Assembly: GCA_030684555.1 (NCBI GenBank)
Contig: JAUXVN010000001.1
Span: 62,001-126,000 of the forward strand
Source of the DNA: Ignavibacteria bacterium
GTDB taxonomy: Bacteria; Bacteroidota; Ignavibacteria; Ignavibacteriales; Ignavibacteriaceae
Length of the DNA stretch: 64,000 nucleotides
Direction of reading: 5' to 3'
Shown here: piece by piece, positions 1-64,000 of the stretch
How positions within the stretch are numbered: position 1 is the first letter of the stretch
How the letters are laid out: each line of letters begins with the position of its first letter
Notes under the pieces: generated by a model
Seen by the model: only the letters and a program-made list of their open reading frames with translations
Database searches by the model: none
Told to the model about the DNA's origin: nothing
Program-made: the position numbers and the translations under genes

Positions 1-399
1 AATGTACAAGTAGCGGCGGAGTTTTTACCATTGAAAAATGCAGTTGTAACAAACATTACTGTTGCATTTGGTGTTAGAAATTTCTACGATATTCCTTTAG
101 CGTTCGAATCTTTTTTCAGGGTATTAAAGAATGAAGGAAAGGTAACAATTCTTGAATTCAGTATGCCGAGGAATTTTATTTTAAAACTACTATACAGGTT
201 TTATTTTCATTCTATTCTACCTCTTGTTGGAAGACTGATTTCAAAAGACAATAGTGCTTACACTTATTTACCAGACTCTGTGGAGGAATTCGATCAGAAA
301 ATCAATTTAGTAAAACTTCTGCTAGATGCCGGGTTTAAAAAAGCAGAACGAAAAGATCTGACTTTCGGTTTAGTTCAAGTTGTAATAGCAATCAAATAG
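1..399 (+). CDS. ubiE: Menaquinone/ubiquinone C-methyltransferase, C-terminal part (cut by window start)
   Basis: The reading frame is open from base 1, so the gene begins outside the window and only about 132 C-terminal residues are seen. They carry family hallmarks of UbiE/MenG SAM-dependent methyltransferases: the IAFGVRN-like block (seen as VAFGVRNFYDIP), VTILEFSMP, then a FYF...LP..G.LIS segment and AYTYLPDSVEEF, ending in the usual LTFGLVQVVIAIK-like tail. The family methylates the demethylated quinone ring in the last step of menaquinone synthesis (ubiquinone in other phyla); menaquinone is expected here from the inferred lineage. The TTG at 31 is not the true start because the homology continues upstream of it. 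It converges on the lipoprotein gene at 404 with only four bases between. Confidence 0.92.
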   Translation, partial: NVQVAAEFLPLKNAVVTNITVAFGVRNFYDIPLAFESFFRVLKNEGKVTILEFSMPRNFILKLLYRFYFHSILPLVGRLISKDNSAYTYLPDSVEEFDQKINLVKLLLDAGFKKAERKDLTFGLVQVVIAIK

Positions 400-403
400 T
401 TGT

Positions 404-1171
404 TTAGAATCTATACCCTGTCATTGTTTGTTTTAATTTGTCTGATTCAGTCTGAAGATTAATTGTACCCCCTGCTAACATACTTAGAATTAAATTACTC
501 CCCTCAATCTTTACAAAACCGATTCCATTGACATACCATCCTGTAGCAGAATACTTAGTTTTATCTTCCAGGTCTAGTGGATTGTTAACAATGATTAATT
601 CAAAAATCATTCTTTGAGCAGTGATGTTTTTTATCTCTTTATTTAAATACATTTCAAAGTTATCCTTAGTATACACTGAAATTTTAAGTTCTATCAATGG
701 TATATTAAAAAAAGAAAGGGAAAACGCAGTCCAATATTTACCAACCTGTAAAGGAAAAGAAAAAACTGTAATCTCAGAATCAATTTTTATAAGACTCCGC
801 AGTGAATCAGGAATTTCTGCCGGAATTAAACTTGTGAATGCTGTTGTATCAACATAAAAGTAAACACCGGCTGAAGTTTTACGGAAGTATGAAATGGCTG
901 TAGTCAATGTATTGTTAATTGTTGTTGAATCTATCTGCATTAAATATTCGACACCATTTAATTGTATTAGATTTCCATAATCCGACTTCCTATAACCAAT
1001 ATTATATTTAACACCGTTTTGATCAGTAGAATCTATATCATAATAAAAAATTGAACCTATTTTTGATGGGTATTCATTTGGATCTTCTGCAGTAACACTT
1101 TGGATTGGAGCTTCTTTACAAGCAGTTATAAATAAAAGTAATCCCAAAAAACTTATTAATATTTTTTTCAT
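404..1171 (-). CDS. Hypothetical lipoprotein
   Basis: A 255-residue protein with a clear lipoprotein signal: MKK start, hydrophobic stretch and the lipobox FITAC at residues 14-18, so it should be exported and lipid-anchored. The mature part is rich in beta-forming, alternating residues and has no motif I recognise. Its ATG overlaps the TGA of rdgB by four bases, so it is the last gene of the uvrA operon and probably translationally coupled. Function unknown. Confidence 0.82.
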   Translation of the reverse strand: MKKILISFLGLLLFITACKEAPIQSVTAEDPNEYPSKIGSIFYYDIDSTDQNGVKYNIGYRKSDYGNLIQLNGVEYLMQIDSTTINNTLTTAISYFRKTSAGVYFYVDTTAFTSLIPAEIPDSLRSLIKIDSEITVFSFPLQVGKYWTAFSLSFFNIPLIELKISVYTKDNFEMYLNKEIKNITAQRMIFELIIVNNPLDLEDKTKYSATGWYVNGIGFVKIEGSNLILSMLAGGTINLQTESDKLKQTMTGYRF

Positions 1172-1755
1172 CTGCTCCCTTTCAATAGTTCTTCGCTTAA
1201 AGCTCTAAATGCTTTAGCTCTATGACTAATTTTATTTTTCTCATTCAAATCTAATTCAGCGGTTGTTTTGTCGTAGCCATTTGGTTTAAATAATGGATCA
1301 TACCCAAAACCGTTTTCACCTTGTGGTGAGTCTATTATTTCACCTTCGATTGTACCATGAGAAGAGATATACTTTTTACCATCAAAGTAGACTGCACAGC
1401 ATACAAATCGTGCACTATGTGGAGTCAGATGATGCTTTAGTTCCGTTAAAAGTTTGGCATTGTTTTCATCATCATTTGCATTTTCTCCCGCATATCTTGC
1501 TGAGTAGACACCCGGAGCACCGTTTAACTGATCAACCGCTAATCCCGAATCATCCGTTAAAACAGGGATTCTAAATGCCTCATAAAACGCAGTGGCTTTT
1601 TTCTTGGCATTAGATTCAAAAGTATCGCCATCTTCAATTACATTTGGAATATCCTCAATCCCCGTAAAAGTAAGGACTTCAATCCCTTTCTCTTTGAATA
1701 GTTTTTTTACTTCTTTAACTTTCCCAAAATTTTGAGTTGCGAACAGAATAATCAT
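1168..1755 (-). CDS. rdgB: XTP/dITP diphosphatase (RdgB/HAM1 family)
   Basis: This 195-residue protein matches the usual length of RdgB/HAM1 nucleotide-sanitising enzymes, which hydrolyse dITP, XTP and ITP to monophosphates and keep deaminated purines out of DNA and RNA. Visible motifs are the N-terminal nucleotide-binding FATQNFGKVKE, the acidic LTDDSGLAVDQLNGAPG, SARYAGE, and the C-terminal GFGYDPLF and SHRAKAF blocks. It overlaps the amidohydrolase upstream and the lipoprotein downstream by four bases each (ATGA type), so translation is likely coupled. It ends with TGA, which shows that TGA is a normal stop in this genome. Confidence 0.95.
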   Translation of the reverse strand: MIILFATQNFGKVKEVKKLFKEKGIEVLTFTGIEDIPNVIEDGDTFESNAKKKATAFYEAFRIPVLTDDSGLAVDQLNGAPGVYSARYAGENANDDENNAKLLTELKHHLTPHSARFVCCAVYFDGKKYISSHGTIEGEIIDSPQGENGFGYDPLFKPNGYDKTTAELDLNEKNKISHRAKAFRALSEELLKGSR

Positions 1756-3101
1756 ACACCCGTCCTTTTTAATAATAAGTTTAATTCTTCCTTTGCATAA
1801 AAATATAATTCTGATTGATTATAAATCAACGATATTCCGTCACGCACTTTCCAATCGCCATTAATCATTACATCAGATATATGTTTTTGGTTTGCTGAAT
1901 ATACGATCTTAGAATAAAAATCTTCATCCCTATTTGACAAAGGTAATGATGGATCATTTAAATCAAGCAGAACCAGGTCGGCAAATTTTCCAATCTCAAT
2001 ACTTCCTGTCTCATTATGAATGTGTAATGCTTTAGCTCCTTCAATCGTAGCTAACTTAAAAACAGTTTTTGCATCCATTGAATCGGCTCCATGAATCGGT
2101 TTTTGAATCAGTGCTGCCAACCTCATTTCGTAAAACTGAGAAAGATTATTATTACAAGGTGCTCCGTCTGCTCCGAGTGAAACGTTAATTCCCTCTTTTA
2201 AGTAACGAGGAATATTTGCAATTCCTGATGCGAGTTTTAAATTTGATGATGGACAATGTGATATTCGTGTGTCACGGTTTTTCATCAAACCAATTTCATT
2301 TTCATTTAAATGAATACAATGTGCAAGTAAAGTATGATCATCAAGTATATTGATGTGATCGAAGTATTCAATATTTTCCTTATTATGTCGTCTTCTAACT
2401 TCAGCAACTTCACTTTTGTTTTCTGAAGAATGTGTATGATAAATAGAACCGGCAAAATCTTTCATCATTTCTTTTGTTTCGATTAATAACTCTTCACTAC
2501 ATGATAATACAAAACGTGGTGCGAAACCGTATTTAATTCTTCCTTCAGCTTTATTGTGATACTCTTTAGCGAGTGCTAATGTTTCCTTTAGTTCAGCATT
2601 AGTGTGATTCTTAAATGATGGAAATAAGTCATTCACATCCATCATACATTTTCCGGCGAATGCCCTAATCCCAGATGAGATAAGTTCGTCAAAAATAACA
2701 TGTTGATGACGAAGTGTTCCCATATCAAGTAATGTAGTTGTGCCGCCATTAATAAGTTCATTAATTCCAAGTTTAACAGATGCGAGTAGCGATTTTTCCG
2801 AGTGAGCATTTTCATAAGGAAATATCCGTTGTTGAAGCCAATCAAGTAGTTGTAAATCATCGGCTAAACCACGGAATAAAGTCTGACATAAATGAATATG
2901 AGTTTGAATGAAGCCGGGAATTAGGACTTTATCATCAACACGAATTATTTCACCGTCATATGTTAGTAAATCGATCTCCTTAACATTAACTATTTTGGAG
3001 ATAACTTTGCCTTCAATTTCAACTGCATAATCGGTAAGAATCTCATCTTTTGAATTTACAGTTACAATTTTTGAAGGTATTATTAATTGTCTCTTTGACA
3101 T
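1752..3101 (-). CDS. Amidohydrolase, MTA/SAH deaminase-like
   Basis: A 449-residue metal-dependent amidohydrolase of the ATZ/TRZ (cytosine deaminase-like) group. Metal and substrate motifs are visible: PGFIQTHIHLCQTLFRGLAD in the N-terminal half, HTHSSENKSEV in the middle, then HCPSSNLKLASG and SLGADGAPCNNN in the C-terminal half. This pattern is typical of methylthioadenosine/S-adenosylhomocysteine or 5'-deoxyadenosine deaminases, but related enzymes act on guanine or triazines, so the exact substrate is not fixed by sequence. Its position in front of rdgB fits a purine salvage or clean-up role. Four-base overlap with rdgB. Confidence 0.86.
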   Translation of the reverse strand: MSKRQLIIPSKIVTVNSKDEILTDYAVEIEGKVISKIVNVKEIDLLTYDGEIIRVDDKVLIPGFIQTHIHLCQTLFRGLADDLQLLDWLQQRIFPYENAHSEKSLLASVKLGINELINGGTTTLLDMGTLRHQHVIFDELISSGIRAFAGKCMMDVNDLFPSFKNHTNAELKETLALAKEYHNKAEGRIKYGFAPRFVLSCSEELLIETKEMMKDFAGSIYHTHSSENKSEVAEVRRRHNKENIEYFDHINILDDHTLLAHCIHLNENEIGLMKNRDTRISHCPSSNLKLASGIANIPRYLKEGINVSLGADGAPCNNNLSQFYEMRLAALIQKPIHGADSMDAKTVFKLATIEGAKALHIHNETGSIEIGKFADLVLLDLNDPSLPLSNRDEDFYSKIVYSANQKHISDVMINGDWKVRDGISLIYNQSELYFYAKEELNLLLKRTGV

Positions 3102-3110
3102 ATTTCTATC

Positions 3111-3596
3111 CTAACTAAAAAGAATAACACTAAGTGCATAATAAACTGCCATAATCCCGGAAAATATCGCACTAACAACAAATCTCCACTTGTAAGGAAT
3201 ATAGTTTTGTAGAACAAAATTTGCAGGGAAAACAAATGGAGTGCTATAAATGAATGAATACCATCCTATTGAAATTAATTCGAAACTAATTGAATTAAAA
3301 TCAAATGAAATTAAAGCTATCATTAATAGATGCCGGGCAATCCATAACGGATTAAAATAGATATGAAACAACAGACCGCGAATGATTTTTGCTTTTAAAT
3401 CATTTCCGAAATTTTTGTCATTCAAATAGAGAAGATAATTTGGGATTTCAAAAGCATAGACTGTTCCACCAATCAGCATCATTCCAAGCAATCTGGTTAA
3501 CATGAAATCGCCGGTGATTAGACATGCAATTGTGTCCCCGGCAGCATAAATTAATGAGCCTCTAATTACATTTGCTTTTGAGTAGAATAATGCCAT
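3111..3596 (-). CDS. Small integral membrane protein, possibly Mpv17-like
   Basis: A 161-residue hydrophobic protein with about four predicted membrane segments (near residues 35-55, 75-110, 115-130 and 135-160). The pattern GD near residue 20, a D..L..LG.M..G block, and a late FVFPANFVLQNYIPYKWRF followed by a final helix resembles the layout of the Mpv17/PMP22 family, but I recall this only by pattern and it is weak. Otherwise it is a hypothetical membrane protein. It sits nine bases after the AhpD-like gene and nine before the amidohydrolase, inside the uvrA operon. Confidence 0.72.
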   Translation of the reverse strand: MALFYSKANVIRGSLIYAAGDTIACLITGDFMLTRLLGMMLIGGTVYAFEIPNYLLYLNDKNFGNDLKAKIIRGLLFHIYFNPLWIARHLLMIALISFDFNSISFELISIGWYSFIYSTPFVFPANFVLQNYIPYKWRFVVSAIFSGIMAVYYALSVILFS

Positions 3597-3605
3597 TATA
3601 ATAAT

Positions 3606-3968
3606 CTATATTTTGTCAGAATTTGATTCATTAAAAATTTCCTCCATTACATCAAAGGCGTGACGAAGATGCGGTATGACTATTGAGCCTCCGACTATTA
3701 GTGCAACATTAAAAGTTTCCAATAATTCTTCTTTAGTTGCCCCTTCTTGTATTGACCGATCAATATGATAAAAAATACAATCGTTACACCTCAAAACCAT
3801 AGAGGTACTTAATCCCATCAACTCTTTCGTTTTTGCAGGTAAAACACCATTGATATAGGCTTTATTATCGAGTGCAAAAAATTTTTTAAAATCCCGGAAA
3901 CCGGAATTGAGAATTTTATCATTCATTTCTACCCTGTATTTTCTTGTCTCTGATGAAGTCTTAAGCAT
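3606..3968 (-). CDS. Carboxymuconolactone decarboxylase / AhpD-like protein
   Basis: A 120-residue single-domain protein of the carboxymuconolactone decarboxylase (CMD) superfamily. It has the redox signature CNDCIFYH, that is C-x-x-C followed by His, as in AhpD-type peroxidase partners, then the typical helical region GATKEELLETFNVALIVGG and a late HLRHAFDV segment. Family members of this sub-type act as disulfide reductases or alkylhydroperoxidase-like proteins. It lies nine bases after uvrA in the same operon, suggesting a stress-response context, which is inference. Confidence 0.88.
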   Translation of the reverse strand: MLKTSSETRKYRVEMNDKILNSGFRDFKKFFALDNKAYINGVLPAKTKELMGLSTSMVLRCNDCIFYHIDRSIQEGATKEELLETFNVALIVGGSIVIPHLRHAFDVMEEIFNESNSDKI

Positions 3969-3977
3969 AATAATCTC

Positions 3978-6812
3978 CTAATTATTCTGAAAGTTAAATT
4001 CCTTTTTTAAATACTTTCCGGTAACACTATTACTGTTTAATATAATCTCGTCGGGAGTTCCTTGTGCAATAATATTTCCACCTGATTCACCTCCACCTGG
4101 ACCTAAATCAATAACCCAATCTGCCGTTTTAATAACATCGAGATTATGTTCAACTATAACTACAGTATTTCCTTTGTCTACTAATTTATTTAAAACTGAA
4201 AGGAGAACTCTAACGTCTTCAAAATGAAGTCCGGTTGTTGGTTCATCAAGAAAATAAATTGTTTTTCCGGTACTCACTTTACTTAATTCTGTTGCGAGTT
4301 TAACTCTTTGTGCTTCACCGCCAGAAAGTGTTGTTGCTTGCTGCCCGAGTCTAATATAACCCAATCCAACATCATTCAATGCTTTAATTTTTCTTTTAAT
4401 TCGTGGAAGATCCTCAAAAAAGTTTAGTGCTTCGCTCACCGTCATTTCTAATACATCCGAGATAGATTTCATCTTATATAAAACTTCGAGAGTTTCAGTA
4501 TTATATCTTTTACCTCTACAGACATCACACATTACATAAACATTTGGAAGGAAACTCATCTCAATAGTTTTAAGCCCGTCACCGCTGCATTCTTCACACC
4601 TTCCACCGGGGACATTGAAACTGAAGCGGCCGGGAGCATATCCACGCATTTTTGATTCAGGAAGTTGTGTAAACAAATCACGAATAAACGTAAATAGACC
4701 TGTGTAAGTCGCAGGATTAGAGCGGGGAGTTCTTCCAATCGGCGATTGGTCAATTTCGATTACCTTATCAATATTTGCGAGACCATTCAATTTTGTGTAT
4801 GGAAGCGGAACTGTTTTAGATTTATAAATTTCCTTCATTAAAATGTTAACAAGGGTCTCATTAATTAATGAAGACTTTCCGGAACCGCTAACACCGGTGA
4901 TTGCCACGAGTTTTGATAATGGAATAATCAACTCTACATTTTTTAGATTATTTCCACTTGCTCCTGTAAGTGTTAAATATTTTGATGTTCCGTTTCGTCT
5001 TACTTCAGGAATTTCGATTGCTCTAATGTTCCTAAGATAATCGAGTGTTATTGAATTAAATTTCTTTTTGCTTCCTAAAAGTTTTTTAGTTTCGCCTGAT
5101 AAACAAACTTCCCCACCATGTTCGCCGGCTGCAGGTCCCAAATCAATTAAATAATCAGAACTCTCTATAGTTTCTTTATCATGTTCAACAACGATAACTG
5201 TATTATTTAGGTCACGTAGACTCTTGAGCGATTTTATCAACTTAATATTATCGCTTTGATGCAGCCCAATGCTTGGTTCATCCAGCACATATAATACACC
5301 TGCTAATTGAGTTCCTATTTGAGTTGCAAGTCTTATTCGTTGAGACTCACCACCTGATAAAGTTCGAGCACTACGATTTAGAGTAAGGTAGTCGAGACCA
5401 ACATTAAGCAAAAATTCCAATCTTGAGGTTATTTCTTTTAAAATCGGTTTAGCTATTATTGCATCGTTGCCAGTAAGTTTTACATCACTAAAAAACTTAT
5501 ATGCTTTATCAATTGATAAAGATGACGTCTCGGCAATATTTAGATTTTTAAATTTTACAGAGAGTGATTCTTTTTTCAATCTTCCCCCTTTGCATGATGA
5601 ACAAACCACTTTATTCATAAATGATTCAACCCACTCTCGAATTTTGGGGGAAGTTGTTCCCTCATAGTATGAATTTAAATATCCAATCATACCATTAAAC
5701 TTGTGATGATAAGTAACACCTTTTCCACTCCCGTAAGAATATCGAAAAGGTATTTTTTCCTTTGTTCCGTGAAGCAAAATATCTACTTGATCTTTTGAAA
5801 GGTCAGACAATTTTGTATCAAAAGTGAAATTGTATAATTCGGCAACTGCTCTTAGCTGTGCATAAATCCAAATCTCTCTCGGTTTTCCGAGTGGAGCTAA
5901 ACCTTCTTCATTTATTGATTTATCCCAATCAGGAATAATATGTTCAACCAGAAATTCTTTTTTTTCTCCCAGTCCATCACATTCAGGACAAGATCCATAA
6001 GGAGAATTAAAAGAAAATGAATTAGGTGCCATTTCCTGATAACTGATTCCACAATCCATACATGCGAGATGACGGCTGAAAACAAAATCATTTTCACCAT
6101 CATTTATGATAATGTTGCCATGTCCATAATTGAGTGCAACTTCGGCAGATTCAACAAGACGGTTTTCCATTGCTTCACTTACGCTTAGTCTGTCAATTAC
6201 AATTTCAATATTATGAAGTTTATATCGATCAACTTGATAACTTTTTGTAAGTTCAACAATTTGTCCGTCAACTCTTACTCTAAGAAAACCGTCTGACATT
6301 ATTTCTTCAAACAACTCACGATAATGTCCTTTCCTTCCGCGAACAACTGGAGCCAGAATTACGATTCTTTTTCCTTGATGATTGGTGTTGATTGATTCTA
6401 TTATCTGTGTAGTAGATTGCTTGTGAACGGGTTTACCGCAGTTATAACAATGCGGAATTCCTATCCGTGCATATAACAGACGAAGATAATCATAAATCTC
6501 CGTAACAGTTCCGACAGTAGAGCGGGGATTTCCTGAAGTTACCTTTTGTTCGATTGAGATAGCGGGACTCAATCCTTCTATTAAATCAACATCCGGTTTT
6601 TCAAGCATATCAAGAAATTGTCTTGCATATGCAGATAGACATTCGATATACCTTCGTTGTCCCTCTGCGTAAATTGTATCAAATGCGAGGGAAGATTTAC
6701 CTGAACCTGACAGTCCGGTAATTACAGTTAGTGAATTGCGGGGAATTTCAACATCAATATTCTTAAGATTGTGCTGACGTGCCCCCTTTATAACGATTTT
6801 ATCTTGTTCCAA
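3978..6812 (-). CDS. uvrA: Excinuclease ABC subunit A
   Basis: A full-length UvrA (944 residues), the damage-recognising ATPase of nucleotide excision repair. It contains two ABC ATPase modules: Walker [15 protein letters not shown] near residue 35 and [14 protein letters not shown] in the second half, with signatures [12 protein letters not shown] and [12 protein letters not shown] followed by [14 protein letters not shown] Walker B blocks. Zinc-binding cysteine pairs are visible (CYNCGK, CMDCG...[14 protein letters not shown]...CDVCRG). It is the first gene of a six-gene minus-strand operon and is divergent from yigZ. Confidence 0.98.
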
Positions 6813-6905
6813 ACTTTTCTTATTTCTGAAATTTTAAACTGTTATTTTAGTCATGCTTTATTTGAAAATCAAATTTTTTAATGCTAAATGTTTTAGGATC
6901 TTTTC

Positions 6906-7526
6906 TTGAAAGAACATATAAAAACTATTATTGGTTTCACAGAGGCGAAATTCAAAGAAAAAGGATCTTTGTTTATTGGACATTCTTACCCGGTTAAAAA
7001 TGAAACCGATTGTTTTTTTATTTTGGACAAACTCCGAAAAGAATTTTATGATGCAACACATATCTGTTATGCTTACCGTCTTGCCACTAATGAAAAAGAA
7101 AAATATTCTGACGATGGTGAACCAAACGGCACTGCTGGAATTAGAATTCTAAATGCAATTGACCACTTCAATTTAACTGATATTTTAGTGGTCTCTATTC
7201 GTTACTACGGTGGAACTAAATTAGGTGTTGGTCCACTCGGAAAAGCTTATTACAAATCAGCCATCGATACGCTAGAAATTTCAAAGGTATTAACTAAATC
7301 TTCGTTTTATCAAGTTAGAATTATTATAGATGTATCTTTCGTAAAAACTATCTTTAAAATATTATCCAACTGTAAAATCATTCGAAGTGATTATAATGAT
7401 GGATTCTTTATTGATTCTTACATTCCATGTAATGATTATGAGAAGATAAAGAGTGATATTTTAACTGTTACAAAAGGCAAGAGTAAAATCGAAATTGATG
7501 ATACTCCCATCTATCTTGAGAATTAA
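6906..7526 (+). CDS. yigZ: IMPACT/YigZ family protein
   Basis: A 206-residue member of the UPF0029/IMPACT family. The N-terminal IMPACT domain shows YSDDGEPNGTAGIRIL and the signature VSIRYYGGTKLGVGPLGKAY; the C-terminal DUF1949-like ferredoxin fold covers roughly residues 135-195. The start is TTG at 6906, preceded by an AGGAT Shine-Dalgarno-like stretch; no better in-frame ATG precedes the conserved N-terminus. The biochemical role is not settled. It is transcribed divergently from uvrA and converges on the hypothetical gene ending at 7533. Confidence 0.9.
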   Translation: MKEHIKTIIGFTEAKFKEKGSLFIGHSYPVKNETDCFFILDKLRKEFYDATHICYAYRLATNEKEKYSDDGEPNGTAGIRILNAIDHFNLTDILVVSIRYYGGTKLGVGPLGKAYYKSAIDTLEISKVLTKSSFYQVRIIIDVSFVKTIFKILSNCKIIRSDYNDGFFIDSYIPCNDYEKIKSDILTVTKGKSKIEIDDTPIYLEN

Positions 7527-7532
7527 CGATTT

Positions 7533-7985
7533 TTATTTTCTTTTAATCGAATTGAAATACATTTTTGTCCGTTCAAGATCCGTCATCAGACTATTTAATC
7601 TTGCAAATGATTCACCTGACATTTCAAGAAAATTTCTTTCGTATTTGTGAATTAGTTCTTTATCAGAAACAGCAATTAGTTCCCTCAATAGAGCAAACAC
7701 TATTTCAATATTTTTCGACAAATCTTCTTTTATCTGATCAAGATTTTTTATCTCCGGATTATTTACTCCATTTTTAATTACTCGCATTAATCCCTGAACA
7801 TACTTAGACGTAAAAATCAGTTCAGAAAAAATATCATACTTATTTTTGTCCGCTGTAATTTCTAATAATTCTTGAAGTTCAATTCGGTTCTTTAATTTCT
7901 TACCGCTGAAAGCATCAATCTCTTTAAGAAGATTACCAATATCATCTCTATTAAATTTTTCTTTTTCCGGCATTATAATATCCAT
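7533..7985 (-). CDS. Hypothetical protein, alpha-helical
   Basis: A 150-residue, strongly charged, predicted all-helical protein with no signal peptide and no recognised motif. The C-terminal half (about residues 85-148) looks like a coiled-coil or helical bundle. Its ATG overlaps the TAA of the upstream O-methyltransferase (TAATG), so it is translationally coupled to it; a second ATG four codons in (MPEKEKF) is an alternative start. Last gene of the lepA operon. Function unknown. Confidence 0.72.
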   Translation of the reverse strand: MDIIMPEKEKFNRDDIGNLLKEIDAFSGKKLKNRIELQELLEITADKNKYDIFSELIFTSKYVQGLMRVIKNGVNNPEIKNLDQIKEDLSKNIEIVFALLRELIAVSDKELIHKYERNFLEMSGESFARLNSLMTDLERTKMYFNSIKRK

Positions 7986-8626
7986 TATAATCTTACTCCC
8001 AAACCAATTCCATCACCAACTGGTAGAATAGTTGATTGTAATTTTGGATGCTGCATAAATTTTTTATTGAATTTTCTTATATGATCAGTCGAGTTTTTAT
8101 ATGAAGGTGGAACGCGTTGAGCTGCTGCATGACCATGCCATAAAAGATTATCTACGAACAATATCCCTCTTTTTTTCAATAACATCACCGAATAATCTAA
8201 TAGATTTTCATAGTCTTCTTTATCAGCATCAAGAAAAATAAAGTCATACTTCTTCTTTAGTTGCGGCATGATTGATAGGGCATCACCTTCAAAAAGACGA
8301 ATCTTATCAGTCAATCCGGATTTTTGAAAATTTTCATTTGCAATTAAAATATTATCGCTACTTTTTTCAATTGTATGAACCGCTCCGCGCTTAGAAAGAT
8401 TTTGCGCAATTTTAATTGTTGAATAACCTATTGCAGTACCAATCTCAAGAACCCTCTTTGGTTTATGAGAAGAAATTAGGTTTACCAACAATTCAACTGA
8501 AAGCCAATCAAGTATTGGAACTCTTTTTTCTTTGGCGAAAGTTTCAATTTCCAAAATTAATTGGTCAGATTCTTTCCTGAAACTTGTTAGATATCTTAAT
8601 TGGTTTTCATATATTATTTCACCCAT
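7985..8626 (-). CDS. O-methyltransferase (TrmR/COMT-like)
   Basis: A 213-residue class I SAM-dependent methyltransferase of the Methyltransf_3 family. The SAM-binding motif I is VLEIGTAIGYSTI near residue 60, followed by an acidic motif (EGDAL) and FIFLDADKEDYENLLDY, with a late LFVDNLLWHG block. These Asp/Asn residues match the divalent-metal site of catechol-type O-methyltransferases. Bacterial homologues include TrmR, which methylates 5-hydroxyuridine in tRNA, but the substrate cannot be told from sequence alone. It starts two bases after the protease gene stop. Confidence 0.9.
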   Translation of the reverse strand: MGEIIYENQLRYLTSFRKESDQLILEIETFAKEKRVPILDWLSVELLVNLISSHKPKRVLEIGTAIGYSTIKIAQNLSKRGAVHTIEKSSDNILIANENFQKSGLTDKIRLFEGDALSIMPQLKKKYDFIFLDADKEDYENLLDYSVMLLKKRGILFVDNLLWHGHAAAQRVPPSYKNSTDHIRKFNKKFMQHPKLQSTILPVGDGIGLGVRL

Positions 8627-8628
8627 AA

Positions 8629-10608
8629 CTACCTCACTAATATCATTTTTTTTGCATAAAAATCATTATTCACACAAAGCATATAGTAATAAACGCCACT
8701 CGCAGCTTCGATTCCTTTATCATTCTTTCCGTTCCAAATAAATTCATTCTTACCGATTATACTTTGTCCTGTATAAATTGTTTTAATCTTTTCTCCAATC
8801 ACATTGAAGACAATTAATTCAACATTCTCAACGGAAGGTGAATAAAATACTAATGAAGTGTAAATCTTGAAAGGATTCGGATAATTTTGTTCCAAAACAA
8901 AATTTACCGGGGTATATGATAAAGTTGCCGATATTTTTTTTGTACCATAAATAAAATTATAATCATGATTTGAAACCGGTTCACGATACTCTACTCCGTT
9001 GCTGTCCTTATAAGAGAAATAAAAAGAAATAACTTCCCCATTTTGGAAGGTCGGTAGTTGAGAGGAAAATAAATCACTGACGGTTTGTGAACTTAACTCT
9101 GTGTATAAATCTTGACTCGATTTCTTGGCAAAAACTTCAACTGAAGAGTTAATAATATTGGTTTTCTGAAACCTTTTCATCAATGTTGCGATATTATTTG
9201 AGTACGAAATTACCGGAAAAGTTAAAGCTCTTAATGCAGAAGAGAGTCCGTAACCTTTATTATTATCAGGTGAACTTGATTGGTCGGCAGTTTCTATTAG
9301 AATGTTTCTAACTTGCTCATTATCAATTTTAATAGGGTAACTCGAAAGTAGCAGCGCACTTATACCTGCTGCAATCGGTGCTGCTGAAGAAGTTCCACTT
9401 GCATAACCATATTCATTAGTGGAAGAAGCTGTGGCTCCATAAACAGAAACACCTTGAGTAACGATTTCCGGTTTGATTCGATTATCATAAGTTGGACCCC
9501 GTGAGCTAAAAGTGGCAATCTGATTTTGAGAATTAACCGCTCCAACTGAAATTGTGTTAAACCCATCGGCAGGAGCAGTTATATAACGCCAGCTCCCATT
9601 CCCCTCATTTCCTGCTGAGGTGATAACTATAATTCCTCTTTGGAAAGCCAGTTCAGCAGCTTTGGTCACAATGGTTGTATTACCGTTCATATCTGAGTAA
9701 GTGTAGGAACCTTCCCCTGCATCAAATTCATTATAACCGAGTGAACTGCTCGTAATATCAACCCCAATACTATCCATCCACTCGAGAGCTCTTGCGTAGT
9801 TATCTTCTTCGGCGTGAGTTTCTGTCGGAACAAATTCGGTTTTTGCAAGAACAAAACTTGCATCATAAGCAGCACCAATTAATTTGCCGGAAGAATAACC
9901 TCCAACAATTGAAAATACATAAGTTCCATGGTTGTGTTGAGAACTTGCATCATTAGCTTCATTTCGTGTAATGTTATCGTTAAATACAAAATCATATTCT
10001 GCTATTACTTTTGAATTAGATAAAGCTTCATGTTGCTGCCAATCAAATCCTGTATCAAGAAGACCGATTAAAATATTAGTTCCTGCAATTCCGCGAGTAT
10101 GAACAGCAGGAATATCTGATAAATCCAATTGTGTAAATGAGAATCCATAATCAAGTGTGTTTGTAAAAGATGATTTATTAAAGTCCGAATTGCTAACTTC
10201 AATAAAATTAAATTCTGTTTTGCGGATATACTTTTTAACAGGTTCAACCTTTTCAACAAACGGAAGAGTTTTGATAAAATTAATTCTATCTGAATTAATA
10301 TAAACACTTACTGCATTAAACCATTTCAAGCGGTGATGAATTTTTCCACCCGCATTTTCAATTGATTCAACATATTCTTCAATGACGGGAATATCTTCAT
10401 ACGTTACTATATCATCGCTAATAAACGACCTTTCCCTTCTCTCAATACTTTTCTGCGAGAGATTATTTATCGCTTTAGCATAATATGAAGACGATTTGGA
10501 AAGAATAGAATTCTTGTTAATCCCCTTATCTTTAAAATAAACAATATATTTTTCCTGTGGAAAAGTATAGCAGCTAAATGTGATGATAAGGATAATCAAT
10601 AATCTCAT
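8629..10608 (-). CDS. Subtilisin-like serine protease with T9SS sorting domain
   Basis: A 659-residue secreted S8 peptidase. The chosen ATG at 10608 gives a clean signal peptide (MRLLIILIITFSCYTFPQ); an upstream in-frame start would overlap lepB by about 60 bases and lacks a signal, so it was rejected. The catalytic triad is visible as LLDTGFDW (Asp), HNHGTYVFSIVGG (His) and GTSSAAPIAAG (Ser), with an Asn-containing SAGNEGNG oxyanion region. The C-terminus carries a T9SS type-A domain (LEQNYPNPFKIYTSL, then GVYYYMLCVNNDFYAKKMILVR), so the enzyme should be exported across the outer membrane. An N-terminal I9-like prodomain is likely between about residues 20 and 130. Confidence 0.9.
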   Translation of the reverse strand: MRLLIILIITFSCYTFPQEKYIVYFKDKGINKNSILSKSSSYYAKAINNLSQKSIERRERSFISDDIVTYEDIPVIEEYVESIENAGGKIHHRLKWFNAVSVYINSDRINFIKTLPFVEKVEPVKKYIRKTEFNFIEVSNSDFNKSSFTNTLDYGFSFTQLDLSDIPAVHTRGIAGTNILIGLLDTGFDWQQHEALSNSKVIAEYDFVFNDNITRNEANDASSQHNHGTYVFSIVGGYSSGKLIGAAYDASFVLAKTEFVPTETHAEEDNYARALEWMDSIGVDITSSSLGYNEFDAGEGSYTYSDMNGNTTIVTKAAELAFQRGIIVITSAGNEGNGSWRYITAPADGFNTISVGAVNSQNQIATFSSRGPTYDNRIKPEIVTQGVSVYGATASSTNEYGYASGTSSAAPIAAGISALLLSSYPIKIDNEQVRNILIETADQSSSPDNNKGYGLSSALRALTFPVISYSNNIATLMKRFQKTNIINSSVEVFAKKSSQDLYTELSSQTVSDLFSSQLPTFQNGEVISFYFSYKDSNGVEYREPVSNHDYNFIYGTKKISATLSYTPVNFVLEQNYPNPFKIYTSLVFYSPSVENVELIVFNVIGEKIKTIYTGQSIIGKNEFIWNGKNDKGIEAASGVYYYMLCVNNDFYAKKMILVR

Positions 10609-10636
10609 AAAAATTCCATTCTCGATTTTTATCTTC

Positions 10637-11527
10637 TCAATGTAATAGATGTAAAATTCTACTCCAACGAATTGAAGGAAGTAAACCTTCAGATTCATTA
10701 TCTACTGACCAATAAATTAGTTCGGCTCTTCCAATAATCAATTCTTGTGGTACAAATCCCCAATATCGGCTGTCCAGGCTGTCATCTCTATTATCTCCTA
10801 ACATAAAATAATAGTTCTTTTTGAATGTGTAGTTTGAGATGACTTTTTCTTTTAGGTAAATCTTACCATCTCGAATACTAATTACACGTTCACCATGTTC
10901 ACGATCAATAATATTCTTCCATTCATTAATGTTATAAAGGTCAAGATTTATAACTGCACCTTCTTTGGGGACTACAATTGGTCCATAGTTATCTTCATTC
11001 CAGTTTTTACCAACCGGAAATATTTTGTCTGAATCAAATATAAGTGAACCTTCTCTGCTATTATTAATAAGAATTTTTTCGGATTCATTTAGCTCTACAT
11101 TATTTATAAAAACATTTTTGCTGATTATTTTTATTGTATCGCCGGGAAGTCCTATTAATCTTTTAATGTAATTTATATTTTCAGAAGGAGTAAGTTCGTC
11201 CTTATTTCCGGGAAATTTAAAAACAACTATTTCATTTCTTAACGGCTCTCTTATCCCCGGAGTTTCAAACTTAGGAATTTTGAAATCAAACAAAGGGAAT
11301 TTTCCTGAAGTCTTTGTTCCGTACAAAAGTTTATTAACTACTATAAAGTCACCCACCAATAGAGTTTCCCGCATCGAAGCTGTAGGGATTTTGAAAGCTT
11401 CGACAAAAAAAGCTTTTAGGAAAAAAGCTGCTGTAACCGCAATAAATATTACTAATGTATATTCTTTTAGTTTATATCTTACTTTTGGGGTAAGAAAACT
11501 ATTTTTCTTTTCATCGGAATTTTCCAA
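10637..11527 (-). CDS. lepB: Signal peptidase I
   Basis: A 296-residue type I signal peptidase, which removes Sec signal peptides at the periplasmic face. One membrane anchor is seen at about residues 15-35, then the catalytic-serine box IPTASMRETLLVGDFIVVNK, the lysine box YIKRLIGLPGDTI and the C-terminal MLGDNRDDSLDSRYWGFVP. It lies between lepA (14 bases upstream) and the secreted protease (28 bases downstream), the common lepA-lepB order. Confidence 0.97.
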   Translation of the reverse strand: MENSDEKKNSFLTPKVRYKLKEYTLVIFIAVTAAFFLKAFFVEAFKIPTASMRETLLVGDFIVVNKLLYGTKTSGKFPLFDFKIPKFETPGIREPLRNEIVVFKFPGNKDELTPSENINYIKRLIGLPGDTIKIISKNVFINNVELNESEKILINNSREGSLIFDSDKIFPVGKNWNEDNYGPIVVPKEGAVINLDLYNINEWKNIIDREHGERVISIRDGKIYLKEKVISNYTFKKNYYFMLGDNRDDSLDSRYWGFVPQELIIGRAELIYWSVDNESEGLLPSIRWSRILHLLH

Positions 11528-11541
11528 TTGACCAAACCTGA

Positions 11542-13335
11542 TTAGTCTTCAATTTGTAAAACAGCAAGGAATGCTTCTTGAGGGATTTCAACATTACCGA
11601 CTTGTTTCATTCGCTTCTTTCCTTCTTTCTGTTTTTCAAGAAGTTTTCGTTTTCGCGAAATATCACCACCATAACATTTTGCAAGAACATTCTTACGCAT
11701 TGCTTTAACGGTTGATTTGGAAATTACCTTTGTTCCGATGGCTGCTTGAATCGATATTTCGAAAAGCTGGCGTGGGATTAAGTCTTTCAGTTTTTCACAA
11801 ACTTTTCTTCCCCAATCATAAGATTTTATTCTATGAACAATCATCGAAAGAGCATCAACAGGTTCGCTGTTAAGTAGGATATCAAGTTTCACAAGTTCAG
11901 ATTTTCTATAACCAATAAACTCATAATCAAAAGAAGCATAACCACGTGTAGTTGATTTCAATTTATCGTAAAAATCAAAAATAATTTCAGCTAAAGGAAA
12001 TTCAAATTCTACATCGGCACGGGTGGGATCAATGTATGTTGTGTTTTTATATGTCCCCCGTTTATCCATAGCGAGTTTCATAATGTTTCCGACGTACTCA
12101 CTTGGCGTAACTATTTGTGATTTTACATATGGTTCTTCAACATATTCTATATCACCAACATGTGGCATTTGTGCCGGATTATCTACAACTATTTTATCGC
12201 CATTTCGTTTGTAGACATGATACTCAACATTGGGGAGTGTGGTAATAATTGACTGGTTAAATTCTCTATATAACCTTTCCTGAACAATTTCCATATGAAG
12301 CAGTCCAAGAAAACCGCATCTAAAACCAAAACCTAATGCTACAGAAGTTTCAGGTTCATAAACTAATGCAGAATCATTTAAACGAAATTTTTCTAATGCA
12401 TCACGTAAATCTTCAAACTCTTCAGTATTTGTTGGATATAAACCGCTATAAACCATTGGTTTAATTTCTTTGTATCCGGGAAGAGCCTCTGTTGCTCCTC
12501 CTTTTGCCAATGTAATTGTATCACCTACTTTTGTATCATGAACATCCTTAATGCCCGCGATTACATAGCCGACATTTCCCGCAGAAATTTCTCCGGTTCT
12601 TACTTTCTTTAATCCAAGAATACCAACTTCTTCAGCCTCGTACTGAATATCGTGAGCAAAGAATCGTAATTTAGATTTTTCTTTTAAAACACCGTTTTTA
12701 ATTCGCACATAAGCAACGGCACCGCGGTAAGGATCAAATACAGAATCAAAAATCAATGCTTGTAACGGACTTTGCTCATCCCCCACCGGTGGAGGAACTC
12801 GTTTCACTATATTTTCTAAAATTTCTTCAATACCAAGTTTAGATTTTGCACTTGCAAGTAAGATGGCAGAATCATCACATCCTAAAAGATCAATCACTTG
12901 TCCTTTAATTCTGTCGACTTCTGCACTTGGCAAATCTATCTTATTAAGAACAGGAATTATTTCAAGTCCACCCTCAATAGCAAGATACAGATTACTTATC
13001 GTCTGTGCCTCAACACCTTGTGCAGCATCAACAATTAATATTGCCCCTTCACAGGCTGCTAATGAGCGTGACACTTCATAAGAAAAATCGACATGTCCCG
13101 GAGTATCAATTAAGTTAAGTATATAATCCTTTCCATCATTAGCTTTATATTTCATTTGAATTGCGTGGGATTTAATCGTAATCCCGCGCTCACGTTCTAA
13201 ATCCATATCATCAAGAACTTGAGCTTTAGCTTCGCGTTTAGAAACTGTTCCCGTATATTCTAACAAACAATCTGCAATAGTTGACTTACCATGATCAATG
13301 TGAGCAATAATGCAAAAATTTCTGATGTTTTTCAT
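11542..13335 (-). CDS. lepA: Elongation factor 4 (LepA), back-translocating ribosomal GTPase
   Basis: A 597-residue translational GTPase of normal length. The N-terminal G domain shows AHIDHGKST (G1), DTPGHVDF (G3) and NKIDLP (G4); the C-terminal region holds the LepA-specific domain with [19 protein letters not shown] and the final [12 protein letters not shown]. First gene of the operon lepA-lepB-protease-methyltransferase-hypothetical. Confidence 0.98.
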
Positions 13336-13349
13336 TCATTCCTTTAAAA

Positions 13350-13493
13350 TTAGAAAGTAAATTTAACATGTAAAGGCTTGTAATACAATTCAGTTCCACC
13401 AAGTATATCAATGAAATTGACACCCGCTGTTATTTCAAAACCATTTGAACATTTTTTGTACTGAATCAACAGTTTAATTTTTGTAATTTTAGG
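13350..13493 (-). pseudogene. Possible C-terminal remnant of an outer-membrane protein gene
   Basis: Upstream of lepA, the minus strand is open for 47 codons between two in-frame TAA codons, without any start codon. The translation (for example GFEITAGVNFIDILGGTEL and ending YKPLHVKFTF) has the alternating pattern and terminal Phe typical of outer-membrane beta-strands. This looks like the tail of a decayed gene whose body has been deleted; the region now also serves as leader for lepA and for the divergent phosphoesterase. Chance is not excluded. Confidence 0.35.
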
Positions 13494-13511
13494 TTAAAAA
13501 TAAAAAGGCTT

Positions 13512-15338
13512 ATGAAAAGATTTAGAATAGTTTTACTACTTGCAATTGTATTAAATTTTGTCACAATTGCTCAACAGCAATTCAATTTCGGTTGGTTGAC
13601 AGACATCCACATTGGTGCTCCCGGAGCAGAAACAGATCTTTTAAATGTTGTTAATGATATAAATCAAAGATCAGAAATAAAATTTGTAATAGCTTCGGGT
13701 GATATTACTGAAAAAGGAAAAAATAGCGAGCTAATTCAGGCTAAGAATATTCTTGATAATCTAAAAATCCCCTATTACATGATACCGGGGAATCATGATA
13801 CTAAATGGAGTGAAAGTGGCGGAACACAATTTCTAAAACTTTGGGGAAATGATAATTTTGTATTCGAATTTAATTCAGTAAAATTTATTGGTATTAACAG
13901 CGGAATACTACTTAAAGGCGGCGGCGGTCATGTTTCACCGGAAACTTTAAAATGGCTTGATTCAATTCTTACTAAAACAAGTTCAAACCAGGAAATTTAT
14001 TTCTTCACCCATCATCCACTTTCCTCTGATATAGATAACTGGTTTGAAATAACAAACAGACTTCGAACTAAAAATATCAAAGCAATTTTTCATGGGCACG
14101 ATCACGGAAATAAACTATTTAATTATAACGGTATCCCCGCTGTAATGAGTCGTTCAACGTTAACTGATAAGAAATCCTGGGGTTACACTATAGTTGAAAG
14201 CAGAAGTGATTCTATAATCTTTTATGAAATGAATAAAGAATACAAACAGAAAAAATGGGGAGCTATTTTTAAAGAAATAGATTTAAGAATTCCTCTTATC
14301 GATTCTTCTCAAACAGCTAATTATGGTGTAAAAGTCCTTTGGAAAAAAGAGCTTTCTTCAACAATGGTTCATGCTCCTATTGTCTACAAGAACAAGATTT
14401 ATTTATCGACAAAAAATGGAGATATTTTTTGTTATGATGCAAAAGGAACTCAAATCTGGAAATACCATGTAAACGGAACTATTGTAAGCAGACTCGCTGC
14501 TGAAGATGATTTGATTATTGCCGCAACAATTGAAGGTGATTTACTCACAATTAATGCTAATGATGGAAAAGTTGTTCAAATAATCGGAATAACTGAACCA
14601 ATAACCTCCCAAATTACTGTAGGATTAATTCCAATCGGAGGCGAGAAATATTATGGAATTCTTTTCGGAACAGCAGAAGGAAAACTCTATTGTTACGAAT
14701 TGAGTACACTTGATTTGATATGGGAGAATTCCAACGCAACAGGAATGATTGAAACGAGACCATTAATTATTTCTGATCGAGTCGTTTATGGAAGCTGGGA
14801 CGGATATATGTATTGCATTGATCTGAAGTCTGGAATGCTAAATTGGAGCTGGAGTGAGAACACGAATTTTTATTATTCTCCCGCCGCATCTGTTCCTGTA
14901 ACAGATGGAAAAAATCTTTATGTCCCGACTCCTGATAAATTTGTTTCTGCGGTTGATCTATTATTAGGTAGAACTATTTGGCGTAAAAATGATTTCGCCG
15001 CATGGGAATCAATTGGCATTAACAGTAGTTATAATCATCTCTACGTAAAAAGTATGAGTGATAAATTTTATGTGGTTAATCCAAAAGATGGAAGAAGAAT
15101 TAAAGAAATCAATTTAAAATATGGGCTTGATACAACTCCGAACGAAATTGTTGAATCAAAAGGGAATGTAATTTTTAATGGGAAAAATGGGATTATATAT
15201 TCGTTAAATAATAAATTTGAAACTAAACCACTTTTGTTTTTGGGAACAGCACGAACTTTAAGTACAATAAAAATTAATGAGAATACATTTCTTGCCTCAA
15301 ATATGGACGGCAGAATAATTTTATTCAGTATACAATAA
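13512..15338 (+). CDS. Secreted metallophosphoesterase fused to PQQ-like beta-propeller
   Basis: A 608-residue two-domain protein. After a Sec signal peptide (residues 1-20), a calcineurin-like phosphoesterase domain spans about 24-250 with all core metal motifs: LTDIHIG (D-x-H), SGDITEKG, PGNHDTKW, FFTHHPLSSD and FHGHDHGN. Residues about 275-605 form a PQQ-like/WD-type propeller with repeats such as GDIFCYDAKGTQIWKYHV and GYMYCIDLKSGMLNWSW. The family cleaves phosphomono- or diesters; the propeller is probably a binding platform. It lies directly upstream of the nos genes on the same strand but is separated by about 270 bases, so a functional link is only positional. Confidence 0.88.
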   Translation: MKRFRIVLLLAIVLNFVTIAQQQFNFGWLTDIHIGAPGAETDLLNVVNDINQRSEIKFVIASGDITEKGKNSELIQAKNILDNLKIPYYMIPGNHDTKWSESGGTQFLKLWGNDNFVFEFNSVKFIGINSGILLKGGGGHVSPETLKWLDSILTKTSSNQEIYFFTHHPLSSDIDNWFEITNRLRTKNIKAIFHGHDHGNKLFNYNGIPAVMSRSTLTDKKSWGYTIVESRSDSIIFYEMNKEYKQKKWGAIFKEIDLRIPLIDSSQTANYGVKVLWKKELSSTMVHAPIVYKNKIYLSTKNGDIFCYDAKGTQIWKYHVNGTIVSRLAAEDDLIIAATIEGDLLTINANDGKVVQIIGITEPITSQITVGLIPIGGEKYYGILFGTAEGKLYCYELSTLDLIWENSNATGMIETRPLIISDRVVYGSWDGYMYCIDLKSGMLNWSWSENTNFYYSPAASVPVTDGKNLYVPTPDKFVSAVDLLLGRTIWRKNDFAAWESIGINSSYNHLYVKSMSDKFYVVNPKDGRRIKEINLKYGLDTTPNEIVESKGNVIFNGKNGIIYSLNNKFETKPLLFLGTARTLSTIKINENTFLASNMDGRIILFSIQ

Positions 15339-15367
15339 TTATTGGATTACGAACTGAATCTCACAAA

Positions 15368-15385
15368 CCAATTATATATAGTTGG
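15368..15385. promoter_or_regulatory. Near-perfect 18-bp palindrome downstream of the phosphoesterase gene
   Basis: CCAATTATATATAGTTGG equals its own reverse complement at 16 of 18 positions. It lies 30 bases after the phosphoesterase stop and about 225 bases before the cytochrome start. No T-tract follows, so it is not a classical terminator; it could be an operator or a weak hairpin. Confidence 0.3.
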
Positions 15386-15544
15386 ATACAACTAAAGTTC
15401 GAATCATTATTAAACATCACAAAACGATCATGAATATTGAGTAATTTATTTTTCCACATGCAAAAATAAGCGATTAGGTTTGACGAAGAGAAATTATTTA
15501 TTCGGCTCCCTCCTAAATAAAATTTTTATTTTTTTTACTTGCAT

Positions 15545-15590
15545 CATATTTGAAAAAAACTTATTTTTTTATCGGATAAAAATATCTGAT
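15545..15590 (+). promoter_or_regulatory. Candidate promoter -7 element and operator dyad of the nos operon
   Basis: CATATTTG at 15545-15552 is one mismatch from the Bacteroidota -7 consensus TAnnTTTG. About 20 bases further on, ATCGGATA-AAAA-TATCTGAT (15571-15590) is an inverted repeat with 7 of 8 matching arm positions, 20 bases before the cytochrome ATG. The location fits a repressor or activator site for the nos cluster; it does not match the canonical TTGAT-N4-ATCAA Fnr box. Inference only. Confidence 0.35.
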
Positions 15591-15610
15591 TATAAATTAT
15601 AGGTAAAGGA

Positions 15611-16102
15611 ATGAAAAAAACGAACAAATTGTTACTTGGTTTGACAGCACTATTACTCATATCAACTACGATTACTTCTTGTAGAGGAGATTCTAAATCA
15701 GACAAGCCCCAAGAATTGGGCAGTAAACCCGATATAAGTGCATGGGAAATGGAAAATGGATTTGGTATGGTTAAAACGAAACTCAATCTTCCTCCAATTA
15801 ACCCTGAGTTAGCTAAAAAGGGAGAAAAACTATTTGAATCAAAATGTGCATCATGCCATAAACTTGATGAAAAATATGCCGGACCAGCACAGAGAGATGT
15901 GCTAAGAAGGATATCCCCGGAATTTTTTATTAATATGGTTATTAATCCTGACGAAAATATAGAGAAACATCCTCACATAAAAGAATTATTAGGCATCTAT
16001 ATGTTAAAGATGACTAATCAAAATGTGAATTTTAATGATGCAAGGCAAATATTGGAGTATTTCAGATTGCTTGAATCCGAGCTTCCTTCTAAAACTAATT
16101 AA
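15611..16102 (+). CDS. c-type cytochrome lipoprotein of the nos cluster
   Basis: A 163-residue mono-heme cytochrome c. Lipobox TITSC ends at Cys24, predicting a periplasm-facing lipid anchor; the heme-binding motif is CASCH at residues 79-83, and the distal ligand is probably Met131 or Met134. A good GGTAAAGGA Shine-Dalgarno region precedes the ATG. It comes 33 bases before nosZ. In clade II nos clusters small cytochromes c (NosC-type) are thought to carry electrons from the quinol pool to NosZ, and that is the likely role here. Confidence 0.9.
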   Translation: MKKTNKLLLGLTALLLISTTITSCRGDSKSDKPQELGSKPDISAWEMENGFGMVKTKLNLPPINPELAKKGEKLFESKCASCHKLDEKYAGPAQRDVLRRISPEFFINMVINPDENIEKHPHIKELLGIYMLKMTNQNVNFNDARQILEYFRLLESELPSKTN

Positions 16103-16135
16103 TAATTGAATAATTCAAACAAAGAAGAGGTTACT

Positions 16136-18091
16136 ATGAACTCAACTTATATAAGAATGATAACAGTTGCTGTAGTTATTATTGCTTCAGTTTTCTTAGT
16201 TCACAATGGATGCCAGCAATCAAAGGACTTAATATCAGGTGATGTTGCCCAACAAGTCTACGTTAAACCCGGAACTTATGATGATTTTTATTTATTTACA
16301 TCAGGTGGTTTCAGTGGTCAAGTTGGAGTGTATGGACTTCCCTCAGGTAGGTTATTTCGAGTAATTCCTGTCTTTTCACAGGATGCTGAAAGAGCGTGGG
16401 GTTATTCGGAAGAAACTAAACCGATGTTTATGACTTCTTACGGATCTGTACCATGGGATGATGCTCACCATCCAAAAATTTCTCAGACAGATGGAATTGC
16501 AGATGGAAGGTGGCTTTTTATCAACGGTAATAATACCCCACGTGTCGCAAGAATTGATCTAACCACATTCACAACTGCTGAAATTATTGAAATTCCGAAC
16601 TCCGGCGGTAATCATGGCTCGCCATTTATAACTGAAAACACTGAATATGTTGTTGCTTCAACCAGATTCAGCGTTCCCATCCCGAACAGAGATGTTGCAA
16701 TTAATTCTTACAAAGAAAATTTCAAAGGCACGATTAGTTTTATCAAAGTTGATAATGACGGAAAAATGAACGTAGAATTTCAAGTTCTTGTGCCTGGCTT
16801 CCATTATGATTTGGCACATAGTGGTAAAGGTCCGTCACATGGATGGGCTTTCTTCACAAGTTATAACTCAGAACAGGCAAATACTCTACTCGAAGTAAAT
16901 GCATCACAGAACGACAAAGATTTTATTGCAGCTGTCAATTGGAAAAAAGCCGAAGAATATATTAAACAAGGAAAGTTTAAAACTTTCACAACTGAGTATT
17001 ACAGAAACTATTTTGATAAAAAGAAACACACCGGAGTTTCAGAGAAAAAAACTGAAGTAAAAGTATTAATCCCGAGCGAATGTCCTGGGTTGGTATACTA
17101 TATCCCGACTCCAAAATCTCCCCACGGTGTAGATGTAGATCCATCAGGTGAATACATTGCTGCAGGCGGAAAACTTGCGGCTGTCATCCCGGTTCATTCA
17201 TTTAGTAAAATAATTAAAGCAATTGAAAACAAGGATTTCGAAACCTCGATAGATGGAATTCCGGTATTAAAGTATGAATCTGTTGTTGCTGGAGAAGTTA
17301 AAGATGTAGGTCTGGGGCCATTGCATACCGAATTTGATAATGAAGGTTTCGGTTACACTTCCTCATTTATTTCTTCTGAGATAGTAAAATGGAAAATTGG
17401 CACTTGGGAAGTTGTTGATCGTATTCCTGCTTATTATTCCATTGGGCATCTATGTATTCCCGGAGGAGATACAAAAAAACCATGGGGAAAATATGTGATT
17501 GCATTGAACAAAATTACAAAAGATAGATATTTGCCTACAGGACCTGAGTTAACACAATCAGCTCAATTGATTGATATTTCAGGGGAGAAAATGAAATTAT
17601 TGTTGGATTTTCCAACTATAGGTGAACCCCATTATGCGCAAGCGATTCCTGCAGATATAATCATGAAAAACTCTAAGAAAATTTATCCTATCGAAGAGAA
17701 CATGCATCAATATGCAGTCAAAGCTGAAAAAGAAACTCGTGTTGTTAGAGATGGGAACATTGTTCGAGTTTATATGTCAACTATACGAACTCACTTTGTA
17801 CCCGATAATATTGAAGGAATCAAGGTCGGTGATGTCGTTTATTTCCACGTTACAAATCTTGAACAGGATTGGGACATTCCACATGGCTTTGCAGTGAAGG
17901 GGGCAAATAATTCAGAATTACTAATTATGCCGGGCGCAACTGAAACACTAAAATGGGAACCCAAAAGAGAAGGGGTTTATCCTTTCTATTGTACTGATTT
18001 CTGTTCTGCACTACATCAGGAAATGCAAGGATATATAAGAGTATCAGGGAAAGATTCATCTGTACCGTTGTCATGGAATACTGGCAAATAA
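16136..18091 (+). CDS. nosZ: Nitrous-oxide reductase, Sec-dependent clade II
   Basis: A 651-residue NosZ, which reduces N2O to N2 in the periplasm. The ATG at 16136 is preceded by AAAGAAGAGG; an upstream TTG at 16106 lacks such a site. The N-terminus is a plain Sec-type hydrophobic signal with no twin arginine, which defines clade II. CuZ histidines appear in DAHHPKISQTDG, GGNHGSPF, SPHGVDVDP, GPLHTEFD and GEPHYAQ. The C-terminal cupredoxin domain has the CuA site as WDIPHGF and CTDFCSALHQEMQGY (C-x3-C-x3-H-x2-M). A Cys at residue 26 (HNGC) could allow lipidation but is not a canonical lipobox. Confidence 0.97.
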   Translation: MNSTYIRMITVAVVIIASVFLVHNGCQQSKDLISGDVAQQVYVKPGTYDDFYLFTSGGFSGQVGVYGLPSGRLFRVIPVFSQDAERAWGYSEETKPMFMTSYGSVPWDDAHHPKISQTDGIADGRWLFINGNNTPRVARIDLTTFTTAEIIEIPNSGGNHGSPFITENTEYVVASTRFSVPIPNRDVAINSYKENFKGTISFIKVDNDGKMNVEFQVLVPGFHYDLAHSGKGPSHGWAFFTSYNSEQANTLLEVNASQNDKDFIAAVNWKKAEEYIKQGKFKTFTTEYYRNYFDKKKHTGVSEKKTEVKVLIPSECPGLVYYIPTPKSPHGVDVDPSGEYIAAGGKLAAVIPVHSFSKIIKAIENKDFETSIDGIPVLKYESVVAGEVKDVGLGPLHTEFDNEGFGYTSSFISSEIVKWKIGTWEVVDRIPAYYSIGHLCIPGGDTKKPWGKYVIALNKITKDRYLPTGPELTQSAQLIDISGEKMKLLLDFPTIGEPHYAQAIPADIIMKNSKKIYPIEENMHQYAVKAEKETRVVRDGNIVRVYMSTIRTHFVPDNIEGIKVGDVVYFHVTNLEQDWDIPHGFAVKGANNSELLIMPGATETLKWEPKREGVYPFYCTDFCSALHQEMQGYIRVSGKDSSVPLSWNTGK

Positions 18092-18103
18092 GAAATACTA
18101 TTT

Positions 18104-18127
18104 ATTGGGGAATGCAAATTCCCCAAT
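18104..18127 (+). terminator. Stem-loop between nosZ and the next nos gene
   Basis: ATTGGGGAA (18104-18112) and TTCCCCAAT (18119-18127) form a perfect 9-bp stem with a six-base loop, starting 12 bases after the nosZ stop. GTTTT follows, a weak U-tract. It could be a partial terminator or an mRNA-stabilising hairpin that sets nosZ expression above that of the accessory genes downstream. Confidence 0.55.
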
Positions 18128-18147
18128 GTTTTAAAGGTAAAATAATT

Positions 18148-18729
18148 ATGAAACATAATTCAAGATTACTTATCGGTGTTGCTTCATTATTTTTAATTCT
18201 CATGTTTTTCTTTCCGATTTGGTCAATTGACTTGTTAGCTCCTCAATACCCTGAAGGAATCGGATTGAAAATCTGGATTAATCAAATCACAGGATTAAAG
18301 CCAAATGATTTAAATAATATTAATGGATTAAATCACTATATAGGGATGAAAGCAATAGTTCCCGACTCAATTCCCGAACTTACAATTATGCCCTATATAA
18401 TTATCTTCATGGTAATATTCGGAATCGGAAATGCATTTTGGGGAAAGAGAAAATTAGTTTACTTATGGATTGCTTTGTTTATAATTCTTGGTGCTATTGG
18501 TATGTATGATTTTTATATTTGGGGTTATGATTATGGACATAATCTAAATCCGAGTGCGGCAATCAAAGTTCCGGGAATGTCATATCAACCGCCATTAATA
18601 GGTTCTAAGAAGCTTCTTAATTTTACTGCTGTTTCTTTGCCGGCATTTGGATCCTATGTGCTTGGAGTGTCAGTATTACTAACAACTGCTGCTTTATATT
18701 TTGATTCAAAACGAGGAAGTGCAAAATGA
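18148..18729 (+). CDS. Polytopic membrane protein of the nos cluster (NosB-like position)
   Basis: A 193-residue protein with about four membrane helices (residues 7-27, 84-103, 108-126 and 165-186) and a soluble loop in between with IGLKIWINQITGLKPNDLNN. The ATG at 18148 follows an AAAGG ribosome site; an upstream in-frame ATG lies across the hairpin after nosZ and is unlikely. Clade II nos clusters often encode an extra polytopic membrane protein (NosB) right after nosZ, and this gene takes that place. I infer the equivalence from position and topology, not from a recognised motif. It overlaps nosL by four bases. Confidence 0.8.
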   Translation: MKHNSRLLIGVASLFLILMFFFPIWSIDLLAPQYPEGIGLKIWINQITGLKPNDLNNINGLNHYIGMKAIVPDSIPELTIMPYIIIFMVIFGIGNAFWGKRKLVYLWIALFIILGAIGMYDFYIWGYDYGHNLNPSAAIKVPGMSYQPPLIGSKKLLNFTAVSLPAFGSYVLGVSVLLTTAALYFDSKRGSAK

Positions 18730-19187
18730 TTAAGTATTTAAATTACTACAATATCTCCATCCTTCTTACAATAACTATTTTTTCTATATTTACTGGTTGT
18801 AAAATTGAGCCGGAGCCAATTGATTTTGGAAAAGATACTTGTGATCATTGTAGAATGATGATTTCAGATAATAGATATGGTGCTGAATTAATTACTGATA
18901 AAGGGAAAATTTATAAATACGACTCAATTGAGTGCCTTATTGATTATGCATTAGGGCAAAATATAATCGGAGAAAGTAAACAAAATTTTCTGATAGTCGA
19001 TTTTTCACAACCAGAAAAATTAGTTAATGCTCGAACTGCATTTTATGTTCATAATAATGAGTTTAGAAGTCCAATGGGATTAAATGTTTCTGCATTTGAA
19101 AATGAGACAGACCTCCAAGTATTTATTAAAACGAATGGCGGGAAAAAACTTTCATGGCCCGAAGTAATTGAGCTTACAAAGCAATAA
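18726..19187 (+). CDS. nosL: NosL copper chaperone lipoprotein
   Basis: A 153-residue NosL, an outer or inner membrane-anchored copper(I) chaperone that delivers copper to apo-NosZ. The lipobox IFTGC ends at Cys25. The copper motif is CDHCRMMISD at about residues 39-48, with the conserved downstream YDSIECLIDYAL and a late SPMGLNVSAF segment. It overlaps the membrane protein gene by four bases and precedes nosD. Confidence 0.94.
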   Translation: MIKYLNYYNISILLTITIFSIFTGCKIEPEPIDFGKDTCDHCRMMISDNRYGAELITDKGKIYKYDSIECLIDYALGQNIIGESKQNFLIVDFSQPEKLVNARTAFYVHNNEFRSPMGLNVSAFENETDLQVFIKTNGGKKLSWPEVIELTKQ

Positions 19188-19230
19188 GGTAACCAGTTCA
19201 TTCTTGTTTTTTGTTTATTAATGTTAATTT

Positions 19231-20481
19231 ATGATAAAACTCATCTTACATTTTATTTTCTTTTATTTACTTCTAAATTTTAATACGACTTTTTCCAAAG
19301 AAATTGTAGTCTCCCCTAAGTCTTTTATCAAATCAATTTCACAGGCTATTCAGATTTCACGCAGCGGTGATACTATTAACATCAAATCAGGCTATTATAC
19401 AGAAGGTAATATAATTATAAATAAACCGTTGATAATAATCGGAACGAGAAATCCCGTAATTGACGGATTGGGGACGGGTGAAATCTTTACCATAACTTCA
19501 AGTGATGTTGAAATTTCCGGATTAACAATAAATAATTCCGGTGTTAGTTATCTGTATGAAAATGCCGGAATAAAATTAAAAGAAGTGACAAACTGCAGGA
19601 TATTAAATAATACTTTTATAAATAATTTTTTCGCTATTTATCTTGCAAAATCATCTAACTCAATAATTTCGGGGAATTATATTGAGGGGATGAGGAAAAA
19701 AGAAACAAATTCAGGAAATGGGATTCATCTTTGGGATTGCAGAGATATCATAATTTCAAATAATATAATTCTAAATCATAGAGATGGAATTTATTTTGAA
19801 TTTGTTCGGAACGGGAGGATCTTCGATAATCGCAGTTATAACAATTTGAGATATGGCTTACATTTTATGTTTTCTGACAGTTGCAAATACTGGGAAAATA
19901 TTTTTGAATCCAACAGTGCAGGTGTTGCAGTTATGTATACTAAAAACGTCCTGATGAAGAAAAATGTTTTTAGAAATAATTGGGGCACTTCATCGTATGG
20001 TTTACTATTAAAAGATATCTCAAATAGCGAGATCAAGGAAAATCAATTTATCGGAAATTCTGTCGGTATTCTTTTAGAGGGTTGTAGTCGAATAATTATC
20101 AATAAAAATGATCTTACTGAAAATGGTTGGGCTATAAAACTAATGGCTAATTCGATGGAAAATTCTTTCAGCCTCAATAATTTTATTAACAACTCTTTCA
20201 ATCTCTCAACTAATAGTATGCAAAATTTCAATAAATTTGAGGGCAACTATTGGTCAAATTATAATGGCTATGATTTAGATAAAAACGGGGTGGGTGATGT
20301 CCCGTTTCGGCCTGTTACGATGTTTTCTGTTATTGTTGAGAAGCAACATTTAGCTCTTATTTTACTTAATAGTCATTTTGTAAAATTACTTGATATTGCT
20401 GAAGGTGTTGTTCCTTCAATAACACCAAATGCTTTAATAGATCCCAAACCTAGCATGAAGGCAATAAATTGGTCGAAATAA
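19231..20481 (+). CDS. nosD: NosD, periplasmic maturation factor (right-handed beta-helix)
   Basis: A 416-residue protein with a signal peptide (about residues 1-22) and a long parallel beta-helix of the carbohydrate-binding/CASH type: repeats such as GIHLWDCRDIIISNN, GIYFEFVRNGRIFDN, GVAVMYTKNVLMKKN and GILLEGCSRIIINKN. The typical NosD tail NYWSNYNGYDLDKNGVGD is split across the last repeats and is followed by PFRPV. NosD works with the NosFY transporter and NosL in assembling the CuZ centre. Its last 13 bases overlap nosF. Confidence 0.93.
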   Translation: MIKLILHFIFFYLLLNFNTTFSKEIVVSPKSFIKSISQAIQISRSGDTINIKSGYYTEGNIIINKPLIIIGTRNPVIDGLGTGEIFTITSSDVEISGLTINNSGVSYLYENAGIKLKEVTNCRILNNTFINNFFAIYLAKSSNSIISGNYIEGMRKKETNSGNGIHLWDCRDIIISNNIILNHRDGIYFEFVRNGRIFDNRSYNNLRYGLHFMFSDSCKYWENIFESNSAGVAVMYTKNVLMKKNVFRNNWGTSSYGLLLKDISNSEIKENQFIGNSVGILLEGCSRIIINKNDLTENGWAIKLMANSMENSFSLNNFINNSFNLSTNSMQNFNKFEGNYWSNYNGYDLDKNGVGDVPFRPVTMFSVIVEKQHLALILLNSHFVKLLDIAEGVVPSITPNALIDPKPSMKAINWSK

Positions 20482-21173
20482 ATAAACTTAGCAAAAAGTA
20501 TAATAAAAATGAGATATTAAAAAACATCTCCCTTTCGATAAATAAAGGAGAAGTTACGGCAGTCGTCGGTCCAAATGGTTCGGGAAAAACAACATTAATA
20601 AAATCTATATTGGGATTGGTTAAGTTAAACAGCGGTTCTGTTGAAGTAGACGGAATAAATATTAAAAATAATTTTACATATAAAAATAACATCGGATATG
20701 TACCACAAGTCGCAAGGTATCCTGAAAACCTTACCGGAAATGAAATCCTCTCTCTAGTTAAAGAATTAAGAACCAACTATGAATTCTCATCTCAAAAAAT
20801 AATCGAGTCTTTTAAGTTATCGGAAGAATTAAATAAACCATTTAAGAATCTGAGCGGTGGGACAAAGCAAAAAGTATCCATTCTGATTGCTTTAGCATTT
20901 AATCCTAAAATAATCATTCTTGATGAACCAACTGCCGGTCTTGATCCTGTATCCAGTAGTTATTTTAAAGATTTGATTTTGGAGGAAAAAGAGAAAAAGA
21001 AAACGATTATTCTTACTTCTCATATAATGAGCGAAATTCAAGAATTAGCTGATGAAATTATTTTCTTACTTGACGGTGAAATAAAGTTTAAGGGAACTAT
21101 TACATCATTGCTTGAAGAAAGTAAAGAGTCAAAACTTGAAAGAGCTATTGCACAATTAATGTTGAGAGAATGA
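20469..21173 (+). CDS. nosF: NosF, ABC transporter ATP-binding protein
   Basis: A 234-residue ABC ATPase: Walker A GPNGSGKTT at about residues 34-42, signature LSGGTKQKV, Walker B IIILDEPTAGLDP and a switch-His region LTSHIMSEI. TTG at 20469 is the likely start: it lies inside the nosD end (13-base overlap), and the encoded VEINKLSKKY is the normal N-terminus of the family. With NosY it forms the ATP-driven NosDFY complex in NosZ maturation. Confidence 0.93.
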   Translation: MVEINKLSKKYNKNEILKNISLSINKGEVTAVVGPNGSGKTTLIKSILGLVKLNSGSVEVDGINIKNNFTYKNNIGYVPQVARYPENLTGNEILSLVKELRTNYEFSSQKIIESFKLSEELNKPFKNLSGGTKQKVSILIALAFNPKIIILDEPTAGLDPVSSSYFKDLILEEKEKKKTIILTSHIMSEIQELADEIIFLLDGEIKFKGTITSLLEESKESKLERAIAQLMLRE

Positions 21174-21174
21174 C

Positions 21175-21963
21175 ATGCATCTAATGAATAAAATATTGCT
21201 TTATGAAATACATAATACTATTCGAAATAAATGGATTATTATTTATTCTTTTTTCTTTTTCTTTATTGGATATGCTCTATTTGCATTCAGCGGAGACGGC
21301 TCGAAAGCATTCATTAGTTTGATGAATATAGTATTATTTATAATTCCAATTGTTGCTCTTGTGTTCGGTTCAATATTTCTCTATAACTCCCGTGAATTTA
21401 TTGAGATGATGTTAAGTCAACCGATTGACAGAAAGTCATTATTTTTTGGTCTATATCTTGGAACCGCATTACCCCTCATATTCTCATGGATAATAGGGAT
21501 TACGATTCCATATTTTTTATTTACAGTTAATTACAATAATACCGAGGAACTTATTTTAGTAATTATTATCGGTTCACTCTTAACAATAATCTTTACAGCA
21601 ATCGCATTTTTAATTGCATTAAAACAGGATGATAAATCGAAAGGTTTAGCTTACTCAATTTTTGTATGGCTTATACTTGCAATTTTATATGATGGATTAG
21701 TTTTATTAATAATTTACACTTTTGAAGATTATCCACTTGATAAATTTATAATTGGATTGAGCATCATTAATCCGATTGATTTAGGGAGAATATTTTTTCT
21801 CATACAGTTTAATATATCAGCATTAATGGGTTACACGGGAGCAATATTTCAAAAGTTTTTTGGAGCGAATTTGGGAATTGTAATTTCTTCATTCTGTATG
21901 ATTCTTTGGGTAATCCTTCCTGTCTACTTAAGCTTAAAATTATTTGGAAAAAAAGATTTTTAG
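21175..21963 (+). CDS. nosY: NosY, ABC transporter permease
   Basis: A 262-residue protein with about six membrane helices, of the ABC-2/NosY permease type. The family motif region EFIEMMLSQPIDRKSLFFGLY is shortened here to the visible REFIEMMLSQPIDR, and the late NPIDLGRIF element, typical of NosY, is present. It begins one base after the nosF stop. Confidence 0.92.
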   Translation: MHLMNKILLYEIHNTIRNKWIIIYSFFFFFIGYALFAFSGDGSKAFISLMNIVLFIIPIVALVFGSIFLYNSREFIEMMLSQPIDRKSLFFGLYLGTALPLIFSWIIGITIPYFLFTVNYNNTEELILVIIIGSLLTIIFTAIAFLIALKQDDKSKGLAYSIFVWLILAILYDGLVLLIIYTFEDYPLDKFIIGLSIINPIDLGRIFFLIQFNISALMGYTGAIFQKFFGANLGIVISSFCMILWVILPVYLSLKLFGKKDF

Positions 21964-21987
21964 ATTTAATAGTTAGAATTACTCTAT

Positions 21988-22638
21988 ATGAAAAAGTTTA
22001 AAGGGATTATTTTCGACATCGACGGCACTCTGACTTCAACAAACGAATTGATATTTGCTTCCTTTAATCATATTACCGAAAAGTATATGAACAAAACAAT
22101 GACTCCAAAAGAAATTATTAGTTTATTCGGTCCCACAGAAGATCAAATTATTGAAGGCTGGTTTAACGAAAATCATCAAGAAGTTAAGGATGATTACTAT
22201 TCGTATTATTCTGATAATATGCTTGATTCGGCTGATTTGTATCCCGGCATTAGAGAGTTATTGACTTTTCTTAAATCTAAAAATGTAAAACTTTCGATTT
22301 ATACAGGGAAAGGAAGAAGCGCAGCTTTAATCACGCTGGAGAAACTAAACATAGATCACATTTTTGATATGATAGTAACAGGAAGTGATGTAAAAGATCA
22401 CAAACCTTCCCCTGAAGGAATAAATGTTTTTCTGGAAAAATTTAATCTTTCACCTGATGAAGTTTTAATGATAGGCGATGCCCCTGCTGATGTAATCGCA
22501 GCACGGAGAGCCGGAGTAAAGATTGCATCGGTTGTCTGGGATAGTTATGCTAAAGAAGAAGTGCTCAGTCTGGGAAGTGATTATCTATTCGAATCGGTAG
22601 AAGAATTGCGTATTTTTTTTGAAGAGATGATGAATTGA
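21988..22638 (+). CDS. HAD-superfamily phosphatase (phosphoglycolate phosphatase-like)
   Basis: A 216-residue HAD hydrolase with all four motifs: FDIDGTLTS (nucleophile Asp), YTGKGRS (motif II Thr/Ser), KDHKPSPEG (motif III Lys) and MIGDAPADVIAARRAG (motif IV Asp). The cap inserted after the first motif matches the Gph/PpaX branch, so it probably hydrolyses small phosphates such as 2-phosphoglycolate; the substrate is not fixed. It is 24 bases after nosY and may be co-transcribed with the nos operon, with no evident role in it. Confidence 0.88.
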   Translation: MKKFKGIIFDIDGTLTSTNELIFASFNHITEKYMNKTMTPKEIISLFGPTEDQIIEGWFNENHQEVKDDYYSYYSDNMLDSADLYPGIRELLTFLKSKNVKLSIYTGKGRSAALITLEKLNIDHIFDMIVTGSDVKDHKPSPEGINVFLEKFNLSPDEVLMIGDAPADVIAARRAGVKIASVVWDSYAKEEVLSLGSDYLFESVEELRIFFEEMMN

Positions 22639-22709
22639 ACAACTTTTTTTGCAAGATTTACCAATAGAACATAAATTCAAATCAGAATTATTTCCAAATT
22701 AAATTAGAA

Positions 22710-23033
22710 CTAAATTTTCTTACCCAAAATTTCTTTTGTTAAGAGCACTGCCACTGAGAAAAATAGTTGCGCAAAAACATAACCGCTATTTCTTTTAGAA
22801 TAGAGTAAACCTTGCAGTTTCTTTTCAACCACATATTCAATTCTGTGTTTTAGTCTGATGACCAATTTCTCTTGTGTCGTTGTAATACTTACAGAAATCA
22901 TAACTTCTCCGATTAAAATGTTACATCCCAATTCATTATCGATAATTTGACAAAAAAGTTTAGTCCCTCGATCTTTGTCAAACTCTAAATTATTGATGTG
23001 TCCAATTTTATTGGTAGTCAAATTAGATTTCAT
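22710..23033 (-). CDS. Small hypothetical protein
   Basis: A 107-codon frame that fills the 440-base gap between the HAD gene and the POT transporter. No motif recognised; residues 75-100 include a hydrophobic stretch (AQLFFSVAVLL). The N-terminal half alternates polar and hydrophobic residues like a small beta domain. It has a proper ATG but no strong ribosome site, and could be spurious. Confidence 0.4.
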   Translation of the reverse strand: MKSNLTTNKIGHINNLEFDKDRGTKLFCQIIDNELGCNILIGEVMISVSITTTQEKLVIRLKHRIEYVVEKKLQGLLYSKRNSGYVFAQLFFSVAVLLTKEILGKKI

Positions 23034-23078
23034 TACTTTTCAAACTTAATTTTTACTCACTTAATTAAGGGAAAAAAT

Positions 23079-24368
23079 ATGGGAGATCCGGGGAGCGAAA
23101 AGCAATCGGTATTTAAATCCTTTTCAAAGAATTACTGGATTGTAATTCTTATGGAATTTTTTGAAAGAGGTTCTTACTATGGAATGATGAGCATTCTTTC
23201 TGTTTATATGACTGATCAATTAAGTTACTCAAAAGAGAGTGTCGGATTAATAAAAAGTACAATTCAACCGCTTCTTTATATCCTGCCGATTTTGTCGGGG
23301 GCAATCGGTGACAGATTTGGATATAGAAAAACTTTAACATTTGCTTTTATCTTTTTGGGATTTGGTTATTTTCTTGTCAGCCAAACTACCGAATACGCAA
23401 TGGTATTTGCAAGTTTGATTATAATGGCAGTTGGTGCAGGCGCATTCAAACCTATGATTTCAGGAACAATTGCACGCGAGACAAATGAGAAGAACAGTAC
23501 ACTTGGTTTTGGAATTTTCTATTGGTCAATTAACTTAGGCGCATTTCTCTTCCCTCTAATACTCGTCCCTTATATTAAAAATGCATTCGGCTGGGAATAT
23601 GTAATGGTCGCTTCCGCAATCGGAACTGCTTCAATGCTAATTCCAACGCTTTTTATCTATAAAGAGCCAAAAAAACCAGAGAGCACCAAAAACATTTTCG
23701 AAGTATTAAAAGGAATGGTTCTCGTTTTAACCGATGTTAGATTTATTTCATTGATTGTGATTTATTCAGGGTTTTGGATTTTATACTTCCAGATGTTCGA
23801 TTCTGTTTTATGGTATGTTCAGGAATATGTTGATGCAACATCTCTGAACAATTTTGTGAATGGGACACTCGCCCTTGTTGGTATAAATATGAATTGGAAA
23901 TTCGATGTTGAACATGTAACTGTAATCAATGCAGGCACAATTATTCTGCTACAAATAGTTGTCTCCAATATCGTTAAGAATAAAAAAGCTTTACCGACTA
24001 TGATTGTCGGCATTACCATGGGAACACTTGGAATGGCAATACTTGCAATATCTGCCGATATCTGGGTTTTTATGATTGGTATTATGATTTTCTCGATTGG
24101 TGAAATGACGGCTCATCCAAAGTTTATTAGTTACGTGGGACTAATTGCTCCGGAGGATAAAAAAGCACTTTATCTTGGTTATTCATTTTTATACGGAGTA
24201 CTTGGAAGCGGTATTGGTGGAATTTTGGGAGCTAACCTTTACGTTCATTTTGTAGATAATTTAAAACAACCAAGCACACTTTGGTTAATATTCAGTTTAA
24301 TCGGGGTTTTCACAATAATCGGACTACTATTCTACAACAAATATCTTGCTCCAAAAACTAATGCTTAG
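23079..24368 (+). CDS. POT/PTR2 family proton-dependent oligopeptide transporter
   Basis: A 429-residue inner-membrane transporter with about 12 helices. POT hallmarks are FFERGSYYGMMSILSVYM (E-x-x-E-R-like first helix), GAIGDRFGYRKT between helices 2 and 3, and the PTR2 signature FYWSINLGAF; GAFKPMISG is also family-like. The ATG at 23079 follows TTAAGGG; an upstream in-frame start would give a non-homologous extension. Likely imports di- and tripeptides, feeding amino-acid use. Confidence 0.88.
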   Translation: MGDPGSEKQSVFKSFSKNYWIVILMEFFERGSYYGMMSILSVYMTDQLSYSKESVGLIKSTIQPLLYILPILSGAIGDRFGYRKTLTFAFIFLGFGYFLVSQTTEYAMVFASLIIMAVGAGAFKPMISGTIARETNEKNSTLGFGIFYWSINLGAFLFPLILVPYIKNAFGWEYVMVASAIGTASMLIPTLFIYKEPKKPESTKNIFEVLKGMVLVLTDVRFISLIVIYSGFWILYFQMFDSVLWYVQEYVDATSLNNFVNGTLALVGINMNWKFDVEHVTVINAGTIILLQIVVSNIVKNKKALPTMIVGITMGTLGMAILAISADIWVFMIGIMIFSIGEMTAHPKFISYVGLIAPEDKKALYLGYSFLYGVLGSGIGGILGANLYVHFVDNLKQPSTLWLIFSLIGVFTIIGLLFYNKYLAPKTNA

Positions 24369-24390
24369 AGTTAGTTAGATTTTCATTTAG

Positions 24391-24423
24391 AGCCTTAAAG
24401 AAAGTTTTCTTTAAGGCTTTTAT
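24391..24423 (+). terminator. Rho-independent terminator of the POT transporter gene
   Basis: AGCCTTAAAGAAA and TTTCTTTAAGGCT form a 13-bp inverted repeat (24391-24403 with 24406-24418), followed by TTTTATTTG. It starts 22 bases after the POT stop codon. Confidence 0.85.
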
Positions 24424-24543
24424 TTGAATGTATAGGAAAGATTTCCTTCTCCCAAATAATATTTGATTAATAACCGAATTATTTTTTTCTTCACACTTCA
24501 TTGATTATTTTTAATTTCATTTTTTAAACTGAAAGGAGTTGAT

Positions 24544-26070
24544 GTGAGTTCACAAAATCTGGCATCACGAATTTTTAATAAATCTCTTGATTATATTGAA
24601 ATAGTTGGAAATAGACTCCCGCATCCTGCCACACTTTTTGGATTATTAGCACTGATCGTTGTATTCTTTTCATGGCTTGGTGATTTTATGAGTTGGACGG
24701 CTATTCATCCTGCTGATAATTCTACAATTTCTGTGAAAAGTCTTTTAAGCGGAGATGGTATAAGATGGATTTATACAAACATAACCCACAACTTTGTTAA
24801 TTTTCCTCCTCTTGGATACGTCTTAGCAGTAATGATAGGAATTGGTGTTGCTGAAGGAACCGGTTTATTCACTGCAATGATTAGATCTCTCGTCCTAAAT
24901 GCACCATCAAAACTAATTACGGGAACAATTGTTCTTGCAGGTATAATTTCACATCTCGCTTCCGAAGCTGGTTATGTAATATTAATTCCGCTTGGTGCAA
25001 TTATATTTCATTCACTCGGAAGACACCCTATGGCCGGACTCGCTGCTGCTTTTTGTGGAGTAAGCGGAGGCTTTGGAGCTAATTTTCTGATTGGATCAGT
25101 TGACCCGATTTTGGCCGGACTTTCACAATCCGCAGCTCAAATTATTGAGCCTGAAATCACCATAAATGCTGCGGTTAATTTATATTTCATGGTCGCTTCA
25201 GCTATTATGATTGTAATATTGGGAACCTGGGTAACCGAAAAAATTGTTGAACCAAGATTAAAAACATACACCGGAACTGCTGAAAAAATTCCAGTCGATA
25301 AACTTTCTAAAGAGGAAAGCAAAGGACTTAAATGGGCTGGTTTAACTTTACTTGGTATTATCGTTTTATTAGCTTTTACCGTTATCCCTGATAACGGAGT
25401 TTTCAGAAATCCGGCAACAGGTGATGTTCTTCGTTCCCCTTTCTTTGATGGGATTATTACCGGAATTTTACTCTTCTTTTTAGTACCGGGAATTGTTTAT
25501 GGTATAATCGTGAAAACTATCAAAAATGATAAAGACATGATGAAACACATAATCAAATCGATGGGAACTATGTCGACTTACATTGTACTCGTATTCTTTG
25601 CGGCACAATTTGTTTACTTTTTTAGATATAGTAATTTAGGATTAATCCTTGCGATTCAAGGAGCTGATTTTTTACGAAATGTGGGATTAACCGGAATCCC
25701 GTTGTTAGTGATGTTCGTACTATTAGCAGCGTTTATAAATATGTTTATGGGAAGCGCCTCTGCAAAGTGGGCAATTATGGCACCAGTTTTCATCCCGATG
25801 TTTATGTTACTCGGATATCATCCTGCATTAACTCAAGCCGCTTTTAGAATAGGTGATTCTGTTACGAATTTAATAACTCCGATGATGAGTTACTTTGCGT
25901 TAATTGTGGCATTTGCACAAAAGTATGATGAGAAATATGGGATAGGAACAATTATTTCAACGATGATTCCATACACTGTAATCTTCACAATATTTTGGAC
26001 TTTGTTATTGGTGCTTTGGATGTGGCTTGGTATCCCAACCGGACCTGATGGACCGTTATTTTATCCATAG
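24544..26070 (+). CDS. AbgT-family transporter
   Basis: A 508-residue membrane protein of the AbgT (p-aminobenzoyl-glutamate transporter) family: NRLPHPATLFGLLALIVV at the N-terminus, a block reading GVAEGTGLFTAMIRSLV, then SHLASEAGYVILIPLGAI, and the late MGSASAKWAIMAPVF with FRIGDSVTNLITPMM. The start is GTG at 24544, preceded by GAAAGGAG; an overlapping ATG two bases earlier is followed at once by TGA. Family members import aminobenzoyl-glutamate or act as antibiotic (sulfonamide) exporters; the substrate here is unknown. Confidence 0.92.
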   Translation: MSSQNLASRIFNKSLDYIEIVGNRLPHPATLFGLLALIVVFFSWLGDFMSWTAIHPADNSTISVKSLLSGDGIRWIYTNITHNFVNFPPLGYVLAVMIGIGVAEGTGLFTAMIRSLVLNAPSKLITGTIVLAGIISHLASEAGYVILIPLGAIIFHSLGRHPMAGLAAAFCGVSGGFGANFLIGSVDPILAGLSQSAAQIIEPEITINAAVNLYFMVASAIMIVILGTWVTEKIVEPRLKTYTGTAEKIPVDKLSKEESKGLKWAGLTLLGIIVLLAFTVIPDNGVFRNPATGDVLRSPFFDGIITGILLFFLVPGIVYGIIVKTIKNDKDMMKHIIKSMGTMSTYIVLVFFAAQFVYFFRYSNLGLILAIQGADFLRNVGLTGIPLLVMFVLLAAFINMFMGSASAKWAIMAPVFIPMFMLLGYHPALTQAAFRIGDSVTNLITPMMSYFALIVAFAQKYDEKYGIGTIISTMIPYTVIFTIFWTLLLVLWMWLGIPTGPDGPLFYP

Positions 26071-26095
26071 GTACTAAACTTATATCTTAAAATTT

Positions 26096-26128
26096 AGAGA
26101 GGTTGTCGTTAATATTGACAACCTCTCT
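26096..26128 (+). terminator. Stem-loop between convergent AbgT and hypothetical genes
   Basis: AGAGAGGTTGTC (26096-26107) and GACAACCTCTCT (26117-26128) form a perfect 12-bp stem with a nine-base loop, 25 bases after the transporter stop. No strong T-tract on the plus strand, so termination would be hairpin-driven; it may serve both strands. Confidence 0.6.
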
Positions 26129-26169
26129 ATAGTGAAAACTATATCAATCAAGAACAAAGAAAATTTAAA

Positions 26170-26922
26170 TCACTTCCTTTTCTTCAACTCTACAAACTTG
26201 TCCAATATTTTCGCTTCCCCATATCTTGAACTATCATTCACCTCTTCAAAGATATTGAACAATTGAATCACATCTCCTGTTTTCTTGATATTGAAGACTT
26301 TCAATTTATTCATGTTATCATCATAAAATATTATTACAGGAAAATCTCTTGGTACATCAATTTTTTGCAGTGGGATGCGGTATCTCGCGAGATTCTTCAA
26401 ACCTGTCACTTTTCCATCAGCAGTAAAAGTAACTTGTAAAACTGAATCGGGTGATAAGATATATTCACCTTGAATTAATTCTTCATTAATAAAATGTGGT
26501 ACAGTAAAGTTATTGGTATATTTTTTATCAAGTCCAATAAAAACATATTTTTCATTTCCGTCATCAGCTAATAATTTTGACTTTTCGTTTTCTTTGAATA
26601 GTGAAATAACAAAATCAATCTTACTTCTATTGAATGGCTGAAAAATGATTACTGTATCGGGTGATTTTATCTCGAAATCTCTTTCCATCCCATCACATAT
26701 TGAAAAACAGAAGACTGAATCCTTTCCTTCAAAAAAATGGAATTGTAAAATTGGTCTATCAAAATTTATTTCAGTTGGCATTTTGCCATTTTTGATTTCA
26801 TCATAATATTCAGAAATAAGCCATGAACGATAAAATTCATTCGAAAGATTTTTGCTTAGTTGTGGATATAAAAATAAAGTGTGAACTACTACAATTAAGA
26901 AAATCATTTTTAATTTAGACAT
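26170..26922 (-). CDS. Hypothetical exported protein
   Basis: A 250-residue protein with a signal peptide (about residues 1-20, KMIFLIVVVHTLFLYPQ) and no lipobox Cys. The mature chain is beta-rich, with motifs such as SPDSVLQVTFTADGKVTG that are common in small secreted beta proteins. No family recognised. It starts 16 bases downstream of the orphan T9SS fragment and is the last gene of the VTC region. Confidence 0.72.
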   Translation of the reverse strand: MSKLKMIFLIVVVHTLFLYPQLSKNLSNEFYRSWLISEYYDEIKNGKMPTEINFDRPILQFHFFEGKDSVFCFSICDGMERDFEIKSPDTVIIFQPFNRSKIDFVISLFKENEKSKLLADDGNEKYVFIGLDKKYTNNFTVPHFINEELIQGEYILSPDSVLQVTFTADGKVTGLKNLARYRIPLQKIDVPRDFPVIIFYDDNMNKLKVFNIKKTGDVIQLFNIFEEVNDSSRYGEAKILDKFVELKKRK

Positions 26923-26937
26923 AACCGGCTTTCAATA

Positions 26938-27183
26938 TTACTTCATCAATAAGAATTTCTTAGTTGACCTAAAGTGGTTTGCAGATAGTTCATAAAAATA
27001 AACCCCACTGGCAAGTTTTCCTGAGTTAAAATCAACTGTGTAACTTCCCGGTCTTTTTATTTCATTTACTAAAGTTGCAACCGCTTCTCCCAAAATATTA
27101 TAAACCTTTAGTGAGACTAGTCCAGCTTCCGGTATTTGATATTTTATTGTTGTTACCGGATTAAATTCAATTTTAATATTCAC
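26938..27183 (-). pseudogene. Orphan, truncated T9SS type-A C-terminal sorting domain
   Basis: An 81-codon frame that consists only of a T9SS sorting domain (FNPVTTIKYQIPEAGLVSL onward, ending GVYFYELSANHFRSTKKF plus LLMK). It opens with a GTG overlapping the TGA of the upstream lipoprotein gene, in another reading frame, and is preceded at once by an in-frame TGA. It lacks the usual NYPNP entrance and a signal peptide, so it cannot be a secreted cargo by itself. The sequence is closely similar, also in DNA, to the sorting domains at 30.6 and 33.6 kb. Best read as the tail of a lost cargo gene, or as a sorting domain detached from its carrier by deletion. Confidence 0.7.
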
Positions 27184-27923
27184 TCAAGTGAGAATATCCA
27201 TAATTCATCTGTATTATCATTAACAATGAAGAATCTATTTTCTTCAGCATTTACCGCTATCCCCTCAAATTTTTCCATCGGTAATTCGAATCTTTGAATC
27301 ACTCCATTTTCCCTACTCCATTTATACAGTATTTCGCTTTGATCGCTTAGTATATATAAGTTATTATTATTGGAAAATACCATATCTGAAAAATCTTTTG
27401 CGAATGTAATTTCAAATCTCTCTTTTATCTTCAAGTTGGAATCCAATTCAATAAATTCACCCGGGTTTTTCTCTCTAAGCAGAAATAATCTTCCTTCTTT
27501 ATTTTGAGCTACACCTTCCAACCCACTATTTTTTTTACCTGACAAATTGTAAGATTCTTTGCGTAATACATTTCCTTCCAAATCAATTTGCAGAAGTTCT
27601 CTTCTTTTTTCTTCTATAATCCAAAGTGTTTTTTTAGAGACATCCAGTACTATTCCCTCCAAATCTTCTCCGGTATATATTAATTGTTTTAAGATCGTCC
27701 CGACAGTATCAATCATATATACTTTTTGTTCTCTACCGCTTACAATCCAAAAAACATTTTCAGTTTCATCGTAAGTAATTCCCGATGGTTCACCAAAAGG
27801 TAGTTTAATTTTTTTTAATAAACGTAATTCACTGTTTTTATCTGTGGAATCTCCACCGCATCCGGATGCTGTAAGCGAAATTATCCATAAAAAACTAATA
27901 AATAGTGTAAAATTAAATTTCAT
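27180..27923 (-). CDS. SdiA-regulated-like beta-propeller lipoprotein
   Basis: A 247-residue lipoprotein with lipobox TASGC near residue 22 and a propeller of the SdiA-regulated family: LPFGEPSGITYDETENVFW, EDLEGIVLDVSKKTLWII, SGLEGVAQNKEGRLFLL, DFSDMVFSNNNNLYILSD and FEGIAVNAEENRFFIV. The start at 27923 lies eight bases after the end of the reading frame upstream and follows AAAGAAG; an earlier ATG at 27947 would overlap that gene. It probably binds a ligand or ions at the envelope, role unknown. Confidence 0.82.
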   Translation of the reverse strand: MKFNFTLFISFLWIISLTASGCGGDSTDKNSELRLLKKIKLPFGEPSGITYDETENVFWIVSGREQKVYMIDTVGTILKQLIYTGEDLEGIVLDVSKKTLWIIEEKRRELLQIDLEGNVLRKESYNLSGKKNSGLEGVAQNKEGRLFLLREKNPGEFIELDSNLKIKERFEITFAKDFSDMVFSNNNNLYILSDQSEILYKWSRENGVIQRFELPMEKFEGIAVNAEENRFFIVNDNTDELWIFSLE

Positions 27924-27930
27924 GACTTCT

Positions 27931-28605
27931 TTAGATTTTTTCTTCATCGAAGAAGAGATTAATGTTTTTTACACCATTGACATTTCTTAATTCTTCTACA
28001 AATTTGTTTGCATTGCTTTTTCTTTTAAATGAGACATAATATGCATAATCAGCCAAGCTGGAATCCTCGGTTGACTTGATATTAATTATATCATATCTAC
28101 TACAGAAATTATCAAGTACAGAACTAAACTCTTTTGACTTTGAATCATCTAAAAAGAAGGAAAACTGTAGTAAGTATTGCTCTCTACGAAGAGTAAATAA
28201 ATTAGTTTTTGAAAAAATGAATAAAATTGATCCAATAAAGAGTGCCCCTACAATTGCTAAACGGTGATATCCGACTCATGCAGCCATTCCAATTGCTAAA
28301 CCGAAAAAGATATATACAATATCGAGTGTTTCTTTTATTGCCGTTCTAAAACGAATAATTGACATTGCCCCTACTAAACCAAATGCGCGTGCCAAATTAT
28401 TTCCAATAACCATAATTACCAATGTTGTGATTAATGAAAGAAAAATTATTGAATTCACAAAGCTATCTGAATAACCGGGACCTTTATAACTAACTCTATA
28501 AATAAACGTAATAAAAAAACTGCACATCAAGCTGACTAATATGTTTATAACGATCTCAGAAATGGAAGGAGCGAAAACATTAATTGATTGGAGATTTTCT
28601 AACAT
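27931..28605 (-). pseudogene. DUF4956 membrane protein interrupted by an in-frame TGA
   Basis: The minus strand encodes 109 residues of a DUF4956 membrane protein (helices near 15-38, 48-70 and 95-110; block GLVGAMSIIRFRTAIK typical of the family), then TGA at 28276-28278, then 114 further in-frame codons to a TAA at 27931. The second part continues the family: VGYHRLAIVGALFIGSILF is the next helix, followed by a ferredoxin-like C-terminal domain. From memory of the family, the stop falls where it has Gly (GMACGVG-like), and TGA is one base from GGA. TGA is an ordinary stop elsewhere in the window. Nonsense mutation, sequencing error, or readthrough are all possible. It is three bases after the VTC gene. 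Confidence 0.8.
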
Positions 28606-28607
28606 AA

Positions 28608-29369
28608 TTAATTCCTTAAAAGATCCAATTGTTTAGTCCTTGGCAATTGTCTTTTGTTTATATCTATAATATTTGTGTATTTCGAAATGGAAATTCTCTG
28701 CAATCTATGTTTATTAATTAACTGCGGAATCCATGCAGGAATAGTTTGATGGAACTTAATTTCGAGAATAAAACTGTCAGGAAAGACATGTCGATTTTTA
28801 CTCTCTTCATAAATATTATCATAAATTGGTTTGATAGAACCCCTCAAATTTTTATCAAATGTTACGCGCAACTCCAATCCAAATTTTCCAATAAAGGCTT
28901 CTCGTTCATAAACCACTAAACTTGACGAAACTAACTGTTTCGAATAATAGTGAAAGAGAAATTTGCTGGCGTTAAGATAGTTGTCATTCCCATTATTTTG
29001 AGTAAGTAGATATTCTCCGATATTTTTAGAAGAAAGTACATTTTCTAAATTACTAAATAATAATTTTGCTCGATCTTTTGAAATAAAATTTTCATTTTTC
29101 CTTTTAATTTCTAAAAATGCAATACTTTCAGCCCGTCTTTCATTATAAACTCGAACCCTGTACTTATTTCTTTTTTTATAACCTTCGTACTTTTCATTAT
29201 AGCACATCAAATCAGCGGTATCAAAATATATACTTCGTACCGTGTAATCTTTCGTCTCACGTATTTCTGCATAGGGATCATAACGCATATAGTTCAAAAC
29301 CGCTTTACGGATGTTTGACAGCAAATTTAACGGTACTAAATATTTAAATTCTAATCTACTTAGTATCAT
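28608..29369 (-). CDS. VTC-domain protein (polyphosphate polymerase-like)
   Basis: A 253-residue VTC domain of the triphosphate-tunnel superfamily. Tunnel residues are visible on alternating strand positions: E7 and K9 (LEFKYLVP), R45 in YTVRSIYFDT, R71/R73 in YRVRVY, E87/K89 in FLEIKRK, K98/R100 in SKDRAKL, then YEREAF, LRVTFD and ILEIKFH. In yeast Vtc4 this domain makes polyphosphate from ATP; bacterial homologues beside DUF4956 membrane proteins are common but mostly uncharacterised. The gene abuts the HlyD-like gene (TAA directly followed by ATG) and is followed by the DUF4956 frame. Confidence 0.88.
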   Translation of the reverse strand: MILSRLEFKYLVPLNLLSNIRKAVLNYMRYDPYAEIRETKDYTVRSIYFDTADLMCYNEKYEGYKKRNKYRVRVYNERRAESIAFLEIKRKNENFISKDRAKLLFSNLENVLSSKNIGEYLLTQNNGNDNYLNASKFLFHYYSKQLVSSSLVVYEREAFIGKFGLELRVTFDKNLRGSIKPIYDNIYEESKNRHVFPDSFILEIKFHQTIPAWIPQLINKHRLQRISISKYTNIIDINKRQLPRTKQLDLLRN

Positions 29370-30431
29370 TTAATAAAACACATATTTGATTAAATAGTCC
29401 CAAATTGGAATTGTACCAAATTTGATAGTCCCTTGTGCTATCATACCGGGAAGCAATTGTCTCTTGACGTTATTTATCAATATTGTCGCAATAATTACTT
29501 GTTCACTATTCACTATCTTAACTTCTTTTGAGATAGAAAGGATTTTGGCTTTAAATGTTGAGTCAAAGTTATCCAGTTTTATTGAAATCGAATCCCCCTC
29601 ATTAATTGCATTCCTATAGTTAGTCTTTAACGGAATATTAAAAACAACTTTCTCTATTTCAACAATTGACAAAATAGTATCCGGTGAAAATGAAGGGTTT
29701 AATATTCCGCTTATTGGGGAAAGAACAATAAAACTTTTTGATCTGTTGATTAGTGATTCGAGTTCGGATGTTAAAGCTGATATTTTAGATTCGAGAAGTT
29801 TCAAAGTTTCTGGTTTTAAGCCACTTGTTATTGCATCAAGCTGAGATTGGTAAATAGTGATTTCAATTTCAAGCTGCTTGATCTCCCAAAGATCAGTCTC
29901 ATAACTTTCTTCGGTAAGAAAACCTTTTTTGTATAATTGTTCATTACGCTGAAAAGTGTTTTTCTTTTGCCCGAGTTTAGCAACAGCAAATTCTAATCTG
30001 TTTTTTGCTTCTGTTATTAGTGGAAGTTTTTCCCCGGTTTTATTTGCTTCAAGTTCTGCTATTGCAACATTGAGCTCCCCTTTAAGCCTAACAATGTTTT
30101 CCTCAACATCACTCGAGCGAATCATCCCTATTGAATCCCCCGCCGATATTTCATGTTTCTGTTTCATCGATTCAGTAAAAGAAAAAACCATAGATTCTCC
30201 ACGTTGGAATTGAGTAACTCCAAATACGTTAGAGAATCCGAATTCATAATCTATTAGAGATGATGTAAGTTGTCCGTCTGTTCCCTTAACAATTTGCCAT
30301 TTTTTTAAAGGATAAACCTCTCCAAAAATATTTAATGAATGTGGGACTTTTATTCCGCTGATTAATAATAAAAAACAGAGAACACAAAAAAGTAATATTC
30401 CAAAAACTACTTTACTTTCATTTTTTTTCAT
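29370..30431 (-). CDS. HlyD-like membrane fusion (periplasmic adaptor) protein
   Basis: A 353-residue protein with one N-terminal membrane helix (about residues 8-28), a long alpha-hairpin coiled coil (about 110-225, with EAKNRLEFAVAKLGQKK and SKISALTSELESLI), a lipoyl-like half around VLSPISGIL, and a beta-barrel end with INEGDSISIKLDNFDS and LLPGMIAQGTI. These are features of HlyD/EmrA adaptors that bridge an inner-membrane exporter to the outer membrane. No exporter or TolC-like gene is adjacent, which is unusual; its link to the VTC/DUF4956 genes suggests it supports their product. First gene of this operon. Confidence 0.85.
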   Translation of the reverse strand: MKKNESKVVFGILLFCVLCFLLLISGIKVPHSLNIFGEVYPLKKWQIVKGTDGQLTSSLIDYEFGFSNVFGVTQFQRGESMVFSFTESMKQKHEISAGDSIGMIRSSDVEENIVRLKGELNVAIAELEANKTGEKLPLITEAKNRLEFAVAKLGQKKNTFQRNEQLYKKGFLTEESYETDLWEIKQLEIEITIYQSQLDAITSGLKPETLKLLESKISALTSELESLINRSKSFIVLSPISGILNPSFSPDTILSIVEIEKVVFNIPLKTNYRNAINEGDSISIKLDNFDSTFKAKILSISKEVKIVNSEQVIIATILINNVKRQLLPGMIAQGTIKFGTIPIWDYLIKYVFY

Positions 30432-30593
30432 TTAGACCCCGAACCAAACCTACTCGGATTGGTCATCTCTTAATAATAGAACAAATATCTATTTTAAATA
30501 TATCATTTTCCAACTCTGTAAAAAACAGTTACTCAACCAAATGTGAATTGGATATAAAAATAGTAATCTATTTATTAGATATTTTATTGTGCT

Positions 30594-33581
30594 CTATTTT
30601 ATCAACACGAATTTCTTGATGGAGTGAAATTCATTCAAACGTAATTCATAAATGTAAACACCGCTAGCAAGTTTTCCTGCATTAAAATCAATGGTGTAAG
30701 CACCTACAGTTTTTATTTCATTTACTAAAGTTGTTACCTCTTCTCCCAATATATTGTATACCTTTAACGAGACTAATCCGGTTTCCGGAATATGATATTT
30801 TATTGTCGTCACAGGATTAAATGGATTTGGGTAGTTTTGATATAGTACGAAATCGTTAACATTTGTTGAAGGTTCTTCCTCAACTCCTAATGGATACTGA
30901 CCAAAATTACTTCTATAAAAACTTCCAGCATAACTTGCTATTCTTCTTGCCTCATAAAATGAACTGAACGGATCATCTTTTCTTCCAACCAAAAAAGTTC
31001 CTATTATTTCCATCGGTTCGTTTGCTTTAAGTGTGAAAGGACCTGTGTTCACCAAAATTCTCTGATCTGTTCCCACAGTATTAAGCCAGCCGGTATTTGC
31101 TGCGGGATTCCCTGAGTACATAAACACAGGATTAACTGAGGAACAATTTTCTCCGATTACACTCCCGTTTGACCATAAACATGGATCGATAAAGTTTCCA
31201 AATCTATCTTTGCCCATTAAATAATTTCTTGCATCTAAACTTGTATTTGCACTTCCTAGATAAGGTTCAATACAGGGTGGGTTATGTATAAATGAAGTCA
31301 TATTCCGGTTACGAGCTCCGGGAAAAATGTCAATTCCTCGTGAACTTCCCTTCCGATTGTAAGCTGTATCAATCGGAGTATCTATTCCTTCATCATAATA
31401 ACCGTTATTATTATTATCGATAAAAGTTTCCCCGGGTTTGTAATAATGTGGTCCTTGTAATATGGAGGTCATCACAGTTGGAGCAGCAACACCAAACGTT
31501 ATGTCCTGAGATTTATGATAAGTAAAACCAACATTTAAAATTGTATCACAACCTACAAGATCATCCCAGCCATCTCCAACATCCGGGTCAGACCAAAATG
31601 AGAAGTAAACGGAATCCATCACTGATGAAACTGTTCCCGTATTAACAATTTTATATCTAATGAATATTGCGTTATTCAAAGCATTTTGTGTGGAATCTGC
31701 ATACGCAAAAACTGTTTGTCCTATTTCTATTCCAAGTGGATTAACATCATTGAATCTCCTAAGAAAACTCGGAACAGCATCATTATAAACACAATAAGTT
31801 GTTACATCACCAATAATATCAGGCTTATCTTCGTTTGGGTCCCAAATCCCGTTCGAGTTAAGATCAACCGGATTGTAAATGCCGTCATTATTTCCATCAT
31901 AAAAATCTGCTCCCATTGTTACAGCAGTTTTCCAATTTTGCCAAGAATTACTGAACGGTGGATCATTTTTTGAAACCACATAAATTTTATTTCGTGGATC
32001 ATCATATGGAACTCCAACTCTGCCCTTTCTATAATCTTGGATTCTTGCCGAACTTGATATTGCATTTGTCCAGATTGTGGAGTTGTTAATACCTGACAAA
32101 TAAAAACCGGCTGAGAACAAAACAGTTACACTATCATAGGTTGCATTTCTAATCCCATTAATTTCAAGATCTGCAATAACACCTGAATTTTCTAATGGTA
32201 ATTTTATTCTGTTTACATCAAGTAGGTAGGTTGAAGTTGCAGGTTCATTCTGAAGTAAAACAACACCTCCATAATGAATAACTTCATTTGAGAATGCGTC
32301 CATAGCTTTAATATAATAAAGAAGGTTATCACCATTTTCCAGATGACCTGTAATTTCAGCACTATAAATTTTATCATTTGCAATGGAATCACCATTAGTA
32401 CCGTTATCATACATGCTTAAGGCAGGCTGTCTTTTTCCGTTAACATCGTAAATTAAATCAACATAAATAATTTGAGATTCATCATCAATCGCCGCCCTGA
32501 AAAAAGCTGTTGAGGGGGTAGAGTTATTCAAATAAGAATCAGTTCGATATACCATTGGAGGTGTATCTCTATCAAAACCATTTAGGAGAAATCCGAACCA
32601 AACTTTGAGACTTTCGGTATTAGTCAATCTGCGTTTAGAAAGAAATGATACAAACGGTTTCCCATTGAATAAGCATATTTTTGGATTTGCATCATAACCT
32701 TTATATAGAGTATAACTTTGAGGGAAATTCCAGGTTGTTCCTTGATCTGATGAAATTAGAAACATGATTTCATTATTAAAATATCCTTCAAATGGAGTGG
32801 GTAATTTTGTGTCATAGATTAAATAAAACTTTCCGGTTGTATCAACAAGACTGACAACTGAATTTATTTGCGAAGGAGAAATGAATTCGATTTTTTCTGT
32901 AATTGTCCAAGTGACACCAAAATCAGTTGAAGTTATTGAAAAAATAGTATCGGGTGTAGTGCCGGTCTTTAGAAAATAGAGTACTTCAATTCCATTTTGT
33001 AATGATACTAAAGAAGGTGAACCGACATTAGGATTATTGAGTAATTTGCTTTCAGTGCTCCACGAAACACCATCGTTACTGCTTAGTATTCTGAATATAC
33101 CAGTACTTGAACCTGTATTTCTTGAATAGATGTATTGAATAGTACCATCTGAAGTTACTAATGGAAAACCTGATTTAGTAATTCTTGAATTTAATCCTGT
33201 GCCGGTAGGTAAGATTATTTTTTCTGACCATGTTAATCCATTATCATCAGAATATTTGTAGTAGACATAAGTATCCCAGAAAAAAACAAATACTCTTCCG
33301 GAACTTGAAATTATTGAGGAGACTTTATTAATAATAGGGTAATTTGTTTCATGCAGCAATAAAGGAGTCGTCCAGGTGAAACCGGCATCGTTGCTTTTAG
33401 TACAAAACAATTTGACAGAGTCAGCCCAGAAATGGAATAGATTACCATTTGAATCGGAAGAAAATGAACTACCTGTTAATGACAAATTAGTGTTTGATAA
33501 ATCAAATGATTTCATCAACATTATTACCTGAGGTGTTAAATTATAATAACAGAAAAATATAAGGAAAATTACCCTTTTCAT
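30594..33581 (-). CDS. T9SS cargo: Asp-box propeller plus shared calcium-loop module
   Basis: A 995-residue secreted protein. After a signal peptide, residues about 25-330 hold a sialidase-like propeller with five Asp boxes of S-x-D-x-G-x-x-W type (SNDAGFTW, SDDNGLTW, SNDGVSW, STDFGVTW, SSDQGTTW). A linker domain (about 345-450) precedes a module of about 450 residues shared with the next gene, including the acidic loops DGNNDGIYNPVDLNSNGIWD that look like calcium sites. It ends in a type-A sorting domain (YQNYPNPFNPVTTIKYHIPE). Catalytic sialidase residues were not identified, so the propeller may only bind. Confidence 0.9.
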   Translation of the reverse strand: MKRVIFLIFFCYYNLTPQVIMLMKSFDLSNTNLSLTGSSFSSDSNGNLFHFWADSVKLFCTKSNDAGFTWTTPLLLHETNYPIINKVSSIISSSGRVFVFFWDTYVYYKYSDDNGLTWSEKIILPTGTGLNSRITKSGFPLVTSDGTIQYIYSRNTGSSTGIFRILSSNDGVSWSTESKLLNNPNVGSPSLVSLQNGIEVLYFLKTGTTPDTIFSITSTDFGVTWTITEKIEFISPSQINSVVSLVDTTGKFYLIYDTKLPTPFEGYFNNEIMFLISSDQGTTWNFPQSYTLYKGYDANPKICLFNGKPFVSFLSKRRLTNTESLKVWFGFLLNGFDRDTPPMVYRTDSYLNNSTPSTAFFRAAIDDESQIIYVDLIYDVNGKRQPALSMYDNGTNGDSIANDKIYSAEITGHLENGDNLLYYIKAMDAFSNEVIHYGGVVLLQNEPATSTYLLDVNRIKLPLENSGVIADLEINGIRNATYDSVTVLFSAGFYLSGINNSTIWTNAISSSARIQDYRKGRVGVPYDDPRNKIYVVSKNDPPFSNSWQNWKTAVTMGADFYDGNNDGIYNPVDLNSNGIWDPNEDKPDIIGDVTTYCVYNDAVPSFLRRFNDVNPLGIEIGQTVFAYADSTQNALNNAIFIRYKIVNTGTVSSVMDSVYFSFWSDPDVGDGWDDLVGCDTILNVGFTYHKSQDITFGVAAPTVMTSILQGPHYYKPGETFIDNNNNGYYDEGIDTPIDTAYNRKGSSRGIDIFPGARNRNMTSFIHNPPCIEPYLGSANTSLDARNYLMGKDRFGNFIDPCLWSNGSVIGENCSSVNPVFMYSGNPAANTGWLNTVGTDQRILVNTGPFTLKANEPMEIIGTFLVGRKDDPFSSFYEARRIASYAGSFYRSNFGQYPLGVEEEPSTNVNDFVLYQNYPNPFNPVTTIKYHIPETGLVSLKVYNILGEEVTTLVNEIKTVGAYTIDFNAGKLASGVYIYELRLNEFHSIKKFVLIK

Positions 33582-33608
33582 TTTAGCCCCTATCCTAAAA
33601 AATAATTT

Positions 33609-35354
33609 CTACTTAAGAATAATTAGTTTTTTACTACTACTTTTGAAGGAAGTTTTTAATTCATATATATAAACTCCACTTACAAGATTTCCTGCATTAA
33701 AATCAATTGTGTAACTACCTGCTGTTTTTATTTCATTTACTATAGTTGTAACCACTTCTCCCAAAATATTGTATACCTTTAGAGAAACTAATCCGGTTTC
33801 CGGAATTTGATATTTTATTTTCGTTACAGGATTAAACGGATTTGGGTAGTTTTGGTATAGTTCAAAATTACTAACATTCATTGAAGGTTCTTCCTCAACT
33901 CCTAATGGATACTGACCAAAATTACTTCTATAATAACTTCCAACATAACTTGCTATTCTTCTTGCTTCATAAAATGAAGAAAAAGGATCATCTTTTCTTC
34001 CTACAAGCAGTGCTCCTATAATTTCAACCGGTTCATTTTGTTTTAATTTGAAAGGACCAGTGTTAACCATTGTTCTTTGATCTGTTCCCATAGTGTTAAG
34101 CCAGCCGGTATTTGCAGCCGGATTGCCTGAGTACATAAATACGGGATTAACTGCGGAACAATTTACTCCGGTCACGCTACCGAATGGCCAGTTACATGGA
34201 TCAATTGGGGTTCCAAATTTATTTTTACCTAACAAATAACTTCTTGCTTCTAAACTTGTATTGGGGTCTCCTTGAGAAGGGTGACTCGACATGTAATGTA
34301 TAAATGAAGACATATTTTGATTACGCGCACCGGGCATGATTTCAATTCCTCTTAAAATCCCTTTTCTATTGTACGCTGTATCAATCGGAGTATCTATTCC
34401 GGCATCATAAATTCCATTACTATTATTATCGATAAAAGTTTCCCCCGGCATGTAATAATAGGGTCCTTGTAAGATTGATGTTAAAACTGTTGGAGCAGCA
34501 TTGCCAAACTCACCATCCGGTGCATTGTGATAGACAAATCCTGCATCGAGTAAAGTATCGCAACCGACAAGGTCATCAACATAATTCCCAACATCAGGAT
34601 CAGCCCAAAATGAGAAATAAACTGAATCCATTACTGATGAGACTGTTCCTCGATTTACAATTTTATAACGAACGAAAATTGTATTATTTAATGTGTTTTG
34701 GGAAGAGTCTGAATATGCAAAAATGGTTTGACGAATTTCAATTCCTTTTGGAGTTACATCATTAAATCTTCTTAAGCTGGTATCAACTCCATCATTGTAA
34801 ACACAATAAGTTGTAATGTCTCCTAATATATCGGGTTTATCTTCGTTTGCGTCCCAAATACCATTTGAGTTAAGATCAACAGGGTTGTAGATACCATCAT
34901 TATTTCCATCATAAAAATCAGCCCCAATATCTACAGCATCCTTCCATGACTGCCATGAATTACCAAAAGGTGTATCTGATGCAAAAACGGCATAAACTAA
35001 ATTTCTCGGATCACCAGGTTCTGTATTAACTTGACCTTTTAGATAATCTTGAATACGTGAAGCAGAAGCAATTGCGTTAGTCCACATCGTACCGTTTGAA
35101 TAACCAGATAATAAGAAACCTGCTGAAAAAAAGACAGTCTTGCTATCGTACCTTCCTCCTTCAACACCATTTATTACAACATCAGCAATAACACCTGAAT
35201 TGTTTATTGGTAATTTTAATCTGTTAACATCAATTAAAAAAGTTTCTGAGGTAGTTGCTGAATTGTTATTTATGCGGTTTTTATTCTGCTCTTTGTTTTT
35301 TTGAGCGATGCTAAACGAGGTGACGAGAATAATGAGAAAAACTAAATTTTTCAT
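33609..35354 (-). CDS. T9SS cargo, paralogue of the neighbouring gene without the propeller
   Basis: A 581-residue secreted protein: signal peptide (MKNLVFLIILVTSFSIAQ), then a short Asn-rich stretch, then the same module as in the 995-residue neighbour, with many identical blocks (for example FSAGF, DGNNDGIYNPVDLNSNGIWD, SSVMDSVYFSFW, DDLVGCDT, GETFIDNN, YNRKG) and the same spacing. It ends with a type-A sorting domain. The two genes are 27 bases apart on one strand, so this is a tandem duplication with loss or gain of the Asp-box part. Function of the module is unknown. Confidence 0.9.
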   Translation of the reverse strand: MKNLVFLIILVTSFSIAQKNKEQNKNRINNNSATTSETFLIDVNRLKLPINNSGVIADVVINGVEGGRYDSKTVFFSAGFLLSGYSNGTMWTNAIASASRIQDYLKGQVNTEPGDPRNLVYAVFASDTPFGNSWQSWKDAVDIGADFYDGNNDGIYNPVDLNSNGIWDANEDKPDILGDITTYCVYNDGVDTSLRRFNDVTPKGIEIRQTIFAYSDSSQNTLNNTIFVRYKIVNRGTVSSVMDSVYFSFWADPDVGNYVDDLVGCDTLLDAGFVYHNAPDGEFGNAAPTVLTSILQGPYYYMPGETFIDNNSNGIYDAGIDTPIDTAYNRKGILRGIEIMPGARNQNMSSFIHYMSSHPSQGDPNTSLEARSYLLGKNKFGTPIDPCNWPFGSVTGVNCSAVNPVFMYSGNPAANTGWLNTMGTDQRTMVNTGPFKLKQNEPVEIIGALLVGRKDDPFSSFYEARRIASYVGSYYRSNFGQYPLGVEEEPSMNVSNFELYQNYPNPFNPVTKIKYQIPETGLVSLKVYNILGEVVTTIVNEIKTAGSYTIDFNAGNLVSGVYIYELKTSFKSSSKKLIILK

Positions 35355-35441
35355 CTTCTTACTCCAATGTTATTTTGAAATCCAACATTAATATCAAAAA
35401 ATAATGAATCGCACGAGAAATTTCGAATGAAAATATCATTA

Positions 35442-35449
35442 CAAATTTA
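35442..35449 (-). promoter_or_regulatory. Candidate -7 promoter element of the tandem T9SS genes
   Basis: On the minus strand TAAATTTG matches the Bacteroidota -7 consensus TAnnTTTG and lies 88 bases before the ATG at 35354. No clear -33 TTG was found at the expected distance. Confidence 0.3.
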
Positions 35450-35502
35450 TTGGATTAAAAGGTAGCTAATAAATTGAATAGATTCAAGAAATTGAAAGAA
35501 TG

Positions 35503-35539
35503 AAAATAAAAAAACCGGAAAGTAGATACCTTCCGGTTT
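35503..35539 (-). terminator. Rho-independent terminator of the 36-kb T9SS gene
   Basis: AAACCGGAA and TTCCGGTTT (35512-35520 with 35531-35539) form a 9-bp stem, followed on the minus strand by a run of eight or more T. It begins about 30 bases after the stop of the gene at 35568. Confidence 0.85.
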
Positions 35540-35567
35540 AACAAATAAAAGAAATAAGCAGATGAAA

Positions 35568-36986
35568 TTACTTTATTAAAATCATCTTTTTACTGAATGA
35601 ACCGAATTCAGTTGTAATTGTAAAGAAGTAAACTCCACTTGTTAAATTTGAAGCATTAAATGATTTTGAATATTTACCGGCCGGTTGATATTCATTAACT
35701 AATGTAGAAACTTCTTCTCCAAGAGTATTCATTACTACTAATTTAACATTTGCATCTTTTGGCAAACTATATGAAATCAGTGTTGAAGGGTTAAATGGAT
35801 TTGGATAATTCTGGAATAGTTCATAAGAATTTAATGAAGAAGAATTATCATTAACACCAACAGGAGTAATATATTTAAATTTGTAAACACTTCTTGAACC
35901 ACCATCGGCTACATAAGCAGTTTTACCATCAAATGAAAGCGCTACATCTGAAGGTGCTGTCATTGGAGCACCGTTTGGATTAGGGTTTGCACTTGAGTAT
36001 AGCCCCGGTAATTCATCAACATTTTGAGCAAACGAACCTATCATTGTATAACTTCTAACCCAGCGTCTTGTTGAATCGGTTCCGGCAACCCAGAGGTTTC
36101 CATCTTTATCTAAATCAATTCCGTAAGGAATAGAGCGGTCAAATGAAAGTTCACTTGCAGGATCAAGCACTCTTGTTCCGGTATATGCACCTGCGGCAGT
36201 TTGTGTACCGCCGCTCCATATTGCAATTCCACCAGTACCTGATGAAGCATCATAAGAGTTTCTTGTTGTAAAGAAAACTGTTTCCGGATTACTATAATCG
36301 CCATCGCGAGAAACCGCAACATCACGAATTACATCTATGCCAGCATTATGATTTCCACCGGGTTCCTGGTTACTTTCACCAGCCCATGAACCATAAGCAG
36401 GAGTAGCATTAGCCCTATTAAAATTGTAAAATCTTGCTCGTGGTCCGGGAACTCCCGCTCCGGCTGTAACTCCGGAAATTACCATTGTGTCTTTTGTTAC
36501 TGCCAAACCGTTTATATATGTACCATAACCTGCACCCGTTATATAAAAACCAAATTTTGCAACATTATTAGTGTCACCATCAAAATAAAGATATTGAGTA
36601 GCAACAGTATTTGGTTTAGATCTTGGATAAGGAACATTTGCATTAACAAAAAGCATTGTCCCTAAGGTTGAAATTCCTCTAATAGCCCCAACATTTCCTG
36701 TAAGAGTATCAGAGTCGCCATTAGCATCGTAGTCAATCCATTTTGTTAAAACTGTGTCAGATGTATCTGCAAAAAATATTGCGTTATTAGCTGCAATGGT
36801 AGTAGCTTTTGATGATGCGACATAAACACGACCGTTTCCATCAACCGTGATTAAAAATGGTCTGGCATGTGCTGTATCTGCATTCGGGAAATTTAGTTTA
36901 CCGATATATTTCCATTCGGGAGTTTGCGCCGATATGGAAATAAATGAGATAAAAATAATAGTAAATAGTTGTTTATAAAGAGTCAT
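35568..36986 (-). CDS. T9SS cargo: NHL/propeller-like secreted protein
   Basis: A 472-residue secreted protein. The ATG at 36986 gives a signal peptide (MTLYKQLFTIIFISFISISAQ) and follows GGGG; an upstream in-frame ATG would place a charged stretch before it. The body has propeller-like repeats (FLITVDGNGRVYVASSKA, GIDLDKDGNLWVAGTDS, DVALSFDGKTAYVADGGSR) and ends with a type-A sorting domain (ELFQNYPNPFNPSTLISYSL) and KKMILIK. Probably a surface or extracellular binding protein; ligand unknown. Confidence 0.88.
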   Translation of the reverse strand: MTLYKQLFTIIFISFISISAQTPEWKYIGKLNFPNADTAHARPFLITVDGNGRVYVASSKATTIAANNAIFFADTSDTVLTKWIDYDANGDSDTLTGNVGAIRGISTLGTMLFVNANVPYPRSKPNTVATQYLYFDGDTNNVAKFGFYITGAGYGTYINGLAVTKDTMVISGVTAGAGVPGPRARFYNFNRANATPAYGSWAGESNQEPGGNHNAGIDVIRDVAVSRDGDYSNPETVFFTTRNSYDASSGTGGIAIWSGGTQTAAGAYTGTRVLDPASELSFDRSIPYGIDLDKDGNLWVAGTDSTRRWVRSYTMIGSFAQNVDELPGLYSSANPNPNGAPMTAPSDVALSFDGKTAYVADGGSRSVYKFKYITPVGVNDNSSSLNSYELFQNYPNPFNPSTLISYSLPKDANVKLVVMNTLGEEVSTLVNEYQPAGKYSKSFNASNLTSGVYFFTITTEFGSFSKKMILIK

Positions 36987-37024
36987 ATTAACCCCGTAAA
37001 ATTGTTTTTTTTCTTTTTGATATT

Positions 37025-37055
37025 CAAACTTAAATAATTTATTAGGACAAACCAA
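37025..37055 (-). promoter_or_regulatory. Candidate promoter (TTG-N20-TAAGTTTG) of the 36-kb T9SS gene
   Basis: On the minus strand TTG (37053-37055) is followed after 20 bases by TAAGTTTG (37025-37032), 38 bases before the ATG at 36986. Spacing and elements fit the Bacteroidota -33/-7 pattern and equal those found upstream of prs. Confidence 0.5.
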
Positions 37056-37078
37056 TGTAGTAATTTTTTAAGTGCTGA

Positions 37079-37537
37079 TTATTTGAAGTAGTATCTGAAA
37101 CCTAATCCGGCTTCTATATCAAGTTCTGTAGATGGGACGATGTTGAAAACAGGTACAACCTCAAAAAATAGATCAATAGGTATTTCAGATGGAAAATAAG
37201 TTACTCCCAAAACACCTCTTACGCCAAATCTACTGGCACTATTTTGTCGAATTTTTACTCTTGCCCCAACACCATAATAAAGAGGAACTTTTGCTTCAAC
37301 CTTAATAACATTATCATTATGCCATAGATAATCAGCATGAAAATTAGTAGCATTATTTTTTCCTGAAAATGAATAACCCATTCCAAAATCTATAGCATTA
37401 GATTCAGTCATCCAATATTTTCCGCTAAATCCAGAGGGTGAACCGAGGATAAGACCTAACCCAAATTCCTTTTGTTGTGAGAAACCATCACTTATTATAA
37501 TGATTAAAAATGTCAAAACTAAAAAAATCTTTTTCAT
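37079..37537 (-). CDS. Small outer-membrane beta-barrel-like protein
   Basis: A 152-residue protein with a signal peptide (MKKIFLVLTFLIIIISDGFSQ) and an alternating, glycine/aromatic-rich mature chain ending GLGFRYYFK, as in small outer-membrane barrels (DUF3996-like). The block GLGLILGSPSGFSGKYW is typical of these. The ATG at 37537 follows AGGATT; an upstream in-frame ATG would overlap the next gene. Structural or adhesive role at the outer membrane is inference. Confidence 0.8.
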   Translation of the reverse strand: MKKIFLVLTFLIIIISDGFSQQKEFGLGLILGSPSGFSGKYWMTESNAIDFGMGYSFSGKNNATNFHADYLWHNDNVIKVEAKVPLYYGVGARVKIRQNSASRFGVRGVLGVTYFPSEIPIDLFFEVVPVFNIVPSTELDIEAGLGFRYYFK

Positions 37538-37556
37538 ATTATGGAATCCTAAATTT

Positions 37557-38189
37557 TTAATAGTTAGCAAAGAGTAGATTATTTTCTTCAAGCCAATCAG
37601 CTATATCATCTGTAGCTCTTAAAATATCATTATCAGAAATATCAATTTCACATACGGGAAGAATTGACTTCCTTACCATTCCCTTCATTACTTCTTGATC
37701 TCTAATAAACACTTCAAGATTATCATACTGAACTGGGTTTCCGGAAACTTTCAATCTTTCGCTCCTCGCGTCTGCAAATGAGTTCGCATCTCTCGATAGA
37801 AAAACTATACAGAATCCGATTTTCTTGAGACGTTCTTCAATCCAATCAAAGTTATAGTCTTTATTGAACGTTTGAAGTTGATACATTTTTGTAGAGATAT
37901 GAAACCGATCAATTATCCATGAATAATATTTTTGTAGTTCTAAAATACGTAACCAGGCATCGTAAGTTTCCATTGCGAGAGACTCTTCACCCGGTTCAAA
38001 ATTGATTAACCCTCTGCCCCAAGGATAATTTGTAAAAGCACACCACTCTCCGGAAATTAAAGGTGAATGATAACGATATTTTCTTGGTCCAACTACCCTT
38101 GGATGTTGATTTAATTCAAAAGCTATTTCAGTTTTGAATGTAAGTCGTGTTCCTTCTAAAATAATTTTAGGACAAAGCTTCTTACCCAT
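37557..38189 (-). CDS. P-loop kinase-like protein with altered Walker A
   Basis: A 210-residue cytosolic protein that looks like a nucleoside/nucleotide kinase fold (thymidylate-kinase-like). The N-terminal IILEGTRLTFKT (about residues 9-20) sits where the P-loop belongs: G13-x5-K19-T20, but with Phe18 in place of the usual Gly. A DR motif follows in WIIDRFHIS (DRY/DRF of kinases), then GFCIVFLSRD, a late beta-strand, and a LID-like arginine region (DARSERLKVSG). Length matches dTMP kinases. Function not established; may be a divergent nucleoside kinase. Confidence 0.7.
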   Translation of the reverse strand: MGKKLCPKIILEGTRLTFKTEIAFELNQHPRVVGPRKYRYHSPLISGEWCAFTNYPWGRGLINFEPGEESLAMETYDAWLRILELQKYYSWIIDRFHISTKMYQLQTFNKDYNFDWIEERLKKIGFCIVFLSRDANSFADARSERLKVSGNPVQYDNLEVFIRDQEVMKGMVRKSILPVCEIDISDNDILRATDDIADWLEENNLLFANY

Positions 38190-38205
38190 AAATTCCTCAA
38201 GATTT

Positions 38206-38258
38206 GAGACTGTCTACAAATAACACTTAACTGCATGAAAAAGTTGTTAGACAGTCTC
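38206..38258. repeat. Short element with perfect 11-bp inverted ends
   Basis: GAGACTGTCTA (38206-38216) and TAGACAGTCTC (38248-38258) are perfect inverted repeats around 31 bases. They lie between fabF and the kinase-like gene. No T-tract follows on the minus strand. GAGACTGTC-type ends recall terminal repeats of some insertion-sequence families, so it may be a relic of an element; alternatively it is the fabF terminator hairpin. Confidence 0.45.
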
Positions 38259-38271
38259 ACAAATAAATATT

Positions 38272-39534
38272 TTATTCTTCAAACTTCTTTAAAAGAAGGG
38301 TTGTATTATGTCCACCAAAACCAAATGCATTACTCATTGCAATTTCAACTTTTTTCTGTTGAGGTTTGTTAAAAGTATAATTGAGATCACATTCAGGATC
38401 GGGGGTAGAGAAATTAATTGTTGGAGGGACAATATCATTTTGAATAGCAAGAATTGAGGCTATTGCTTCAACCGCTCCAGCAGCTCCCAATAGATGTCCT
38501 GTCATACTTTTTGTTGAAGAAACATTTAATTTATAAGCATGTTCACCAAAAACATTTTTGATTGATCTTGTTTCAGCAATATCTCCGAGACCGGTAGAAG
38601 TACCATGCATATTAATATAATCTACGTCTGTTGCTTTAATGTTAGCAGTCTTGAGTGCCATTTGCATAGCTAAACGAGCACCTTTTCCTTCTGGCTCGGG
38701 GGCAGTAATATGATAAGCATCCGCAGACAAACCTACCCCGATTATTTCGGCATAAATATTTGCACCGCGATTTTTAGCATGTTCAAGTTCTTCTATAAAT
38801 ATTGCTCCGGCACCCTCTCCCATTACAAAACCATCTCTTGTTAAATCAAATGGTCTGCTTGCTGTTTCAGGTGAATCATTTCTTGTAGACAATGCTCTCG
38901 CTGAATTAAAACCTGCCATTCCTATCTCACAAATACTGGCTTCACTACCACCGCTAAGGATTGCATCGGCGAGCCCCTGTTTTATAATCAAATATGAATC
39001 AATTATGTTATTATTTGCAGTTGCACACGCAGAAACTATACAATAATTAGGTCCTCGAAGTCCGTACTGTATTGAAATTTGCCCTGCTGCTATGTCAGGA
39101 ATTAGCATCGGAATGAAGAATGGAGAAACACGAGTTGGTCCATTATTATGATTAGTCATTGCCTGGTCATAAAAAGTTTGAATTCCTCCAATTCCACTAC
39201 CATAAATAACACCAATCCTTTCTCTTGATTCATCTGACATCGTTGAAGTATCGAGTCCGGCATCCTTCAAAACCATTGACGCTGATGCGAGTGCATATTG
39301 GCTGTAAAGATCAAGTCTTCTTGCAGTCTTTTTTTCCATATAGTTAGTTGCATCAAATCCTTTTAATTCGCACGCAAACTTTGTTTCTACCCTTGAATTA
39401 TCAAATGATTTTATCGGAGCTGCACCGCTGACTCCGTTCATCATACTATTCCAAAACTCTTCAACTGTTAATCCGATTGGAGTTAAAGCTGCTATTCCGG
39501 TAACGACAACTCTTCTATTTTGTTGAAACATCAT
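38272..39534 (-). CDS. fabF: Beta-ketoacyl-ACP synthase II
   Basis: A 420-residue thiolase-fold condensing enzyme of type II fatty-acid synthesis, which elongates acyl-ACP with malonyl-ACP. The Cys-His-His triad is visible as VSACATANNN, MHGTSTGLGD and STKSMTGHLLGAAG; the FabF-typical NAFGFGGHNTTLL ends the chain. Two ATGs in a row (MMFQQ) make the first residue uncertain by one codon. No acpP sits beside it, unlike many fab clusters. Confidence 0.97.
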   Translation of the reverse strand: MMFQQNRRVVVTGIAALTPIGLTVEEFWNSMMNGVSGAAPIKSFDNSRVETKFACELKGFDATNYMEKKTARRLDLYSQYALASASMVLKDAGLDTSTMSDESRERIGVIYGSGIGGIQTFYDQAMTNHNNGPTRVSPFFIPMLIPDIAAGQISIQYGLRGPNYCIVSACATANNNIIDSYLIIKQGLADAILSGGSEASICEIGMAGFNSARALSTRNDSPETASRPFDLTRDGFVMGEGAGAIFIEELEHAKNRGANIYAEIIGVGLSADAYHITAPEPEGKGARLAMQMALKTANIKATDVDYINMHGTSTGLGDIAETRSIKNVFGEHAYKLNVSSTKSMTGHLLGAAGAVEAIASILAIQNDIVPPTINFSTPDPECDLNYTFNKPQQKKVEIAMSNAFGFGGHNTTLLLKKFEE

Positions 39535-39572
39535 TCAATCCTCTTTTGTTTTTGTAATTTCTTTGATTTTCC

Positions 39573-39590
39573 GATTAGACAAATCTAATC
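39573..39590. promoter_or_regulatory. Inverted repeat upstream of fabF
   Basis: GATTAGA-CAAA-TCTAATC is a perfect dyad with 7-base arms, 39 bases upstream of the fabF ATG. Position and size suit an operator for a dimeric regulator of fatty-acid synthesis. I know no regulator with exactly this site. Confidence 0.4.
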
Positions 39591-39758
39591 CATCAAGCCT
39601 TGTAAATTTAAATAAAAATAATCTTTTTCCACTCATAATTTGATCAGCGGAAAATAGGCTAAATAAAGTTTATAGTAGCACATGAATTTACTTAATCATT
39701 CATAAACTTTTCTTATTTTTTACACTTAGTTTATTTATAAATATTCAAAACATCAAAA

Positions 39759-40301
39759 TTGAAAACTATTCAAAAAGATAAAAAGAAAGCTGTTCTTATT
39801 GGAATACTCTCCGGTCTATTAAGTTTGATCTTCGTTCCAGCATTATTCAAAGCTGCTTTGAGTGATTTAATTTATGGTAGAAATTATTTGATAGAATGGC
39901 ATTTCCCTTTCTTGAATACTTCAATTGAAATTGTGAAGAATGCTAAACCGTTAACTATTTTAATTTTAATATTTTCACCGATAATATTTGGTTTTCTATC
40001 TATTGAAATTTCAGGGATTTATATTAAGCTCAGAAAAGATTTCCTTAATAAAATTTCCGGGATTTTGTTTCAATTAGTCCAGATTACTTACATTTTAATA
40101 CTGATAATTTATTTTGCAATTACAGTAATTTTTAATCTATTTCCTGAAAGTGAGATTACAAAATTCATTGAGGTACTAAATTATAGCTTTGAGAAAAAAA
40201 TGATAGCCCTTTTTGTCACAATATTAATTCCGTTCACTTATACAAGTTTTGCTCTTAACCGCATTAAAAATTATTTTAGTGAGAGTGAAAAAGAATCTTA
40301 A
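39759..40301 (+). CDS. Hypothetical membrane protein (four helices)
   Basis: A 180-residue protein with four predicted membrane helices (about residues 10-32, 65-90, 100-128 and 143-163) and a lysine-rich N-terminus that would stay in the cytosol. The only possible start is TTG at 39759, as no ATG is available upstream, and no ribosome site is clear. No family recognised. It is ten bases upstream of the SDR gene, so the two are probably co-transcribed. Confidence 0.7.
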   Translation: MKTIQKDKKKAVLIGILSGLLSLIFVPALFKAALSDLIYGRNYLIEWHFPFLNTSIEIVKNAKPLTILILIFSPIIFGFLSIEISGIYIKLRKDFLNKISGILFQLVQITYILILIIYFAITVIFNLFPESEITKFIEVLNYSFEKKMIALFVTILIPFTYTSFALNRIKNYFSESEKES

Positions 40302-40311
40302 AAGGAGATAA

Positions 40312-41088
40312 ATGCAGTCAGTTAAAAACAAATTAGTTTTAATTACAGGTGCAACAGCAGGAATCGGTAAAGCTTGCGCCACTCTCTTTGCACAAAACGG
40401 AGCAAATTTGATTCTTCTAGCGAGAAGAGAAAATTTACTTATTGAACTTCAACTGAAACTGCAAAGTGAGTATAATGTTGTTGTTATTCCACTTGTGTGT
40501 GATATTCGAAATGCTCATGAAGTGAAAAAATCTTTTAATTCTCTTTCCGAGGAAAATAAAAAAATCGACATCCTGATAAATAATGCAGGAATGGCGAGAG
40601 GAATTGATAAACTTCAGGATGGATTGATAGAGAATTGGGATGAAATGATTGATACAAATTTAAAAGGATTATTATATATTACCCGTGAAGTACTCCCTTA
40701 CATGATAGAATTTAAAAAAGAAACTGCTCATATTATTAATCTCGGTTCAACCGCTGCGCATGATGTTTATCCCGGTGGAAATGTTTACTGTGCAACAAAA
40801 TTTGCAGTTAAAGCAATAACAAAATCACTAAGAATGGAGTTGTTGGAACATTATATAAAAGTCTCAACGGTAGATCCTGGAATGGTTGAAACTGATTTCA
40901 GTTACGTTCGTTTTCCAGATGATTCAACCAAAGCAAAAAATGTTTATTCAGGGCTCACTCCTTTAGTTGCAGAGGATATAGCTGAAACAATTTTATTCTG
41001 TGCAACACGTCCTAAACATGTAAACATAAATGAATTAGTAATTACACCAACAGCTCAAGCCTCTTCAAATTTTATTAATAAGAAATAA
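40312..41088 (+). CDS. Short-chain dehydrogenase/reductase (YdfG-like)
   Basis: A 258-residue classical SDR. NAD(P) binding motif TGATAGIGKA at about residues 12-21, NNAGMARG, the catalytic Ser in LGSTAA, and YCATKFAVK with the catalytic Tyr-Lys. The Arg after the nucleotide motif (LARRE) suggests NADPH. Length and pattern resemble YdfG/serine 3-dehydrogenase-type enzymes. A GGAGAT site precedes the ATG. Confidence 0.93.
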   Translation: MQSVKNKLVLITGATAGIGKACATLFAQNGANLILLARRENLLIELQLKLQSEYNVVVIPLVCDIRNAHEVKKSFNSLSEENKKIDILINNAGMARGIDKLQDGLIENWDEMIDTNLKGLLYITREVLPYMIEFKKETAHIINLGSTAAHDVYPGGNVYCATKFAVKAITKSLRMELLEHYIKVSTVDPGMVETDFSYVRFPDDSTKAKNVYSGLTPLVAEDIAETILFCATRPKHVNINELVITPTAQASSNFINKK

Positions 41089-41112
41089 AAAAGGAGCCTA
41101 AAGCTCCTTTTT
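41089..41112 (+). terminator. Bidirectional terminator between SDR and tsaC
   Basis: An A-rich run, GGAGC, the five-base loop CTAAA, GCTCC and a T-run form a typical terminator that can work in both directions. It sits between the convergent SDR gene and the TsaC-like gene. Confidence 0.85.
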
Positions 41113-41132
41113 ATCAAATGATTTTTAAATAA

Positions 41133-41750
41133 TTAAGCAGTTGCGAAAAGACTTACATCCCCGGCTCCTTCACGTATAACTTCCGGAGTTTCACCACTCA
41201 AATCAATCACACTAGAGGGTGCTGCGCCGAGATAACCGACAGATAACATAAGATCAACCTGATTGTTAAAAAGTGATTGAATTTCTAGTGGATCTGTAAT
41301 TACATCTCCATTTCTGTTCGTAACGCTTGAACTAATGATAGGATGACCAAGTTCTTTAGCTAAGGTTAAAATAACTTGTTGATTGGGCACCCTTATACCA
41401 ACTGTTTTTCTTTTGCTCCACAATTTTTTTGGAACTTCTTTTGCGGCAGGTAAAATAAAAGTGTATGGTCCCGGTAGTAGATGTTTCATAGTTCGATATG
41501 CATAATCCGAAACTTTTGCATATTTAGAAATATCTTTGAGATCTGCACAGATAAAGCTAAAGAGTTTTGTGTTGGTATCATTTTTAATCTGAAAAATTCG
41601 TTCGAGGGCTTCTTTATTAAAAATATCACAACCAATACCATAAACTGTATCAGTCGGATAAATAATAACCCCTCCCTCTTTTAACACATCAACAGCTTTA
41701 TGAATAAACCGCAATTGCGGAGTAACAGGATGAAGCTCAAAAAATTCCAT
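41133..41750 (-). CDS. L-threonylcarbamoyladenylate synthase (TsaC/Sua5 family)
   Basis: A 205-residue YrdC-domain enzyme that makes threonylcarbamoyl-AMP for the t6A modification of tRNA. Motifs: GGVIIYPTDTVYGIGCD, KNDTNTKLFSFICAD, KRKTVGIRVPN and PIISSSVTNRNGD. The ATG at 41750 has AAAGGAG seven bases upstream; the extra TTG start further 5' lies within that ribosome site. It lacks the extra Sua5 domain, so it is of short TsaC/YwlC-like form. Confidence 0.92.
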   Translation of the reverse strand: MEFFELHPVTPQLRFIHKAVDVLKEGGVIIYPTDTVYGIGCDIFNKEALERIFQIKNDTNTKLFSFICADLKDISKYAKVSDYAYRTMKHLLPGPYTFILPAAKEVPKKLWSKRKTVGIRVPNQQVILTLAKELGHPIISSSVTNRNGDVITDPLEIQSLFNNQVDLMLSVGYLGAAPSSVIDLSGETPEVIREGAGDVSLFATA

Positions 41751-41954
41751 AGGAACTCCTTTCAATCTGATTATATAAGGTAACTTGTAGAACTGATTTT
41801 GGCATGAAGTGTTTTATTTAGTATTCAATAATATGTTGGGATGTAATTTAGAATCAATTTTAAAAGAATCAAGACCTTTGGTAGAAAAAGTGCATATCTG
41901 CAAAAGAAATTTTAAACTATTCTATTTTATTAGTGGATTTTGAAAATATTTTCT

Positions 41955-41962
41955 TATATTTG
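41955..41962 (+). promoter_or_regulatory. Candidate -7 promoter element of rpmB
   Basis: TATATTTG matches the Bacteroidota -7 consensus TAnnTTTG and lies 38 bases upstream of the rpmB ATG; the ribosome site AGGAG follows at 41987-41991. No convincing -33 element at the usual distance. Confidence 0.45.
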
Positions 41963-42000
41963 GGGTCTATTTAAGAGAAAATGACTAGGAGATTTTAACA

Positions 42001-42240
42001 ATGGCGCGTAAATGTCAAGTAACCGGTAAGAAACCAATGGTCGGGAATAATGTTTCGCACGCACATAACCGAACAAAAAGAAGATTTTTACCCAATCTTC
42101 AAAAGAAGAGAATTTGGGTTCAAGAATTAAACAGGTTTGTTACATTAAAAGTTAGTGCAAAAGCAATCAAAACTATTGCTAAAAACGGAACATCTGAAAT
42201 AGCAAGAATGATCTCACAAAATCTGATTTCTGTTCATTAA
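42001..42240 (+). CDS. rpmB: 50S ribosomal protein L28
   Basis: A 79-residue bacterial L28: [20 protein letters not shown], then [19 protein letters not shown] and a late basic region. The length is normal. The gene is isolated, without rpmG next to it, between a promoter-like element and its own terminator. Confidence 0.97.
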
Positions 42241-42257
42241 TTTTCTTTACAAGTTTG

Positions 42258-42288
42258 AAAAAAAATCGCATGTCTCATGCGATTTTTT
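42258..42288 (+). terminator. Rho-independent terminator of rpmB
   Basis: An A-run plus TCGCATG (to 42272), a three-base loop TCT, then CATGCGA and a six-T run. Begins 17 bases after the rpmB stop. Confidence 0.9.
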
Positions 42289-42310
42289 CGTTTTAAAGAA
42301 TCACTTTAAA

Positions 42311-42340
42311 ATAAAAAGGAGAATCATTTGATTCTCCTTT
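42311..42340 (-). terminator. Terminator of the rpsF-ssb-rpsR-rplI operon
   Basis: AAAGGAGAAT (42315-42324) and ATTCTCCTTT (42331-42340) form a 10-bp stem; on the minus strand it is followed by TTTTTATTTT. It stands 20 bases after the rplI stop and back to back with the rpmB terminator. Confidence 0.85.
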
Positions 42341-42359
42341 ATTCAAAACAATTATTTGT

Positions 42360-42815
42360 TTATTCAGCGTTCTGTTCTCTTACAACCCAAACCTTGATTT
42401 TACCGCTTACTGACGCATGTAATTTAATATCAACATCAAAAATACCGAGCGATTTTATCTGCTCACCCAATTCGATTTTACGCTTATCAATCGTATAACC
42501 TTTTTCAGCAAGTGCATCAGCAATCATTTGATTTGTAACAGTTCCGAAAATTTTATCTTCTTCACCAACTTGAACAGAAATTGAGACCGAAACATTTTCG
42601 AGTTCAGAAGCAAGTTTCTTGGCTTCAACAATCTCTTTTTCTTTCTTCTTCGTTAAATGTTTTTTTTCTTCTTCCAACGCAACAATATTTCCCTTGAGTG
42701 CAGCATAAGCATATTTACGGGGGATAAGATAGTTTAGAGCATATCCTTCTTTAACATCAACAAGATCGCCCATCTGTCCTAAGGTTTCAATATTTTGTCT
42801 TAATATAACTTTCAT
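42360..42815 (-). CDS. rplI: 50S ribosomal protein L9
   Basis: A 151-residue L9 of normal length. N-terminal rRNA-binding domain with QMGDLVDVKEGYALNYLIPR, a central long helix rich in Glu/Lys (about residues 45-75), and a C-terminal domain with IFGTVTNQMIADAL. Last gene of the rpsF operon. Confidence 0.97.
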   Translation of the reverse strand: MKVILRQNIETLGQMGDLVDVKEGYALNYLIPRKYAYAALKGNIVALEEEKKHLTKKKEKEIVEAKKLASELENVSVSISVQVGEEDKIFGTVTNQMIADALAEKGYTIDKRKIELGEQIKSLGIFDVDIKLHASVSGKIKVWVVREQNAE

Positions 42816-42839
42816 TTTTTAAGCTCCTATAATTTTCTA

Positions 42840-43070
42840 TTATCGAACCGTATCAGAAACATAAGGAATTAACCCCATGTGTCTAGCTCGTTTAATTGCG
42901 GTTGTTAACTCTCTGTGATATTTAGCGCAAGTACCTGTGATACGTTTAGGAATAATTTTCCCTTGATCGGTAATATATTTTTGAAGCAATTTAACATCTT
43001 TATAATCGATGTATTTTATTTTTGCTTCTGTAAATCTACAAACTTTTTTATTCTTCATATTTCCACTCAC
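42840..43070 (-). CDS. rpsR: 30S ribosomal protein S18
   Basis: A 76-residue S18 with the family block [19 protein letters not shown], then [20 protein letters not shown] and HMGLIPYV. Binds S6 in the platform of the small subunit. Start at ATG 43070; another ATG four codons later is less likely to be the first. Third gene of the operon. Confidence 0.97.
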
Positions 43071-43077
43071 AAACTTT

Positions 43078-43563
43078 TTAAGAATTACTATTTTTAATTA
43101 AATCAGATTCTTCATTCGACAGAAATTTATCAAATGAATCCTCTGAGAAGCCGTTAGAATCATCATCAACAAAAATGTCAATGTCTTCGGGATCAGTTCC
43201 ATTTTCCCCATTACGAGCACGTTTATTAAGGAACTGGATTCTTCTTGCCTTTATTTCCACAATACTTCTATTATTGCCATCATCATTTTTCCAGGTTCTG
43301 CTCTGTAATTCACCATCAACTAAAACAGCAGATCCTTTACGAAGTCGATCACGGCAGCTTTCAGCAAGTTTATTCCAAGCAACTACTCCGATGTAACAAA
43401 CATCTTCCTGCCATTGATTAGAACTATCTTTATATTTTCTGTTTGACGCAATCGAAAAATTAACAACAGGCGTATTGTTGGTAGTCATTCTACAGACAGG
43501 GTCTTTAGTTAGATTACCGGCAATAATAACGTAATTGATTTCTGGCATTTTTAATTCTGCCAT
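43078..43563 (-). CDS. ssb: Single-stranded DNA-binding protein
   Basis: A 161-residue SSB with an OB fold (residues about 8-115: [35 protein letters not shown]-like [27 protein letters not shown]). The tail is acidic ([12 protein letters not shown]) but does not end in the usual DDDIPF-like tip; the last residues are [14 protein letters not shown]. It lies between rpsF and rpsR, the usual bacterial order. Confidence 0.94.
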
Positions 43564-43607
43564 ATAAATTCCTCCAAAAACTTAATCATACAAAACATTT
43601 ACAATTA

Positions 43608-44009
43608 TTAGCTTTCAGTTGATTTAGTTTCGACAACGGCAACCGCCGGAGTTTCAACTACTTCTTCAACCTTTGTTGTGGCTGCGATTTCTTGATCATT
43701 AAAGTATTCTACTGCAAACTTATCAAGTTTAATTGTAAGGAATCGGATGATAGATTCTTCCAAACGGTAAACTCTTTCAAGTTTAGAAATTGCTTCCGAT
43801 GGAGCTTCGAAACGAAAAATAACGTAAAAACCGATTTTGCTTTTATTGATCATATAAGCTAATCGTTTTCTTCCCCATTTATCAAGAACGGATATTGTCC
43901 CACCATTTAGTTGGATTGTATCCTGGATTTTTGTGATAATTGCTTCTATTTGAGCATCATCTAATGCTGCATTAATAATAACAGCACTTTCATACATGTT
44001 TTTACGCAT
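43608..44009 (-). CDS. rpsF: 30S ribosomal protein S6
   Basis: A 133-residue S6: ferredoxin-like core with YESAVIINAALDD, WGRKRLAYMINKSKIGFYV and LEESIIRFLTIKLD, plus an acidic, Ala/Val/Glu-rich tail of about 30 residues, as often seen. A strong GGGAGGTG precedes the ATG at 44009. First gene of the operon. Confidence 0.96.
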   Translation of the reverse strand: MRKNMYESAVIINAALDDAQIEAIITKIQDTIQLNGGTISVLDKWGRKRLAYMINKSKIGFYVIFRFEAPSEAISKLERVYRLEESIIRFLTIKLDKFAVEYFNDQEIAATTKVEEVVETPAVAVVETKSTES

Positions 44010-44030
44010 GCTGGGTTCACCTCCCTATGG

Positions 44031-44067
44031 ACTTTTGACCCTCGAGTTTTAATTTAATTCGAGAGCA
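44031..44067 (-). promoter_or_regulatory. Leader hairpin upstream of rpsF (candidate S6:S18 autoregulation site)
   Basis: On the minus strand CCCTGCTCTCGA and TCGAGGGT can pair around an A/T-rich loop, leaving a bulge, about 20-60 bases upstream of the rpsF start. Many bacteria have an S6:S18-binding leader here; I cannot confirm its conserved core, so this is a candidate by position and shape. Confidence 0.35.
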
Positions 44068-44106
44068 GGGTTCATATATATGTTAATTAAAAATTTGATT
44101 TTAAAT

Positions 44107-46305
44107 TTACCTAAGTAATGGCGCAATTACAAGCGAAACTACTGACATAAGTTTTAGTAAAATATTTAAGGACGGACCTGAAGTATCCTTGAATGGATCC
44201 CCGACTGTATCACCGACAACAGCCGCTTTATGGGCATCAGAACCTTTGAAATACTTTTGTCCGTTAATTTCAATACCTTCTTCAAACATTTTCTTTGCAT
44301 TATCCCATGCACCACCTGCATTAGCTTGAAAAATAGCCATTAAAACACCTGTTACTGTTACACCAGCAATCAACCCGCCTAACATTTCTTTACCACCGGC
44401 AAAACCTGTTACTACCGGAACTATCACAGCCATTAATCCTGGAAGAACCATTTGTCTGATTGCTGATTTTGTTGATATTTCAACACATTTACCATACTCA
44501 GCTTTTCCGTCAGCTTCGTGGAAAATTTTTTGATCGGCTTCGGACCAATCTTTTTGCTCTTTACCATCATTCTTTTTCATCACATCTAAAGCAGCTCTTA
44601 ATGCAGGTATGGTATTAAATTGTCTTCTAACTTCTTCAATCATTGCCATTGCAGCTCGACCGACTGCCTGCATTGCTAACGCAGAGAAAAGAAATGGTAT
44701 CATTGAACCTATTAATAAACCTGCCATAACAACTGCTTTTGAAATGTCAATTGATTTCAAATCCGCTGAAACCATAAATGCACCAAAAAGAGCTAACGCA
44801 GTTAAGGCAGCAGAACCGATTGCAAAACCTTTTCCAATTGCAGCTGTCGTATTTCCAACCGCATCTAATTTATCTGTGCGTTCACGTACTTCTTTTGGTA
44901 GTTCAGCCATTTCGGCTATACCACCGGCGTTATCAGAAATTGGACCATAAGCATCAACTGCTAATTGAATTCCGAGAATTGAAAGCATACCTACAGCTGC
45001 AATTGCAATCCCGTATAATCCACCAAAATTGAACGAAAGAATTATTGCAACTGCAATAACAAGCGTAGGTAAAGCTGTAGACATCATACCGACACCTAAT
45101 CCGGCAATAATATTTGTTGCAGCACCTGTTATTGACTGTCTCGCTATATTAAGGACTGGTCTTTTACCACTAGCCGTATAATATTCTGTAATCATTCCAA
45201 TCATCGCACCTGACATAATACCAACTACAGTTGAAAAAAAGATATTCATTGAATAGTAAACATTTCCATCACCACTCCAATCATAAAGTGGATCTTTATA
45301 TGTCCAGGTCTCGGGTAACATCCATTTAATTAAAAACCATGCAGAAATCACCATTAAAACTCCCGCAACAATATTTCCAAAATTTAATGCTTTTTGTGGA
45401 TCGCCACCTTCTTTAACTTTAACGAAAAAAGTTCCGATGATTGACATGACTATTCCAACACCTGCAATCATTAAAGGAAGTAGAACTGCTCCTAATCCGC
45501 TAAAATGATCCTTAAATTCCGGAAGAACAAAAAACGCTGCACCTAAAACCATTGTTCCAATTATTGAACCAACATATGATTCAAACAAATCTGCCCCCAT
45601 ACCTGCAACGTCACCAACATTATCACCAACATTATCTGCAATAGTAGCCGGGTTTAATGGATGATCTTCAGGGATTCCGGCTTCAACTTTACCAACGAGA
45701 TCAGCACCAACATCGGCAGCTTTAGTATAAATACCTCCACCAACTCTTGCAAAAAGAGCTATTGATGATGCACCAAATGAAAATCCGGTAATTACAACGA
45801 TTACTTTGCTTAATTCTGCTTCAGTTGAAAGACCGAACATACTTCCGTAAATTAGTAGAAGTAATCCAAGTCCTAGAACTCCGAGTCCGACAACACCCAT
45901 ACCCATTACTGAGCCACCTGTAAAAGCGATTTCAAGAGCTTTACCTAAACTGGTTCGGGCAGCATTTGTTGTTCGCACATTAGCTTTTGTTGCAACGCGC
46001 ATTCCAATATAACCTGCAAGCGCTGAACAAAATGCACCGACAATAAATGAAACGCCGACAAGCCAAGAAGAATTCTCAGCACTAAAACCACTATATGCCA
46101 ATAAAAGGGCAACAACAAGCACAAAAATAGCAAGTACTCGATATTCGGCTTTTAAGAATGCCATTGCACCTTCAGCTATATGTCCGGCAATTTTTTTCAT
46201 TTTATCATTTCCGGGATCTTGTTTATTAATCCAGGAAGACCGGATGAATGTAAAAATTAGAGCCAACACACCAAACGCAGGAATCAAGAAAATAATTTGT
46301 TCCAT
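44107..46305 (-). CDS. hppA: Membrane-bound pyrophosphatase (ion pump)
   Basis: A 732-residue, about 16-helix pump that couples PPi hydrolysis to H+ or Na+ transport. The catalytic loop [20 protein letters not shown] and [11 protein letters not shown], and a second site with [18 protein letters not shown], are intact. In [10 protein letters not shown] the key position is Ala rather than Lys, which by family rules points to the potassium-dependent class. Na+ versus H+ specificity is not resolved. Follows pth by 20 bases. Confidence 0.96.
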
Positions 46306-46325
46306 TTTTTCTCCTTATTTACTCA

Positions 46326-46925
46326 TTAATTATTTAATTTTTTGTTAAGTGAATTAGTTCCCTTTAACTTTGCATGAGTATCAAGCAACCCTTTAGCGCC
46401 CCCTAAAATAAATGCTTGTGTAAGTTCATTACAAAACTGAAAATTATTAATCACATTTTTGTATTCTTCATCTGAAAAAGACGAAAGCACATATTCTGCC
46501 ATTTTACCTTTTTCAAAAGAATTTCCAACACCGATTCTCAATCGCAAAAATTTTTCTGAATTCAGATGATATATAATCGAATAAATTCCATTATGACCAC
46601 CATCGCCGCCTCCCGGATTTACCCTAATTTCTCCAGATGGCAGGTTAACATCATCATAAACTACTAATATATCTTCAATTGAAATACTGAAGTTATCTAA
46701 CACATTTTTAACAGCAGTTCCACTCAAATTCATATAAGTATGCGGCTTAATAAGCAAAAAAGGAGCATGGTTCACATGCCCCTCTGCAAAATAATAATCA
46801 TATTTAGAAGGAAGAAAACTTATTGAATTTTGTACTGCAATATAGTCCAGAAATAAAAATCCGGCATTATGACGTGTAAGCTCATACTTCCGTCCGGGAT
46901 TTCCAAGACCGATAACTACGCGCAA
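46326..46925 (-). CDS. pth: Peptidyl-tRNA hydrolase
   Basis: A 199-residue Pth that releases peptides from stalled peptidyl-tRNA. Motifs: VIGLGNPGRKYELTRHNAGF with the catalytic His20-like residue, KPHTYMNLSG, VVYDDVNLPSG and GGDGGHNGI. It begins directly after the L25 gene (adjacent stop and start), the common ctc-pth order. Confidence 0.97.
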   Translation of the reverse strand: MRVVIGLGNPGRKYELTRHNAGFLFLDYIAVQNSISFLPSKYDYYFAEGHVNHAPFLLIKPHTYMNLSGTAVKNVLDNFSISIEDILVVYDDVNLPSGEIRVNPGGGDGGHNGIYSIIYHLNSEKFLRLRIGVGNSFEKGKMAEYVLSSFSDEEYKNVINNFQFCNELTQAFILGGAKGLLDTHAKLKGTNSLNKKLNN

Positions 46926-47552
46926 TTACACTTCTTTCTCTTTACCTTTGGCAATAACTTCAGGTTGAGTTTTTACATCATCGGTTTCTGTAGCTTCCTT
47001 AGCTCCACGTGGAGGACTAACAGTAACAACTACCTGTTCAGATCCATTTAGAATTACAATATTATCATAATTTAGATCTGCCACATGAATTGATGAACCC
47101 ATCTTCAATTCTGAAATATCTATTGGAAGACTTTCCGGAATATCTGTAGGATCACAACTGATATTTAATTTGTGCAGTAAACCTTGTAGTTGTCCACCAT
47201 CTCTCACTCCAACCGGGGTTCCGATTAATTGGACCGGGACTTCTAATTCAATTTTTTCACCTTTAACCAAACCGATAGCGTCAAAGTGAACAATCCGATC
47301 GGTAACAGGATCAAATTGAACATCCTTAATTACACAATCTTGTTGATATTGATTATCCAACTTCAGACTGATGATGTGGGCTTCGGAAGTAAAAACAAGT
47401 GGTTTTATTTTTTTCTCATCCACATCAAAGCAAACCGGTTGAATACTTTTTCCGTAAAGTACACCGGGGACTCTACTGTTTTTTCGCAAAGTTGAACGAG
47501 CTGATTTAGTAAACTCCGTTCTCACGTTACCAAGTAATTCTACTTTTTCCAT
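46926..47552 (-). CDS. rplY: 50S ribosomal protein L25/general stress protein Ctc
   Basis: A 208-residue long-form L25 (TL5/Ctc): N-terminal 5S-rRNA-binding domain with STLRKNSRVPGVLYG and VIKDVQFDPVTDRIVHFD, then the C-terminal TL5 domain (VPVQLIGTPVGVRDGG, LPIDISELKMG, VVTVSPPR), and a Lys/Glu tail. Lies 23 bases after prs, before pth. Confidence 0.95.
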   Translation of the reverse strand: MEKVELLGNVRTEFTKSARSTLRKNSRVPGVLYGKSIQPVCFDVDEKKIKPLVFTSEAHIISLKLDNQYQQDCVIKDVQFDPVTDRIVHFDAIGLVKGEKIELEVPVQLIGTPVGVRDGGQLQGLLHKLNISCDPTDIPESLPIDISELKMGSSIHVADLNYDNIVILNGSEQVVVTVSPPRGAKEATETDDVKTQPEVIAKGKEKEV

Positions 47553-47575
47553 TTTTTCTCCAAAAGATCTCTTAA

Positions 47576-48520
47576 TTAACCTTTATCTACTTCAAACAAT
47601 GAACTTATTGATTCGTTTTTATATGTTCTGATTATTGCTTCTGCAAAAATTTCAGAAGCTGTAACAGCAACAATTTTTTCTGAGTCAGAAACGTGAAATA
47701 ACGGAATCGTATCGGACACATATAATTTATCTATAGCTGAATTATTAATTCTTTCTACAGCTCTTCCAGATAAAAGTGGGTGAGTAACAGCTCCAAAAAC
47801 TCGAAGTGCCCCTTTATCTTTTAGTGCAGCTATTGCACCTACAAAAGTACCTGCAGTATCTATTAAATCATCAACAAGAAGAACATCTTTTCCTTCAACT
47901 TCACCGATAATATTAACAACTTCTGCAAAATTTTGTTTTGGTCTGCGTTTATCAATTACAACCAAATTTGCCTGCATTCTTCTTGCATAAGATCGAGCCA
48001 TTTTAATTCCCCCCACATCGGGAGAAACGACAACAAAATTATCGCTTGATTCTGCAAGAACACTACTAAAAATAGATGAGCCGTACAAGTGATCAAACGG
48101 AATATCAAAAAATCCTTGTATCTGTGCTGCGTGAAGATCCATCGTCATCACTCTATCAGCACCGGCTTCAGTAATTATATTGGCAATAAGTTTTGCAGTT
48201 ATTGCAACTCGTGGTTGATCTTTTCTATCCTGCCTTGCATAACCAAAGTAAGGGATTACTGCTGTAATCCTTTTAGCTGAAGCTCTTTTGGCAGCATCAA
48301 TCATTATGAGTAATTCCAGAATATTTTCAGCAGGAGGAAAAGTTGATTGCACTATAAAAACATCAGAGCCGCGAATATTATCTTTATATTTAACCCAAAT
48401 CTCGCCATCACTAAACTTCTGTAAATCAACCTCTCCAAGTGGCACACCTGTTTTTGCGGCAATTTTTTCAGCCAATTTTGGATTTGATCTACCTGAAAAA
48501 ATCTTAAAATCAAAGCTCAT
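47576..48520 (-). CDS. prs: Ribose-phosphate pyrophosphokinase
   Basis: A 314-residue PRPP synthetase with the usual motifs: FSGRSNPKLAEKIA, FSDGEIWVKYKDNIRG, PYFGYARQDRK, the PP-binding DLHAAQIQGFFDIP, KRRPKQN and the PRPP-binding VLLVDDLIDTAGT. It makes PRPP for nucleotide, His and Trp synthesis. First gene of the operon prs-ctc-pth-hppA. Confidence 0.98.
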   Translation of the reverse strand: MSFDFKIFSGRSNPKLAEKIAAKTGVPLGEVDLQKFSDGEIWVKYKDNIRGSDVFIVQSTFPPAENILELLIMIDAAKRASAKRITAVIPYFGYARQDRKDQPRVAITAKLIANIITEAGADRVMTMDLHAAQIQGFFDIPFDHLYGSSIFSSVLAESSDNFVVVSPDVGGIKMARSYARRMQANLVVIDKRRPKQNFAEVVNIIGEVEGKDVLLVDDLIDTAGTFVGAIAALKDKGALRVFGAVTHPLLSGRAVERINNSAIDKLYVSDTIPLFHVSDSEKIVAVTASEIFAEAIIRTYKNESISSLFEVDKG

Positions 48521-48558
48521 TTAGGTGGTTTTTCTTAATTTGGATTAAAAATAGACAA

Positions 48559-48589
48559 CAAATATACTCAAACACTCTTCATAAGTCAA
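48559..48589 (-). promoter_or_regulatory. Candidate promoter (TTG-N20-TATATTTG) of the prs operon
   Basis: On the minus strand TTG (48587-48589), 20 bases, then TATATTTG (48559-48566), 38 bases upstream of the prs ATG. Elements and spacing fit the Bacteroidota -33/-7 consensus. Confidence 0.55.
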
Positions 48590-48661
48590 TAATCAAGTCC
48601 AAATGAATTTTTGTGTTTTTTTAGGAATGAAAGATAAAATCAATCCGATCTTCAAATAGGA

Positions 48662-49324
48662 TTAAAAATCCCGTTTCTTTCTGAACAGAAATATTATAAC
48701 TATGAGTAAAACAAAACCGGACAAAGCATATATCCAATAAGGAGTTTCTTTTAGCTTGTATGGTCTATAGGTAACTGATATAGTTTTTCCCTTTCCAACT
48801 TCAGATAACTGATAACTCCATATATAATTATTCTTTTTTACTTTAGTTGCGTTATGTGTTATAATTTCTCCGGGGAAATTATAAATATATTCTACTTGAA
48901 ATGCCGAACCGTCAAAACCAAATCCGGTTGCTATTGGCGAAATGAATTGTGAAAATATCTTTTGTCCGGCTGCCCCATCCTGTAAAACAAATTGGGCTTC
49001 AGAAAAGGGTTTCATATTATTCAGATCAATAATATTAGAGAATGAAAGTTCAATTACTGCATGAGAGGTTGTATCAGTTGAATCTGAATAGACTGAAATA
49101 TTTGTAACTTCAGAAAAAGAAGATGTGAATTGACTGCGTATAGAATCAGCGTTAAATAATCCCACTTGATCTAATGTAATCATTTTAACCGGATCCGAAA
49201 CTTGAAGCCAATAATGAATCTTCATTGTGCCTGAGCCATCAGGATTAAGGCTGACTTCTTGTTGAAAATTAAGACAGCCTGAAAAGTTCAGTATTAGTAT
49301 TATTGTAGGAATGATTAGTTTCAA
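48662..49324 (-). CDS. Membrane-anchored lipoprotein, LppM-like layout
   Basis: A 220-residue protein with a lipobox NFSGC ending at Cys17, a beta-rich exported domain (QQEVSLNPDGSGTMKIHYWL is typical of DUF3153/LppM-type proteins), and one C-terminal membrane helix at about residues 195-214 followed by RKKRDF. The protein is thus held at both ends. Function unknown. It stands alone between prs and fmdB. Confidence 0.75.
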   Translation of the reverse strand: MKLIIPTIILILNFSGCLNFQQEVSLNPDGSGTMKIHYWLQVSDPVKMITLDQVGLFNADSIRSQFTSSFSEVTNISVYSDSTDTTSHAVIELSFSNIIDLNNMKPFSEAQFVLQDGAAGQKIFSQFISPIATGFGFDGSAFQVEYIYNFPGEIITHNATKVKKNNYIWSYQLSEVGKGKTISVTYRPYKLKETPYWIYALSGFVLLIVIIFLFRKKRDF

Positions 49325-49336
49325 TTTATTCTCACC

Positions 49337-49363
49337 TTGGTCAATTATTTAACGTTATATTTG
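49337..49363 (+). promoter_or_regulatory. Candidate promoter of the FmdB-type gene
   Basis: TTG (49337-49339) and TATATTTG (49356-49363) with 16 bases between. The -7 element matches; the spacing is shorter than the 20 bases seen elsewhere here. It is 83 bases upstream of the ATG. Confidence 0.4.
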
Positions 49364-49446
49364 AACTAAAAATTTGATGCAGTAAAGTTATAGAAATATT
49401 TTCTTTTTTTCATTAAGTTTCGCCGTTTAATTTTTAAGGAAAATAA

Positions 49447-49719
49447 ATGCCTAATTATGATTATAAATGTTATGAGTGCGATCACGCTTTTGAAGTTTTT
49501 CAAAAAATGTCAGATGCACCGTTAAAGAAGTGCCCAAAATGTAATGGTAAAGTGAAAAGACTTATTGGAACCGGTTCAGGTCCGATTTTCAAAGGTACAG
49601 GTTTTTATCAAACAGATTACAAAGCAAATAGTTCCAACAAAAAAAGTGATAAACCAATAGAGACTAAAAAAGTTGATCCTCCAAAAACAACTGAGTCCAC
49701 TTCGGATGGGAAGAAATAA
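49447..49719 (+). CDS. FmdB-family zinc-ribbon protein
   Basis: A 90-residue protein with a zinc ribbon: MPNYDYKCYECDHAFEVFQ, then KKCPKCNGKVKRL, giving the two CxxC pairs. The family (FmdB/CxxC_CXXC_SSSS) also shows the GSGPIFKGTGFYQTDY block seen here, followed by a Lys/Ser/Thr-rich tail. Often taken as a regulatory or metal-binding protein; role not known. Confidence 0.9.
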   Translation: MPNYDYKCYECDHAFEVFQKMSDAPLKKCPKCNGKVKRLIGTGSGPIFKGTGFYQTDYKANSSNKKSDKPIETKKVDPPKTTESTSDGKK

Positions 49720-49723
49720 TTTT

Positions 49724-49750
49724 GAGTCGAAATATTACATTTCGACTCTT
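49724..49750 (+). terminator. Terminator hairpin of the FmdB-type gene
   Basis: GAGTCGAAAT (49724-49733) and ATTTCGACTC (49739-49748), a five-base loop and TT after the stem; begins five bases after the stop codon. Confidence 0.7.
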
Positions 49751-49775
49751 ATAACCATACAGCTCTTCTTACGTT

Positions 49776-49810
49776 AGATTTTTAGATGAGGAATATTCGT
49801 CTAAAAATCT
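49776..49810 (-). terminator. Hairpin overlapping the stop codon of the barrel protein gene
   Basis: AGATTTTTAGA (49776-49786) and TCTAAAAATCT (49800-49810) are perfect inverted repeats around 13 bases, including the TAG stop of the minus-strand gene. Probably ends the long envelope operon. Confidence 0.5.
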
Positions 49811-52800
49811 GCTCCGATTGAGAAGTAAAATACAGGTTTCGAAAAGCTATGACCATCATAAGCATACGCCATATCGAATCGCAAGAGGAAATATAGGAAA
49901 TAAAGTCGCGCTCCATACCCGGTTCCCATTAACAAATCTTTTGATACGATATTTCCATTTAGATTTCGTTCAAATAATTTAAGCTGGCGGTTATTATTCC
50001 ATGCAGCTCCCATATCGATAAATAACACACCAAGTACATCTCTAAATAAAATTGGAAGCGCTCCGGTTAGTAAATATCTTATTAGCGGGAATCTAAATTC
50101 CATATTCATCAAAGTGTATTTTGAACCAATTCTTTCAGCATAATTAAACCCGCGCATAGGCAATGCTGCAGTCAGGAAAGCAAAATCCTGAGGTGTTTCC
50201 AAAGGAACTTCGCCGGTTGCAAAAGACCGGTTTATCCAATTCTCAATTCCACCGAGGAAAAATCGTTGTGGATTTTTACCTCCCGAATAACCTGCAGAAA
50301 ATCTTATTGCGAACGAATAATCATACCAAAATCTCCAGTAACTTCTATAATCACCTAAGATTGAATAAAAACCAAATCGATCTGTCTGAACGAAAGGATT
50401 GCTAATAAAATCAAGTCTGTAACGTGAGCCGTCAATTGGGGCTGTATAACCAAAAATTGTATTATCGTGAACAAAACTTAGTGCGGGAATTATATAATTT
50501 ACTTTTTGAGTTTCTTCATTTGTATTATCAAGATTTTCTGCTGAAACATTCAAGTAGCTCAATCCGGCATCAATCCTATAATATCGACTGAGCGGATAAC
50601 TTGCTGATAATGAGAGTCCGTAGTTTCTAAATCTGAAAATGTTGAGGTATGGACCTCGTTGAAGATATAAAAACCTTGCTGTGTGAAAACCTTCAATTCC
50701 GTAATTGATTCTGTTAGGAAGATAATAATAGGCTAAACCGTAATCACTATTTTTCAAATCAATCTGTAAACTTGTTAATCCTATGAGCCGATGATTGCCA
50801 AGCATATCACTGAAGGAAATAACAGTTGTCCCCAATAATCCGTACATCGTATTATAACCGGCATTCGCATAAACAATATCAGGTGAGAAATTTATTTTGT
50901 AACGGTTTACGACAAAGTTACCGCTGGAATCAATATTAGTAGTCAGATTAAAATTGTTATTTTTAATTTTTGTTGTATCAATCTGCATAATATCTTTTGA
51001 ACCAAAAACATAATTTCTAAAATCAACCGAAGATGAATCAGTATAAGTTTTTGAAGTATCAATAATAGCACCGGTCACAATCTCAAAATCGTTTTTCGTT
51101 TTATTCTCTGCCTCTTCAATCGGTTCCTGCTTTACACTATCTATTTCTTTTTTAGTACCAGGATTTCTTAATTTCGACATATAAAGCGTCAACTCAAGTG
51201 AATCTTTTTCGAGATCAATATTGAATGGATTATTGAGTAAGAAAATATTATAAGCTGATTGATACATCGAAGAAAATGAAAGTTTTTTTCCGTCAAGAGA
51301 AATTGAGAGTTGAGATACGCCGTTTAATGAATTGGTAACAGGAATAGCAGGTATGTCTACAACTGAACTTACGGAATCATTTTCATCAAGAATAATTCTC
51401 TTTTTATAAATATTATTTATTCCATTTAGATCGGAAATAAAAAGAATAGATTTCCCATCCGGGCTAACTACCGGAGATGACTCATCACTATATTTATAAT
51501 CGGTAACTCTGGTGATAGACTTTGTTTCGAGGACAATATAATAAAGATCATTTTGAGAGTAATTATGATTTTGAATTCTAAAAGATTCATCAACTTGATT
51601 TGAGTTCGTAAATTCACCTCGGTCTGAGGCAAAAACAATTTTCTTCGCGTCTGGCGACCAAACCGGATCAGAATCAGTAAATATATCATTTGTTATATTG
51701 GTAACAACTCTTGAATGAATATTGTAAATATAAATATCACTTTGAGTGTTGTTATGTCCGGAGAAAGCAATATTTTCACCATCAGGAGAAATACTTACAG
51801 AACCAATTCCATCAAATTTAAATGGAAGAATTTCTACATCTTCTTCTTTAACATCAATCAAATAAATAACATCATAACCACTACTTTTAGCAGAGAGTGC
51901 GATAAAATTACCGTCCGGTGACCAACTAAGTCCGGGAGTTAAAATATTTAATTCTTCAAAATCGGCAGTTCGATTTCCTTTAACTAATCTTTTAATAACT
52001 TTGCCATCAACTGCATTCATCAAATAAACATCGAAATAAAAATCTCGGTTAGAGATAAATACAATCTTATCACCTTGTGGTGAAATTGCCGGACTTGTAT
52101 TGTAGAACCCGCCATCCTTTCGATGATCAGTTAATCTCTTTGCAAATTCATCAGGATCTTTTCGAGTTGATATATCAGGCCAAAACTCACGCTTTATATC
52201 TTTTTTCCATCTTTCATTTAGTTCTTCAAGAGTTAAACCAATAGAGGTCTTTAAACCGTCTTCAAGACTTCCTTTACTTTTAATATTGTTTACAAGTTCG
52301 CCTACTTTTTGTTCACCATATTTTTTTGCGATGTAATTAAAAACCGCTTGTCCTCCTCTATATGCAAAATAATTACTTAGATTCGGAATATCCGGAAGAT
52401 ATTCATTGATAGCAGCATCTCTAATAAACATATCGGTGTTTGTATCCCATCCGAGTGAAAGATATTCCGCTAAACCTTCATTAAACCAAAGGGGAAGTCT
52501 AATGGAAATATTGTTAGAAATAACATTCTGCATTGAACCACCATAAAACATATCATTAATAACTGCATGAACAAGTTCATGGTGTATAACATGACGGAAC
52601 ATTTTATAATTGCCTGTATAAGGCAACACGACCCGGTTTTTAAATAATTCTGTAAAGCCACCAATACCTTCACTCAAATATTCGTCAGTTACATTCGTCT
52701 CTTGAAAATCGTTTTGTGAGTAATAAAGAATTAATGCGATACGATTATTTATACGATAATTAAGATTTTGAGAGATAGAAGCTAATGCATCTTCAGCAGC

Positions 52801-52980
52801 TTTTGAGGCAAACTCAGCAGTAGTTTTTCCATCTTTACTAAAATAAATATCAAAATGTTCGGTCTGGATAAAGTACCATTCAAAACTTTTGTATTGAACT
52901 TTATTTTGACCAAATTGACCAAAAGTTTGAAAAGATATTAAAATTAAAAAAAATAGAGCATAAACAGCTTTGTTAATCAT
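49801..52980 (-). CDS. Peptidase-MA / TolB-like propeller / Omp85-like barrel protein
   Basis: A 1059-residue outer-membrane protein built of three parts. After a signal peptide (residues 1-21), a gluzincin-like metalloprotease domain (about 25-270) shows HHELVHAVINDMFYGG, that is HExxH, and an EGLAEYLS helix. Residues about 285-590 hold PD40/WD-type propeller repeats (AISPQGDKIVFISNRD, VVSPDGKSILFISDL, SLDGKKLSFSS). The C-terminal third (about 705-1059) looks like an Omp85 surface-antigen barrel with MRGFNYAE, akin to the VRGF loop, and a terminal Phe. It might be a protease sensing or trimming secreted cargo, which is inference. Last gene of the envelope operon. Confidence 0.88.
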   Translation of the reverse strand: MINKAVYALFFLILISFQTFGQFGQNKVQYKSFEWYFIQTEHFDIYFSKDGKTTAEFASKAAEDALASISQNLNYRINNRIALILYYSQNDFQETNVTDEYLSEGIGGFTELFKNRVVLPYTGNYKMFRHVIHHELVHAVINDMFYGGSMQNVISNNISIRLPLWFNEGLAEYLSLGWDTNTDMFIRDAAINEYLPDIPNLSNYFAYRGGQAVFNYIAKKYGEQKVGELVNNIKSKGSLEDGLKTSIGLTLEELNERWKKDIKREFWPDISTRKDPDEFAKRLTDHRKDGGFYNTSPAISPQGDKIVFISNRDFYFDVYLMNAVDGKVIKRLVKGNRTADFEELNILTPGLSWSPDGNFIALSAKSSGYDVIYLIDVKEEDVEILPFKFDGIGSVSISPDGENIAFSGHNNTQSDIYIYNIHSRVVTNITNDIFTDSDPVWSPDAKKIVFASDRGEFTNSNQVDESFRIQNHNYSQNDLYYIVLETKSITRVTDYKYSDESSPVVSPDGKSILFISDLNGINNIYKKRIILDENDSVSSVVDIPAIPVTNSLNGVSQLSISLDGKKLSFSSMYQSAYNIFLLNNPFNIDLEKDSLELTLYMSKLRNPGTKKEIDSVKQEPIEEAENKTKNDFEIVTGAIIDTSKTYTDSSSVDFRNYVFGSKDIMQIDTTKIKNNNFNLTTNIDSSGNFVVNRYKINFSPDIVYANAGYNTMYGLLGTTVISFSDMLGNHRLIGLTSLQIDLKNSDYGLAYYYLPNRINYGIEGFHTARFLYLQRGPYLNIFRFRNYGLSLSASYPLSRYYRIDAGLSYLNVSAENLDNTNEETQKVNYIIPALSFVHDNTIFGYTAPIDGSRYRLDFISNPFVQTDRFGFYSILGDYRSYWRFWYDYSFAIRFSAGYSGGKNPQRFFLGGIENWINRSFATGEVPLETPQDFAFLTAALPMRGFNYAERIGSKYTLMNMEFRFPLIRYLLTGALPILFRDVLGVLFIDMGAAWNNNRQLKLFERNLNGNIVSKDLLMGTGYGARLYFLYFLLRFDMAYAYDGHSFSKPVFYFSIGADF

Positions 52981-52994
52981 AGTTATGTTCCGGT

Positions 52995-55100
52995 TTAATC
53001 TATTAAAGTAAAATCAATTTGAGAGCGGTCATAATCAACTCTGACCAGCTTAACATTTAGTTTATCACCAAGACGAAATGTTCGTTTTGTCTTACGTCCA
53101 ATTAACGAATAATTTTTTTCATCGAAAACATAAAAATCTCCCTCCAAATCTCTTAAGTGGATTAAACCTTCGGCAAGGTTTTCAATTATCTTTATAAAAA
53201 TGCCGAAGTATGTCACCCCCGAGATAACTCCTTCAAACTCGTCACCAATATGATTTCTAAGATAACTTATTTGCTTCATTTTTACGGATAAGCGTTCAGC
53301 TTCTACAGCATTTCGTTCTGTGAAAGAGATGTGTTCCGATGTTTCTTTTAATAAATCGTATGTATATAATTTTTTCTTCCCATGATTAGTGTAATGAAAC
53401 AATAGTCTATGAACTATTAGATCAGCATATCTTCTTATAGGAGAGGTAAAATGTGAGTAGTAAGAAAATCCAAGTCCATAATGTCCGATATTATCCGGAG
53501 AATAAATCGCCTTTGCCATCGAACGTATGGCAAGTTCGTTAATAAGAGTTTCTTCTGGTTTCCCTTTCACTTTATCCATAAGTGCATTTATTTGAATGTT
53601 TGTAAGTGAGTCAACAGACGGGATTGTATAACCAAGAGATTTTACAAACTTCACGAAGTCCATCATTTTTTCTGGATCGGGACGATCATGTATACGATAG
53701 ACAAATGGAGGAATTACGCCGTGTGTCTTTGGAAACCCAACTTCCTTCGAAACAATTTGATTTGCAAGCAACATAAACTCTTCAACCAAATTATTACTCG
53801 GTTTAATTTGCTTTTGATATATCCGAACCGGTATTCCTTCATCATTTAATTCAAATTTTATTTCGGGAGAAAAGAAATTAATACTCCCTTCTTTCATCCT
53901 TTTATTTCTAAGAATAACAGCAAATTTATGAAGCTGTAAAACATCTTTGAAGAAATCTCCTTTACCGGAATCAATAATGTCCTGTACTTCATCATAAGTA
54001 AATCGGCGTTTGCTGTTTATAATAGTTTTAGCAATTTTATGATCAACAACTTTACCGCGCGGGGTGATTTCAATAATTACAGTGTAAGTTAGTCTATCTT
54101 GATTAGGAACCAACGAACAAATATTATTTGATAGTTGTTCAGGCAGCATCGGAATTACTTTCCCGACAAGATAAACACTGTTTCCTCTTTCTTTGGCTTC
54201 TTTATCAAGATTAGTGTTTGGAGTTACATAATGAGAGACATCAGCGATATGAATGCCGACTGAATAATTTCTGTTTTCTAATCTTTCTACTGATAACGCA
54301 TCGTCATAATCTTTAGCATCATCGGGATCAATGGTCATTACTGTTTTATCTCTGTAATCTATTCGTTTGGCTAATTCTGATTCCGGTATTAAATCTGAAA
54401 TTAACTCAGCTTCTGATAAAGTTTTATCTTCAAATTTATAGGGAAGGTTAAATTCTTTTGCAATTGAAATTAATTCAATCTCAGGTGTATTTGCTTTACC
54501 AAGGACTTCAATAATTTCGCCTTCCGGATTGAGTGCAGGAGATTCCCAAACTATATTACCGACAATAACTTTATCTCCTTTTTTAGCCCCTTTAAGATTG
54601 TTTTCAAGGACGTAAATATCTTTATGGATTTCCATAATATCGGGTTTTACAAAATATAATGAACGCATTTTATCAAGTGTACCGATAAGTTCATTATACT
54701 TTCTTTGTACTATGTTGGTAATCTGTCCTTCAAGATTTTTGCCTCTGCTTCTACGGACGGCAAGAATTGAAACCTCAACCTTATCCCCGTTAAATGCAGT
54801 TCCAAGGTTACTTCCGGAAATGTAAATATCATTAATTCGCGAATTATCCGGACGAACAAACCCGAAACCTCCCCGAGTAATTTCTAATTTTCCGGTAACT
54901 AAATTCTCAGCAGGAAACAGATTTAAAGTATATCTTTTCCCTTCCCTAAGAAGAAATCCTTCTTCATAAAGTGAAAATAAAAGTGCTTTAAGCGAGCTGT
55001 ATTCATGCTCTGATGTAATATCAAGACGTTTCGCAAGGTCTCTTGCTTTTACTGCACGTCCGGGATGTTTTTTAAAAAATGCGATCAGTTTTTGTTTCAT
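52995..55100 (-). CDS. rnr: Ribonuclease R
   Basis: A 701-residue RNase II/R exonuclease: N-terminal helix-turn-helix-like region (residues 1-60), cold-shock domain (GFGFVRPDNSRINDIYI), RNB catalytic domain with MTIDPDDAKDYDDALSVERL holding the metal-binding aspartates and HFTSPIRRYADLIVHR, and a C-terminal S1 domain (EFEGVISGVTYFGIFIKI). Overlaps the tamB-like gene by one base and comes 14 bases before the barrel protein gene. Confidence 0.97.
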   Translation of the reverse strand: MKQKLIAFFKKHPGRAVKARDLAKRLDITSEHEYSSLKALLFSLYEEGFLLREGKRYTLNLFPAENLVTGKLEITRGGFGFVRPDNSRINDIYISGSNLGTAFNGDKVEVSILAVRRSRGKNLEGQITNIVQRKYNELIGTLDKMRSLYFVKPDIMEIHKDIYVLENNLKGAKKGDKVIVGNIVWESPALNPEGEIIEVLGKANTPEIELISIAKEFNLPYKFEDKTLSEAELISDLIPESELAKRIDYRDKTVMTIDPDDAKDYDDALSVERLENRNYSVGIHIADVSHYVTPNTNLDKEAKERGNSVYLVGKVIPMLPEQLSNNICSLVPNQDRLTYTVIIEITPRGKVVDHKIAKTIINSKRRFTYDEVQDIIDSGKGDFFKDVLQLHKFAVILRNKRMKEGSINFFSPEIKFELNDEGIPVRIYQKQIKPSNNLVEEFMLLANQIVSKEVGFPKTHGVIPPFVYRIHDRPDPEKMMDFVKFVKSLGYTIPSVDSLTNIQINALMDKVKGKPEETLINELAIRSMAKAIYSPDNIGHYGLGFSYYSHFTSPIRRYADLIVHRLLFHYTNHGKKKLYTYDLLKETSEHISFTERNAVEAERLSVKMKQISYLRNHIGDEFEGVISGVTYFGIFIKIIENLAEGLIHLRDLEGDFYVFDEKNYSLIGRKTKRTFRLGDKLNVKLVRVDYDRSQIDFTLID

Positions 55101-58100
55101 TAAAACTCAAATTTATATCTTAAACCTAATTCATTTATCATAATATTTTGGTACCCAGTTTCAGTTAAAGCATCTTTACGCTCTACTCTAAGAATCAAAT
55201 TTTGAATTATTGGATACTCTATCCTAATGTTTGCCGTTGAAAAATCTTGCAAAGTATTTGTCGTTCCACCAATAGTATAACGAAAATCTTTAAATCTACC
55301 TGACAGATTTATTTTGGTCGTTGAACCGGCAGATCTTATATCAAGTGTTTTGACATAATCACCGAGATAAGCGTTTAAAACACCCCCAAGTAGAGAACCC
55401 GCAAGAGCCGTTGCGGTACCCGTAATCCTCGATTGATCATTTGGTGTAACTTCATTTTTAAATTTGCCTGTTAAAATAAACCAAACAGCATCTGATTTAT
55501 CATACTGAGTTGAAGCCACATCATTTTCAATTGCATCACTTCCGTAATAAACAGCTATGTTATTATCCATTGAGGAAAAACTTTTTGATAACTCTTGCAA
55601 TGGTCCTTTTAATTTTATTTTAACAGCAACTTCTTGTTCCTTACCTGTTGTTGCTGTGGCTGTGTCAGCAAGAAAATTTCTGTAAGTTGCAATAATATCT
55701 AAATAAGGGTTTGTTATATCACTCTCAAATCTAAGCACTCCCGCAGCAGAAAAAGTCTTAAAAAACTCAAGAGTAGAACCTTCAAGCAGTTTAAGTTCGC
55801 CTTGAATATTTTGAATACCTTGCCGACTTTCATATAGTAGTTTACCACTTAATACAGCAACGAGTCGATTGTTAGCTTCCTTTGCAAAGATAAATGTAAT
55901 TTTAGATTCATCTTCAATTTTGATACTTATATTGTAATCAAAATTAAACGATGAAGTTATTTCACTTTCACTTTTACCATTTTGAAGATTACTTAGAGCT
56001 AACAATTTCTGGATTTCAAGTTCTCTACGACTAAAATTAATTGTGTCTTCAGCAAATTTATAAATAAAATTTCCTGAATTACCCGAATAACCGCTTTGAG
56101 AAGGTGGAAAAAAAAGATCGGCTTGTTTTATAATTATTGGAGCACGCAAATAGGATTTATCTTTTATTGAAGTAAATAATATTTCACCATCTGTTTCAAT
56201 GAATAGATTACCGTAAATTGCGGGACTAACAATTCTTGATTCATTAGAAAGAACTGTCAAATTTCCTTTCAACGCAAACCGCATCTCCTTAATGCTAAGT
56301 CCGTCAAAATCAACTTTTCCTGAACCCGTAAGTGAACCAATGTTTTTTACAATACCTATATTTTTAATTAATAGGCTATCTAAAAACAGACTGTTTTCTT
56401 CAAGTCGTAAAACTATCCCAGCATTGTATTCAAGGTTGTTTGATTCAGCTAAAAACGATGCATCGGTCAATCTTAAATATCCAGTCCGACTAAGTTGAGC
56501 ATAAGTTCCTGTAACTTTAATGTTTGTGGATAAAGTCCCTCTCAATCTATCTATAAATGGAAGAGCATCACCAAATGCAGCGAGATTAAAATTGTCACTA
56601 AAAATTGAGAGTAAAACTTCTTTATCTTCCGGTAATCTGTTTCCACCGGCAGTAACTGATAGATCAATAGGGAAACTTCCATCTACCAATAAACGCTCTT
56701 CTTCTAAAGAATCCACTTTTTCCACAAATCGAATATTCGCTGTAATCAACTTATCATTATAAATAAAATTACTTTTTAGTGAGCCAAAATTTTTCTTCTT
56801 ATATGAAATGCTGTCCCCTGTAAGAGTTAAATTAATTTCCGGATTTTCAAGTGTTCCTTTGATTGAAGATAGGAGTGTAACATCACCATCAATAACTTCC
56901 TCAGGCTGAATTCCGAGAAGAGAGTAACTAAGATCATATCCCTTAAAATTTTTCAGTTCCAATGTTAAGTCTTGAGTCCCCCCGATTGATAACTGACCTT
57001 TTATTTTAAGTTCTGAATCACCGCGCCTAAGCTCAAATTGTTTAATATTTAATGCTTCATCCTTGTAATCAATAAGAATATCGTTTTTATTTAGTAGAAT
57101 AAAATCACCATAATTAATAAATAGTTTGGAAATGTTTAACCGCAAACTATCTTTTGTTAAATCGATTTGAGCATTTAAGGAGGGTTTCATTTTATCCGAA
57201 AGAACAACCCCCGAGGTAATTGAAAATATAGAGCGGCTCAAGCTTAAATCAGCGTAGATATCATTGATTTCTGTACCGATGAATAATTTTTTAATTCTTG
57301 TAGTGAAATCCAATTCAAGATCATCAAATGTATTTTTATTAAGCGGGTGGTTTAATTCCAATAGAATTTTTGCATCAAAAAGAAAATAAGGTTCTTCTTG
57401 AACAACGAATTTCAAAAAGTCTGCATCAAAATTCACATCAAAATTAAAGCCTTTTTGATTGCTTAATATCGAACCATAAATTTGTCCTTCTAATTCAATT
57501 TCACTACTATCAACTAATGCTTTGATGATTGAAAAATCTTTTAAATTAAAATTATATTTAAGAGATGCTGGCAAAAATTCATCTTCAATTACTTTTTTCT
57601 TATTCTTTTGAAATGAAATTGCAGAAATATCCATTGACGATTTATATGACTCAATTAATTCTTTATCAAGAGGATAAATCATATCAATTTTATTAATAAA
57701 CGATGAGATTGTCTTCTCAATTTCTTTATTGAGTATAGCAAAGAAGGTATCATATCTAAAATTCCCTTCAATCATTCCGTCAAAAAAATTTGATTTTATT
57801 TCAAGTTTTTTATAGTCTTCTTCACTTGTTTTAACTGCAAGTTCAATTCGACTATTTGGTATTAATCGAGATCCAAGTTTAGAATCTTGAACATCACACT
57901 CTAATCTGGTATTAATTTTTTCCGGGTCGAAACTTTCTCCAATTCCAAAAAGATTTATGTTTAATCCGGTACTAAAAGTGGAATCATCAAGCCATTCAGC
58001 CAAATTAAAATTAGTTAATGAAGTATTAATCCTATAAACAGGTTTATCACTATCATCAAAATTCAGATTTGCAAAAAACGAAATTTTTTGAGAGTCTGCT

Positions 58101-59608
58101 TGTGCATCAGTTTCAACATAAAAGAATCTATTCTCAACTTTGCCAAACATATTGAAATCTGAAATCCTAATGTTTCTATATGAACTTCCGCCGGCATTTA
58201 TTTTAAATTCACCTGCAACATGATCGGCGTCTGTTCCTAATCCCTTTACTGATGAAGAGAGATTTAGAGTTAACGGGATGGCAAAGATCGGATTTAAGTC
58301 GATATTTTTTGAATCAAGATTAAGATCATACTTCATAATCGAAGTTCTATAATCAAGCGCCAAATCACCATTTATTGATCCGCTTTTTAGACGAATAGCG
58401 TAACGCCCCTTAAAATCAAATGGTGAGCCTTTATATGTCAGTGTATCAAAATAAACTTTTTCTAACCCATTATATTTTGGCAAATCTAAAGTAGGTAATA
58501 ATGAATTTACATTATTATAGTTGAGTTCTGAATTCAAAATTGTTGCGTCAATTAAAAATTCGTCTATGTTATCGATGTTAGAGATTTTACCATTAGCAAA
58601 CAGTTTTGTATCAATATAACTTAAATCGAGTTTATTAATAATTAATTCCTTAAAAGTTCCCTCAGCCTGAAGGTTTGCATTTATTTTCCCTTTTAAGATT
58701 TCTAATGGTGGAATAAATGTAGTCAGTAAATCAAAATCAAAATTTTCTGACTCGAGATTTAATGTAACTCCGGCATTTTTAAAAACTTCAGCATTGATTT
58801 CATTAAATATATTTAACCGATCAACCTTTGCGGAAAGATATATTTTGGTTTCCCGGGACTTTAGATTAAGATTAGCTACTTGAATATAGTTTTCGTTTAA
58901 TGAAAAAGAACCGGATAAACTTAAATCGGGCATAAAATTAAAATTAGGATTAAATCCAATCTCGTTAAGATCAAGTTCATATTCATTATCCGATATCGAA
59001 GCAAACGCATTTAATTTCACCCTCAAATCCGAAACTCTTAAATCATCAAAGTTCATAACATCATATGAAGTTGAACTATTTCTATTTGCATAAGTTTGCA
59101 TTTTGAAATTAATACCGGAAAGAGACAAATCAGAAATTTTTATTGTAAATGGAAAATCGGAGGAAGTTGTGTCTTCATCTGTAGTCGGAAATACCTTTGA
59201 AATATTAAGAACTCCTGAAGTATCTTTTAACAAAACAATATTAGCATCCTCAATAGAAATACTTCTAACATATATTTGCTTAAGTAATATTTTAAGTGGG
59301 CTGAGTTTAATTTCAACTTTTTTTATTGAAGCAATTGTATCTACTTTGTCGGTTAGAATTGCATTCCGGAGAATAAGTGAAGTGAAAATAGTTCCGTCAA
59401 TCTGTTCGAGAGAAAAAACTCCGTTGATATTGTCGTTCAATATTTCGACAATATTTTCACGCAGAATATTCCGAAAGGTGGAAGTTTGGGAAAAACCAAA
59501 AATGATAACAAGAATTATAAAACCCGTAAGCAGAGTGTATAAGAAGCCATTAACAATTTTATGAAATAAACTCCTTCTTTTAATTACGATTGAATCATCA
59601 GTGCTCAC
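55100..59608 (-). CDS. TamB-like translocation/assembly module protein
   Basis: A 1502-residue AsmA/TamB-type protein. One N-terminal membrane helix (about residues 18-40), then very long beta-rich repeats with the family pattern of taco-like strands, and a C-terminal DUF490/TamB domain with YSGNSGNFIYKFAED, RLVAVLSGKLLYESRQGIQN, SSMDNNIAVYYG and FRYTIGGTTNTLQDFS, ending LGLRYKFEF. TamB works with Omp85-like TamA in outer-membrane protein insertion or lipid transport; here the downstream 1059-residue barrel protein could be the partner. Overlaps rfaE2 by four bases. Confidence 0.93.
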   Translation of the reverse strand: MSTDDSIVIKRRSLFHKIVNGFLYTLLTGFIILVIIFGFSQTSTFRNILRENIVEILNDNINGVFSLEQIDGTIFTSLILRNAILTDKVDTIASIKKVEIKLSPLKILLKQIYVRSISIEDANIVLLKDTSGVLNISKVFPTTDEDTTSSDFPFTIKISDLSLSGINFKMQTYANRNSSTSYDVMNFDDLRVSDLRVKLNAFASISDNEYELDLNEIGFNPNFNFMPDLSLSGSFSLNENYIQVANLNLKSRETKIYLSAKVDRLNIFNEINAEVFKNAGVTLNLESENFDFDLLTTFIPPLEILKGKINANLQAEGTFKELIINKLDLSYIDTKLFANGKISNIDNIDEFLIDATILNSELNYNNVNSLLPTLDLPKYNGLEKVYFDTLTYKGSPFDFKGRYAIRLKSGSINGDLALDYRTSIMKYDLNLDSKNIDLNPIFAIPLTLNLSSSVKGLGTDADHVAGEFKINAGGSSYRNIRISDFNMFGKVENRFFYVETDAQADSQKISFFANLNFDDSDKPVYRINTSLTNFNLAEWLDDSTFSTGLNINLFGIGESFDPEKINTRLECDVQDSKLGSRLIPNSRIELAVKTSEEDYKKLEIKSNFFDGMIEGNFRYDTFFAILNKEIEKTISSFINKIDMIYPLDKELIESYKSSMDISAISFQKNKKKVIEDEFLPASLKYNFNLKDFSIIKALVDSSEIELEGQIYGSILSNQKGFNFDVNFDADFLKFVVQEEPYFLFDAKILLELNHPLNKNTFDDLELDFTTRIKKLFIGTEINDIYADLSLSRSIFSITSGVVLSDKMKPSLNAQIDLTKDSLRLNISKLFINYGDFILLNKNDILIDYKDEALNIKQFELRRGDSELKIKGQLSIGGTQDLTLELKNFKGYDLSYSLLGIQPEEVIDGDVTLLSSIKGTLENPEINLTLTGDSISYKKKNFGSLKSNFIYNDKLITANIRFVEKVDSLEEERLLVDGSFPIDLSVTAGGNRLPEDKEVLLSIFSDNFNLAAFGDALPFIDRLRGTLSTNIKVTGTYAQLSRTGYLRLTDASFLAESNNLEYNAGIVLRLEENSLFLDSLLIKNIGIVKNIGSLTGSGKVDFDGLSIKEMRFALKGNLTVLSNESRIVSPAIYGNLFIETDGEILFTSIKDKSYLRAPIIIKQADLFFPPSQSGYSGNSGNFIYKFAEDTINFSRRELEIQKLLALSNLQNGKSESEITSSFNFDYNISIKIEDESKITFIFAKEANNRLVAVLSGKLLYESRQGIQNIQGELKLLEGSTLEFFKTFSAAGVLRFESDITNPYLDIIATYRNFLADTATATTGKEQEVAVKIKLKGPLQELSKSFSSMDNNIAVYYGSDAIENDVASTQYDKSDAVWFILTGKFKNEVTPNDQSRITGTATALAGSLLGGVLNAYLGDYVKTLDIRSAGSTTKINLSGRFKDFRYTIGGTTNTLQDFSTANIRIEYPIIQNLILRVERKDALTETGYQNIMINELGLRYKFEF

Positions 59609-60090
59609 TTACAATATCTATCAGTTATTAAATTTATTATTTTAGAAGTTGATTGATTATTTACAAAAGCAATAGTTTTAACTTCACCGCCATTTTGCTC
59701 AACAATATCACGCCCGACAATATTTTCAATTGACCAATCAGCTCCCTTGACAAGAATGTCAGGAATAATTTTGTTGATCAATTCGAAGGGAGTATCTTCT
59801 TCAAAAAAGGTAACGTAATCTACTGCTCTTAAGTTAGATAAAATAAAAGCTCTTTCATCTTCTTTTAAAATCGGGCGCTTTTCTCCTTTAATTCTTCTAA
59901 TCGAAGAATCACTATTCAAACCAACAATCAATGCCTCTCCGGTTTGCCGGGCTTTATTAAGATAGTCGACATGTCCCGAATGAATTAAATCAAAACATCC
60001 GTTTGTAAATACAACTTTTTTATTTTCTTCTTTTAATTTTTTTCTGATTAAAATTATTTCTTCAATGGAACAATGAGATTTATTCATCAC
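59605..60090 (-). CDS. rfaE2: D-glycero-beta-D-manno-heptose 1-phosphate adenylyltransferase
   Basis: A 161-residue nucleotidyltransferase of the HldE C-domain type: FTNGCFDLIHSGHVDYLNKA with the HxGH-like site, GLNSDSSIRRIKGEKRPI and VKGADW. Makes ADP-heptose for LPS core. It is separate from its kinase partner, whose gene overlaps by four bases. Confidence 0.95.
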   Translation of the reverse strand: MMNKSHCSIEEIILIRKKLKEENKKVVFTNGCFDLIHSGHVDYLNKARQTGEALIVGLNSDSSIRRIKGEKRPILKEDERAFILSNLRAVDYVTFFEEDTPFELINKIIPDILVKGADWSIENIVGRDIVEQNGGEVKTIAFVNNQSTSKIINLITDRYCK

Positions 60091-61082
60091 AGAATTTCCT
60101 TCTCTACCGCATTAAAAAGCTCATTGAGTTCGATGGGAACAATACCAACTTCTTCGCAAACAATACCGCCGGCGTAGTTAGCGAGATAAGAGGCTTCATA
60201 AATATCTGCTCCGGCAGATAATGCAATAGTTAGAGTTGATATAACGGTATCTCCGGCACCTGATACGTCAGCTACTTTCCTTGCCTTTGTCGGAATTCTC
60301 TTTTCAACTTCATCCCTTTGAAAAACTGCAATTCCCTCTTCACTTAAAGTCAGCAGAATATACCTGGCATTTAGAGTTTCCAATAATTTGTTTCCGGCAA
60401 TTGTAACATCAGTTGCAGTTTTTATTTGCATTCCGAGAACATCACCGGCTTCTTTGCGGTTTGGTTTACAAACCGTCACATCTTTGTAATTAAAAAAATT
60501 GTTGAATTTTGGATCAACAGTAATGAGGATATTTTTGTCCTTTGCTACTTTGATAATCTTTTCAATAAGTGACGGTGTAAGCACACCCTTATTATAATCT
60601 TGAAGTATAATTCCATCAAGTTCATTTGATTTTGACAGGAAGAACTCAAACAAATTAATTTCAACAGCTTCGGGGATGTATTCTTTTTTTTCTTTGTCAA
60701 TTCGAACAACATGCTGGTTTTGAGCAATCACTCTTGTCTTTGCAGTTGTTGGTCTTTTTTCGTCAACGATTAAACCATCCGAAATTATTTCAGATTCATT
60801 TAAGAGAGATGTAAAAATTGAGCCGTCATTGTCGTAACCAATAACACCAATAGGAACCGGAATACCACCAAGTTTCAAAATATTGTATGCAACATTTGCT
60901 GCACCGCCAAAACGGTAAAACTCGTTATCAACCTCAACAACCGGAACGGGGGCTTCGGGCGAAATACGTTTAACATCTCCCCAAAAATAGCAATCAAGCA
61001 TCATATCACCAATGACTGCAATTCGTTTCCCCTTAGAGTTACTTTTCAATTGTTGAAGACGTTTTATATTAATATTTGTCAT
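60087..61082 (-). CDS. rfaE1: D-glycero-beta-D-manno-heptose-7-phosphate kinase
   Basis: A 331-residue PfkB/ribokinase-fold kinase: GDMMLDCYFWGDVKRISPEA, GGAANVAYNI, VDPKFNNF and the anion-hole ADVSGAGDTVIS. It phosphorylates heptose 7-phosphate in ADP-heptose synthesis, upstream of RfaE2. Its ATG overlaps the propeller gene stop by four bases. Confidence 0.95.
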   Translation of the reverse strand: MTNINIKRLQQLKSNSKGKRIAVIGDMMLDCYFWGDVKRISPEAPVPVVEVDNEFYRFGGAANVAYNILKLGGIPVPIGVIGYDNDGSIFTSLLNESEIISDGLIVDEKRPTTAKTRVIAQNQHVVRIDKEKKEYIPEAVEINLFEFFLSKSNELDGIILQDYNKGVLTPSLIEKIIKVAKDKNILITVDPKFNNFFNYKDVTVCKPNRKEAGDVLGMQIKTATDVTIAGNKLLETLNARYILLTLSEEGIAVFQRDEVEKRIPTKARKVADVSGAGDTVISTLTIALSAGADIYEASYLANYAGGIVCEEVGIVPIELNELFNAVEKEIL

Positions 61083-62191
61083 TCTGAAATTCTACCTTTT
61101 ATTTCATTGACCTTTGGAGTTTTCAAGCCGTTCCAAACTGCAAACTCATTAACTACTGTAACTCTCCAGAGTCCAGCATCAGTTGCTAACCACATCGAAT
61201 GCCCGTCGAACAACATTCTTTTGATAGTATTTGAGCCAATAGTTATAGCATCAGGATTAACTTTAGTAATTTTACCGGTAACTCTATCAATTAAGTAAAT
61301 TCCTTTGCCAACTTCTGTTTTTGTTTTTTTATCGAATTGATATACCGATACCCATATTTTATTTCCGGTTCGTGCTAATGCGAAAATACCATTTGCAACA
61401 AGTCCATTATTTTTGTCAATTCTATCCCATGTTGCTCTTCTATTAAATCTATAAATTCCACCAAGGTTGAATTTAGGTCTTTCATCAGTGATAAATTCGT
61501 CAGTTCCAAACCAAATATTTTGTTTGTCAAAAATGATTCCTGTTACTGATACAGATTCACCTTCATTCCTAAAAGCATTTTTTTTGTTACTGAAATAAGT
61601 TAAAGATGAAACACCGTTGAATTGAGTTGACTTATCATATCGAAAAACTCCGGCTTCGGTACCAAACCAGACGAATGCATCATCTTCAAATCTTATAGTT
61701 TTTATTGTATTAGATTTAGGATCACTGTTCATAGTTAAATCATAATCATCAAACTTTTGTTTAGTTACATCAAGTCTGGTTAAATTTTTAAATCTTCCTA
61801 TCCATAGGACATCTTGATCAGAATCGTAAGCCAGGGAACGAATCCAATTTCCATATTCACCGCCAACTGCAAATTTTCGTTTCTTCCATTGATTTCTTTT
61901 TCTGTCGAGGATGAATAATCCATCTGTTGTACCAGCCCAAACATATTCATCACTAACAGCGATACATTCAAAAAAATTATTTTCAATATTTTTATTTTCT
62001 GTTGAATAAGTAATCCACTTATTCTGATTGAAAATATATTGATGAATTCCTTTACCATTCGTTGCAACCCAAAGTGCACCTTGTTCGACCGTTAGATCAA
62101 CAACCTGTGCTCCGGACAAAAACTCTTGATAATCAATTTGAGAAAAATTTATTGAAGAAAAGAGGAATATAAAAACTATGAGATATTTCAT
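61079..62191 (-). CDS. Secreted two-component-regulator-propeller-like protein
   Basis: A 370-residue exported protein with a signal peptide (about residues 1-17, MKYLIVFIFLFSSINFSQ) and propeller repeats of Reg_prop type: LWVATNGKGIHQYIFNQNKW, VWAGTTDGLFILDRKRNQW, VWFGTEAGVFRYDKST, IWFGTDEF, MWLATDAGLWRV. No kinase part is present. It lies 27 bases after panB within the envelope operon; role unknown. Confidence 0.88.
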   Translation of the reverse strand: MKYLIVFIFLFSSINFSQIDYQEFLSGAQVVDLTVEQGALWVATNGKGIHQYIFNQNKWITYSTENKNIENNFFECIAVSDEYVWAGTTDGLFILDRKRNQWKKRKFAVGGEYGNWIRSLAYDSDQDVLWIGRFKNLTRLDVTKQKFDDYDLTMNSDPKSNTIKTIRFEDDAFVWFGTEAGVFRYDKSTQFNGVSSLTYFSNKKNAFRNEGESVSVTGIIFDKQNIWFGTDEFITDERPKFNLGGIYRFNRRATWDRIDKNNGLVANGIFALARTGNKIWVSVYQFDKKTKTEVGKGIYLIDRVTGKITKVNPDAITIGSNTIKRMLFDGHSMWLATDAGLWRVTVVNEFAVWNGLKTPKVNEIKGRISE

Positions 62192-62218
62192 TTTAGATAA
62201 ACTTAAGTGACAAAACGA

Positions 62219-63037
62219 TTAATAACTTTCATCTTCTGACGGGAAAGTTTTTTCCCTTACATCATGGATATAACTTTTTACTGCAGTATCTATTGAATCA
62301 GCAAGATGTGCATAGTATCGAACAAATCGTGGATGAAACTCTTTATTCAAACCAAGCATATCTGAAATAACCAATATTTGACCGTCGCAATGAACACCAG
62401 CTCCAATACCGATTAATGGAATCGAAACACTTTCAGCAACCTTTTTAGCAAGTTCTGCAGGTACTTTTTCTAAAACTAAGGAGAACGCTCCTGCTTGCTC
62501 AAGAACTTTAGCATCATTTAAAATTTCAGAAGCTTCTTCCGAACTTTTACCACGCTCGCGGTAGCTTCCGTATTGATGAATACTTTGCGGCATCAAACCG
62601 ATATGCCCCATAACAGGGATACCTGCATCAGTTATCTTTTTGACTGTTTCAGCTACTCTTTCGCCGCCTTCAACTTTAACGCCGCCGGCTGAAGTTTCCT
62701 TCATAATTCTACCGGCATTTCGGAATGCTTCATCAACGCTTAGTTGGTATGACATGAATGGCATATCAACTACCACCATAGCTCTTGTTACACCTTTAGT
62801 AACAGCTTTTGTATGATAAATCATTTCATCCATTGTAACAGGAAGTGTAGTTTCATTCCCTTGAAAAACATTACCGAGTGAATCACCTACAAGGATTAAA
62901 TCAATTCCAGCATTATCAAGCAGAGTTGCAGTAATAAAATCGTAAGCGGTTAATGCGGAAATCTTTATCCCTTTCTGTTTCATCAACATAAAAGTTTTAG
63001 TTGTAACTCTTCTGAATTGCCCGCCGGTACTGCTCAT
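62219..63037 (-). CDS. panB: 3-methyl-2-oxobutanoate hydroxymethyltransferase
   Basis: A 272-residue PanB, first committed enzyme of pantothenate synthesis. Motifs: [62 protein letters not shown] and [20 protein letters not shown]. The start at 63037 is a clear ATG. First gene of the run that includes rfaE1-rfaE2-tamB-like-rnr. Confidence 0.97.
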
Positions 63038-63069
63038 TAATTAATTCCTAACATTTTATTAATTTGAAG

Positions 63070-63093
63070 AAAAGTCCGGCAAACCGGACTTTT
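63070..63093 (-). terminator. Terminator after lpxA
   Basis: AAAAGTCCGG and CCGGACTTTT, a perfect 10-bp stem with a four-base loop, followed on the minus strand by a C and TT. It separates lpxA from panB, so panB likely has its own promoter. Confidence 0.8.
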
Positions 63094-63121
63094 AAAGATA
63101 AATTCCAAAACTAAAATTATA

Positions 63122-63898
63122 TTATTTTCCAATAATACCACGATTTCCTTTTGAGAGAAATTCCAAAATTTCTACTGCTAATTCATTCTCGCCAAACTCA
63201 GCAATTATTTTTTCTTTTGCTTGTGTGACGTTGAGTTGTGATGTATAAATATAACCGTAAATCTTCTTAAGAGTTTCAATCTGATCAGATTTAAAACCTC
63301 TTCTTCTCAAGCCAATAACGTTCAACCCGCCATATTTCAAAGGCTCACCTGCAGTCATTATATATGGAGGAACATTCTGAACAACTCTAAAGGCGCCACC
63401 GATCATTGAGTGTCTACCGACAAAACAAAATTGGTGAACCGGGGTCATCCCACCGATAATTGCAAATTCATCAACATGAACATGTCCTGCAATTTGAACA
63501 CCGTTTGCAAGGATACAATTATCACCTATGTATGAATCATGAGCAACGTGAGCATAAGCCATCAATAAAACATTTTTACCAATTTCGGTTTTTCTTGTTT
63601 CCTTTGTACCTCTATGAAGTGTTACAAATTCATGAATCGTGGTTCCATCACCAACGAAACAATGGGTTTCTTCATTACCGAATTTCAAATCTTGAGGTTT
63701 ATGAGAGATAGAAGCAGATTGGTAAATTTTTACATTATTGCCTATTCGTGCACCGTCATAAATGCAGACCTGCGGACCAATGTAAGATTCATTACCGATT
63801 TCTACATCATCTTGAATTAAAGCAAAAGGACCTACTGTGATATTTTCTCCAAGTTTCGCCTTGGGGCTTATTATTGCTGTTGGATGAATATTAGACAT
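63122..63898 (-). CDS. lpxA: Acyl-ACP-UDP-N-acetylglucosamine O-acyltransferase
   Basis: A 258-residue left-handed beta-helix acyltransferase with hexapeptide repeats (HPTAIISPKAKLGENITVG, DDVEIGNESYIGPQV), the catalytic His region LMAYAHVAHDSYIGDNC, and HEFVTLHRGT. First step of lipid A synthesis. The next gene upstream is the LpxC-FabZ-type gene, the usual order in this phylum. Confidence 0.97.
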   Translation of the reverse strand: MSNIHPTAIISPKAKLGENITVGPFALIQDDVEIGNESYIGPQVCIYDGARIGNNVKIYQSASISHKPQDLKFGNEETHCFVGDGTTIHEFVTLHRGTKETRKTEIGKNVLLMAYAHVAHDSYIGDNCILANGVQIAGHVHVDEFAIIGGMTPVHQFCFVGRHSMIGGAFRVVQNVPPYIMTAGEPLKYGGLNVIGLRRRGFKSDQIETLKKIYGYIYTSQLNVTQAKEKIIAEFGENELAVEILEFLSKGNRGIIGK

Positions 63899-63913
63899 AA
63901 TTTTTTCTGATTG

Positions 63914-64000
63914 TTATGAATCTGTTTTTGCGACTTCTCGATCTACAATACCTGCCATAAATTCGGCTTCAGCAACAAGAGTTTCATTAACGAAGGCTTT
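63914..64000 (-). CDS. LpxC-FabZ-type protein, C-terminal end (cut by window end)
   Basis: Only 28 C-terminal residues lie in the window, read KAFVNETLVAEAEFMAGIVD and ending in KTDS then TAA at 63914. The AFV...LVAEAEFMA block is the end of a FabZ-type hydroxyacyl-ACP dehydratase. Next to lpxA in Bacteroidota-like genomes this is usually the FabZ part of an LpxC-FabZ fusion; the rest is not visible, so a plain fabZ is possible. Confidence 0.75.
   Translation of the reverse strand, partial: KAFVNETLVAEAEFMAGIVDREVAKTDS

What the first reader, a model, noticed from the sequence alone, without database searches (positions are those of the whole stretch)
27180..30431. VTC / DUF4956 / HlyD-adaptor / propeller-lipoprotein locus: a candidate envelope polymer system
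Four genes with almost no spacing: an RND/ABC-type HlyD adaptor without a transporter, a VTC domain with intact tunnel residues, a DUF4956 membrane protein and an SdiA-regulated-like lipoprotein. VTC and DUF4956 often pair in bacteria, but joining with a HlyD adaptor is not a pattern I know. It could make and export polyphosphate or another nucleotide-derived polymer across the envelope. This is inference from domains and order.
Basis: partly seen in the sequence, partly recalled or inferred. Interest (0 to 1): 0.6.

Follow-up and report, generated by a model that had tools for sequence, protein, structure and literature searches.

The report
Conserved polymerase-plus-exporter operon, locally damaged
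A polyphosphate-polymerase-like enzyme, a membrane protein and an exporter adaptor form an operon shared by many bacterial phyla, probably to push a phosphate polymer out through the cell envelope; in this particular genome the membrane-protein gene carries a stop codon, so this copy may be broken.

Summary
This copy is a very recent nonsense allele or a sequencing error. The order HlyD-VTC-DUF4956 is not an accident. It is found in 66 of 80 named related loci from many phyla of the FCB group, with spacings of a few bases. In 396 phylum genomes, 29 of 30 strong hits to this HlyD family lie directly upstream of VTC; the thirtieth lies upstream of DUF4956. VTC keeps every Vtc4 tunnel residue I checked except one conservative Arg-to-Lys change. 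The HlyD hairpin tip carries the TolC-docking RLS/RLT motif. VTC-less relatives show HlyD-DUF4956-TolC and DUF4956-HlyD-TolC operons. I therefore read DUF4956, a distant MgtC relative, as the inner-membrane part of a tripartite exporter. VTC-DUF4956-CotH sets are already reported beside Gram-positive pel operons; the HlyD/TolC extension appears undescribed. Polyphosphate as cargo is inference.

The parts
29370..30431 (-). HlyD-family periplasmic adaptor: N-terminal TM helix, barrel-sandwich and beta-barrel domains, four-helix coiled-coil hairpin; 353 aa, intact
   Evidence: AF2 model pLDDT 91; Foldseek best hits MacA, EmrA, AcrA, MexA
29913..29948 (-). TolC-docking RLT motif at the hairpin tip (R162-x3-L166-x6-T173)
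   Evidence: R in 66/66, L in 60/66, S/T in 59/66 relatives; motif defined in PMC3391258
28608..29369 (-). VTC-domain polyphosphate polymerase-like enzyme, 253 aa, intact; K9, R71, R73, K89, K98, Y154, R156, R168, E203, K230 align with Vtc4 K200, R264, R266, K281, K294, Y359, R361, R373, E426, K458; Vtc4 R253 is K60 here
27931..28605 (-). DUF4956 membrane protein (five hydrophobic helices plus ACT/ferredoxin-like C-terminal domain, distant MgtC kin), interrupted at codon 110
28276..28278 (-). In-frame TGA where both nearest relatives have GGA (Gly) and all aligned relatives have Gly
27180..27911 (-). SdiA-regulated/YjiK-like beta-propeller lipoprotein; start at 27911 fits relatives better than 27947 (which overlaps the DUF4956 end)
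   Evidence: optional part of the operon

Best explanation
The operon encodes a trans-envelope polymer exporter. VTC makes a chain, most likely polyphosphate from ATP, on the cytoplasmic side. DUF4956, a distant MgtC relative, is the inner-membrane part that receives the chain, filling the slot that ABC, RND or MFS transporters hold in other tripartite pumps. The HlyD-type adaptor bridges the periplasm and docks, by its RLS/RLT tip, onto a TolC-family channel encoded elsewhere in the genome. The product probably serves surface CotH-type kinases, as phosphate donor, substrate or matrix, since CotH almost always accompanies VTC. The SdiA-like lipoprotein is an accessory. In this genome the machine is probably off, or only recently lost, because DUF4956 has a nonsense codon, unless that codon is a sequencing error. 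Shown: gene order, conservation, residues, motif, TolC and CotH linkage, the stop codon. Inferred: the assembly, the direction of transport, the cargo and the link with CotH.
For: Order HlyD-VTC-DUF4956 in 66 of 80 named loci; 29 of 30 strong HlyD-family hits directly upstream of VTC, the other upstream of DUF4956. VTC tunnel residues kept; the R264/R266/E426 triple change impairs yeast Vtc4 (PMC9911596). RLS/RLT tip motif. HlyD-DUF4956-OEP operons in two genomes and DUF4956-HlyD-OEP operons in three, none with VTC. Independent pairing with envelope parts in other VTC clades: a second HlyD downstream of DUF4956, DUF2490 outer-membrane barrels, Porin_O_P-like barrels. CotH in 55 of 57 VTC genomes against 80 of 339 others, and beside the operon in the nearest relatives. 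PPK1 present as well, so VTC is not the housekeeping enzyme. Own genome holds eight OEP/TolC ORFs and three CotH matches.
Against: No biochemical data on any bacterial VTC-DUF4956 pair were found. DUF4956-HlyD-TolC systems occur without VTC, so their cargo need not be polyphosphate. Many VTC-DUF4956 pairs in the same phylum lack HlyD. No PDB structure matches the DUF4956 membrane part, so a pore is not shown. In the window the DUF4956 gene is interrupted, no CotH flanks the operon and no TolC gene is adjacent. Two VTC-bearing genomes of one family lack CotH.
Confidence: 0.45

Rival explanations
1. DUF4956-HlyD-TolC is an exporter for something other than polyphosphate (a protein, a CotH/LTD-type surface substrate, or a glycan). 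VTC supplies a regulatory or energising phosphate product rather than the cargo.
For: Six genomes hold DUF4956 with HlyD, five of them also with an OEP gene in the operon, and no VTC anywhere; all six have CotH. VTC-DUF4956-CotH sets are also found beside pel polysaccharide operons (PMC7112168).
Against: In most FCB genomes VTC sits between HlyD and DUF4956 with almost no spacing and intact tunnel residues, which suggests its product feeds the membrane partners. VTC in yeast couples synthesis to membrane passage (PMC9911596).
Confidence: 0.3
2. VTC and DUF4956 deliver polyphosphate only into the periplasm or retain it at the membrane. HlyD is a structural or sensory partner and no outer-membrane passage occurs.
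For: No TolC gene is adjacent in VTC-bearing loci, and many VTC-DUF4956 pairs occur without HlyD.
Against: The TolC-docking tip motif is kept in most of 66 sequences, and TolC is in the operon in the VTC-less relatives.
Confidence: 0.2
3. In this genome the locus is a decaying remnant: DUF4956 is a pseudogene and the neighbourhood has been rearranged. (This concerns the window copy and is compatible with the main explanation of the family.)
For: In-frame TGA at an invariant glycine; an orphan T9SS sorting tail lies right behind the operon; CotH is not adjacent, unlike the two nearest relatives.
Against: The half behind the stop is still under strong constraint (pN 0.12, pS 0.94 against L031), HlyD, VTC and the propeller are intact, and a draft-assembly error cannot be excluded.
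Confidence: 0.4
4. The gene grouping is a chance neighbourhood without functional meaning.
For: None found.
Against: Conservation across phyla with spacings of a few bases, and clustering of architectures on the VTC tree far beyond shuffles.
Confidence: 0.01

Closest known systems
Eukaryotic VTC complex (Vtc1/3/4), polyphosphate polymerase coupled to membrane translocation
   Same: VTC catalytic domain with the same tunnel residues; synthesis presumably coupled to a membrane partner
   Different: No SPX domain and no Vtc1-type (DUF202) membrane domain; the membrane partner is DUF4956, and an envelope adaptor is added
VTC-DUF4956-CotH(-DUF4832) accessory set next to Gram-positive pel operons (PMC7112168), and the VTC/'tubulin'/CotH cluster of Clostridium perfringens NELoc-2 (PMC2879425)
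   Same: VTC beside a membrane protein of about 225 aa (DUF4956 in the pel set), with CotH nearby; same core
   Different: Single-membrane organisms without HlyD/TolC; here a periplasmic adaptor is part of the operon
Tripartite efflux pumps and type I secretion (MacAB-TolC, AcrAB-TolC, HlyBD-TolC)
   Same: Adaptor fold, coiled-coil hairpin and RLS/RLT TolC-docking motif
   Different: No ABC, RND or MFS transporter in the operon; DUF4956 stands in the inner-membrane slot
MgtC/SapB family
   Same: DUF4956 members hit MgtC weakly in 78 of 82 cases; membrane helices plus C-terminal ACT-like domain
   Different: Scores below the MgtC cut-off; different gene partners

Membership tests
VTC polyphosphate polymerase domain (PF09359) | Significant match to the domain over its full length | tested here: met
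   136 bits, positions 2-229 of 235, cut-off 23
VTC polyphosphate polymerase domain (PF09359) | Basic tunnel and metal-binding residues of Vtc4 | tested here: met
   K200, R264, R266, K281, K294, Y359, R361, R373, E426, K458 all aligned to identical residues, R253 replaced by K60
VTC polyphosphate polymerase domain (PF09359) | Polyphosphate synthesis from ATP | not testable with these tools
   needs enzyme assay
HlyD/MFP periplasmic adaptor | Adaptor fold with coiled-coil hairpin | tested here: met
   AF2 pLDDT 91; Foldseek MacA E 1e-13; Pfam HlyD_3 just over cut-off
HlyD/MFP periplasmic adaptor | RLS/RLT TolC-docking motif | tested here: met
   motif from PMC3391258
Classical tripartite pump or type I secretion system | Cognate ABC, RND or MFS transporter in the operon | tested here: not met
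   none recurs in the neighbourhoods
Classical tripartite pump or type I secretion system | TolC-family channel in the operon | tested here: inconclusive
   absent in the window operon; present in five VTC-less relatives' operons; eight OEP ORFs elsewhere in the own genome
VTC-DUF4956-CotH set | VTC adjacent to DUF4956 | tested here: met
   (DUF4956 interrupted)
VTC-DUF4956-CotH set | CotH kinase gene adjacent | tested here: not met
   upstream gene is BNR_2/T9SS; CotH matches lie on other contigs, two of them on C97; adjacent in nearest relative L031
MgtC/SapB | Match above family cut-off | tested here: not met
   18.1 bits against 31.4; NCBIfam MgtC/SapB model 32 against 214
Pel polysaccharide system | pelDEADAFG genes next to the set | not tested
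   none among the window proteins examined; the genome was not searched for pel

The most novel reading that the evidence does not exclude
DUF4956 defines a new class of inner-membrane component for TolC-dependent tripartite export, and the HlyD-VTC-DUF4956 operon is a dedicated machine that makes polyphosphate in the cytoplasm and delivers it to the cell surface, where it serves secreted CotH kinases that have no ATP supply of their own.
Probability: 0.2. Interest if true: 0.85.

Novelty: new variant of a known kind. Interest (0 to 1): 0.6.

Why it matters
How bacteria place polyphosphate on their surface, and what extracellular kinases such as CotH use as phosphate donor, are open questions. 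A conserved operon that joins a polyphosphate-polymerase-like enzyme to a TolC-type export path, and that nearly always occurs in genomes with CotH, makes both directly testable. It would also give a role to DUF4956, a domain without assigned function.

Tried and rejected
Chance gene order: rejected. Alternative genetic code for the TGA: no evidence; the reading TGA=Gly was used only to align and fold the protein, and a lone TGA at an otherwise invariant glycine fits a point change GGA to TGA. VTC as a substitute for PPK: rejected, PPK1 is in 356 of 396 genomes including this one. My first CotH profile was contaminated by T9SS sorting tails; I rebuilt it from the kinase domain, and it then under-called, so Pfam was used for key cases. 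A profile scan with the HlyD alignment failed for lack of conserved stretches, so DUF4956 was used instead. Foldseek of the DUF4956 model hit only its ACT/ferredoxin-like domain. Literature searches found no paper joining DUF4956, HlyD and CotH.

Full report
Observation. The four genes lie on the minus strand as described: HlyD adaptor 30431-29370, VTC 29369-28608, DUF4956 from 28605, propeller lipoprotein to 27180. The window is in a 4.3 Mb draft genome in 152 contigs. Its nearest relatives by sequence are Ignavibacteria metagenome-assembled genomes. The genome has one VTC and one DUF4956 copy.

The DUF4956 gene is interrupted. The ORF ends after 109 codons at TGA (28278-28276); the same frame then stays open to codon 224. 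Reading through raises the Pfam match from 40.3 to 53.1 bits and makes it full length, and the genome search reports the same hit with one TGA inside. The position is Gly in all 20 relatives first aligned and in the other 81 rows of an 82-row alignment (the window row was read TGA=Gly). The two nearest relatives have GGA. Behind the stop the sequence still differs mostly at silent sites (pN 0.124, pS 0.938 against L031), so the change is very recent or is a sequencing error. Truncation would remove the last predicted membrane helix and the whole C-terminal domain.

Conservation. In relatives of the window, VTC genes are mostly preceded by the same HlyD family and followed by DUF4956. A scan of public genome contigs with DUF4956 gave 80 named loci. 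HlyD-VTC-DUF4956 stands in 64 of the 78 counted, plus L116 and L117. Titles include Ignavibacteria, Melioribacteraceae, Zixibacteria, Calditrichia, KSB1, Latescibacterota, Krumholzibacteriota, Neomarinimicrobiota and Bacteroidetes. Median spacings are 2 bases (HlyD-VTC) and 9 bases (VTC-DUF4956). Single metagenome bins may be misassigned, but the spread is broad. In 396 genomes of the phylum, 30 HlyD hits exceed 95 bits; comparing coordinates, 29 lie directly upstream of VTC and the thirtieth (G206) upstream of DUF4956. On a VTC tree (quick method, LG+G4 without mixture model) the architectures cluster strongly, and a second clade has a different HlyD behind DUF4956 instead. Other VTC-DUF4956 pairs are followed by a DUF2490 barrel or a Porin_O_P-like barrel.

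VTC. The profile of this family finds yeast Vtc4 structures at E 8e-22. Mapping gives K9=K200, R71=R264, R73=R266, K89=K281, K98=K294, Y154=Y359, R156=R361, R168=R373, E203=E426, K230=K458; Vtc4 R253 corresponds to Lys 60. The triple change R264A/R266A/E426N impairs yeast Vtc4 (PMC9911596). That the remaining residues line the tunnel is from my knowledge of the Vtc4 structure, not tested here.

HlyD. The model (pLDDT 91) has a membrane helix and a four-helix coiled-coil hairpin and matches MacA, EmrA, AcrA and MexA. Its tip carries R-x3-L-x6-T, the RLT form of the TolC-docking motif shown for E. coli HlyD (PMC3391258); in 66 relatives R is invariant, L is kept in 60, S/T in 59. No ABC, RND or MFS transporter recurs in the neighbourhoods. 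The own genome holds 16 OEP domain hits in eight ORFs.

DUF4956. It is weakly related to MgtC (78 of 82 members, best E 1e-5, below cut-off for the window protein), with five hydrophobic helices and an ACT/ferredoxin-like C-terminal domain. In one family of the phylum I found HlyD-DUF4956-OEP (G206, G457), HlyD-DUF4956 (G549), and LTD-DUF4956-HlyD-OEP (G428, G445; G433 with DUF4956-HlyD-OEP) operons. The OEP matches of the last three are weak (E 5e-3 to 4e-5, one of them over the Pfam cut-off), those of G206 and G457 strong. All six genomes lack VTC and have CotH. This places DUF4956 in the inner-membrane position of a HlyD/TolC exporter, with VTC as an added polymerase.

CotH. In the 396-genome sample 55 of 57 VTC genomes encode CotH, against 80 of 339 others; by genus 37 of 38 VTC genera, against 55 of the other 133. 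These genomes are related, so the Fisher values (2e-27, 6e-11) overstate independence. In the family of G206, 8 of 10 genomes with a strong DUF4956 have CotH against 35 of 141 others (p 7e-4); two VTC-bearing genomes there lack it. CotH genes lie next to the operon in the nearest relatives (L026 and L031; Pfam on L031) but not in the window, whose three CotH matches are on other contigs, two of them on C97. CotH is a Ser/Thr kinase that polyphosphorylates a spore coat protein (abstract of PMC7821199). VTC-DUF4956-CotH sets beside Gram-positive pel operons are published (PMC7112168), and a VTC/'tubulin'/CotH cluster in Clostridium perfringens (PMC2879425). I found no paper describing the HlyD or TolC extension, in a library that holds only open-licence papers.

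Mechanism. Best supported: VTC makes a polymer, DUF4956 passes it through the inner membrane, HlyD and a TolC-family channel carry it out, and CotH kinases on the surface use or modify it. Shown here are order, conservation, residues, motif and linkages. Assembly, direction and cargo are inferred. The main doubt is cargo, because the exporter part also occurs without VTC. In this genome the machine is probably inactive if the stop codon is real.

Verdict. It is a new variant of a known kind: the VTC-DUF4956-CotH set joined to a tripartite exporter.

Noticed in passing
window 26938-27183 (-): An orphan T9SS C-terminal sorting domain (FNPVTTIKYQIPEAGLVSLKVYNILGEAV...KKFLLMK, then stop) lies directly behind the propeller gene without any protein body in front of it, suggesting a local deletion or rearrangement.
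   Followed up: partly
window 30594-33581 and 33609-35354: Two adjacent T9SS-sorted proteins that share long near-identical stretches (paralogues); the first carries an extra N-terminal BNR_2 domain.
   Followed up: no
L024 6946-7994: In another relative (G056, a single-contig genome) the HlyD gene itself is split into two ORFs, so the operon is damaged independently there.
   Followed up: partly
L227 5362-8890, L228 3732-6648, L229 5373-8872: VTC-less operons DUF4956 - HlyD-like - OEP, two of them with a small lamin-tail-domain protein in front (L227 by Pfam, L229 by similar sequence): an exporter architecture that seems undescribed.
   Followed up: yes
L138, L140, L142, L143 (one VTC subclade; L140, L142, L143 titled WOR-3 or Stahlbacteria): Here the HlyD gene is missing and other secreted proteins precede VTC; the L140 one is a beta-propeller (SBBP) protein with a T9SS tail, and L142 has a Porin_O_P gene behind DUF4956.
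   Followed up: partly
window 44107-46305: Membrane H+-translocating pyrophosphatase gene, another phosphate-energy enzyme in the same window.
   Followed up: no
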